A stretch of DNA of 64,000 nt from the NCBI RefSeq assembly GCF_026914265.1, contig NC_069124.1, forward strand, positions 73,206,902-73,270,901, in the 5' to 3' direction. Below the pieces are notes generated by a model, which saw only the letters and a list, made by a program, of their open reading frames with translations, made no database searches and was not told where the DNA came from. Below are positions 1-64,000 of the stretch, one piece after another (the stretch's first letter is position 1; each line of letters opens with the position of its first letter). Source of the stretch: Mya arenaria (lineage: Eukaryota; Mollusca; Bivalvia; Myida; Myidae). A program made the translations under genes and the position numbers.

Positions 1-758
1 ATTGGGTCAAATTAAAAGCAAATAAGTTGGAAATGCTAACTGTAATATTGCAACATTGCAATATTGATGTTACAATATTTGTGCTTAAAACACTAAGTGT
101 CACAGAAAAGATACAAATTCTATCATTGCACAGTGAAAATACACCCAAAAGTGAAAAAACTTCATTTACATGTTTTTTCCGACAAGATCATATTCAATAC
201 ACAATTTTAGTTACATGGTTACAATTTGTTTTAAAATCGCATTGTTCAAATTGAAAATACATCTACACAAACTTATACATACAAAGAGCAACAGTATATA
301 CATTCTTACTCATAATTGTCCTTACGATTTTTTTCAAATTACTAAACAACAATCAAATGGAATATCACCGTTTTATCAAGATTCAAAGTCAATCATATTT
401 GTTCATCTCTAAATGTCACAATAAATACCTTCTTATTACATTACACTTTTGTAAGGATACAATGGTTTGGTTGATTATACTTTAATATGTATTCCACCAC
501 AAACATCTGTTAGGTCAGATAAATCATATATAGTCAATCAGAAGTTCTAAACTTCCATCATTTTATATGACTGTCATAACATTTCTTTTATCTTGTGTAT
601 GTGTTTGTATTATGCTCTTCACTGAATAAAGTTTTTTTTACCATTATTCAGTGAAAAGTTGCTCCATCAAATTAAATTCCCTCCTTTGTTAGAAGTTATT
701 CACTCCACTTCCGTCACATCATAATTATTTCTCTCCTACTCCACTATCAGGGGAGCAG
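1..758. other. 3' flank of the SCAMP gene
   Basis: No gene is recognised here. The stretch lies just downstream of the SCAMP stop codon on the minus strand and probably holds its 3' UTR plus intergenic DNA. It is AT-rich and the short open frames have no recognisable protein content. I did not find a clear minus-strand AATAAA poly(A) signal. Confidence 0.5.
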
Positions 759-3700
759 TTAGTATTTCCCACCAGTACCATACTGGGAAGCAGCTCCCCT
801 GACGGCCCCTTGGGCTGCAGACGATGCAGCGTTGGATACGCCCTGCTGTACTGCCTCGTTCTTCATCACTCCAGTCGCAAACTCCTGCTGCGCCTTGGCA
901 AAACTGGCCCCTGTGCTCCGGTATATACGGTGGACCTGGGTGGATATATGAAAGGGTTTTATTTGGTGACAGTAAAACACTGCTTAAGGAAATAATAAGT
1001 TAACAAGTTTTAAAAGACTATTCTTTGAAGTGATGTATGCTCCCTGATGGGGTTCTAATTCAGAGAAGAAAGTTCAATTTGTGAAATATTACTTTGCAAG
1101 TTTTTTTTTGTTTAATCTACAAGTTATACATAATAACACAAGGGAGGTGACTGTGGGTAGAAACACAATCACCATCACTTCAGTTCAATGTTGAGAGGAT
1201 TTATGTCAATTGATGTTGAAATCAATTATGGAAAAAAAGAGCAGAAACAAACAATTTGAAAGAGTAGAGCAATTTGGAGATGGGGCAGCCACAGACTGCC
1301 GTATCTCTGCTGAAATAAGTACAGATAAATCTTAAGAGTCTGAGACACATGAAGGTAATTCATAAGAATCTGCACTAGACAAAAAAGGTAGATGAACAAA
1401 AGACAATCATGTTTAAGTTCTAAAAACAGAGTTATGGTTCTTGTTCGAATTTTTCTTCTTGCATTACGGTCCAGGCAAGCATCTATTAATGCATACTGTT
1501 AAAATAAAGGGAGGTTATTCAGCATTGAAAAGCTAAGATTACAGTCCTTGCACACTGCAATTGTGCATATTGCCCTCTGTTTTTGTTTTAACAATCTTAA
1601 GTTATTCTCCAGAAAGACAAAGCGGCATCTAAGTGCTCACATTTTGGGAAGCATGAACATCTCAACTTTTGATTTATATTTCTAAAGTTTGGTTTTGATT
1701 ACAAACAGAAAAAACTACAGTTGAATTTTAAAACATGTGTAACATTTAGGCACAAATGTTAAGAGCAATCTGTCAAGAGTAAAACTCTTATGAAAATGAA
1801 GTTATTTATGTTGATAACAATAACATGCACATATTTTGGAAAACAAAATCAACATGAAAGATAAAGTATAAACTTCTTTATAAGTGCCAATCAAACAACC
1901 AAAGATGGTAAGTAGAGCTAACCCTATGTACCTTACTTTAAAGGATCAAATATTTCGAGGCAAAGAAATGATGTTTCACGAAACAAGACAGTTAAATATA
2001 ATCAATAGAAGCTGTTGGAATGTATGATCACGGTTACATGAATAACAGCAAAATGAAATGCAATGCTAGTATATCAGTTACTATGGCAACTACACATGTA
2101 GACTGCAATTAATCCTTTTCGTTACAAATCAACTTTTTTACAAAATAAACTAATGATAAAACTTATTTAATGTTATACTTATAGAACTAATATTAACGAA
2201 ACTGCTCCTTTCAGCCTACCTTTATTAGCATTACTATAGATACCACAGCAGTAATGGTGAAAAATAAGGAAACAACCAACATCACCAATCCCGCGGCCAG
2301 ATTACCACCAATAGTCTTCAAAGAATTGATCCAGCCTCTACAAAAACATAGTAACAAAGTGCACAATAGGTGGACAGGGGTTCAATTTGAGGGCGACGCT
2401 TTACAACACAGAGGCGAAATATATGTATGTGTGATACACAAACGAAACAAATGTCCCAGTTCTGGTGATGTTGAATTTCCTACAGTGTAAGCAGAAATTA
2501 GGATTAAAGGAAAATGATATATGTCTAAAAGCTGAAAAATAAGCATACAGTTAATTTAAGTTGACTCTGATTAATAATCAGACATAAAAAGCGAAGCAAA
2601 GCTTTTAAACATGCAAGAATAACAAACTAGACCCTTCAGAAACAACTTGGTCAATACTGATTTGGAGCATTCACTTCAGATAGTGATTTCATGTCATTCA
2701 GATTCACAAAAGTCAGAGAAGAGCACACTTACAGCCTCAAGATAAAAAGACATTTAAACAGTTAATAATAATTCCATGATGCCAGTTGTTTGTTTTTCAT
2801 TCTTCATGTGTACACGAAAAGGAGTTGCATTCCATTAAGTTGTAGAGTCAGATGCCTAGGAGCACAGCCATCTATCTATACCTTTACAAGCATAACTATA
2901 TCCATTATGGAACAAATCAGGAAGAGTGTGGCCACTACCATCATAAATGCTGCCGCGCTTTTACTAGTTTTCAATATCTTTAGTGCATTGATCCAACCTC
3001 TACAAAAACAAAAGTGCAATTCAAGCTACTGACGAATATTACTGGTTGTAACAAAGATTAATAATGTGTATAGATGCACAAGAATTTCCCAATACGAGGA
3101 TTCATTTTATACATTTGAACAGGATCCACACTTATTTCAAGCCGTGCTTTGCTATGGTCCAGTCTGTTCCAAAAACTGCTGGTGTTACGGTTAAATTTAG
3201 ATGAACTTTACACCTTTTACTATGAATTGCTACCCAACCAAGTCTTGTGCATAAAATCAAAATGGCAACAAAAGCTTCACAGCAGTTAACAGTGCAGCAA
3301 CAAGGGTAAATGCATCAATGAATCATACATCAAGCAGGGCTTCTGTATTTACCTTAACTAACATGAACATTTTCACGCCACTAATAACAGACAGGAAGAA
3401 CGCCACTATAAGCATGAAAATGCCCGCACCAAGGTGTTTTCCTATAGTTCTCAGACCATTTATCCAGCCTCTGTAACATGCAGGAGACAAAATGGTCATT
3501 AATAGATAGTCTATTCCCATTCCAAATAACAGTGGCAGAGCTACTTTTGGAAATCACCTTAAACCTTTGCTTCGAAATTACAACTGATCGACAACTTGGT
3601 ATGGATTAAATAATCTAAACTAAACCTGTGCAAAATAAAACAAAAAAGCATAATAACTAGTGAAAAAATACTGAAATCAACATTGCTTTACAGTATGGCA

Positions 3701-6700
3701 ATTCTGTATGTCAAGCCTTTTAAAAAAATCATGGAAGTTTTCTTGCAGATGTTGTTTTGGTATTTATTGTAAAGACTGCCTCAATTGTTATTATCATATG
3801 TTGGTCTGGTTCTTTGGTCTCAGTATTTTTTTGAATGTTAATGAAAATAAATAGAATGATGTAACAGCACCTGAAACAAAAAAATACCAAACTTAAACCA
3901 CATGCATTATCATGGGAAGCATGCATTGTTTCCTTCCTGGAACATGGACATATCCCTGTGCTTTAACAGGTAGGAAATTAGAATAGTTTTTGTCATGTGT
4001 AATGACATTTAAAACAACCAGCCACAGTTGTGAATGCACAGAAACATGTCCAGTGAAACCTACTCCAGGTCCTGCCACCAAACTGAGTTGCTCTTCCTAA
4101 CATATATGTGTGCATACCGGTAGTCATAATGATGGGCTTAAATAGCATTTAAGAAAAATTATCCGACAATGAAAACTTTTATATTCTGATGCCATACTTA
4201 TGGTATTTTTTTAGGTGAAAGACCGTGTACATGTGGTTCAAAATTGAGGCTGGAAATACTAACTGTGATGACAGAAGTGACATCGTGCTGTGAATCATAA
4301 TATCCATGCAAACAAAACAACGGGAAACCAAACTTAATGAGCTAAAGAGCAACTCAGTTTCTGACATCCAGTATCAAACATGCAACAATAGGGGTGTTCC
4401 AGGATGATCACCGTGACAACCCAGATGCCATGACAACATCTCCACGGTTACCTTGCACAGCAACACCAGCATAAGAGTCGCTAAAGCACCAAAAAATATT
4501 CCAACTAGTATCATTATAAGTCCCACAACGACATTCTGGCCCACAACACGGAGTCCTCCGATAATGCCTCTGAAAATGGGTGACAAAATGTTAACAATTA
4601 GTAAAATTTATTTGAACATTTCATACATATGTACAGAACAACTTACAACACTTTTGAGAGGATAATGTGTTTTAATAAGCATGCTATGTCTTTGTTAAAT
4701 CAAACAATATATTTCTTGTGATTAGGTACAATTTTTGGCAAGTGAATATGAATATCCTCACAAATACTCCAACAGCTATCAAGGTAGATTTTTTCCAACA
4801 TAAATAAAGCTGTAAATCATTCATCTAAATGTAGATAACAGCTAATCAACACTTGCATCATAATGAACTTTTCAAACAAACAATATATATTTATATATAC
4901 AGTAATACCAGATAGCATATATCCTCTATGCTGACTGGCTGTGTCATTCTGTACCAACAAAAGTTAATTACAAAATAAATATAATAATACTCAGGTAATA
5001 TAAGCTTGAGTCATGTTTTAATCTCAACCTCCAAACCACTCATGGTCAATGATCAATATAATAGCTTTTATCAAGATAAAAGTGTTTATTACATGTTTTT
5101 CATTTTAAAGCGTGATAAAAATAATTCCATTATTGATGTTTGAGATTCTGCTGAATATTTTACATTGAAAAGGAAGAAAATGGCTCATACTTACACTGAA
5201 AAGTCAGTGATTCCCAAACACATCAGGACGCACACACAAAATTGGAAGAAAAATATGAAGAAGAATACAAAGAAGTTGAACGAGCTATCACTCCTGAAAA
5301 GACACAATAGCAAGCATAAGATATAATAGGCACAATAGCATGTATAATAATTTAAACAATAGTACTGCAGATTTATCGCCAACATCCATCTAGTTTCTAG
5401 TTAAAAAAGGGTCCAAGTTTTTGCACAACTACAATGCCCACAACACCAAGGCTATGACAATGCCAAGACTTTTTTTCTTTGAAGAACAGACAAGCTAAAA
5501 ATTTGTATAAGTCTAAATACTAAAGCAGATGAAAATTATAAATGCTTGATGCACCTATTACACAATTGTTTTATGTATTTTTCTCTTTTTTTATGACAGT
5601 CTTAATCAATTAACAATTAAAGTTTATTTGATACATTTTTAACATCATTGTGACAAAAGCTGAAAACTTTAATTATGCTTGACTGTTATTCTTGGAAAGA
5701 AACCAGAACGTCCTATCAGAAGTGATCATTGCGTGAGAGACAGACACATAAATCACTTCATCCTTAAAGTGTGACACATGACAATATCATATAAGTACTC
5801 TGTGCCATGAAAAAAAATTATTTTTGCAAATCAGCAAATACATGTAAAATGAAAGTACAAAATTATATCATAGCTTGGTGACCTGTACATTACCTGAAGG
5901 CCTTGTAGACGGGCCTGTACCAGCAGATGAAAGAGCAGGGAGTGAATAGAATGAACCAGAGGATGGAGAGCCCAAAGGTCGGGCCGCCATTAGAGTCCAC
6001 TATGAAATACGCCATGCTGCCCATGAAGTTGAGAAACAATGTGAACGCATAAACTGAAAAATAGAAATATTTATTCGGACAGTTTAAAAATGCCAGTAAC
6101 TCAGTTGAAAAATCCTTTAAAACAGGCTTGTGAATTGTGATCAGATTTAAAACATTAATGTATCTTTTTGGAATCAGGCTTTATATCTTTTATATCTATT
6201 TTATTTATCAACTATCTGACAAAATGCAGATCTATCATAAATGTAAGCAATGCTGTTGCCATCAAATATGATAAAATGCAAACATGTTTGCAATACAAAA
6301 CTACTTACACATCCATATATAATAAATAATTTTGACAGTTCTTTGGAATTCTAGTGGAATATCGACTGAAAAGTCTTGGTAGAAGCATGGTCCAACTGGA
6401 AACCAGCCTGGCAGAGGGGGCCAGTTGTTCTGTCGGTCTGAAATACATAACCAGAAACAAATGTAAGTAGTCCAGAACATAAACATACAAGGTTAGATGT
6501 TCCATTGTACAGAATTAATTGTATTTTAATTTCATCTATTCCATGTTGAATGCTGATTTTTGTTAAACCTTTTAGAACTTAATTAAATAATGCTTTGTTT
6601 ACTTCGGCTGTGCAATACAAGCATTGAAAGGAATCTTCCAGAATTCACATCCTTCAAATAGTATGTAAATGTGTGCATACAAATGTACCTTTTCCCCAAA

Positions 6701-9700
6701 TATTCATACATTTCTTATTAACAAATAGCTTCGTTTGAAAGTTTTTGCCAATGACAGCTGATCACGAGCAACTCATTTGTGTTACAAACTTGTATAGATC
6801 GATAGATGTATTGATGTATAGATGTACGATGAGTCACTTAATTGACTTTAGAAAGCACATAAAAGTAATTACTGCATCCAACTGTGTGTGAATTGGGCAT
6901 AGTATACAACTTTACCTTGAAATTGCATGTTTTTCATTTCCTGTTCTTTTCTTGCCAATTCCTCTGCTTTCTTTTCAAGCTCCTGTTAAAAGTACAATGA
7001 ACATTGCCTTAGAAACGTTAACTAACAAGGGAAGAAACTGTTCTGGTTAGTCCCATATTTGGGTTTCCTGATACACAGTCTATTACAGCTGCAAATTTTC
7101 AATATTAAATTGATTAGACAAATACAAGACCTTTTTCAGATTACCAGAAACTTACTGCCTTTAATTCATTTATTTATATTATTTTGTAACAACAACTTGT
7201 TACCATTTCAAACAAGAGATGTTTGTCAAACATTATGCCCCCCCTGAGCGCCATGTTGTCAGGATTATATGGACAATTGAATGAAATATGCATGGACCGA
7301 AATGACAGCTGATTTGTTGCTGTTTTAAGATTATGACCATTAAAGTGTGAGGATAAAGTGTGTTATGACCGTCATGACCTTTGACTCTATGAACTCAAAA
7401 TCCAGAGTCATTAGCTGGTCACCAGAAACCTAAATGTCAAGTTTGAGGGCCATGGGTGCAGGCATTGTCAAGTTATCAAAAGACAAGTTTTTTTCGTTCA
7501 AGGTCACTGTGACCTTGACCTTTGACCCGATGACCCCTTAAATCATAAGGGGTCATCTACAAGTCAGATGCAACTCCAAGTCAAGTTTGAAGGCCATGGG
7601 TTCAGGCATTGTTGAGTTATCACTCGGACAACCTTTTACCATTCAAGATCACTGTGACCTTGACCTTTGGCTCTATGAATCCTAAAATCAATAAGGGTGA
7701 TCTACTGGTCAGGCTTAACATCCATGTCAAGTTTAATGATCATAGGTTCAGGCATTGTTGAGATATCATTGGGGGAAGATTTGTTAACTTTTTTGCATTA
7801 AAGGCTACTGTGACATTGACCTTGGCCTGATGACCCCCAAAGTCGATAGGGGTCATCTACTTGGCAGGCCCAACCTTCATGTCAAGTTTGAATACCATAG
7901 GTCCAAAAATTGCCGAGTTTGCTTTCAAGGTCACTGTGACCTTGACCTTTGACCCCTAAAATCAATAGGGGTCATCTACTGGTCAGGCCCAACCTCCATG
8001 TCAAGTTTGAGGGCCATGGGTGCAGGCATTGTTGAGTTATCACTTGGACAACCTTTTACCATTCAAGGTCACTGTGACCTTGACCTTTGGCCCAATGACC
8101 CCCAAAAATAATAGGGGTCATCTACTGGTCAGGCCCAACCTCCAAGTCAAGTTTGAGGGCCATGGGTGCAGGCATTGTTGAGTTATCACTCGAACAACCT
8201 TTTACCATTCAAGGTCACTGTGACCTTGACCTTTGACCCATTGCGCCCAAAAAACAATAGGGGTCAGCTACTGGTCAGGCCCAACCTCCAAGTCAAGTTT
8301 GAGGGCCATGGGTGCAGGCATTGTCACGTTATCACTCGGACAACCTTTTACCATTCAAGGTCACTGTGACCTTGACCTTTGGCCTGATGACCCCCAAAAA
8401 CAATAGGGGTCATCTACTGGTCAGGCCCAACCTCCATGTCAAGTTTGAGGGCCATGGGTGCAGGCATTGTTGAGTTATCACTCGGACAAGCTTTAAAATT
8501 ATTTTACCATTAAAGGTCACTGTGACCTTGACCTTTGACCCGATGACCCCCAAAATCAATAGGGGTCATCTACTGGTCAGGCCCAACCTTCATGTGAAGT
8601 TTGATGACCATACGTCCAGGAATTGTTGAGTTATCACTCGGACAAGCTTTGGTCTACCGACGGACCGACCAACCGACATGCCTGTGCAAAGCAATATACC
8701 CCTCTTCTTCGAAGGGGGGCATAATAAGCTTTTCATTGGCATACTGTTTAATTTGGATGCCAGGTGACCTCATTTTTTTAATTTTTTTTGGAATCGGTCC
8801 TTGGATAAAATATATTTATTCAAAACAGTAGATGTTTTTCGCTTTAAAAAGGTGTTTGCGAGTACCTGTTGTCTCCTCTCAAGCTCCGAGGTGTCGATAC
8901 GCTGGGCAGAGCTCTGTGTGTAAGGGGGCGGGGCGTCAGATGACGGCTGCATGATGGCTGGTGAAGACTGGGGTGGGGGAATAGTTGGCTGTCCTGCCTG
9001 CAATTACAACCAACATATTCAAATAAAAGTTTTATAAAACAGGAGAATGTGTTTTATTATAATGTTTGTAGATTTTTTTTTCTGTTTAATGTTACTGTTT
9101 ATTCAGAAATGTAAATACATTGTGTAAAATTATGAAAAAGGCTTCTCAAAAACTAGAATACACTTCAAAAGGAATGGCCAGAACTTGATATCAATGCAAT
9201 AAATTAGGGTTGTGTACTTATATTTTTATGTGCAATTTGTGGCAGTGTAAAAAGTGCATTTTGCAAATGGAACATGTAAGTGATTTAAATTGTCCTAAAA
9301 TTTCTGTGTTTTTTTTCCAATTTTATTTTGATAACATTTTGCATTGCATGTCAAATGAGTTCTTGATAAAATATAAAAGTTTGAATTGTTTCTGAACAAA
9401 TGGAGAAGACAGCAAGCATATAAAATAGGCTTTCATTAAAATAGAGCAAGGAATGCTTATTTCTAAAATGTCCCATATTATTTTTTTACAATTCATATCC
9501 CTATTCAGGCTTTCAAAACAGTGCCAGGGTTTCCACCAGGCCTTTATGGCTTGTCAGGCTTGACACACCTTCCACAGGCAAGGCTAATTACTGACACAGG
9601 TTAATATCAATATCTTATCAAAACAATCATGAATTTTGACAATACACGTTTTTGCTGTTATTGCAATGACTGACATCGGAAGGCATGCCTGGAGTATGAC

Positions 9701-12700
9701 GGTATTTGTATCAGCTATAGCTATCTAGGTTCAACGAAAGCCAAAGAATTGACAGCACAGTGTACCCAGTGGCGGATCCAGGTTTCTCAGTTGGGGGGGG
9801 GGGGGGGGGGGGGGTAACTTTTGAAATTGACTTCTGTTGGCCGCTTAAGGCCCCCATGTGTTTTCATGGTAATTCAGGGGGTCGGAGGCCTTCGCGACGG
9901 CCTCAAGCTCTTAAACTATTGCATGTGTTTACTATGGAACGCCGGGGCTCAATGCGTTATGCAAATGCTATATATAGAACAATAGTTTCATTTTCGACCA
10001 ATCGAATGGCCGGGTACGGAATTACGGAAGCTCGTGCTATGTGAAATCTAAATATAGTAACACCTCCTGAATAACGGATTTCCTTCGCATCTCGCATGAA
10101 GCATTTTAAAATCATTTAGCATCTCGCATTTTGCACAAAAATCATTTCCCAAAAAGCATTTCGCATATGGCATAACACAATCAAATTGAATCGGACGAAA
10201 TATTGTGCACGTTCCGAACTGCTCCCGGCAGTGAAGGGGATGTATGACATAGGCTACTGATACTGCTACAGAAATATTATTATACGGTGGAAGAAACTAT
10301 ACTCTTTCTAACCTAACGCGTTTACAGCAATATACAGAGTTGCACATATTGCTATTCGCAATCTAACTGTTCGCAATCTAACTGACTTTCTGGCATATTT
10401 TCTCTAGGACACCTCTTTACTTTACCGTTTCTGAATATTATATTGTATTGGTGTGTTTATATATGTTATTCTAATGAATAGACACAACAAACGTATTATT
10501 TTTCACCTCTATTACATGCAGATAAGAGTATTTTTCAAATTTATGTGTTCCTTTTTTCATTTCATACAAAATGATTCTGCTCAATTTATGCTAACAACGG
10601 TAAAAAATATTGAATCGAAGCTTTTCGCATTTCGCATTAAGCAATTCGCATAAAGCATTAAGCGTTTTGCAAAAAACATTAAGCATTATGCAAAAAGCAT
10701 GAAGTATTTCGCAAGAAGCATTGCGCCCCGGCGTTCCATAGTTTACACTGTTTTTACAAAGCTTGAACTGCGAGAGACACTTTGTAACGTAGTAACCCCG
10801 TTAAGCTGATCGTCACCTCCCTATAGATCAAGTTTTTTTCCCCGCATAAATTAAAAGACCTTGGTAAAATTGCATACAGTTACTGGGCAAACTTTAATGT
10901 TTGTTCAGTGACACCGAGTGAAAGTGTCTGCTTTAAGCAAGTAGTCCGCTGAATTCTCATGTATTTGATCTATTAAGTTAATCTTGTTTCATATTATCGG
11001 ATTTGGTGAAAATGTAACCGGATTGCTAAACGGTTTGGATCAGGAATAGAAGCCGAGTTACTCGGTGTCTGATCCGGATCCAATCTGGTTGACGACATCA
11101 CTACGGTCGCTATCGGCATGCTTAGGGTTACAAACAAAACTTTATCGAAATTACCCATTTACTTCATAGATACGCATGTATTAGCATTTCGAGCTTCATA
11201 GATACGCATGTATTAGCATCTCGAGCAGATAGAAATTGACGCCATAGTGGGAAAAAATTTTTTTTATGAGTTTAAATGAATTGCCTCTCGTAAATTGTCC
11301 CTTACCGCTATAAACAGTGTTGACCCTTATCATATCGGGGCGACCATAGTAAACGGAGGATAGCCAAACGCTAACACATTCTACTGAATACGTCATAATA
11401 GATAAGTTAATCGATAAGAGCGTTCCACAACGTCTCGGACCAATTATGTTTCGTAATAGTCCAATGTGGCCAAATAGATGTTCGATACAACCACGGTAAA
11501 TCGAGATCTATTTTTTTGTGTGGAGCAAATCATAACCTTAAAAGCTATCTACAATGATGGAACGATATTAATAATTTATACATATACTTGGAAAATTTTA
11601 GGGGGGGCCCGCGCCGGGTCCGTCCCCCCTGGATCCGCCTATGGTACCCCAACTCTTTCTTAACTTTATCATAACAGGAAGGTGTGAAAAACATCACTGT
11701 CGTAACTGGGACCTTTATCCTATAATCACTTATGATTGCAAAGTTACCACTAGTTGTTAATTGATTTGGGTAACATAAAATGTGTGTCAAATTATTTTGT
11801 TTATCGATCCAAATTCCTTTTCGTAGTTGTCCTTTTGTACTTCTAATTGAGACATGGGTGAAGAAAAGATGATACCTTTCATTCTTCTTCTTATTTTGAA
11901 TAATAAATATATATAGATCTGAAAAGACACAATCAAATTCCCATATTATTTAGCCGATCCACTTTAAGAATAATGAGCTGTTGCAGCTTTTAAAATACCC
12001 ACATGAAGTCGCCTTTTATGAAAAGATAAAGGCTGTGGTATCATCGAAGCAATTTTGATCATTTTACCAAACCTCTTACTGGAATCAACCTAGCTTTCAT
12101 AATTTACATGCTTCAGGCTCTATTGTGTTCCTGCATGAAGACATCGGGTTTTACACATATTGCTGTGATGTCAACACTCAACAGTGACAACATAAACAAT
12201 ACCCTTTAATTTGTAGAATTGTCGGAATACATGTACTTAAAAATATCCAAGAATTAATGGAGAGAAAATCTGCGGAGGGATGAGACATTCAAGAACTTTC
12301 CCCTCATGACACGCCTTATGAAATTTCTGGCAGAAACCCTGAGTGCAATAACAAAGAGTAAACAAATAATCAAAGCATTAATATAGCATTAATATTTCTT
12401 AGGATTAAGGAGAGGATGGCATGGCTGGTATATGGTACTGTTGAATTTATATGTACCCAGTACCTGATCTGAAAGTAAACCTGCCTTTTCTTCCTGAAAG
12501 CATACACATTAAAAAAATAGAAGACATAAATTCATGGTTACTTGTTATTTTTCATAACAATTTATCAATAATCAATTGAGAGTACAGTACAGTCCACTCC
12601 ACGCGAAACTTCCACTTTCCTCAGTTACTCTGCTGTTTTACATGTAAATCCTGAAAGCACTGAGTAAGTAACCTGTTTTCAGCTCTAAAATTTTCTAGTT

Positions 12701-15700
12701 TCTATTCTCATTATTTCTTAAGTTGTGATACATTACATTTGTGTTTCCCCGTGTAATAGTTTCATTGCATTGATAATTATTACGTTATAAAGGTATGAAG
12801 GTAACTCATGTTCAGAGGTTAAGTGAAAAACTGCCGATTTAAAGCTATTTTCTCACAGATTTACCATGGTTACAACTTTTTTATACTGTTTTGTCTTGGA
12901 AAGAGCAAATTTTGTGTAAATATCTGTAAACCAATGATATTATATTGCTGACAAAAAAGATCAGATCGCAGAATTTTATATTTCCATTCGAAAATGTTTT
13001 ATGGCTTAAACCATTACTAAAGGTTTGAGAAATAGGCATAAAAATTTGAATATAAAAATCTGCATTCTAATGTTTTGTCAGCAGTCTTATATAACTGCCT
13101 TCCATGGATTTTCACAAAAATTCGCTCATTCCAAGACAAAAAATAAAAAAATTGTCAAAATGTTCAATCTGTGAGAGTGCAGCTTTAATCTGTCAATACT
13201 TATTGTCTAATTAAACCCCCTTTTGTTCAAATAAATATAATTTGGCTTTTAATTGAAATGTTTTGTGAAAATAACAGTGTAATTATGATAATTGTATATT
13301 TTTCTATTTAGACCAATAACTTCCTAGTTAAAAATGGAAATTATTAGTATATAAATCAATATAGTAACGGGCAGTATGAAAGTCACGTGCTATGCAAATT
13401 TTGTAGTGCAGGCTAAATTTAGTTAACGCGATAAATGCAGTTTATTGTTATCAAACTGGGAATTAAAAAATGTCAAAAAGGTTAAGAGAAGTCATTTGGA
13501 TATACATACCAAAAAAATAAGTTACATTACTGGCCAATCCACTTTTTTTGCATAGTTTCACAATTTTTAAATCTCAGAGTAATGCGATGCTTGTAATTCT
13601 TCAGTCCACTGAACGACGCAGGGAGAGTGTAAATGCCAAGGACAGAGGATGTCGTCAAATTACATTTCATGTCTGTGCTGACAAAAATTTGCAAAGAAGC
13701 TTTAAGTGAGTGTCACAAGGAATGTATCATAACAGTAAAATCCGCCATTTATGCTTTCCTACATTAAAACCTACACCTAAATTACACTGCATGTCTTATG
13801 CACCAGTCAATTGTAACCACAGCTCCCCAGGTCCCCAGGCGGTGGTTTTGTCTTCACTCCAAATTTAGCTGGAAATTGGCCTTATCTAGGGTCCCTTGGG
13901 TGCGGGGCAGATTGTCCCCGCAGGGCGGAGACTTTGCCCGGGCTTGGCTGGACCAAAAGTCAAAGTCCCCGCTATTCCCCGGACCTGGGGGTGGGGGGGG
14001 GGGGGGCATGGTTACAAATGACTGGTGCATTACAAGAACAAGCACATAAAAAGTTAAACCCTACCCCTGCTGCTGGTCTTGTCTGATTATCCTCAGCAAA
14101 AGGGTTGTAATCGTCTAGACCAGCTTGTCTCTGGCCACCACCTCTAGCTTGCTGCACTGATGGGTCCTGTAAAACCAATATACCAACCAATGCATTCTCA
14201 CATCAACAGTTAGCACTACAGCGAAGGAACTCTTCTTATCTCGAGCTAATACAGGGCTTTTTCACCTTCTTTGCTAAGGGCCAAAATTAGGCTACTTCAC
14301 AATTGGGAAAAATGGCATATTTTCCCAATTTCCAGATATTTTTTTCACAGTTCCCAGATATTTTTCCCAAAAAGGAAGATCTTACTTCAAAATTTTACAA
14401 TAAAAATTTATTTGTTTGAGCAAATCATTCTTTTTATCTTTTAAGTTGACATACAAAGAATGCTATATATTTTAAACGTTAATCCAGGACAAATTAGTCC
14501 ATAAAATTATATTGTTATCAATTCTTTCCCTCGATTTAGAATCAACTCTATGAAGATTAAAACTAATCTCTCTCCCTTTCTTGTCATTGCGTCATGTTAA
14601 AAAAGCGAAGTCAAAGACATGCTTTCTCCCCCAATAAGATCTACATGTGTATCAATTGGAAGTTCATACATTTTAGACCTTTCAAGCTTTACCCTGTGGA
14701 GTGTTTGTACACATTTCATATTAAAAAGTTATAATTAAAAAAAAAATCAGCTAGAAGTAGACTCACATGTAAGATATGAGCCCGTTTTTTTGTAACATGA
14801 GTTCCAAGTTTCATATGGATACCTTGACCCAAGTTTAAAAGGTGTCTTCAATCCTCATATGTGGAATTTCCCATTTTGAGACATTTACACACATAAATTA
14901 TTTCCAAATTTGCAGAATTTCATACTGGTTAAGAAGCAGTTTCCGACAGTTTTTACAAGTGTTTATTGATTTATTCATACGTGTTAAAATTCCTACTAAA
15001 ATTGTTTACATTTTAGATAACTACAGCTCAAGCTGCTATTGTCGATATATTTTGCACATGTGTGACGTCACTTATAGTGTATCTAATGGGGGCGCCAAGA
15101 GGGTACTTACACTGTTCTGATTAGCTGTTGACGAGAAGCAGTTTCCGACAAATCAAATACGCGGCAAATTTTAGGTGCCTAGTGTGTGTTTTTATCCATT
15201 TATTTAATATACTAAATAGAAGACTACAGTACGATAACTATTATTTAATTTTTCAGCATTTACCAAAATTAAAACCTAAAAACTTACGCCAGTCAATCAT
15301 CATACTGGAAATCAGGCAGACACTAAATATCAATGATATTTTGTTTCATTTCAAATAAGAACTTGTGTTTGTAATCATTTAAGTGAATGTGGGTGTGAAA
15401 CTAGCATGACAACAGTGTTCGCAAATATGTACATAATGATCATCGTTTGTATAAGTCAATTAAGGACAACCTTGTAGCTATTCATAGATATGCAAATTGG
15501 GTTCACACGCATGCGCAATGCGCTGCGCGTGACGATCCCCCACGTGCAAGTTTGTGTACAAATTGAAAAATAAACATTAAACATTAAATAATAATAAAAG
15601 TTATTTACGTGTCTCGGTAAAAACTTCCAACTTTTGATTGCCTAGTATAATTAAATTACAATACCTTCTTTATGAAGATCAAAAGAAAGTACCCGAAAAA

Positions 15701-16236
15701 GCAATTTGTCGGAAACTGCTTTCCGTCGGAAACTGCTTCTCAACCAGTAGTTTAAATTTCCCAAAATGAAAAGGCTAGGCCTCTTCACAATTTTTGGTGA
15801 AAAAGCCCTGTATTCTGTTGACAAATCGTTTGGCTAAAACAGTTGTACTTAAACTTACAACTGTATCTATGTAACAAGTATATGTGTATTTCAAATGTGT
15901 ATCCAAAATACAAATTTCAGCAATGAACATGTACTTACAATTTAGTGGAATGTAGCCTTTTAAGAAGGAGGGGTAGTAATTGTTTGAGAACAATTAATTC
16001 CGATTTACTAATACTTTGATTTGTCAATGTGTATAACTAATAACAGTATGAAACTGTAAAAATATCTCCTTATTGATTCATGAATGCATACCATACTCTA
16101 CTCCGCATAAATTATCGATTACAACGCTTGGAATTATAAAAATAAACAGGAAAACACCGGTTGGTGTAAAACTAACTGAGAAAGGATTTACAGCCTCCGG
16201 ATCGGCAAATGGATTACTGTCAAATCCGTCCGACAT
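759..16236 (-). CDS. SCAMP: Secretory carrier membrane protein (SCAMP), ten coding positions
   Basis: SCAMPs are four-helix membrane proteins of post-Golgi and endosomal recycling carriers that act in exocytosis and endocytosis. Exons in transcript order: 16192-16236, 14065-14166, 12464-12493 (optional), 8866-8997, 6916-6982, 6309-6437, 5894-6053, 5195-5293, one of four alternatives (4452-4569, 3353-3470, 2882-2999, 2220-2337), and 759-935. With one alternative this gives 352 aa, against 338 for human SCAMP1. The N-terminus has NPF motifs at residues 8-10 and 36-38 (EH-domain ligands), then a proline-rich stretch and a charged helix. The core NNWPPLP...[13 protein letters not shown] is clear, as is the [15 protein letters not shown] cytosolic loop peptide between TM2 and TM3. 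The C-terminus has the family signature [17 protein letters not shown]. All exon phases agree. The start is the only ATG giving the MSD...NPFADP family N-terminus. The introns carry many transposons. Confidence 0.95.
2220..2337 (-). CDS. SCAMP alternative exon 9d (TM4)
   Basis: Fourth tandem version and nearest to the last exon, 118 nt, with acceptor TTTTTGTAG|AGG and donor AAAG|GTAGGC. It encodes [17 protein letters not shown], then a TM helix ending VMLIK. This version and 9b look closest to the vertebrate SCAMP1 segment (GWISSL...VGIMM), so one of them is likely the ancestral form. Confidence 0.88.
2882..2999 (-). CDS. SCAMP alternative exon 9c (TM4)
   Basis: Third tandem version, 118 nt, with acceptor TTTTTGTAG|AGG and donor AAAG|GTATAG and the same phases. 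It encodes [18 protein letters not shown] and then a TM helix ending VMLVK. It differs from the others by a Lys/Ser-rich loop (KTSKS) and an Asp near the end of the helix (SIMDIVML). Its acceptor context is almost the same as that of 9d, which suggests these two are the most recent duplicates. Confidence 0.85.
3353..3470 (-). CDS. SCAMP alternative exon 9b (TM4)
   Basis: Second tandem version, 118 nt, with acceptor TTACAG|AGG and donor AAG|GTAAAT and the same phases as the other copies. It encodes [17 protein letters not shown] followed by a TM helix ending FMLVK. The GWI motif of the family is kept. A Lys lies within the helix stretch (SGVKMFM). Confidence 0.88.
4452..4569 (-). CDS. SCAMP alternative exon 9a (TM4)
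   Basis: First of four tandem versions of the exon encoding the last luminal loop and TM4. It has acceptor TTTTCAG|AGG and donor AAG|GTAACC and is 118 nt. Entered in phase 2 from exon 8 and left in phase 0, it encodes 40 residues including the split first codon: [17 protein letters not shown], then a hydrophobic helix ending LLCK. It is the most divergent copy at the start. The Trp of the conserved GWI motif is replaced by Ile, and the helix ends in Cys-Lys. Confidence 0.85.
7212..8727. repeat. Interspersed element with ~145-bp tandem units carrying AGGTCA palindromes (copy 1)
   Basis: Eight tandem units of mostly 138-156 bp (one 126) lie between unique ends. The shared core reads caaggtcactgtgacctt, with gggtcatctactggtcaggc and caagtttgagggccatgg further along the unit. 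The left end (cattatgcccccc) is the inverse of the right end (ggggggcataat), so the whole behaves as one element. The unit core AGGTCA-CTG-TGACCT is a perfect palindrome at 7501, 7928, 8066, 8212, 8358 and 8514. The element sits in the SCAMP intron between exons 4 and 5. It is reminiscent of bivalve elements with internal tandem repeats (pearl-type or Helitron-like), but the class is not proven. Confidence 0.85.
9933..10740. mobile_element. Nested non-autonomous DNA transposon, TATGGAACGCCGGGGC termini
   Basis: The ends are inverted copies of tatggaacgccgggg. The 6-bp sequence GTTTAC is present on both sides (9927-9932 and 10741-10746). Both subterminal zones are packed with short gcat-ttcgcat style repeats, a pattern often bound by transposases. 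There is no coding capacity. It is inserted in the 9767-11643 element, so it is the younger of the two. Confidence 0.75.
11162..11225. repeat. 32-bp tandem duplication
   Basis: Two adjacent near-identical copies of cttcatagatacgcatgta-ttagcat-tcgag with a 32-bp period. It is a local duplication inside the transposon at 9767-11643, with no coding meaning. Confidence 0.85.
12464..12493 (-). CDS. Candidate SCAMP micro-exon 3 (10 codons)
   Basis: A 30-nt segment encoding [10 protein letters not shown], flanked by a pyrimidine-rich CTTTCAG acceptor and a GTACTG donor. It lies between exons 2 and 4 and is phase 0 on both sides, so it can be included or skipped without a frame change. It falls in the variable proline-rich cytosolic linker, where SCAMPs differ in length. 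It is supported by splice signals and frame only; transcripts would decide. Confidence 0.55.
12590..12630. mobile_element. Fragment of a CAGT(A/C)CACTCC-type transposon end
   Basis: The sequence cagtccactccacgcgaaac followed by ttccactttcctc closely matches the terminal inverted repeat of the complete element at 27910-29416. Only one end is recognisable here, so this is a truncated or decayed copy. It is preceded by TA, as is the complete element. Confidence 0.6.
12839..13189. mobile_element. Palindromic MITE with TTAAAGC ends
   Basis: The left arm (taaagctattttctcacag) and right arm (ctgtgagagtgcagcttta) are imperfect inverted repeats. The similarity continues inward through a tttgtcttgga(a/t)(a/t)gagc block on both arms. 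TTAA occurs at both borders. The layout is that of a foldback MITE; TTAA borders would fit a piggyBac-type insertion. The class is inferred. Confidence 0.7.
13798..14030. mobile_element. Short MITE, TGCACCAGTCA termini, copy 1
   Basis: It begins tgcaccagtcaattgtaacc and ends in the inverse ggttacaaatgactggtgca, with TTA on both sides. The interior is GC-rich with a G run near the right end. A related element (37750-38304) lies in an intron of the coiled-coil gene. This copy ends only about 35 bp from the donor of SCAMP exon 2. Confidence 0.8.
14250..15812. mobile_element. DNA transposon, TA-CAGGGCTTTTTCACC termini, with nested element
   Basis: The left tacagggctttttcacc and the right ggtgaaaaagccctgta are perfect inverses, flanked by TA. 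The match extends in weaker form inward (ttcacaatt). A separate element at 14925-15747 splits it. No transposase is visible. It lies in SCAMP intron 1. Confidence 0.75.
14925..15747. mobile_element. Nested DNA transposon, TA-CTGGTT(A/G)AGAAGCAG termini
   Basis: The ends are ctggttaagaagcagtttcc and its inverse ggaaactgcttctcaaccag, with TA on both sides (14923-14924 and 15748-15749). Extra copies of the subterminal gaagcagtttccgac motif occur at about 15135 and, inverted, near 15710. It is non-autonomous and inserted inside the 14250-15812 element. Confidence 0.78.
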
Positions 16237-16914
16237 CTTTGTGAATAATTCCTGTTCAGGTTATCAGTAAACAAATCGAAAACAATGAATTATTGCGTTT
16301 GACAATTTGTTTTGGTTTGTGAGGTGTCCAAAATCAATGGCTGCTTACTTCCGCACTATAGTTACGCATGCGCAAATAGCAATCATCACATGGCTTTTAC
16401 GTCACATACAAATCATCGTCAGCAGTTCTTATGTTTTACAATAGAATATCTCCGAAATTACATTTTGAAACGTCGAGCATTCCGAAATATTTATATAGTA
16501 ATAGCAAAATGGGACATGATATTATATAAATTGGTATCAAAAGTGATAGCATGTTATCAAACTTGTTATGTAACTGTACTGTATAGTCACTATAGTGTAG
16601 TATAGATCTATCGATCTGTACCAGTACAGTTTAGTATTAATATTTTAAAAAAATACGTCGTTCATGTTCTATTATTTTATTTTTTAACACTGTCAATAAT
16701 AACCATCAAGTACCGATAACGTATTTTTGCGTATGAGCGCAATTAACCGGTGGCTAAAATAAGTTAGAGATATACTGTACATGATATAGTAGGGGGGGTC
16801 AAGTACTATCAACAAAACAAGCCAATCTAGACTTACTCAACGCATTCATTACTCTTACTGTCCCCATTTATTGTGATATTCGAGAGTACATTTTCGGAAC
16901 ACACACGCACTTCC

Positions 16915-16975
16915 AGGCAGCCATGACCCCGCCCGCATCCGGCCCCGCCTAAGCCGCGGTGACAGGCGTGCAGAG
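16915..16975. promoter_or_regulatory. GC-rich patch with GC boxes upstream of SCAMP
   Basis: A short island in AT-rich DNA contains accccgcccgc and ggccccgcct motifs (Sp1/KLF-like GC boxes) and several CpG. It lies about 700 bp upstream of the SCAMP start codon. It may be a promoter element, but position and composition are the only evidence. Confidence 0.3.
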
Positions 16976-17820
16976 CTAATGATCGTTCTCCAAAATATCG
17001 CCAATGTAGAAAAGGGTTTTTTGAATATATTTTGCAACTTGTTTTTGTTTAATTTAAAACAAACGTCGTGAATCGCTATTTTTTTTTAAATAGTATTTTT
17101 TGTTAATTAATTGCTAACCGGGTACTATATACCATTCGTATTAAGCGTTTATCCGTGGTCGATTTGGAAACGCGCTAGAATTGTAATCCATACAGTTCCA
17201 CACCCGCTCCAGAATTGCTAGCAAATCGGCGGCCTCAAACTACAGAGGTCGCATTGGTATAACACGTAAAAAAAGAACCAGTGGTGTGTCTGAAACTGGG
17301 ATGCATTCTGTAAATTAATACTAGGTCGTTTCTTAAATCCGTAATTTGTGACTAGTGTTCACAGGAAGTTTAAATATTTGACCACACTTGAAATTGTTCG
17401 TAGTTTAACATTGTTGACCGGTAATGGATGTTGAAGAGTTGATCAGTTCTCAGAGAATGGAATAGAATTGCGTTACAGTATTTGAAAACAAAAAAACTCG
17501 AACTAGATTTAATAACTTCCACACTTTTTCGGATACCGAACTCGTTCCACACGGAGACGCATGCATTGACTAAACTATGTCCAGTTCCGCGAATGCTGAG
17601 CTTGACCTATGAGTATCGGTCAGCCAGATCATTTGCGAAATTGCATCTTATTTTAAGCATTCTTCTCTCGTTTTGTTCAGCCTTAAAATATCATCTGTCT
17701 TACACTTCAGGGGAAACTGTTCGCGAAAAATAGAAATCTTCAACTTTTAAACAATCACAGAGCTTAAAAGATCGCATTCGATACTTATTCGATCGATACT
17801 CATTTATTTTATTTGACTTT

Positions 17821-17903
17821 CTTTACAATGGCCAATAGGTGTTCTAGTTTCACTTTACAATCTTTACAATGGCCAATGGGATTTCTAGTTTCATTTTACA
17901 ATG
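17821..17903. repeat. 41-bp tandem duplication with CCAAT motifs
   Basis: Two adjacent copies of ctttacaatggccaat(a/g)gg followed by ttctagtttca, period 41 bp. Each copy holds a CCAAT pentamer. The element is short and local, and any regulatory role is unknown. Confidence 0.8.
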
Positions 17904-20850
17904 ACATCTGAATGTTTTAATTGTATTTAGTTCATATCTATCATTTCTCAGGAAGACTGGGTGAATTAAGTCGGCGAACGACTGAAAAATAACACTAATC
18001 GTTTTTCAACTACTGTTCTGATTTATTAGGATCAATTTTCAAAGTTTAACTTAATGTTTACTGGATCTAGGACCGTAGTTTTACCCCTGGATTTCTTTCA
18101 CTATCTAAAACATCTATTTTATGGTATTAAATGAGCCATGCGTGAGTGTTTCGTTCGTTGTCTACACATTAATCCCCACAGAGGAACATAAACAAGAGGG
18201 CGGAGTTTATCAATACCTAGCTTGTGGTTAAATTACAACACTATTCACTGACAATTCGGTAGTTATTGAACGTTGTCATTGACATCATGGAACACAAGTG
18301 TTTCGTCACTTACAACCCGAGTTGTTAAAAGAAGCGCCTTGAGCAGTCTTTCGGTTTGAGAGATCAAGTTTGATACTTAGTAAATGTACATCGAGATGTG
18401 CTAGCTACATATATTCATTTTTTAAACGCATTCTACAATAATTAGTGATTAAATCAATCGAACAGATAGATGGTCATCATGTGTAGACTACTAAAAATCA
18501 ACAAAATTGATAAATCCCTTTTTTGAAATTCGTTTTCGATCATAAGTGCATTTTGCATGCTCCATTTTATGAGGAAAGAAATGCCAGTAATTTAAATAAC
18601 AATCGTGTGCGAGATACACTTACAATAGTCTTTTTTATTGAATGAAATATTTTAAAAGCTGAAAAAGTAATCGCCAAACAAACCGCATTGCAGTCTTTCT
18701 TTTCCAATGAAGTTGACATTGTCAGACATTTAACACCATCTATTTCAGTTTCTGCGTTTAAAAAAATCCAAACCTGCCTAGTGCTCTGGACGATAACCGG
18801 GCTGCTTTCCCCATGTTTTGTGACAGTAGCAGCAGATGCTGATGCATTGTATTAAGGAGTTGTTTCTTAGGCAATATTTTGAAGAAATGGAAACATATGT
18901 AGAGTGCTGACTATTGTCAACGTAAATAGCGCAAGTATACGACTTAGACCACATGACTACGTACACTTCAGATATGACCGCACCAAGATCTCACCAATTT
19001 ATGGCTACTCAACAGTTATGAACTTACCAGTTTACGGCAAAATCCGCGGTTTATCCCTCACGTTCCACGCTGATTTCCAGGAAGTGGCTGCTCATCACAC
19101 CGAGGCCACGATCGATCAGAGCCGCGAGACACGCATTCGCCTTGTTCAATATATGAACAGATAGTTTTCAACCAGACCAACTCAATGATATAGTTCCAGA
19201 TAAAGACTGTTTTAACAGCTGTGGTCATTCAGAAGACCGTATCCGGAATATCCTATTGAAAACATGATTGACGAAATGATTTTATTTTGCGACGCTGATA
19301 TAAATTTTGAGGCTAAAACCGCTTTCGTGTTTTTCTATAAACGAGGTCATTGTATTCGGTCATTGTGAAGGAACACATACCAGCCTTTCCTGGGAGATTT
19401 CGCTTCAAGCTGCTCAAAATCAATCTCAGCTGGCGGATCAATAGTCATTCATCTGATGACGTGGGCAACATTGGCCATGATTGTCAAAGGGAGACAATGG
19501 GGAGGTCTTAAAATATGTCCTTGTAAAATAATGTGTCAACAGTTCAACCTATGATAAGCTGCGGAGTATGTATTTTCTTAATTTTGGTCATACATTTACA
19601 AGAAAGAAAGTTAGGAGAGGATTTCTAAAATTTAAAATCTTGGATTGCAAAATCAGGTTCTTACCGATGAGTATTATTATATATTGATATGTAAGAGGAA
19701 CTGTAGAACGCTATGAACACAATTCAGGATTATATAAGAAAATGTCAAGAAACTCATCTTACTGGTAAAATAACTACTTCTGAACATTTTTTTGTGAACT
19801 CATCATGCAGAAGGATAGTAAGAAGCGTTGAAAGGCCTTATCCTTTTTCTATGAATATAAACCCATAAACTGTTCATAGCTTAGAGTATGGCTTTCACAA
19901 TCCTTCAAAATAGTTTTCCTTGTTTATTTTCAGATAATAAATATGAATTTCAACATAAGTACATTCTCCACAACTTGAAAAATAAGCACTGAAATGCAAT
20001 ATTCAAAGACTGAAACCCTACAGCTAGGACCTTTCACAAAAAAAAAATGATAACTCAGTATTATCCATCATTTGTTTGACAGCAAGACATTGTGCTTGAC
20101 TATTACATGGCTTTGTCTGAAGATGAGATATGTAATTGATTACCATGCATTATGAAGAAATATGTGAATTTCAAAAATTGTGGTACAACAGTTACTTGCA
20201 TTCAGGATCATATATAGTTAAATAACTTTATAGTATAATGGCCCTAGATAAGCAGGTGAAGTATTGTCAATTGCAAAACAATTTTTGAGATACGATAAAA
20301 AGAAACCCCAAAATACTGAAAAATTTCAAGCAAACTATCATAGTCAATCAAGGGCACTTAACACATGTACAATGTCAATTGCATTAAAGATTTCTGAGAA
20401 ATGACCTAATTTCAAACTTGCAGGAAAGTTTGCTTGTATTTATGACATGTTAAGAGTAATGTTACTGAATAGTCTGATGGCCCTGAACACTATCACGTAA
20501 ATTGAATAAATGGTTTTCGAGATGTATCTAATAATCTAAACTTGCAGAAAACATTTAACCATATGTGAACACTAGGGTCAGTGGGGTGAGTAGAATAGCT
20601 CTTCTAATTCTTTGAATATTCAAGCTAATTATTATAAAGATACATTGCATCTTTTTACTCTCCTTTAATATATGTTCATTCATAAAGCAACTTCAGTTTG
20701 GTCTTTTACAAAATCGCCTTCACATTAATAACGATTGCAGATCAACTATACATGACTTAATTTTATATGAAAGGTCACAGTCATGCATTTAGCATAACAG
20801 AAATTATGATGGTATGAGCACACAGAGCACAATGATCAAGAAGTCCATGT

Positions 20851-30393
<9,543 letters not shown>

Positions 30394-31748
30394 TTTGTTT
30401 TCTTTTCCCCTGCCGCCGGTGCCACAAAATCTTGCTTCTGTGAAAACTATATGCTTAACTTCTAAACTAGATCTCGGTCCCTGGGACGAGTACTAGACAT
30501 TTCGTACCCTAACCATTTCGAACCTCCCGATTTTTGTAATTTCGTAACCTTTAGATGGTCATTTCGTACCCAACCTTGGGTTATTTTGTAACCTTGAATT
30601 ATTTTTTTATGAAATACAATACTGAAGTGAATATAGACTCAATAAGTTGGGTGTAGGACGAAGTGAACCATTACCCAAGTGAACCACTGCCTAAGTGAAC
30701 CATTTGATTACCCAAGTGTACCACCTATACATTGTATAGTGGGGGCACTTCTTTAATAGGGTGGGAATAACACCTATTAAAGACACCAATGAAAGAAGTG
30801 ACAAACTGGACAATAGATAATAGGTGGTGTTATAAATAAGGTCATTAAATGAACACATAAATCATGAAATTGTCAGTCAAATTTATCATGCCTCAATAAA
30901 CCTGGGGCGGCCCCTCTGGTTGTTTTACACGGGGCCTCTCAGACTCACTGTGCGACATATCAGCACCTTATTAAAATCCAAAAGTTAAGCACTGGTGTAC
31001 CAACCCCATGGGTAGCCCTGGGTTCAAAAAGCCCTAAAAAAACAACGCAAAAAAACACATAAAAAAGGACACTTTCCATAACATACTTCTACTTTTTCTT
31101 TGTCGCTGTTGTATAACAGAAATTAATAAATAAAACAAATCAATTAAAAAATATATTATAATAAAATCCAGGCAAACGCACTGATGCATAGTAGTCCTCA
31201 GTGCAAAGGGGGGGGGGGGGGGTAGGAAACTAGCTGGTAAGAAATCCCTCATTTTAAAAATTTCAAACTAGCTAGTTAATATAATGCCAAGGATACGTTG
31301 TATCTAAAACAATATATGAAACATTTATTCTCATAGATTATTTTATTATTTAGACCTCTTCTTTATATAAATGTAGGCTGAGCCTAAAATGTTTGTACTA
31401 GTAGGATATATATTTATGTATTTGAAGTGTTCGATTTTAATATGTATGTGATAGAGTCTTAAAACATTATTTTAATATAGAATTTCTAGTCGTAGATTTT
31501 TACTTGTTGTGTAGAATTGAACATGCATATATAGTCAATAGCATCCACGCTACGATCAAAGAAGCAGAAAAATGTTTTTAAAATCTGTAGAATAATTGTA
31601 AAACGTAGTGTGCTCGCCGAATGAGTTTAACCCGATGGCGAGGGTAAAAAAGCTCTACCCCCCCCCAATTATAATAATAATAAATGATAATAATTGTTAG
31701 GTAAACTAATACGAAAACGAAGCACTTTGAAAAATAAGGGATAATAAA

Positions 31749-31932
31749 GCACATGAAATTGAAACAAATAAGAAAAAATACTAGTGTATATGAAAGTGAA
31801 ACAAAAAATAAATTATAACAAAACAAATACACACATAAAAATTGGCAAAGTAATACATACTATATTAGCGCATGAAAATGAAACAAATAATAAATAATAC
31901 TAGAGTATATGAAAGTGAAACAATAAATGAAG
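31749..31932. repeat. Degenerate AT-rich direct repeat, ~120-bp spacing
   Basis: A block of about 60 bp containing catgaaattgaaacaaataa and agtgtatatgaaagtgaaac is repeated with a few changes about 120 bp further on. It is low-complexity DNA with no coding meaning. Confidence 0.6.
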
Positions 31933-32149
31933 TTAACATATATTTATGAGATGAATTCAGCATAAAATGTAATACTGACAACTGTATGTTAGTTAAAACA
32001 AATTAAGAAATCATTACAGACAAAAAAATAGATAGATAAATAAAATAAATAGATGAATGGATGGGTTGGTGTGTTGACGGACAGACGGATAAATAGTGGA
32101 TGGTAGGATGGGATGGATTAATGAATATAAACAATACATATAAATAATC

Positions 32150-32277
32150 ATAAATATCATAAATAATCAAGAGGAAAAGCATGTGTATATACATATATAT
32201 ATATATGATTTGTCGACAAACAATATACATATATGTATATACACATGCTTTTCCTCTTGATTATTTATGATATTTAT
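32150..32277. repeat. Perfect 49-bp inverted repeat with 30-bp spacer
   Basis: The left arm 32150-32198 and the right arm 32229-32277 are exact reverse complements. The arms contain cttttcctcttgattattta and a TA-rich inner part, so an RNA from either strand would fold into a near-perfect 49-bp hairpin. It could be a small foldback MITE, a hairpin RNA source or a sequencing or assembly fold-back. The sequence does not decide. Confidence 0.9.
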
Positions 32278-33020
32278 GGACACATATTGCAACACTCAAG
32301 TCATCGACCCTGTATTGCTTTATCGACCCGTTGATAATCCACTATGATTTTATTTTGGGGTCCTATTTAGGCAAAATGTGACTAAAGGTTCTTCAATATT
32401 CCAATGCGTGTTTGATTTATATAACGGACCTGAAATGCAAGGATTTAAAACTTGACTGACCAATCACTTGGAACTGGCGAGGTTTCGAATGGGGTTGTAG
32501 GGGAAATAGAGCAGACACGAAACGGACAAAATAATACTTGGCTGAATTACCGAGGGCTTTAATATGTACACGTAATCCCTCTAAACGCGATCACCCATTA
32601 CTAAATTGCAATGTGGACCTACATTATATTCTCATGCAGAAATTTCGTCATATGTTACCGGTCGGTCAGAATTAATCCAGCCCATGTATAGAGTAAAACA
32701 ATCATGAAAGGCTTTCAAAGTATGACTTGGACTGATTTTCAAAAGCGAGTTAAGTTGTTAGTATTCTACAATTTGAATAAAACAAACTGTTGTCAATTTA
32801 TTTATACTTTATCTATATATCTGCAAACGCACTGAAAGAGTAAAACAAAAGGTCCATATTGAACAACAATAGTGTATCAGATAAGTGAAACGTTACACTT
32901 TTTACCAAAGTGACATTTATAAAAACAATTAAGGATCCAATTACATACCTTTAACAATCACTGTGCTCGATATATTATAAACTCTATAATTGCTAATAAC
33001 CTTATTCATATTTAATTAAC

Positions 33021-35191
33021 ATGGGGAAGAAAACTAATAAAAAGCAACCCAAAGCACTTGGCGTTGATGGGCTGGAATTGTTCGACATTACATGTTTCTC
33101 ATGCAAAAAGAACCAGAAGAATATTCAAGATGGAAAATTTCATTGCAGATTCTGTGGGGTTATGTGTGAAAACTGTGCCGGTGAACATCAAAAGACACCA
33201 AAGAAGTCTGGCCATTGGGCTGACAAAATAAAGCTTCTCAGTCACTATGAACCGCCAGAAATACCAACGTTTCATCATGTGAATAAGTGTGAAATCCATT
33301 CTAAACGCCGAATCAAGTCTTACTGTTTGGACCACGGCGCCTTGTGTTGCAAGGAATGCGTACGAGACTTTCATGCGGACTGTGTAGTGGAAGAATTGCA
33401 TGTGATGTGTGAAAATATCTCGAAAGAAAGGGATATTGTTGAAGCTAGGAATGAGCTCACAGACTTGAAACGGAGGTCAAATATGACAGCGAACTCAAAG
33501 AAGAAAGAAATCGTCCGAATGGCTAAGCAAGCGGCGGACTTCGAGACTTATGTTAAAGAACTACGCGAGAAGATCAACATGATGTTTGACAATATGGTAG
33601 CTGCTATTTTAAAAGAAAAAGAGGAGTTTTGCAAAGCCGAAACCGAACTTATCCTTAAAGATGTCGAAAAGCTGGACAATATTATTCCAATCGTCGACAC
33701 TGCAAGTAAAAGTCTTAACCAGGCTTTTTCGGAAGGAAAAAGGGAAGGTATGTGGATAGCTATGAAAAAAGTAGAAGCCGTGTTGACACATTACGACGAG
33801 GATGTAACGAATATTGAAAATGATAAAAACGAGGTGAAATTTCAGTTTATTGCCAATGCAAGTTTGCAGGGTATTCTTGGAGCACCAGAGAATATGGGCC
33901 GATTGAAAATAACATCTTCGCGATTACATGGAAAAAACACCGATATGATTCCAAGAAAGATTGAACAGAATCCTGAGAGGAACTCAAGATTTAAACCCCC
34001 GTGGTCCGGTATGTGCCGTTTATTAGAATTATAAACAAGAATTGATCGCTGTCCTCTTTGTTTGCGCAATACGGTATGTTGATTGACTAATAATACCGTC
34101 AGTACGATTGTTGTTGTTGTTTTTCTTCAGGGAAAGCACAGAAGCAGAATGATACACCATGGATGACAAGCACGAATCTACACAGTCACGCACGAACTCA
34201 ATTGCCAGATTTGGTGACCAACCAATCAAGGCCAAGCAGTCAGGATGGTCATAAGACTACTAAAAGGACGGTCATGACGCGTACACCAGTTGGGCTGTAT
34301 ACACCAAAAGAAGGCACAAGGACAGAAAGAAAATATGGTTTCATAAATGATCCTACAAATAAAGTAAGAGGCGATATGTTTGGACCGACAAAAGATGTGA
34401 AGTTGACATACATTGGTCGTAAGGAGATAATGGCTGATGCTGATCCTGAGCTAACGTCTATAACTGCATCGGCATTCCTTCCTAACGGCAGACTTGTTCT
34501 TGTTGACAATCACAACAAAACACTAAAATTATTTAGTGCTGCATATGAGTTTTTGGCCGGCGTTGTTCTCGATGAGCGACCCTGGAATGTCACTAGCTGC
34601 TACAAAACAGTAGTTGCGGTGTCATACCCATACGACAAATCTGTTGAAATAATTACGACGGGTATGGAAATGAAAATTGACGGGAAGATAAAGACTGATC
34701 GTCCATGCCATGGAATGGGATTTCATAAAGTTGAAAAATGGTTATACATAGTCTGTGGTTCTGGAAAAGATGCCCAAATTCAAGCCTACTCTCTTGATGG
34801 TTATCTTCGAAAAGTAATAATTCCAAAAGTAGGGGTCCTTCATGAGCCTTGTTACCTCGTCATGACATCGGACAGTTCTAGGTTGTTCATTTCCGATCTT
34901 GAAAACGGCATTGTCGGGTTTGACACTAGGCGCGGCGATGTCATATGCCAGTACAAAGATCCCAACATTCAGAAATACTGGGACCTGAAGATTGATTCAG
35001 ACGGGCGCCTGTTTGTGGTGACCACGGACCCGGACTGTATATACGTCTTGATGGGAGAGCACAATGGCCAGCTGGTGAAGGAGTTCCTGTCGGGAAACAA
35101 GCCTTGCTCCATTAGCTACAGTCCTGTTAACAAAGATTTGGTTGTTACACGATGGAAAGTTGAAGAATTAGAAGTGTTTCGATTTGTTTGA
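33021..35191 (+). CDS. RING-less TRIM-like protein: B-boxes, coiled coil, beta-propeller
   Basis: Two exons (33021-34008 and 34131-35191) join in phase 1 through donor TCCG|GTATGT and acceptor TTCTTCAG|GG to give 682 aa. Residues 25-65 hold a Cys/His cluster (C25, C28, C42, C45, C49, C52, H56, H65) like B-box 1. Residues 90-121 form B-box 2 (C90, H93, C102, C110, C113, H118). A long charged helix follows (about 125-280). After a linker, residues about 425-682 have repeated strand patterns (NGRLVLVDNHNKTLKLF, SSRLFISDLENGIVGFD, DGRLFVVTTDPDCIYVL) expected of an NHL/TRIM56-71-like beta-propeller. There is no N-terminal RING, so ligase activity cannot be assumed. Genes of this layout are numerous in bivalves and often linked to innate responses. 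An AATAAA lies at 35198 and another at 35463. The exact orthologue is unclear. Confidence 0.88.
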
Positions 35192-36400
35192 AAACTAAAT
35201 AAATTTAACCTCAAGGTTTGAAAAAAACCATATACATGTACCTGCAGTTGTTTTCTCAATACGTGTTAATTTTCCGAAAAATCTCAATTATTTCAAGTTT
35301 TTCGGTAATGATATTTCTAAACTTAATATAATAAAAATCAAAATGTAATTGGAGAAGCTTGGAAAAGTTTTTAGCATGTTACCTATGAACAAAAAGAGCT
35401 GTTTATAAGATTATTTAAAGTGTCTTAATGATAGTATCTCGGAGCTTCAATTTGTATGACAAAATAAAACTATTTGTAATATTATTATTTTTGTGTGGAG
35501 TCTCAAAATTACATCTCCAATTATCATTCTAACATGGCTATGAAATTTGCACTATAAACGTGTGTATAACATCTGTGTCGTGGGATACTGAACACCATAT
35601 GCACCATACTGGTTATGTTTGTAATTTCGACCACGTTATCATCAATATCTTTGTTAAAAGGATCGCAATAAAAATTGGCACGCCATATCTTGGGTTCCTC
35701 TTTGCAACGCATGCTCTTGACTGTTGTCCTTTCAGTGAAAACACACACATTTCATAAACCACCAATGAAACGAATTAATTTCAGTGATCGAATACCTGCA
35801 TATCCGGACAAACTTAAAACACTATTATTTTGTAAGCACAAAAGCATTTTATGACGTCAACTTGTTGGGTATGCGATATCATTTTTAATTTTGTAATTAG
35901 TGCTTTATAGAATGGAATATAACCTTGAAAACGTGTTAAAATGGTATCAAAGATACTGTTTCAGTCAATACCGATGCACAAAGAACGCGGTTTCTAGTTC
36001 TGTCTTTAGATGCGCAACAATTTATCACGACAGTCCAAATAATAATACTCATCTGAATTAAAAACCGTTCTCTATTCACCGGTTCATCACTCAATAGTAA
36101 TATGTATTTCATTGGTGTCAGTCTCTGTTGTAACGTACGTAGTTTATTCTAACAACCAGCAATAACAAATTTTATTGTAATATAATTACCATTATTTTAA
36201 AAAGACAATGATACTAAGCGTTTAAGAAAGAAATGTAACACTCTTAACGTCTAAAGTAACCCATTAAAGCGAAAAGCGAGATCCTTATCTATGGTATGCA
36301 TGCATTCAACTCCCAACTACGTGTAGGCTTGCTCTTAAATAACTTCAGTAATAATGAAAATCTAAAGGAGAAAATTATACAGAATAATTAGCAAGTGTTC
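35192..36400. other. Intergenic region downstream of the B-box gene
   Basis: No gene is recognised. It contains the likely 3' UTR of the B-box gene (poly(A) signals at 35198 and 35463) and AT-rich spacer up to the presumed 5' UTR exon of the next gene. Short open frames on both strands around 35524-35757 have no recognisable content. Confidence 0.55.
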
Positions 36401-36523
36401 TTCCGATTAGAGCGTAAAGATGTAGTAAGTGCTGGTATAATAGTGTTTAATTACGCATGTCTGTGTATTGAATGTTGGATAAATATACTAAACTTCGCGG
36501 GTTCATCGAGCACAGTTGAAAAG
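36400..36523 (+). other. Possible 5' UTR exon of the coiled-coil gene
   Basis: A strong donor consensus (GAAAAG|GTAAGA) ends at 36523. A good acceptor (TTTTCAG|ATACC) lies at 36844, just ahead of the exon holding the start codon, where an in-frame stop (36860) precedes ATG 36884. This fits a non-coding first exon. Its upstream limit is not visible. Confidence 0.45.
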
Positions 36524-36883
36524 GTAAGACTGACGACTTGAAGTTACTGGTACTAATTTTGAGATACATTTGATATTTAAGCGCGCTGTCACCTTATTTA
36601 CGAAAAAAAAAATGGTTAATGTTCCTAGACACTTTAGAGATATCACTCAAAAGTGCACGTGTCCCCGGTTTCAGTTAATGATGTAATTGAACTACTGTAT
36701 TATTGTCTTTGCGGTTTAACGGTAAGTATAGCAACTGTCCAATTCTAAATTATATATTTTTTGCATATTTGATGATTTATTGAAAATTGAATTCGGGTTT
36801 ATTTACGTGTTCAAAGTTACACAACTATTTACTGTCGTTTTCAGATACCGGTTCCTCTGTAAGCCGCAAACGACACATTTCCA

Positions 36884-39800
36884 ATGAGGAGAGCAGTCAG
36901 CCAATCAGAACGCGAGTTTTATTCCGGGTTAAGACAAGCTCCAAATCAAGCGGCTTTCAAAGGAAACGGAAGCTATAGAAATAATAGGCATGTCCCTAGA
37001 ACAAGTTCTCTGCTATCTTTAGGCAATGACAACATTCCATCTTCCATAGCGGAGGTACGCAGACAACGGCCTCGACAATCATTATCCGCGGGAAATTTGG
37101 CGTCTGTAGTTACGCATGACAGCGGTGTCCTGACTGGACGTGAACGATCATTTTTTGAGGTATCAAACTCAAACATTGTGTGTATTGTATTTTTAAAGAC
37201 ATAATTTGATAAATAAAATGAATGGGCAATGTATTTTTCTATCATGAATTTATATCACTTCTTTTTATTTAAAAGATTTTCTGAACTGAATACATAGGAC
37301 TGATTACCAGTAGTATAATAAACACTTACACCGAAATGAGGTTACACACTACTGACAGTATTCTTAAAATGCAAGACGGTAAGATGGTAGCACAGGGGGA
37401 GATGGATGGTAGTTGTATGGTGTATGACATTATAGATAGTTGTGGCATGAAATGGCTGCTGCTATATTTTTATTTGATAAAACATGAACTATAGAGTTTT
37501 TGGGTTATTGAAGAAGTTGTTACTTAGCAGCATCTATTGATTTTGGATCATGGCATTTTTTACATAAAAAAAGACAAATGTTTGACACACTATTATATAT
37601 GTTAACAATTAGAGTAGTTTAGAACATTTCATTATTCATTTAACTACACATTGGTCTATGAAATTATTGAAATCAATCGTGTTGTTGCTGATCAAATTTA
37701 GTAAAGGTATAGGATTGTCATCATTATTTTAAGACTGTGCCTACCTTAATGCACCAGTCATTTGTAACCATGGCCCCCCAGGTCCGGGGGATAGCGGGGG
37801 AAAGGGATGTGTTTTTACCTTCCAGGTGGCCCTGCAGTGGCAGATGAATGCGGTGGTTTTGTTTTTGCGCCGAAAATAGTGGGGAATTAGCCTTACCCAT
37901 GATGTCCCAGGTTGTGGGGGCATTTGGCAGGGATTCTACCAGCAGTATGGCTGGACAGAAAGTCAAAGTCACTAGCGGATTTAGAGGGGGGCGCATCCGG
38001 CGCGTGCCCCCTCTAAAATCGTCAAAGTTTACTTTTTATGTCAATTTAGGAGATAAAAAATAATAAAATACGCCAATAATGCATCATTTCCAACTACAAA
38101 TTGTTATTTTTTCTTGATTGCTTAACCCCCAATCCATATGCAAACAGTTTATGCCATACACTTTCGGTTCAGAGGGAGGGGTGCATGTCAAAAGGTTGCG
38201 CCCCTAAGCTACGCCCCCTCTAACGTTGATTCCTGGATTCGCCCCTGAAAGTCCCCGCTATTCCCCGGTCTCTGGGAGTGTCGTGGTTACAATTGACTGG
38301 TGCATTAAGCTCAGTTTATAAACAATGATGACACTCAATCTTACTATCTATTAAGGTGTGCGAATACAATTTTATAGTTTGAAAGATCTGTGTTAAATAG
38401 AAAAATCATTCTCTTACATCTTGGGGTATAATTCTAGGTCAAAACCACACCTGCAGACATTGTTCATATGTAAACTGAAATGCCTCATTATAAGGACATT
38501 AACTAATAAGCCATAGGTCATGGATTTAAACCAGGACCCTTTCTCTTTTTTAGATGAAAGGCATATTCCTTATTTCTTTTTTCAAGCACCGCAAATGGGG
38601 GAATAAAAAAAGATCCACTGAAAGAAAGATAACTCTTCTGTTAGTATCTATTCATTTTGAATTTTGTTCAGACTTTTACATTGAACACAACACATAATCG
38701 ATCCTATGCAGAACAGTTTTGATGATTTTTTAATTTTTCTCATATATTTACTATGAAAAGGAAAATTAAGAAAACATGCTCTCTTTAATGTCCATTTTGC
38801 ACTCATTGGTGCAAGGGAATATGTGTTTGACCATTTTCAATACACAACAATTTGATGTGGCTCCCATGATTGCCCATCATGTTATTGATTTTTTGCTTGA
38901 CTTTTTGAAGAATATGGAGAGCTATCCTACCTACCCTATTGTGGCAGCTGGTGTTGGCACCACAACTTGGTTAAGATTTTGTATGTTAGCAACTTTTAGT
39001 CATTTTCTCAGCAAATACATCATGTATTGAATTGAAACTTTAGATATGTTTTTTCTACTTCATTTATCAAGTTGGATAACACTAAGATAATGCTAATTAT
39101 GGCCCTTTATTATTTGAAATAGAAATTCTGCGAAGATGAAGATGAAGATTGTGCATGCAAGCACACATAGCTCAGTATCATAGCAACCCCTCAATGTATT
39201 GCATTGATACTTTATACAACTTTACTCATCCATCTAACCTAGTTACATAATCAAGTAAGATAACTCTATTTTGCATATAACGCAACTTATTGCCATTTAT
39301 TATTCAAATTAGAAATTCTGGTTAAGGTTTTGTAAGTAACCACACTCGGCAGATAATTCATGTATTGCAAAGAAACTTTAGAAAGGTGTTTCCAACTATC
39401 CAACTGAATTTATTAAGTAAGATATTGTCTTTATAATGTAAATTATGGCCCTTTTATTATTCAACATAGAAATTCTGGTTAAGGTTTTGTATATCAGTCA
39501 ATATCCCATAAACTACTTGAGGTATTGTATTTAAACCTTATACAAGGTCTCCCAACCATCGTACCTACTTCATTAATCAAGTAAGTTTACTATATCTTGC
39601 AAGTTAGATAAATTTTCCAACTTAATTATTTGACTTAGATATTCTGATAAAGCTTGGCATTGAAGCACATGCAAGTCAATAACTCACCAACTGCTTGATG
39701 TTTTGCATTAAAACTTTTGACACTTAAGGTAAGATAACTCTATCTTGCATTTATATACCAGGGTAATGCAAATTTTGCCTCTTTATAGTTTTACTTTCTG

Positions 39801-42800
39801 GGTACAATTTTGCATGTAAGCCAAAATCTCAGCAACTGCTCATGTATTGCATTGAAACTTCATCCATCATACTCAATTAATTAATTAAGATAACTTTATC
39901 TTGAATATACCGGTAATGCAAATTATGACCATTTTATATTATATGACTTAAAAATTCTAGTTATAATCTTATTTTACAGTGATCCATGCATGTTTCACCA
40001 AAACTTGCTATCCTTAACCTTAAAAATAGGGCAAAAATGACTTTTGTCTAATCATAACCTAGATTGGTAAGCCTTGCAATAAAATGAAGGTCTTTTTACA
40101 CGTTTTGTTCATATAATCATCTAAAAACCCAAAAGTAAATGCTAGCTTTCTAAGTGTGCAGTGGAAAATGCCCCTCGAATGCCTCTGTACAAGCCAGTTC
40201 ACATGTGTGAACTAAATGACTAAATGAAAATTTGACATTGATTTCATTACCAAAAGAAAATATGGCCAGTGTAATCTGCTTATTTGATGTTTGGTTGTCA
40301 GAGCTTATTCTAAATAATAAAATGTGAATCTGTCTGGCGATTCCATTGGCAGAGACTTGAGCCAGAACACTAAATATTAATCAAATATTATATTCATTAC
40401 ATCCAGGGCTTCTAAAAAACTGGCAATTTGCTGGTCTGGACCGATTTTGACCAAGCCAGACCGATTTCAGTTTCAAAAAGTGTAAAAAAAATCGGTCCGA
40501 AATTTTCTAATTTTTTTTGTAGTTTTCGGTCCAAAATGAAAGTAAAAGTTGTAGAAATTGAAATACACAGACATTCATGGGTCATTCACACATTCAAAAC
40601 TACCCACAATAGGTCATAAAAGTGTCTTGGTTACCATGAGACCGATGCGACCAGCTGCTTTTTCCGCTACGCTCTATAGCCTATCTGTTAATTAGCAGAC
40701 GCTTGCAATCGGTCCAATCACGTGTTTTGGAATTGGCAGAAGACACAATTAAACAAACTATGTGTTAATTATGTGCTTGCAGCTATCCTGATTAAGTGTT
40801 AAAATCGGTCCATATTTTCACATGGGAATATGCTATGTCGTCGTCGATCATTACATGATATCCGTTTGTTGATTATAAAGAACCATTGCTGGTTAAAAAC
40901 AGCTTCAAAGATAAATGCATGTCATTGTTTATCAGTGAAAGCATTAAAATACCGAATTAATTAACCTAATAATATAAACGATATCAATAGCGATATGCTT
41001 GATTAACTACATAGTCTGACAGCTGAGTCCGCTGCTTATGTCATATTTATTCGCAGTAATGAAAAAATTGTTGTCGATATCACACTTTAAGTTTGTTGCC
41101 CCGATTATAAATCTAGATATATTTTATTACTCAAGATTACCAGTTGAATGTTGACCCACTAAAGAAGCATTAAGAAAATAAATCATAATACTGTTTTACT
41201 TTTTATCGTCTGACCGCCTCCCAACGACCACAGTTAATTACGATCGCAGTCTTTCTTGTTAGAAACACCGCAGAACTTGATGAGAATCTCATTTGAATTA
41301 AACTTGTATCAATGACTATCTGATTCCGCTATGCTGGCTCTAGAGCCCTCTTACGAATTGCCACATCGCAAAAAATATTGACAGAAAAGACGTCGCGAAA
41401 ATGTATGACATTTCTATATAATCGGACTATTAAACAGGTCTTTCTTTTTTTAGGGGGGGAGGGGGGTCGTCGCCGGGTCCGGACCGATTGAGGTTCCAAA
41501 GTTTTAGAAGCCCTAATTACATCCATTGAAGATAAAAACATTTGTTGCAATTAAGATGGCAAAGTCAATAGTTACAGTATCTTCAATACCAACATATTTA
41601 TAATTTAAGTGCACTGTCCCTTTTTGTGATTTTTACTATGGCCATTATCTCCAGTGTTAATATAATTGCAATGCCAACCATTTATCAGTTTGTCTGTTTT
41701 TCCAAATATTGTTGTAGCATTTCATTGTCTCACAAAGCGACGCCAACGTTGTTGTAGTGCAAAAACTTTCTTGACCATTCAAAAGTGTATGCATGTTGCA
41801 AGAGGAAATGTGCACTTGTGCACCAAGACCTATAACTCTTATGTTAATCATTGTTGAGTTAATCCCCTTCCTTGACTGAAAACAACAACAACAGCTGAGT
41901 GTTGGCGTTTGCTTGGAGCACATAAGTATGAATGAAAAGCATCATTAGTTGATATTTGCAATGTTTTGAATTTGCGCCCTGATCAATTTGCAAAATAATC
42001 ACAAAGTATATAAGCCTCCATGAAATTTAAGCAAAATATAGTATGTGAGCCCTATGTTGCGTTATTTAGAGCACTGATCTTAAAAGCTTTATAAATATGC
42101 ACTCATTGGTTGACATGAAGGACGTTTTTAAACTAATAATTGAATGATACAAAAATATTTTTATGGAACACACAAGTTCAAAAGGTGCCTCAGTGTAAAC
42201 TTGAATATTGAGAGGTTTTCGGCTTCTTAGAGCAAATTCCTGTTAACACTGATGTGTTGACTTACATACTTGAATATTTAATGAATTAGACATTTTTAGA
42301 TAATCTGTCTGTATTTGAATGTTTGTTGAAGGATAGGAGTAAACGTCTAATCCTAAATGTAAAGAACAACAGTATACATTGGGAAGATCAATCCCGAATG
42401 ACAACAAGGGTCTGTGAAATTACATTGTCATTTATAATAGATGATTAATGCAAGTCAATGATCATAGTGGACATGTTCAATAGAAAAGATCAATTCTATT
42501 ATAGTATTTAAAGGGATGGATTAACTCTTGAAATCGTTTTAAAAAATCAATAGATATTTTCATTGTTCTTTTTTTAAAGCATAAAGAGCATAATGTCGAT
42601 ACATGATTTTGTTACATTGGAAATGATTATAGCGATTCACAGTTCAGTGGCATAAATTTGTCTGAGATTATTGGTACTTAAAGTATTGCTGTGCTTATGG
42701 TAGAGGTAATTTCGGTCAATTTAATATAAAGAACGTAGATAGATCGTAAAACCACTTGCGGAACATATTTGAGGATTACAGATAGCAGTTTATTGAACAT

Positions 42801-45800
42801 TTCTGAAGTCAACAAGGTTTACTTTGAAAGTGATTTTGTCCCATGTGTGACATGAAAAAATGATAAGACTAAATGCTCCTGGATAGGTATAATGTTTACA
42901 AATTCATAGATCTTGGAGGATGACTTGATAGGGTTGTGTATATTTCTTCAAGTACATTGTGAGCATGGATGATTTAGTGGCGGCTATCTGATTGCCTTGC
43001 AAGGAGCTTATCTGTTCACTCCATTATTTTGGAATTTGTTAAAACACTTGGCCCACAGTGAGCCGTAAGAATGTACCATCACTTTTTTGACAGGGTAAGT
43101 TCTTCGGTTTGTAACTTATTGATATGACAGTCTGATTTGTTTGGTCTTTTTGATTTATTTAGTTGGATGCACATTCAGCCATAAAGGGCAGAAAGAAAGA
43201 TTCCTTGAATTTTATTGTTTTAAATATACTGTAGTTATTAGCTCGACTATTCGAAGAATAGGTGGGCTATACTACTTGCCCCGGCGTCGGCGTCCGGTTA
43301 AAGTTTTAGGGCAAGTTGGGATTTTCACTTATAAGTCCAATACCCTTCATTCAATTGACTTAATACTTCACACAGTTGTTCAGGGCCATCACATGATGAG
43401 ATTAGATAACTCCATATTATTCTTTACACAGATTATGGCCCATGATTGACTATGGAAATTAGGTTAAAGTTTTAGGGCAGGTTGGGATATTTATTAATAA
43501 CTTCTATACCCTTTGTTCAATTGACTTAATACTTCACACAGTTGTTTAGGACCATCACACAATGAGGTCACATAACCCCATATTATCCTTTATACAAGTT
43601 ATGGCCCCTGATTGACTTAGGTTAAAGTTTTAGGGCAGGTAAAAGTTTTAGGGCAAGTTGGGATTTTCACTTAAAACTCCAAACCATTCATTCAATTGAC
43701 TTAATACTTCACACAGTTGTTCAGAGCCATCACATAATGAGGTTAGATAACTCCATGTTATCTTTTATACAAATTATGGCCCCTGATTGACTATGAAACT
43801 TAGGTTAAAGTTTTAGGGCAGGTTGGGATATTTATTGATAACTTCTATACCCTTCATTTAATTGACTTAATACTTCACACAGTTGTTCAGGACCATCACA
43901 CAATGATGTTTCATAACTCCATATTATGCTTAATACAAGTTATGGCCCCTGATTGACTTAGGTTAAAGTTTAAGGGCAGGTTGGTATATTTATTAAATAC
44001 TGCTATACCCTTCATTCAATTGACTTAATACTTCACACAATTGTTCAGGACCGTTACCCAATGAGGTTACATAACTCCATATCCTAAATACAAGTTATGG
44101 CCCCTGATTGACTTAAATTAAAGTTTTAGGTAAGTAAAAGTTAAGGGCAAGTTGGGATTTTAATTAAAAAACTTCTATCCCGTTCATTCAATGCACTTAA
44201 TAAAATTCAAAATTATTTACGACCATCTTTCAACAAGAAACATAACTCCATTTTAACCCTAAATACAAATTATGACCCTTGAATTTTTTATTTTTTTTAA
44301 ATTTCTTTTGAAAGGCATATTTGTATATTCTTAACCATATTTTCATAATGGGAAATCAAGTTATTTGAATGACTTGCGCCATTGTTCGGGCGGGCGGGTG
44401 GGAGGGCAGCATCAAAGTCACCTTATGTATCGAATAATTTTAGTTAGGTTTGACATAAAGAGACCAAACTTGGTAATATTACATCGTTATTGTATTCACT
44501 TCTAAGTCAAAGCGGCTTAGTCGAGCGCGCTGTCTTACGACGGCTCTTATTGCTTACTCTTATTTCTCATCCATTAGGATCACAGGACAGATACTGAATG
44601 AATTGTTCAGAAAGCAAAAGATGAAACATCCGCCAAAATTCCATTCAGTCATTAATTGATTTATTTAGTGGATTGAACAGTAACCACCGCATGCTTGCTA
44701 GCTTATATGGTATACAGGATTTTTGCAGAATACGCTATAAGATAGTCAATTTGTATTTTTGGTCTTCTGAACAATTAATAGGTGCTGGGCTGTTCTCAAC
44801 CTGCTGTCATAATGGTATAGGAGTCCAAAAATTAACAAAAACTAATAAACATGAATGGCCACAATGTGAAAACATATTTTTTTGACACATGTTATATGGT
44901 AAAAAAATGTCCAATACATGATCTACACATGTTTGATTGAAATGAATGTACTCTATATTTAAAGGGACTGTACACCAGATTGGCACCAAAATTTTTTTTC
45001 TGTAACGAATCTCAGGACAATTATTTAATAAAATGTTTTTCTCTTTGATATCATAATTGTAAAAAAAAAAATTGAGTCGGAAACAGGTTCGAATTGGTGT
45101 CACCAAAATTGCAGTCCAGTGTTATATAGTGATGAAATGATTATCGAGTACAATCGATTAATCGTCACTGACAATGCTAAGTCGATAATCGATAGTGGTT
45201 GTCCAAAATCGATGTCGCTAGTGTTCCTTCCGGTAACTACGTATTTTTTAGTTTTGTCGTCAAAGTCAAGTAAATGTCGATTTTTCTTGCTGGTCTATTC
45301 TCATTGGGTTAATTTTAACAAGAGACTGGTCACTCTCTTACACAACATTCGGAGCTTCTCGGCAATTTTTTTCAAAAACAACCTCGGATGTATTTGGATG
45401 GTTTACATACTCAAAAAGAGGTACGTTAAAGTCCGCTGCAAGTAGATCGCGTAGTAATTTTATTTAGCAGTTAAACTTGATGTCTTTACTCTTGAAAATC
45501 TTAATTATGTTTGCAATAATACACTTCACTGGTAATCAACTTAAACTTAGATCAATTAATACAACTCTAAAACACTAAATTTAATCAACGATATAATTTC
45601 AAAAAATACGAACTACTTCAACTGATGAACCGGCATACATCCGAGGTTGTTTTTGAAAAAAATGGCCGAGGAGCTCCGAATGCTTACACAAATGCGGTGA
45701 ATGTAAACACTTTTGCTTAGAAACTAATAAACTCTCCCAAAATTACAAATTGTTTTAATTGTTTATATATTTCATAAAACCTTCTTCAATTACCTGTCTC

Positions 45801-48800
45801 TTTGGTGTAGTGGGTCCGGTCTTACCTGCAAATACCGGGGATCCCGGCTAGATGCATTCAGTTTTTAAACCTTATCGTTTGTAATTGACTAATTTACTTT
45901 TTTTGTGAACGTTTTATGAAATTAGGATATTCTAATGAATGCTCAATATAACAGGTTATTGAATGTTAAGCTGGTTCACAAATATTTAATATGCTTTTAC
46001 ATGGATAAAATGCTAAGATGGCTTACTTGATGTGGTGTGTACCATTTGTTGAATTATTAAGTATGTGTTGTGTTGTTGTTTTTTTGTTAAGTTATTAAAG
46101 ACAGAAAAAGGTCATTGAATTTTACTTACTGTTCCAAAATTCATGACTATAGCATCACACGTACTGATTCCAGGTTAAACCATTTAAGTGATCATGATGA
46201 TACTATGTATAAAAAATGTATCAATTACTGATATTATGAATTTTCGATTATTGTCCGATAGTAAATCGAAATGCTTGGTCCAATTCGATTCGATTATCGA
46301 TAGCAAATGGAGTCCAATTTTCAAACACTAGTGTTATATCCACTGTGCTACGAAGGCTTACCTTAATGGTTGGAATATTTAAGCTTTATACCTAACTTGG
46401 TTATATCACGTGATAACATTGACTAGCCAATCACGCATAAGGAATGAATTCTACTAGGTAGACATACCTAGTAATCTTTTTTAATGGGAAAATACGAAAA
46501 AAATGCGAAAAACAAATTAATTGTTAACTATATGGTACTTCAGTTACTAAATTTCAATGCATTGTACACATCGATACCAAGTTCATGTCAGTTTTTGACA
46601 ATTTTCTTTTTTTTCGCTGTTTCATCATACCGAGTACAGCCCCTTTAACAAGAGACACACATAATATATAAAATGTATGCAGGTAATTAGTAAATTCATC
46701 GGTATTACAAGTCCTACATTTTAAATTTAAAAATGCAAAAGTCTTTCAATTTGCAAGGGCATGGTAAAAACATTAACACACATGTAACAATGTACTTGAA
46801 TTGATTTTGACTTAATTCATCTACTGCTACCTTTCAACTTTAAAAATACAATGTCCTTTGACTTTAACTAAATGTAAAATAGGAACTCGTTGTCTAATTA
46901 ACTCCGCAAATACTACAGAGCCATTCAGAATGTGATCTTTTGACTGCCTTCTGTTTAGGTCAGTAAATGAACAATAGGCTATATCAATTTGAATGTTTAC
47001 ACAATCTTTGTAATTTGAACAAATATTGATCATTAATTGATTGGCATGTTACAGAGTGCTGAGTGTATGAGTAAAATGCAAAGTCAGAGGTTCATTTGTG
47101 ATTGAAAACCTTGTTTTGATATGTTTATTTCACAGTTTTATTACTGAGTATCATTAAATGTCTTAATTTGGAACAAGGGAATACTGGAATTTTTCTAATG
47201 AGGTAACTTTAGTATTGTGTTTATGATAGAATTTATAATTCAGACTGTCAAAATTATTGACCTTTCATAGCTTTCCCTTTTGCAAATATCAGTATTCATA
47301 AAGCTAACAATAATATACCTAAGGCCAGAGTTTTTTTATCTTTAGATTTATGGGAGATTTTTCAAAAAGTTGGGTAAGGAGGAGGAAATAAAAATAAAAA
47401 TAAAATGTATAAAATGTCCCAAAGGAGAAATAAATAAAAATAAAACGGATTTTTCTCCGATTTTTTTTATTTTTTAAATCTTCTTATATCATGAAGACAA
47501 AACACACCTTACTTGTGTCAGCTATTTCATAGTCTGAAAAAAGAGTGATAGATCACCATAAAGTTTCAAAAGCATAATTAAAAGATCCTTTTAATGACTG
47601 AAAATATTGACCTCAACACTGTGAGTTCAAGCGCTTATTGAAATTAATTGTATATATTTGTTCGAATGCATCTATGCATATGAGGTGCATATATTATCAA
47701 CCCATGGATTTTAACCAATGAAACATGTCAGTGTAATAAAGAAGTTTAAATGGCCAATTCTAACCTTTTGCCCACAATATAAGCATATCCTTTCCATTGA
47801 AACCGTCTCCGTGGCCTAGTGGATAAGCGTCCGCCTACGGAGCGGGAGGTTGTGGGTTCGATCCCTGGCCGCGTCATACCAAAAAGACGTTAAAAGTTGG
47901 TACAAGTAGCTCCCTTGCCTGGCGCTTGGCATTTAAAGGGTAGTGCTTGGAAAAGTGGTGTACTCAGTACTGGTTTAACCCAGGAAAGTTGTACCCCGTG
48001 TATCGGTGCTTTACACCGAGCACGTAAAAGAACCAAGGGGTCTCTTCGAAAAAAGAGCTAGGGTCTCGCACCCGGACTTCCTTGTATCCCACCACTGTCT
48101 CTTCAGCGTGCTGTCCCTTCAGCAAAAACAAAGGACCCCGTTGGAAATAAGTGCTTGCACTTTCACGGGTTATCCTTGATCGCAAGGTCTAAAGAAATAC
48201 ATACATTGTGAAGTAATCAAACATTGAACACAGTTTCAGACACGGTATAATAAGGAGGTCAAATGTGTTTTTCTGTCTTTAACGAAATAGCACCGTGACA
48301 ATTTACCGTGATGTGGTTTTTATATAGAAAATATAACCAAAAAAAAAAGATGAAGCTCTGATGGAAATTCCTCTTCACTTCAAAGTTTGACAGGGCTTAC
48401 GGATACACAGACAGTCAAAATCTACATTTATGTACTTCACCAAAGAAAATTCGGGAGCATTAAGATAAATTTTACAAGTGTTATATGTTTCAAAAAAACA
48501 GGTCTAAGAACTGATTTTAGAATCAGTCCTGAAAAATATCCTTCTAATTCCAGCTATGCCCGTTGGCAATAAGCAACGGATAAGTTTGACTTCTTGCACT
48601 GACTGCCAGATATCTTATGTTCAGATTTTTTTCTGTTTTATCGGAAACACACACTATGTTATTATTACATCATTTTCAGTATTCTATAACGATTTAAATT
48701 CTAACTCATTATTAAACTAATTAACAACTACGAATATCACGATACCTTGTGTTTTTCTCTTCAAATATGTGATCGTGAAGCAGTGTGTTCAATGCTCCCC

Positions 48801-51800
48801 AGAGTCAAATTCAGAAAAAAATATCCATTTTGACTATGATGAACACGATATCATTTTGCAGTTTGTGTTTGTCAGAAGCTATACATTTTTGCGCTGTAAT
48901 CCAATTCATCCTTGTTAATATACGACGTGCGCCAACGACTTTTAATAGACAATACAACCCACGAACTTCTGTCTCCTTATTTTGACCGGAAGTTTCGCAA
49001 TCATTCCACGAAACGCGAACAACATACTGAATCTACCAAAAAATCACAATAAACACGCTCTAAGTTCACCACGGTTTGATTTAAATAATGAAACATAAAC
49101 ATCGGAACGTTTTTGTAGTAAAACATTTCTATATAGCTGCAGAAATTGTGAGAAATAAGGGATATGACAAAAAGTACTTTCACTTTTGACAGGACGTTGT
49201 TATGGTAACGAGTACCTGTTCTGTTTCCGCGCGTTTGACCGATAATGAATGACAATTGGTACACCAGTTGGTTCTGAGATATGGGTTATAGAACACTAAT
49301 TTTATTTTTTTCTTAACATTGGAGCAACGTTCGTCGGAAAAAATAAAAATAAAACTACGAAAATGAATTTTATTTTTATTTGGGTTTTGCAATATTTAGG
49401 TACGGCGCTCCCGTAAATCTAAAGATATAAAAACTCTGGCCTAATGTTTTTTAAGTTTTTCATTATTTTATAATGAAAATTTAGTTGTTGATTGCGTTAA
49501 GCTATTTAAATTGAAAACTTGAAGAAAAAGTTTATGTTTATATAAATGTGTATAATTAAAAATCATTCCTCAAAGAGAAATTCCTTTCAAAAGATTTTAT
49601 CTTTTTTTGTTATGCATTTTTAATTTTGATAGCCAGAACTAAAAGGCACCTCTATAAACATGATTCCAATTTTGATTTCATAATGGTTGTTAAATGGATT
49701 TGGTAATTTGATTTTCTAAATAAGTGTTCAAAGAGTTTTATTCTTGTTATGGAAATGGAAAATGAATGACTTAATGTATTTGGAGTGTTATTGTTCCCCC
49801 AAGGTGTAAGTGGGGGAGATATATTAATCTTTGGATTAAAAGTGCAATGTCTGCAGAAGAATAGGTAAGTTTTTGTTGTTGATTAGTCTGATCTGCAGAT
49901 TAATTCTTAAATTAATGGATCATAGATCAGGTTTTTGGCCTTATACATTTTTCGGTTGTGCTACTTTGAGATTTAGAAACGTCTTACAGATTTAAGTTCT
50001 AAGGTTTTTGGCAGGGGCAGTTTTTTAAAAATACAGCTGGACAGGCGAGATGTTAAAAAACATTGAGGTATCAATTAGTTAAATGACAGTTATAGGATAC
50101 AAAGTTAAACCTATTTTGAGAGTGGTCTAGTGGTTTAAGTATCTGTCACTCACCCAAGTGGTTGTGGATTCAAGCCCCAGAGGTGGTATGTATCACATTC
50201 ACTCTCTAAAAGGACACCAGCTGTGATTTATACGCGTGAAACAGACTCAAAATGATTCATAACAGTGTAAAGCTGTCTTCAAAATGAGCTTGAATAAATT
50301 AGTATCCACACCAACCAAGAAACAGGTGTATAAGAATAGGTCTTTCCACGCCTGTCAGGTTTGAATTTCTACATGATTGAATATTTTTCCATTCTTTTGG
50401 GAAGGATTTTGTTAGTTACATGATTAATTAAAATTTAGTTATAATTAATTGACTTAATACTTTACACAACTATTAAGAACTGTCCTACAATTGGGTAACA
50501 TAACTCCATATTAACCCTAAATACAAATTATGGCACTTGATTGACTTTTATAGTTTACTCATTTTAATATTATATTTTACTCATTTTAATATTTCTAACA
50601 AGGATTTCACAATATGAATAACTTTAGATAGGTTTGACATATGGCGACCAAACTTGGAAAATAGGAAGAGTTTATAGAGACTTTTCATGTGATTGTGTTT
50701 TGGGCCCTGCAAGTCAAAGTCAAGGTCACTGTTGTTAAAATAGAAAAATGGTAAGTACTGAATAACTTGATTTAGAATAGGGTGACATATCGGCATACCA
50801 AACTTGGTATATAGAAAGAGTTTATAGTGACCTTTCAGCATCATGCATTTAGGGCCCATAATTTGGTCAAGGTTACTATTATATATCCTAAAGATAGATA
50901 ACTGTTTGGTACTGAATAATTTCAGTTAGGCTTGTAATATTGTGACCAAACTTGGTATGTAGGAAGAGTTTATGGAGGACTTCCATAGGATTGTGTTTGG
51001 GGCCCCTTAAGGGTCAAGGTCACTGTTACTGAAAATAGAAAAAACAGTTGAAACTGAATCTCATAATAAAGTCTGGAGTTCTGTTGTCAATCATTGAAAA
51101 CCTGGTATTGTTCCATTGCAGCTATTCTTGTTTACTTTTTAAATTGACTTTTTTATTGCTTTTGACAGGCACATATTACATTATTGTATTAATTTCTAAA
51201 TAAAGCGGCATATCTTGGAGCGTGCTGTCCTACAACAGCTCTTGTTTTATTAAATACTGGTTCTTTGAATAATATTTGAAACTTGATGTCCATGAATGAA
51301 ACTAAATTGAACCTATAAAATCAATATAGGATGGTTTTATTATCCCAAAAATCTATAATTTTCAGGTCCATTTCTTTTTTATTTGCCATTCAAGCGTCAG
51401 AAAAATGTTTAAAAAGACCCTGAGTCTGATTAATTAAAATGTGCTGTTAACATTTTTCCCCCACTGATACGGTCAAGAAACTTGAAAGGATAAAATTTAC
51501 ATTAGCTTTAGCTTCAATACAAAGTATAAGGAGTTTTAAGGTAAAGAAATGACTCCTGTGAGATTTTGTCATTCCCTGAATCATTTATAGGTTACTAAAC
51601 AAATAGTATTGCACTTAAATAATGAAAATATTTCCAATAGTTTTTTAGATTGTAAAAATAATATTGAAATGTTCATTAAGATGTTTTAGAAATTGTGATG
51701 TATGCTGTCAATGGTTAATGGTTTTAAAGAAAGACCTCACCTGTGTTACCTATATTGTGACAATGAAGGGTGCAAAAACAATATTTTACTTGTTATGAAT

Positions 51801-54800
51801 CTTAAAAAGATATGTTATAACATATCATTCAAGTTTGTCATAAAAACTGGCCACTGCACGATTGTCAGAAGCTAATGTCCATTTCGCTCCTTAAGTTGAT
51901 AAGCAGGCAATATGGATGGTACTTGAAGTGCTATATATCATATCACATTTGGTTCTTGTTTGAATATTCAAGGCAGTTTTGTCTTTGAAAACTGGCCAGA
52001 TCAACAACTATGGTCTAGGGTGAAAGTTGAAGTATTTACATATATTTGTAAGCAGTTAAAGCACTAAAAGTATTGGAATGCAGTTTATATACTCAAAACC
52101 AACCCACTTAAGACTTTTAAAGACGATGTTTGAACAATTACCATACAGGTTCAATGCCTATTTGTCATTGAACTCTTGGGATTTCCTTACATGTTAATAA
52201 CACATGAATTTTATATGACCTGTTTAAAACTTAATTCAAAGTTTATCTAAATAGTTTTGAAATTTTCCCATTCAACTAGAAAAGCTATTATGACAAAGTT
52301 TACAATTTCTTAAATGTGCATAGATAGTTATTTATTCAGTATTGTGGACTTTTTCAGTGTTTGATTACATTTATGATGTGGAAATAATAAGGCTACCATG
52401 TTGTGTATATTTTCTATGAAGTATGATTATTTCATCAATAGTGAGATTTAGAATTGGCATTCAAAAACTGTTTTTATATTCAGCATTTGATAAATTATAG
52501 CTAATATGGCATTCTGAGAGATATAACAAGATCATCGTAAAGGAAAACCTGTTTGCTTAAGTATTTGTATTAAATATGAGAGGAATCAAATCTTGATATA
52601 TTGAAACAAGACGTTTCTTTTAGTAATTTGTAAAACACAGTGCAAACAAGATATCAAAATTGGATGAATATTTACGAAAAATAATATTGAAACAAATATA
52701 ATATCAAGCTGAAACTGCTTTGGAACAAAATCTAAGTTGTTTGTTTTATTGCATCGTGTAAACCTGTTGTAAGTTTTGATTGGTTGATTACAGCGTGGGG
52801 ACTTTCCTGACCAGATTCCAACACGAGAGAACGGTGACGCAATGTATTACAGCCCAGAAAGAACGTCTATGAACTCTCTGAAAGGAGGAAACGTGCAGGA
52901 TTCTATGCTATCACTTTTCCCTGATGATGACAGTGGATTCAAGTAAGATATGTTTGAACTTCATGAGGGGGGAATATAATTTCATACTACAGTAGTACAT
53001 TAAAGTTCAATTTAACTGCAGATGAGGTTATTACAAAAAGGTCAATTCTTGAACTTGTGGTGCATAGGAAGGAAAATGCTTGTTCTTACTGAGTCAGCTT
53101 TTGGATCATGGCTAGATTTTTGTGCTTAATTCCAAACTTTGACACTTTGGTGTTTACAATATGATGGATTTTTTTGTTATTCATTGTATTTAGCACTGTT
53201 GTAGCTCACACAAACTGTGTTTGATTCCAGCTCAACCCTAAGATCAAGAAGCAGATCAGGCTTATATCTGTCGGACGACTTAAGCAACTCTTCACCCAGA
53301 ATGAATCGTTCACGCTCCATGTCACGTATTCACCTGAACGCCTCCCAGGAACTTGACCCTGGGCTCACAAGCTCCTTACGGGCCCGGCCCTTTGAGTTCT
53401 CCCTCCGACATCTCAAGGACAATCTCGATGACAGTGAGAACAGACGAGTGGTGCTCGTACACAAGCTGAAAGAAGCTCAGGAAACATTAGAGGTTCGTTG
53501 TGAAGTTGATGTACCTGGAAATTCTTACTATGGTGTTTCAGCTAAATAACTAATATGATTTACTAAAGAAAAAATGTTATAAAAAGCTGCAAATGTAAAA
53601 CATATTTCACTGCACAGGAATTTTATGAATTATTTTAAATAGGTTTCTTGTAAGATGTTATGGTTCTGTTTTATGAAATTGTTACAGCATTTGTTTCACG
53701 CCATTTTCAGTTACAAAATGACCGACTGAACAGAATAGAAGGAACTGCAAAAACAAACTCTGTCCTTGTTGATGATCTCAAGTACAAAGAAAAGGTAAAT
53801 ACTTGGAAATAATACTATGTACCCGGTAACTTCAGAAATATTTTATCTGAAGTTATGAGACTTGGTACAAATGCTTGAAGTGCAATACTGAACAAGTTTG
53901 CCAAGTCTCATGTTAATAAATTATAATAAAGGGTTTCCAATTCATAACAGTCAAGTTTTAGCACGACAATGACACTCGCACTACCAGTGCTAACAATGAT
54001 CTGACAATATCAACTTTTTTCTTGTAACAGCTGAGGTATAAAATATTTCTGAAGTTACCGGGTATGCCCCTTTATAAACAAAGAAAAATGAATGAACATT
54101 GTCCTCCACTCTCCATGCTCTGTTATTGGCCATGTCTTGTATGAAATGTGTTTATGATATTGATATTTTGATTTTAGACTTATTGGGATATCCTAAGAGA
54201 GAAAACTGGTTCAAACAGGGTTTGTTAAGAGTTGCTAGATTAGGTCTAGATATATATGAATGGTATAAAGAATGGTGGAACTTTGCAAATTACGCAAATT
54301 TGCTGATATCAGTTTCAAAAAATTGCTTCTAACAAGTCTGATTCTTGTGTTGACAAAGCTGCTTTGTACTCCAATGTTTAGTATTATAGTGTCAAATTCA
54401 TATATATCTGTTAAGTATTTAAATCTCTCCCAATGAATATATTGATCTTGGAAATTGAAATGATTGATTGAAATGCTTTTACTATTGAATATATTGTTGA
54501 TCAATTGTATACATACTTATATAAATATAAGAAATGATTTTTTAAGAGGTTTAAATCATACCATTAGTGCTTTCTTAAAGGCCCTTAAGATGCAGTATTA
54601 GAGTTATGAAATATAGAATTTTTTTGAAAAGATTAAAGACATTTACTGTCATGAAAGATAGAAATATATGTATAATTGTAAAAAAATTAAATTTACAAAG
54701 AAAAATAGTAAAAATTAAAAAAGGAAAATTTATATCCAGGACCTCTGGATTGCCAGAATAGGTCTTTACCACTGGACTGCTGAGGCTTGTAATGTTACAC

Positions 54801-57800
54801 TATAAACACTTCTCATGATTATATTGGAATTTGTCAACATTGCAGTGAAAGTTGTCAACATTCAAACGTTTATGTTTTACATGTTCAGTGAACATACTTT
54901 TGAAAAAATTGTCTTTATATAAACAAATACACTGACCAAAGACAAGAGTGTGACTTTAATGAATACAAATGTTAGACTTGGACATGACTATACTCAAAGA
55001 GAAACATAAATGGCAAAGATAGGCTGACTATTTTTGGTCATTTACAAAACAAGAGCAATATCCTGCACTGTCTGTTGTGCATTATTTGCCCTCAAGAGAC
55101 TACAAGCTAACTGTGTGTGTGTGTGTGTGTGTATTTCAGGGGTATCGAGACAAGTTGGACCAGCTAGACCGCTCGGAGGATGAGAAGAGCCTGCTGCGCT
55201 CGGAGAACACTCGACTGCGTGATGAGATGCAGAACAGGTGAATAACCATCATCGTCTTGATTTCTTTTTACCCTTTGTGTGTTTGTGGACTAATTTGGTG
55301 TATGCTTTTAATTGACTTTGATATATCTTGTTGAATCTTTTTTTATAGATTTGCAAACTTATTTAAATAGTTTGTTATTTAAGTTTAAGCCAGTTTATTC
55401 AAAGTGATGGTATTTGAATGATATTAAGTTGAATATAAGTATTTGTCGTCTCATCTCCTACAATTAACATATTTTTACCAAAGACCAGTTTTGATACCTA
55501 CTTGTTTTGCAGCATATATAAACCATACCTTCATACAACAGACAGGTACATTTGTGAGCTAATGTCAAGAGTCTCTTTGTATTGCTTTGCAACTGATTGT
55601 ATAACTGAATAAAACTAGCTTCATGCCAGCCTTAAAAAAACAATCTAAAAAAATGGCATTTTGTTTGGACAGTCAGTTGCAAAACTAGCCAGCGGTGCAC
55701 CCAAAAAAAAACACATGTAAAAATGGCAGTTTGTGTACCAGCTTAACAAATTTATGTTTGCTAGCATAGAATTTTCAACATCTTAGTACTTAAGGTTAAT
55801 ATTAATTGTATTCCGATCAAAAAGTTCTTTAATTATTCCCTAAACACGCTCACCTAAAGAAGTGACAGGTACGTTTTCTCAAGAATCTATCAAGCGCTTT
55901 GTTATCATGTTTTCACATGTTTTGCACAGTGTGTTCACTTGATGTTTGCACAAATTATACACAGACATTTTCCATGTTTTACAAGTTGATGGCTTTAATT
56001 CATGCTTTTTCTGTAAATGTAAATTAAGCAATCATATGAAAACAATGCAAGTTGTATGGAAAAATTAACACCAGGTAGGATTAAAAGGGTTGTTGCTAGT
56101 TTTGCTTGTAGATAAAGTGAATGTGTGAACTTTTTTCATACTATAAGTGTAATTTTCTTGTATAAATATTTGTTTTGTTTGCATTCAGATGTTTTCAAGG
56201 TTAAAAATCATTAAAACACATTACCCGGTAGGTAAAACTGTTACATACATTAAAGTTGCATTTTTCAGGTGCATTGATTTCTGTTCACAGATGCTTCTTT
56301 ACATAATGAGGAGATTTGTCCATACTTAGTCTATCACCTATCTCTGTCATGATAGCCTTACTTCATTCTTTTTTCTAAAGTCTACCTTAAAAAAGTTGAA
56401 AGTAGGTAAAAATGTTAAAAATCTGTTTGTTTGGCTGTTGTAACAGTTGTTGCTCATACTACTGTTTGCAAATGAATTTAAGTTTTGAATCATTGAATGA
56501 TGGTGGCTGTAAGTGCTCCCAAATTTGTCTAATGAATGTCAAATGAAATGCAACATCTATGGCCCCACTTCAAAGAAGCCAACTACAGTCATCAGCAGTT
56601 TGCATACTTTGTCTTTTCCCCAAGAACTGCTTACTGAAGAGGCAGTCTCATACTCTGCAAAGCATCCATACTGTGCATGTACACTTTTCATTGGTTTCAC
56701 ATCAACTGACCAATTAATTTTAGCTTTAAATTACAGTCTTAAGAATGGCACTGGGACAAATGGGAACTGTTTGAAGTGCCAAAACTTACTGCTCAAAGTT
56801 GCTTTTAAGGTCATGCAAACTAACCATATCATGGATTGAAAGAGGCATCGCAATCAAGTTATATTTAACTGAATGACGAGTATGACTTGCTTATTTGCAA
56901 ACAGTAGTAATTACTGAATAAACAGCATTAGAATTATCAGAGTACATGTCTATAAATATTTTGTGCAATTTTAGTTGATAATAGGGAAATTGTCGCTCCA
57001 TTCACATCTATATGTGAAGCCATTGGTGGTCGAGCTTGTGTATACATCCTTACATCCCTGCCTTAACATTCATTGTGTGTATTGCAGGATTGACAAGCTG
57101 GACTTTGCTCTGCGGTCACTGCAGGCCCAGCATCAGGTGGCGGAGACGGAGAACTACAAACGCAGCAACCTCCTGGAACAGACCACCTCTGCACTAACGC
57201 TACTTGAAAATGAGAACCAAAAACTTAAAAAGGTACAGATGAAATAGAACAGAACAAACATAGCAAAAAACTACCAGCTTTTACCTGACTGAAAACTATA
57301 TTCGATAACTTTGTTCTTTGCCTTTGTAAATTTGCAAGATCAACCTAGGTTTTACCAGACTTGGCTGGTAGGTCATACAAGTTTCACAAACCATAACAGA
57401 GGCAGGAAGGGTTGCATGTGATAAACAGGAAAGATAATATAGAGATTCTTAATACTGGAATACCAACTCCAGGAACTAAACCAGCAGGCGAACACCTCGC
57501 TACCATCATCTTGCTTAAAATACCACCGTGAAGCAGGTTAACTACAGGAAGTTTAGATATTCCTCATTTCATTAAAATAACTATGGACAAGAAATCTTTC
57601 TCTAAAGAATAAAGACATAAAAAGAACATAAAAAATCTGTAATCGTTATTTAATATATTTGCTAGAAGTATTTTCCTTCTTCAGGACAAGGACCAGCTGC
57701 GGCATGAAATACTCGTTGCTAAGGAGGCGATGGAGATGGCTCGGGAAAAGTTCAGCCCCATTGAGGATGAGAATAAACACATGAAGTATGAGCTGGAACG

Positions 57801-60800
57801 TGTCAAGGAGGTGAGAAAAGTTGGGGTGGATCTTTTCAGATTTGAAATACAATTGGCATGCTTCAATGCCTTAACTTAGGACATATTTGTCAATTTGGAA
57901 CATAAATAAGGAGTGGCACTTGAAATCTGAAGACTAATGAAATTGTGTTTCAATAAAATGTATACGTAGTCATATGTTTATGAAAGTGATAAGAATTAAG
58001 ATAAAATTATTGCCTCTTCCTTTGAAACTGTGCTCATAAAAAAATTCTGCAATGTAGTTATTTCAAAAAGTGCGCTGGGTAAAGCTTGTAAGTAGAAAAA
58101 ACATGCCATTTGCTAGGCGGTCTAACATGTATATTCAATGTACAGCTGACACATTATATGTTGTGAACCATTTAGGTGTTCTCAGAAATGAATGAGGTAA
58201 GATGTATGTCAGGATTTTGTTCTGTTACCCTACTGTAGTCTCAGGCCCCGTGTCAGTAACCGTCCTGTACCTCTAATGTTTACTTGAATGTGCATTGATA
58301 ACATCCATGGAGAGTTAGTTATTTATTCATGTCATAAATGTTTTGGTGATGGTTTTGATATTTCCTTTTTTTTTAACTGTGATATCTGGACATCCATTAT
58401 GACAAATATATGCTAGAAATATCCTGACTTTTATCATCTTGTCAAAGAATAAAACTGTATGATTATATAAAAATTCTCAAAAAATATATATCATGCTGGG
58501 AAATGTTTCCAATTAAACCAAGTTGGAGCAACTATCATTCTAAAAAGTGTTCTCACTGGAAGATTCTATCTCAATACTTCGATACACCATGGAAGCTTCT
58601 GTCTCAATATTTCGATTAACCATAGAAGTTTCTATCTCAATATTTCAATACACCATGGAAGTTTCCATCTCAATATTTCGATACACCAAGGAAGTTTCCA
58701 TCTCAATATTTCGATACACTATTGCCCCAGATTATTGCCCAGTTTGCCAAAAAAATAAAAGAATTGGTGAAATTACTATTACAAAAAATAATTGGCAACT
58801 GCATAAGAAATGTTGTAATATTTTCAACCTATAATACAACATAACAGGAGAAAGAAAGACTGTTCCACAAGGCTGAGAACGCAGCCTCAAAGTTGAATGA
58901 GCTCAAGGACCTCACAGAAACCATGAAGGACGAAAATGAGAAACTGGCCGCATCTTGGAAAAGTCTGTCAGAGGTAGGCAGAGTTGTGCTGCAGACCAAT
59001 ATGTGGAAATAGATATACAAGATACAAGAATCTTTATTTGAGTTGGGTTTTTGATAATAAGAAACATTAGCTCAATGAGCTATTTTCTGACATAATATGT
59101 CATAATTGTTTTATCTATACATTTCAGTATGCATTGATGCAAAATATTACTTTAAAAATCAGACGTTGAATATGTTATGGGTGTTCAGTATGAAAGCCAC
59201 ATACCCAGTAAACGGTTATTGGTAGTGTTAGTACCGGTATGAATACCTGTCCATATTTAGATAGAATACGCACATCATAGTCATATTTGCGAGCTTCATT
59301 CATGACAGCTTGTAGTGTATGCACATCAGTTAACCCACATGACCTTCTAACATAGTCAGTGCCTAGCACTAACCTTGACCTTGGCACGTGTAGGAGAAGC
59401 AGAAACTGGCACGTGAAATAGACCACAACCAGGAGAACCATCGCGAGGCTCGTTCAAGGGTGACAAGTCTGGCGTCTGAGCGGGACCGACTGTTTAACGA
59501 GAAGATGGAGATGACCAGTCGTATACAGCAGCTCATGATAGACAAGGAACAGGTGGAGAAGGTACATGATTCTTGCTTGCAATGCTGGTTATTGTTGAAC
59601 ATTGTCCCATGTATCCACACATAATGAAAATATTGTTAGTGAAATGGCATTTTTGTGTCCCATTTATTTATAAGCCTTTAATTGTTATTGTGAAGAACAT
59701 AAAAAAAATCAATAGTTTTGGTAAATTGTTATCTAAAAATGATGTCTTAAACTCTTATCTGTATAGAAAATGTATTTAAACTTATTCTTTAGTTGATAAA
59801 TGTGTTCCTAGGCATGGAGATTATTGACGGAAAAGAAAGACAATACCAAAAAGGTTCTTTAAGATTACACTTGGCTTATGTAATAGATCTTATCTTATGT
59901 CAGCCATTATTCTGGTGTTGGAATTTTGTTTTTTAAATTGTATATGGATAGACATTAATACGGGTAAGATCAGCTGCTATAATGCTATATTGTTGCAAAG
60001 GTTTGATGCCAGCTTCACATTCATAGATACATTTTCAATGTCTTTACCACAGTTGTGTTTGCTACAAGACACACTACTGATGTAATGTTCTACGATATAG
60101 TTCATTAGTACATGTATCATGTGATGTGATGTATTGTTAGCTTGTCTCTTTCCCAATGATAACAGTTGAGATATTGTCAGCCCGTGGGGTCACTGGCATC
60201 ATGCATACACATTAATGTTGACCATACTCAAAAACTGCCAAACACTTGTTAACAAGAATGATGTGCAACTGATAAGCAAGTTCCGTAACTCTAGCTTAAA
60301 TTGTTATTGAGTAATGCCCCCTGTATACTGGAGAAAAATGAGTGGACATTGGCATCTGCTTGTGCGTGCTTTGTAGGCTATAAGACATCAAAAAATGTTG
60401 TGCTAGCTCTTTTAACATTTGATTTTGATTGCTTAAACTGTCATTTTCAGCGAGTTATGTTTATAGAAAAGGTAGAATATCTATTTGATATGTTAGCTAG
60501 TCTTAGAGAATTTTGCAGTTGAAGTTGGTGTGATTTCTCCATGATAAAAGTAATATATATAGAACATCCATTGTCCTTTCCTGGTCATAATTACCATTTC
60601 CCAACCATCCTGCTCAAAGCCAAAAGCCAAGTCCTTTACTTATCCATAATCATCAATCTTTCTAGAGTTTTATTTTTCGATTAATAATATATATTAATCT
60701 GTTTCCGATTTCCCTAGGAACATTCGAACCATGGAAGCTGGTAACAAGGCTTTCTGAATTACAAGCCATACAGCATGCCAAAGAATTTTTGTAAAAAATC

Positions 60801-62325
60801 CTATTGGACTGGAAACACATGTTTCATCTTTTTCTTGCATACCTTAAATTTCCATTTGCGTAGTTTTTTTGTACCTTTCACCAAATAGTGCGTTTGATGT
60901 TGTTTACTGACGTCAAGACTGAATTTTATCTCGCTGATCATCAGACATCAAATAATTCCACAGAAATGCCTTTCTGGTGTGCAAGAGTTATATTACAAGA
61001 CTTTAAGTCATGAATGCATTTACAATTTACATACAAAAAGAACGACTATATTGTTGAGTGAGATTTACATTAGTAGGAATTGAGATAGTACCATAAAACT
61101 ACCATTAATGGTGATGGTGTTTGTAGGTTTCTAGATTTTAACATTTCAAATGGAAGTTACTTTGTACTGTTAGTGTAGCAGTGTTTTACATGTTTCTTGG
61201 AATTCTTTGTTAAACCCTTACCCATGTGACTCAGTATACTGCATGCTAGTATATAATGTTAAATGAGACTTCATAGTTTTCTTAGATTTCAAGTACAAAA
61301 TTTAGCACACAAGGATTGATTGTAATTATGTTCATACATTCATGTCATGTTGCAATACTCTTCACAAGAAAGCCACGTTTGGTCTAACTGAGTAGTCCCC
61401 CTTTACAATTCTCCAGACAAAGATAGCCCTGGAGGAGCAGATAGTGGAGCAGGAGGAGGAGCTAGGGCGTGTGAGGAAGGGAGTGAAACGGAAGGACGAG
61501 GAGAGGCGGACACTTGAGGAAGCTCTGCATGAGTCCAAAAATGTAAGTCGAGCAGGTTAAATAACAATTTCTAGTTTAGCTGACTTGTACTTGGTTTGAA
61601 AAATTGTTGCAGATATTGGTGTTTATTCCATTTGACTAAGTGTTGCACCAATTTATATTGATTTTTTATTAACAACAAAGCATTTAACAACTAAGCAACT
61701 TTGTTCATACTGAAATTAAGACCAGTGCCATATATAATTGTCATTAAAGAAAGCTTTAATATAAAAAAAAATTGACTTCTATTGCTATTTGGTAGACATA
61801 GATGGTTTTCTTGCTTAAGCGTTTCAACTTGTATTGTTGCATTTACAGAGTTATGATGACCTGTACAAGGAACTTTCAAACATTCGAGCTTACTATGAGC
61901 GTTCACTGGAGCAGATCAGTGTCCTGGAGAACAACAAACAGCTGGCCATGCAGCAGCTAGAGTTGGCCGAGCACGAGAAAGAGAGACTCAGGGTGGACAA
62001 TGACAGGCTCCGAGAGGTGGGTCTTGGTGCCCATGCAAACAATAAAAACAAGTTTCAGACATCCCGACCAGGGGTATTTAGCTATCAGCTTAATAGTGGA
62101 ATCTTATTTTATTTTAACACACTTTAATTAAATGTTATTATTTGAAAGGGTAATGAATAAGAAAGTTTCTTATCAATATTTTTTGAATGGGAAGTGAAGA
62201 ATTCTTACTTGTTTCCAATTTAAGTCTAGTAATAATACTTGATGTATTTTCAGATACTTGATGGAAAATCCCGCGACCTGAAGCATGAGCGAGAGCAGCT
62301 GGAGGAGGCTGTCCTTGACCTTAAG
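36884..62325 (+). CDS. Large coiled-coil protein, 5' part (runs out of the window)
   Basis: Exons: 36884-37159, 52794-52942, 53231-53492, 53711-53794, 55140-55237, 57088-57232, 57685-57810, 58176-58196 (micro-exon, candidate), 58848-58973, 59394-59561, 61417-61542, 61849-62016, 62254-62325. All have GT/AG borders with agreeing phases and give about 607 aa without a stop. Residues 1 to about 195 form a Ser/Arg-rich, probably disordered head (SRSRSGLYLSDD, MNRSRSMSRIHL). From about FEFSLRHLKD onward the protein is continuous charged heptad coil. The 92-codon first exon is separated by a 15.6-kb intron. No catalytic domain is seen. The layout recalls rootletin, cingulin or centrosomal CCDC proteins, but I do not recognise the family, so no symbol is given. 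The start is the first ATG after an in-frame stop at 36860. The 3' part is outside the window. Confidence 0.85.
37750..38304. mobile_element. MITE with TGCACCAGTCA termini, copy 2, split by another insertion
   Basis: The left end tgcaccagtcatttgtaacc and the right end ggttacaattgactggtgca are inverted. TTAA lies on both sides. It shares the internal caaagtccccgctattcccc block with copy 1 at 13798-14030, but here the block is cut by a 277-bp element (37971-38247). Confidence 0.8.
37971..38247. mobile_element. Small element nested in the MITE, AAAGTC duplication
   Basis: It is flanked by AAAGTC on both sides (37965-37970 and 38248-38253). The uninterrupted copy 1 has this hexamer once, which proves insertion at this point. 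The ends (gcggatttagaggggg and cctggattcgcccctg) are loosely inverted and resemble the GGCGGATCCAGG ends of the 9767-11643 element, so both probably belong to one superfamily. Confidence 0.75.
38925..39975. repeat. Degenerate tandem repeat, ~160-175-bp units
   Basis: About six diverged units share attctggttaaggttttgta, catgtattgcattgaaactt and aagataactctatcttgcat blocks. Similar wording (taactcca, ttatggccc) links it loosely with the tandem element at 43240-44551. The 38776-39030 open frame falls partly in it and is not a gene. Confidence 0.7.
40404..41515. mobile_element. Non-autonomous hAT-like transposon with 8-bp duplication
   Basis: The left end cagggcttctaaaa and the right end ttttagaagcccta are inverted. 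ATTACATC flanks both sides (40396-40403 and 41516-41523), and an 8-bp duplication is typical of hAT. Near both ends a cggtccgga/tccggaccg motif recurs. The element is about 1.1 kb with no transposase. It is inserted in the first intron of the coiled-coil gene. Confidence 0.88.
43240..44551. repeat. Tandem-repeat element, ~170-bp units, copy A
   Basis: It begins agctcgactattcgaagaat and ends near gcgctgtcttacgacggctc. In between are about five units sharing ggttaaagttttagggcagg, gacttaatacttcacacagt and acaagttatggcccctgatt. The right part has agaccaaacttggtaat, also found in the element at 50430-51246. It is an interspersed repeat with an internal satellite, of unknown class. Confidence 0.78.
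44959..46648. mobile_element. TTAAAGGG(A/G)CTGTAC element, split by a hAT-like insertion
   Basis: The left end ttaaagggactgtac and the right end gtacagcccctttaa are near-perfect inverses with TTAA at both borders. The element is interrupted by the 45127-46330 insertion; the rest is only about 480 bp, so the host was itself a MITE. Confidence 0.78.
45127..46330. mobile_element. Nested hAT-like transposon, TAGTG(A/T)T ends, 8-bp duplication
   Basis: GTGTTATA is present at 45119-45126 and 46331-46338 as an 8-bp target duplication. The left end starts tagtgatgaaatgatta and the right end finishes ttttcaaacacta; both are followed inward by cgattatcga-type motifs. It holds a 48-bp imperfect inverted repeat (45346-45393 with 45635-45681). 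No transposase is seen. Confidence 0.82.
47332..49442. mobile_element. 2.1-kb DNA transposon, AGGCCAGAGTTTTT termini
   Basis: The left end aggccagagtttttttatct continuing ttagattta-gggag is repeated inverted at the right end (ctcccgtaaatctaaagat then aaaactctggcct). The inverted repeat is about 36 bp with few changes. It contains a tRNA-derived SINE (47805-48206). A-rich aaataaaaataaaa tracts lie near both ends. There is no transposase frame. Confidence 0.82.
47805..48206 (+). mobile_element. tRNA-derived SINE
   Basis: The head is tRNA-like, with a pol III A box (tggcctagtgg) and B box (ggttcgatccc) at tRNA spacing. It is followed by a long unrelated body (cgcttggcatttaaagggta, ggggtctcttcgaaaaaag) and a short (atac)-type tail. 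The roughly 400-bp length and body mark it as a SINE, not a working tRNA gene. It is inserted in the 47332-49442 transposon. Confidence 0.85.
50115..50330 (+). mobile_element. Second, different tRNA-derived SINE (decayed)
   Basis: It has an A box-like tggtctagtgg and a B box-like ggattcaagcccc at the right spacing, followed by about 150 bp of body (ggacaccagctgtgatttat, gtgtaaagctgtcttcaaaa). The head differs from the SINE at 47805, so it belongs to another family. The 3' limit is approximate. Confidence 0.65.
50430..51246. repeat. Tandem-repeat element related to 43240-44551, copy B
   Basis: It contains gacttaatactttacacaac and taactccatattaacccta as in copy A. Three direct units follow, holding accaaacttgg(t/a) with tagaaagagtttata and aaggtcactgtt. 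The right end gcgtgctgtcctacaacagc matches the copy A right end. It is a diverged member lacking the clean left end. Confidence 0.7.
53822..54062. mobile_element. MITE with perfect 25-bp inverted ends and TA duplication
   Basis: The ends cccggtaacttcagaaatat and its inverse are identical through attttat. TA stands on both sides (53820-53821 and 54063-54064). The element is 241 bp and begins only 27 bp after the donor of exon 53711-53794, within the coiled-coil gene. Confidence 0.85.
55112..55132 (+). repeat. (TG)10 microsatellite at a 3' splice site
   Basis: Ten TG units run up to tatttcag, the acceptor of exon 55140-55237, and take the place of the usual pyrimidine tract. UG repeats in RNA are bound by TDP-43 and CELF-type proteins, so the length of this tract may affect exon use. 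Confidence 0.95.
58176..58196 (+). CDS. Candidate 21-nt micro-exon of the coiled-coil gene
   Basis: The segment reads VFSEMNE between CATTTAG and GTAAGA, phase 0 on both sides. Its seven residues are exactly one heptad, with Phe at a and Met at d, in register with the exons before and after. The pyrimidine tract is weak. The frame, the strong donor and the register fit argue for it. Confidence 0.6.
58565..58725. repeat. 33-bp minisatellite, about five units
   Basis: Units of tctcaatatttcgatacacc followed by a(t/a)ggaagtttc(c/t)a repeat with a 33-bp period. Because 33 is a multiple of 3 the plus frame stays open (S-I-S-I-F-R-Y-T-K/M-E-V repeats), but it lies within an intron and has no splice context. 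Confidence 0.85.
59562..61416. other. Intron of the coiled-coil gene
   Basis: A 1.86-kb intron between exons 59394-59561 and 61417-61542. I see no repeat or exon in it. The open frames at 59573-59779 and 59897-60085 have no recognisable content. Confidence 0.6.
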
Positions 62326-64000
62326 GTAGGATGTCGACCTTCACACTGATCTTGTACTTGTATGACCTTGTTGTAGACAGAGTAGGAGTGATTTGTAGAT
62401 CGGGTTTTAACATGTAGTTTAAAATAGATTGTTTTTGAAAAACATATTTTGTGAAAACTCAGTTCTGTGAACTACCTTTTAGCTATTTTTTTTAAAAGAA
62501 TTAAGCAGCTATTTAAATTCTAAAACATTATAAATTTGTTTAAACAATTTATATTGCACCAGATTTGTTAATTATGCAAATATCTGTATTATGGGCAGGT
62601 TATCCAGACTGTAGCTCAGTTACAGGTGAAGCAAGATTGATGTCCCTTGAATTACTAAAATACTTTATTTACTAAAATTGTACGATAAAAGTAACCATGG
62701 TATAATATAACTTAAGGTGCTTGCTATTAAAATGTCTGTCAAATCTAATCAAGGGGCCCGTGTTTGTTTGCATGATGCATGGCGGTTGAAGGATTTTGTG
62801 ATATAACTTATGGTGGTGTGTCATCGCAAATGGTATTGTGATTTATCTTATAGATAATATTTGTAATCGTAGCTAATCATAATTTTGAATGATTATTTTC
62901 AGCAATTGCAGGTACACTGCCAGTATAGTTGCATAGTAAAAATGAAAACTAATTGTAGTTTTTAGAGAGTGGAAAACAAAAAACACATACTAATGTAAAC
63001 AGTAGGGAAATGATGTCTCAAAGTTCATACAGTTATTTCCACACTGCAAGAAATGAAACTAAATGAAACTGAATAAAACTGGAAATGTAATGTGGTCAGC
63101 AAAATCTCTTAAATGTCACTTGGCTAATTGCTTGTCTTACAAGACTTGAAGCTTTTCATCAATGTCAGAATGACTTTAGACTGCTTCATTCAATGCTTTT
63201 ATTGGTCTGAGCTAATAATACAATGTTTTATTTGCTACTTGATTTCACAGTAGAAATGTATGGTTTATGAAATATTTAGTGTTTGGACCTAGTTATGTCA
63301 TTGATAACAAGCTTGGTAGAAGACTATTAATTCACCTTTTATAGATAATTTAGATTTTGTATACTTCAAATTGTCTGTGCCATTATTGATATACAGACAA
63401 AACAAGTGCCTTAAATGAAGTAAAAGAAGATAAGTTCCAATCAGATTGAATAGTATAACAAGTTCCCAGAAGGAACTGTCTGAAACATAAATCATAATTG
63501 AATAACAAGAATGTTACATAAATGATGCTGTTTGGCATGTCCTTACATAAGCAATGTTACATAACAGTACTGATATTTCTTGAAAGATATTCCTAAGCTT
63601 TTCTCCTTCAGAGATGTTAATGTCAAGGCCTGTTTTCCAAAACTAGTAATAAAAGAAAGGCTGTGGTTGCCTATTTTTTGGAACAGCAAGGATAATGTTA
63701 AATGTCTTTACAGTGAGTTTATTATCTTAAGTCTCAGGTTTCCGTACTGTAGACACTAAACAGGCTTTGTAATTATTATGATAACTTGTGAGTGGTATTA
63801 GTTATAGTAATAGGCCTCTATTATATTGAACTGGTTTTATTTAAAAGAGAAGACTTGTTAGCACTTTGATAGCAATGGCTTGAGGCTGCATTGTGTTTTA
63901 GGAACTTCGGTAATAAGTAACATATGGGTGAGATTATGTTCCTGAAACATATCAACAATGACAATACACAAACATGAAGGAAGTCCCATTGTCCACTTTT
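62326..64000. other. Intron of the coiled-coil gene reaching the window edge
   Basis: No certain exon is found here. Two small in-frame candidates flanked by AG and GT exist: 62599-62625 (VIQTVAQLQ, 27 nt, phase 0) and 62903-62911 (QLQ). The first is plausible as coil, the second too short to trust. The rest is AT-rich. Confidence 0.5.

Follow-up and report, generated by a model that had tools for sequence, protein, structure and literature searches.

A probable array of four mutually exclusive exons for the last membrane helix in the SCAMP gene found in Mya arenaria

Results

Structure of the Mya SCAMP gene

SCAMPs are conserved four-helix vesicle proteins, and the one SCAMP gene that we found in the bivalve Mya arenaria carries four tandem copies of the exon encoding its last loop and fourth membrane helix (TM4). 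This raises the question of whether the copies are alternatives of which one is used at a time, or whether some of them are dispensable, regulatory or spurious. The gene lies on the minus strand (as do all features given below) of the 64-kb stretch of DNA that was analyzed (hereafter, the window). Coding exon 1 (16177–16236; 20 residues, with a translation equal to that of the Mya RefSeq protein P0001) is followed by exon 2 (14065–14166), a 30-nt cassette exon 3 of 10 residues that completes P0001 (12464–12493), exon 4 (8866–8997), exon 5 (6916–6982), exon 6 (6309–6437), exon 7 (TM2 region; 5894–6053), and exon 8 (TM3; 5195–5293). Exons 2 and 4–8 are supported by comparison with P0001. Exon 10 (759–935) is the last coding exon and holds the stop codon. 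Between exons 8 and 10 lie the four 118-nt copies 9A (4452–4569), 9B (3353–3470), 9C (2882–2999), and 9D (2220–2337), of which 9D is the version in RefSeq isoform X1.

Each isoform has 347 residues, or 357 with the cassette, and the 9D isoform that includes the cassette is identical to the Mya RefSeq SCAMP (357/357 residues). The cassette peptide contains what we take to be an acidic-dileucine-like sequence (ExxxLL), and gene models of relatives occur with and without this exon (e.g., P0006 and P0005 of Ruditapes). All four isoforms matched the Pfam SCAMP profile (PF04144) over its full length (positions 1–172 of 172), scoring 199.1 (A), 203.5 (B), 208.5 (C), and 209.5 (D) bits at a cut-off of 27 bits. 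The predicted structure has a mean pLDDT of 65.3 (78–95 by blocks in the membrane part); a PDB fold search with it returned no match at E ≤ 0.001, so no structural partner is proposed, and no solved relative of SCAMP was found by sequence. Positions 1–17000 gave no Rfam match at the gathering score. Oysters have the TM3 exon in duplicate; a search for such a duplication returned a single match in the window (E ≤ 0.5), that is, one copy of exon 8. Searching the 1.2-Gb Mya genome revealed no further SCAMP locus, although 9A and 9C escaped the whole-genome protein search, so that a divergent second SCAMP gene may exist.

Four old copies of exon 9 with intact frames and splice signals

The initial annotation of this locus had described four 118-nt segments with AG|AGG acceptors and AAG|GT donors, and both their coordinates and their ends were verified in 4/4 copies (AG before, AGG at the start, AAG at the end, GT after). 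The window's minus strand contains 200 segments of the form AG-118 nt-GT, 24 of which are open in the coding frame; AGG...AAG ends are found in five of the 200: 9A–9D, all of them open, and a fifth segment at 15782, in which stops close the frame. With three HMMs from which both Mya proteins had been left out, we matched 9A–9D over positions 1–39 (E ≤ 2.3e-5), with the match of 9A to the D-type HMM spanning 3–39. No further copy or remnant was detected below E 0.19 with any of the three profiles among 2115 ORFs (≥20 residues) in the 64 kb, the ORF ranking next after 9A–9D having E 0.19.

Pairwise identity among the copies is 9–19 of 39 residues, and they differ at 50–68 of 117 sites. Over the six pairs, pS ranges from 0.56–0.83 versus 0.32–0.56 for pN, with pS exceeding pN in each; judging from this high synonymous divergence, the exon copies are old. 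For A–C (pN 0.56 vs. pS 0.65) and A–D (0.52 vs. 0.65), pN is close to pS, and constraint between classes is therefore weak by the pN/pS measure. Under substitutions alone, a neutral copy would stay open with a probability of 0.26–0.42 at 1 to 0.5 changes per site. Adjacent, homologous internal exons of equal length and phases, as found here, are one hallmark of a cluster of mutually exclusive exons. Steric block and incompatibility of U2 and U12 sites, which such clusters may use, are unlikely because the boundaries of 9A–9D are all ordinary GT-AG sites (U2-like by eye) and the introns 9A–9B, 9B–9C, and 9C–9D measure 981, 353, and 544 nt.

Only single-copy combinations reach the normal C-terminus

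As the initial annotation had also stated, exon 8 ends in phase 2 (at 5195) and exon 10 starts in phase 0 (at 935). When all 16 combinations of exon 9 copies were translated, the normal C-terminus was reached by the four single-copy ones only, and the other 12 (0, 2, 3, or 4 copies) all contained a premature stop; when two copies are joined, the reading frame imposed on the second contains a stop. The earlier claim that zero, two, or three copies break the frame stood, as it did for single copies, but for all four together frame conservation is a matter of arithmetic only, given that a premature stop intervenes. The frame-shift device with premature stops that some such clusters possess is thus present at the sequence level. 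Premature stops ahead of the last exon junction usually trigger nonsense-mediated decay.

Evidence for individual versions in Mya is uneven. The initial annotation proposed at least four SCAMPs, and while alternative versions are well supported, production of all four is a prediction: 9D is present in the RefSeq protein; A, D, and 35/39 residues of B occur in one faulty, fused GenBank model (P0004); and 9C occurs in none of the 120 protein matches listed. The fused model indicates that gene predictors stumble at the array.

Two exon classes across molluscs

Profile scores separate the copies into two classes. 9A scores 50.9 bits with the A-type profile versus 27.3 with the D-type, whereas D-type scores exceed A-type scores for 9D (69.1 vs. 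43.3), 9B (60.7 vs. 21.0), and 9C (53.2 vs. 27.0). A start of the loop with GWI, first ascribed to all four copies, holds for 9B–9D (the GWI class), but 9A encodes GII (the GII class). Both classes are present in gastropods, cephalopods, and bivalves, and in the tree Mya 9A clusters with A-type exons of octopus, cuttlefish, gastropods, scallops, Pinctada, and oysters. Isoform pairs that are identical except for the TM4 exon are present in Octopus bimaculoides (P0048/P0050) and Saccostrea echinata (P0027/P0055). The A-type exon is single in the full-length ORFs P0043, P0063, and P0067 (longest contigs 1.7–3.5 kb), which would have to stem from spliced transcripts if introns likewise interrupt the gene there. 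Decay of copies in related species, named at the outset as an observation that would speak against their use, did not appear in the A and D classes. Because both classes and isoform pairs occur across molluscs, the A/D alternative probably arose before cephalopods, gastropods, and bivalves diverged, and 9B and 9C look younger than this pair.

Variation at other helices was also noted: oysters, mussels, and pearl oyster have alternative TM3 exons, which in oysters are combined with both TM4 classes, and SCAMP isoforms of amphioxus differ in the TM2 region.

Taken together, the frame logic, the intact frames and splice ends despite near-saturated synonymous divergence, and the separate A- and D-type isoforms of other molluscs provide good support for reading 9A–9D as alternatives for the last loop and TM4 that are used one at a time. 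An unlikely, though serious, alternative is that only the ancient pair 9A and 9D works, with 9B and 9C being duplicates specific to this lineage that see little use or are being lost. The A and D classes are indeed the widespread ones, whereas 9B and 9C sit on long branches, carry Lys and Asp, respectively, in TM4, and have no orthologue among our matches; the fused Mya model moreover lacks 9C. Searches with A and with B+C as queries (strict E-value, short region) returned only that model, in protein sets clustered at 90%, where most B/C-type isoforms would be hidden; they carry little weight. However, 9B and 9C have kept the length of exactly 118 nt as well as splice signals and an open frame, begin with GWIN, and end in Lys, all despite high synonymous divergence; their D-type scores given above are strong, and charged residues at position 33 (E, D, K) are found in exons of other species. 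A much less probable reading is that the array is mainly a regulated off-switch, in which skipping or multi-copy inclusion yields unproductive mRNA and lowers SCAMP, with D as the main productive exon; this agrees with the stops in all 12 non-single combinations, but conserved coding sequence would be superfluous in a poison exon, whereas the copies match other species' peptide profiles, and both versions are annotated as full proteins in octopus and Saccostrea. An assembly artefact or a set of pseudo-exons, for which nothing speaks beyond the repeated structure and the predictors' failure in P0004, is exceedingly improbable given the extent of differences between copies (50–68/117 sites), the single genomic place of exon 9B searched as DNA, and the recurrence of A- and D-class exons in other molluscs.

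A candidate RNA docking site in intron 8

We identified a putative docking site in intron 8 (4905–4944; one species) with candidate selectors in intron 9A–9B (4013–4049; duplex with 4944–4915, −27.0 kcal/mol), intron 9B–9C (3277–3314; −30.8 kcal/mol), and intron 9C–9D (2397–2426; −23.6 kcal/mol). Its summed energy in 30-nt windows was reached by 0/60 target shuffles and 0/100 natural controls; its score was reached by 0/80 controls in 40-nt windows and by 1/80 in 20-nt windows, and 1/100 natural controls was as good when the weakest of the three pairings was scored. Using the opposite strand or reversing the targets gave weaker pairing. Duplexes of the same segment with exon 9A (−23.8), with exon 9B (−21.5), within the remainder of intron 8 (−21.7), and with the downstream intron (−23.1) are about equal in strength to that with intron 9C–9D, and the distance from selector to exon varies. 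The candidate site exceeds most controls, and competing RNA pairings may perhaps help exclusivity.

Two other candidates were rejected. For a docking site in the downstream intron, 58–62% of shuffles were as good, and a perfect 16-bp inverted repeat (4080–4095/4345–4360) was considered as a transposon end; the surrounding 301 nt match the genome once, and the fold of the whole intron that holds it is no better than shuffles (z 0.08).

Discussion

A model for exon choice and its meaning

The exon 9 copies very probably form a tandem array of mutually exclusive exons. Exon 8 would be joined to exactly one of 9A–9D and the chosen copy then to exon 10, with the spliceosome presumably picking one copy at a time, and the product would be one of four proteins that differ only in 39 residues, comprising the last loop or short helix and TM4. 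Swapping TM4 would alter the helix, with Met (A), Lys (B), Asp (C), or Ser (D) at position 33. One device that could enforce exclusivity is nonsense-mediated loss of every wrong combination, because 0, 2, 3, and 4 copies all meet a premature stop; a second, possibly, is competition of the intronic selectors for the docking site, exposing one exon at a time.

We infer that the likeliest use of the array is tissue- or vesicle-specific tuning of SCAMP contacts with membranes or partners. A gene that swaps TM4 alone is a natural experiment on the role of this helix. Exon duplication here looks to do the work of gene duplication, in an array of four copies in which every wrong combination has a premature stop. 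A broader reading, offered tentatively, is that membrane-helix swapping has repeatedly affected SCAMP in bilaterians (TM4 in molluscs; TM3 in oysters, mussels, and pearl oyster; TM2 in amphioxus), such that a single invertebrate gene would hold a combinatorial code of vesicle identity for which vertebrates use separate genes. Under that reading, a TM4 alternative older than the mollusc class split was raised to four copies in Mya, and one membrane-embedded position is neutral, positive, negative, or polar across the four versions.

Comparison with known systems

No published description of such an exon cluster for SCAMPs was among the literature matches listed, in line with the initial annotation, but database models of octopus, Physella, and oyster already record the A/D alternative. 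None of the papers searched mentions CG9195, presumably the fly SCAMP gene, together with 'mutually exclusive'. The words 'splice' and 'alternative' are absent from the main text of PMC4235465 on fly SCAMP, and mammals have five SCAMPs according to the same paper. Vertebrate SCAMP1–5 belong to the same family diversified by separate genes, whereas one SCAMP locus was found in Mya, where exon choice apparently does what several SCAMP genes do in vertebrates.

Tandem duplicated exon substitutions are described for membrane proteins of human and fly, that of Ca-alpha1T being reportedly common to molluscs, in PMC9741552, the main text of which contains neither 'SCAMP' nor 'secretory carrier'. The oyster alternative oxidase, with a duplicated exon 10 (PMC5589949), is likewise a bivalve gene with a tandem exon duplication and has two isoforms; it differs in that the exon, present in two copies, is terminal, carries a stop of its own, and involves an alternative 3' splice site, and its authors suggest that the duplication is possibly unique to oysters (PMC5589949).

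The Mya SCAMP array would add a case to the known mutually exclusive exon clusters, including insect Dscam1 exons 4, 6, 9, and 17, Mhc, 14-3-3 zeta, MRP, and C. elegans unc-32, which, like the array, consist of tandem homologous exons of similar length and have one of them per mRNA, as is proposed for Mya. Pairing of intronic docking sites with selectors is named as the major mechanism of mutually exclusive splicing in PMC6071210. In clusters of the Dscam exon 6 type, a single docking site can bind selectors that each precede one variable exon; in Mya, the one species covered, the candidate 4944–4905 pairs with introns 9A–9B, 9B–9C, and 9C–9D beyond most controls, but its pairing with exons and further introns comes close to that with intron 9C–9D. 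The Mya array differs from Dscam1-type clusters in its gene family and in an exon length that is not a multiple of 3, with stops in the shifted frames even when four copies are joined, so that nonsense-mediated decay could police the whole array.

Gene structure and genomic context of SCAMP

The SCAMP gene lies on the minus strand of the window, with coding exons at 16236–16177, 14166–14065, 8997–8866, 6982–6916, 6437–6309 and 6053–5894, followed by exon 8 (5293–5195), four alternative versions of exon 9 and, 3' of these, a last exon with the stop codon (exon 10, 935–759). A 30-nt cassette exon is present at 12493–12464; when it is counted as exon 3, the numbers 8, 9 and 10 used in the initial annotation hold. 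The spliced translation of the isoform with copy D and the cassette matches P0001 (the RefSeq Mya arenaria SCAMP) at 357 of 357 residues, which marks the window as DNA of the soft-shell clam or of a very close relative. The cassette encodes 10 residues with an ExxxLL sequence that we take to be dileucine-like, and inserts with a Leu-Leu pair occur at the same position in SCAMP models of Ruditapes, Mercenaria, Dreissena, Pecten, oyster, and Mytilus. Tandem arrays with a ~146-nt period lie at 7436–8650, in the intron that separates exon 4 from exon 5. Elsewhere in the window, inspection by eye revealed open frames resembling a proteasomal AAA ATPase subunit (21181–22838, minus strand) and two long open frames resembling a B-box/TRIM-type protein that has a repeat part at its C-terminus (33000–35191, plus strand).

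The Mya assembly (1.216 Gb, 18 contigs; the window is C3:73206902–73270901) contains one detected SCAMP locus: all 10 protein-search matches, and both Pfam SCAMP matches, fall inside this gene. Because the protein search passed over the known exons 9A and 9C, a divergent second SCAMP gene is possible.

Four exon 9 copies and their reading frame

Exon 9, which encodes the last loop and TM4, is present as 9A (4569–4452), 9B (3470–3353), 9C (2999–2882), and 9D (2337–2220), all on the minus strand and, as initially described, all exactly 118 nt long with AG|AGG acceptors and AAG|GT donors. The minus strand of the window holds 200 AG-118-GT segments (24 of them open), and AGG...AAG ends were found in only five, i.e., the four copies and a segment at 15782 that is closed by stop codons. 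For a profile search, exon 9 peptides were taken from 120 listed proteins minus two Mya proteins and four that could not be parsed, giving 114 segments (26 A-type, 83 D-type, 5 other). Profiles of 24 distinct A-type and 29 distinct D-type segments, drawn only from proteins up to P0076 in the list (molluscs, two nemerteans, and one brachiopod), matched 9A–9D and nowhere else at E < 0.19 among 2115 ORFs.

Exon 8 ends on two codon bases and exon 10 opens a new codon, in agreement with the phases first proposed, therefore a 118-nt exon (1 + 39 × 3) fits singly. When all 16 exon 9 combinations were translated, the normal C-terminus was reached by the four single-copy forms only. Skipping exon 9 leads to 22 foreign residues and then a stop, and any pair, any triple, or the full set runs into a stop within its second copy, at a distance of 50 or 68 residues from exon 8. 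The initial proposal that one copy, or all four, keeps the frame is thus correct for single copies and wrong for all four.

The copies are strongly diverged (49–67 of 117 identical nucleotides, 9–19 of 39 identical residues), with synonymous sites at or near saturation, and length, frame, and splice ends all intact. Values of pS (0.56–0.83) exceed those of pN (0.32–0.56) in all six pairs, by a small margin for A–C and A–D. Under a substitution-only model, a neutral copy stays open with a probability of 0.26 (1 change per site) to 0.42 (0.5 changes per site), and the intact frames are therefore fair evidence of constraint for the four-copy set and weak evidence for any single copy.

Exon 9 classes and isoforms in other molluscs

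A protein search gave 1923 matches, and the best 120 of these include SCAMPs from a wide range of molluscs, with exon 9 peptides that belong mostly to two classes, A-type (GII...GLIMIFVGIFF) versus D-type (GWIN...MLFVALFF). We built a midpoint-rooted tree from 64 segments (58 hand-chosen among those 120 proteins, two of the Nucella model, and the four Mya copies; the Ostrea segment P0049 is four residues short). MyaA grouped with A-types from octopus, cuttlefish, gastropods, scallops, Pinctada, Mercenaria, and oysters; the A-type segment of the brachiopod Lingula lay outside this clade, and MyaB, C, and D were placed among bivalve D-types. Supports were 0.72–0.92 for clades of more than eight tips, and only the A/D division is trustworthy because the segments are short. 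The octopus D exon adjoins MyaB, probably due to long-branch attraction.

Exon 9 is all that distinguishes the members of two isoform pairs, P0048/P0050 from Octopus bimaculoides and P0027/P0055 from Saccostrea echinata. In the Physella, Ostrea, and Crassostrea/Magallana pairs compared, differences in exon 9 are accompanied by changes in exon 8, the cassette, or individual residues. The Nucella model P0035 has an A-type copy followed by a D-type copy, the order seen in Mya. No orthologue of B or C was found in a database clustered at 90% identity, in which isoforms differing at 20–24 of 357 residues would be merged; two targeted searches were too strict.

In Mya, copy D is the version present in P0001, which represents a cluster of six member sequences. 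P0004, a GenBank SCAM1-like protein of Mya arenaria, fuses A (39/39 residues), part of B (35 residues), and D in a single protein; intron sequence follows A, and copy C is absent. This is an annotation error (a faulty gene model), which nonetheless shows that gene predictors recognize the copies as exons.

Other parts of SCAMP also vary between annotated models. Oyster models combine two exon 8 versions with both exon 9 classes (P0012, P0014, P0015, P0017, P0049, P0057, P0058), and exon 8 is the sole difference between Mytilus edulis P0044 and P0046. Alternative TM3 (exon 8) versions appear in the oyster pairs P0012/P0014 and P0015/P0017, in the Mytilus pair, and in Pinctada P0036, and exon 8 is skipped in frame in Ostrea isoforms X9 and X10; one exon 8 copy was found in the window. 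The amphioxus Branchiostoma floridae isoforms X5 and X4 (P0117/P0120) differ solely in a ~50-residue segment around TM2, suggesting a third exon-swap site in SCAMP.

Putative splicing mechanism

Steric block was rejected because the introns between copies (981, 353, and 544 nt) are too long. Splice sites of the array look U2-type by eye. Intron 8 and the intron following 9D were searched for 30-nt segments able to pair with all three between-copy introns. A candidate docking site at 4944–4915 in intron 8 gave −27.0, −30.8, and −23.6 (sum −81.4) kcal/mol, compared with best control sums of −73.8 (60 shuffled-target runs) and −74.6 (100 triples of other window DNA). Its weakest pairing had a thin margin (−23.6 versus −23.5 in shuffles) and was reached by one of 100 natural controls. 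The candidate sum was reached by 0/80 controls at 40-nt and 1/80 at 20-nt windows; at 30 nt, sums ranged from −58.0 to −71.9 for opposite-strand and reversed versions and for docks taken from five other intronic stretches of this gene. The intron after 9D yielded no dock (58–62% of shuffles were equally good). The three pairings share overlapping bases and would therefore exclude each other, so that competing intron pairings on one intron 8 dock might enforce a single choice. The site, picked from one sequence after a two-intron scan without covariation, is a candidate that also pairs with exons 9A (−23.8) and 9B (−21.5), the intron downstream of the array (−23.1), and the remainder of intron 8 (−21.7). 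A perfect 16-bp inverted repeat (4080–4095/4345–4360) lies in the 9A–9B intron and has one match in the genome.

Exon 9 in the protein

In an AlphaFold2 model of P0001 (57 sequences; mean pLDDT 65.3; pTM 0.48), exon 9 covers residues 261–299, comprising a short helix (262–269) and the first half of the TM4 helix (273–324), with block pLDDT of 91–95 in this region. Within the stretch 17–37, K/R/D/E/H/N/Q occur at no positions other than 29 and 33 in a set of 85 distinct, gap-free segments of the listed proteins. In Mya, position 33 is Met in A, Lys in B, Asp in C, and Ser in D, and the residue there may have a role. No solved relative was found by sequence, and no fold match for the P0001 model at E ≤ 0.001.

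A tandem exon array in SCAMP

The exon 9 copies of SCAMP form a genuine and ancient tandem array. Their mutually exclusive use is very likely: in relatives it appears among annotated isoforms, and for Mya it is predicted. If the Mya SCAMP gene is the sole one, exon choice replacing gene duplication would be a plausible reason for the array. No description of the SCAMP case was found among the matches listed from open-licence literature; the tandem mutually exclusive exon array is itself of an already known kind.
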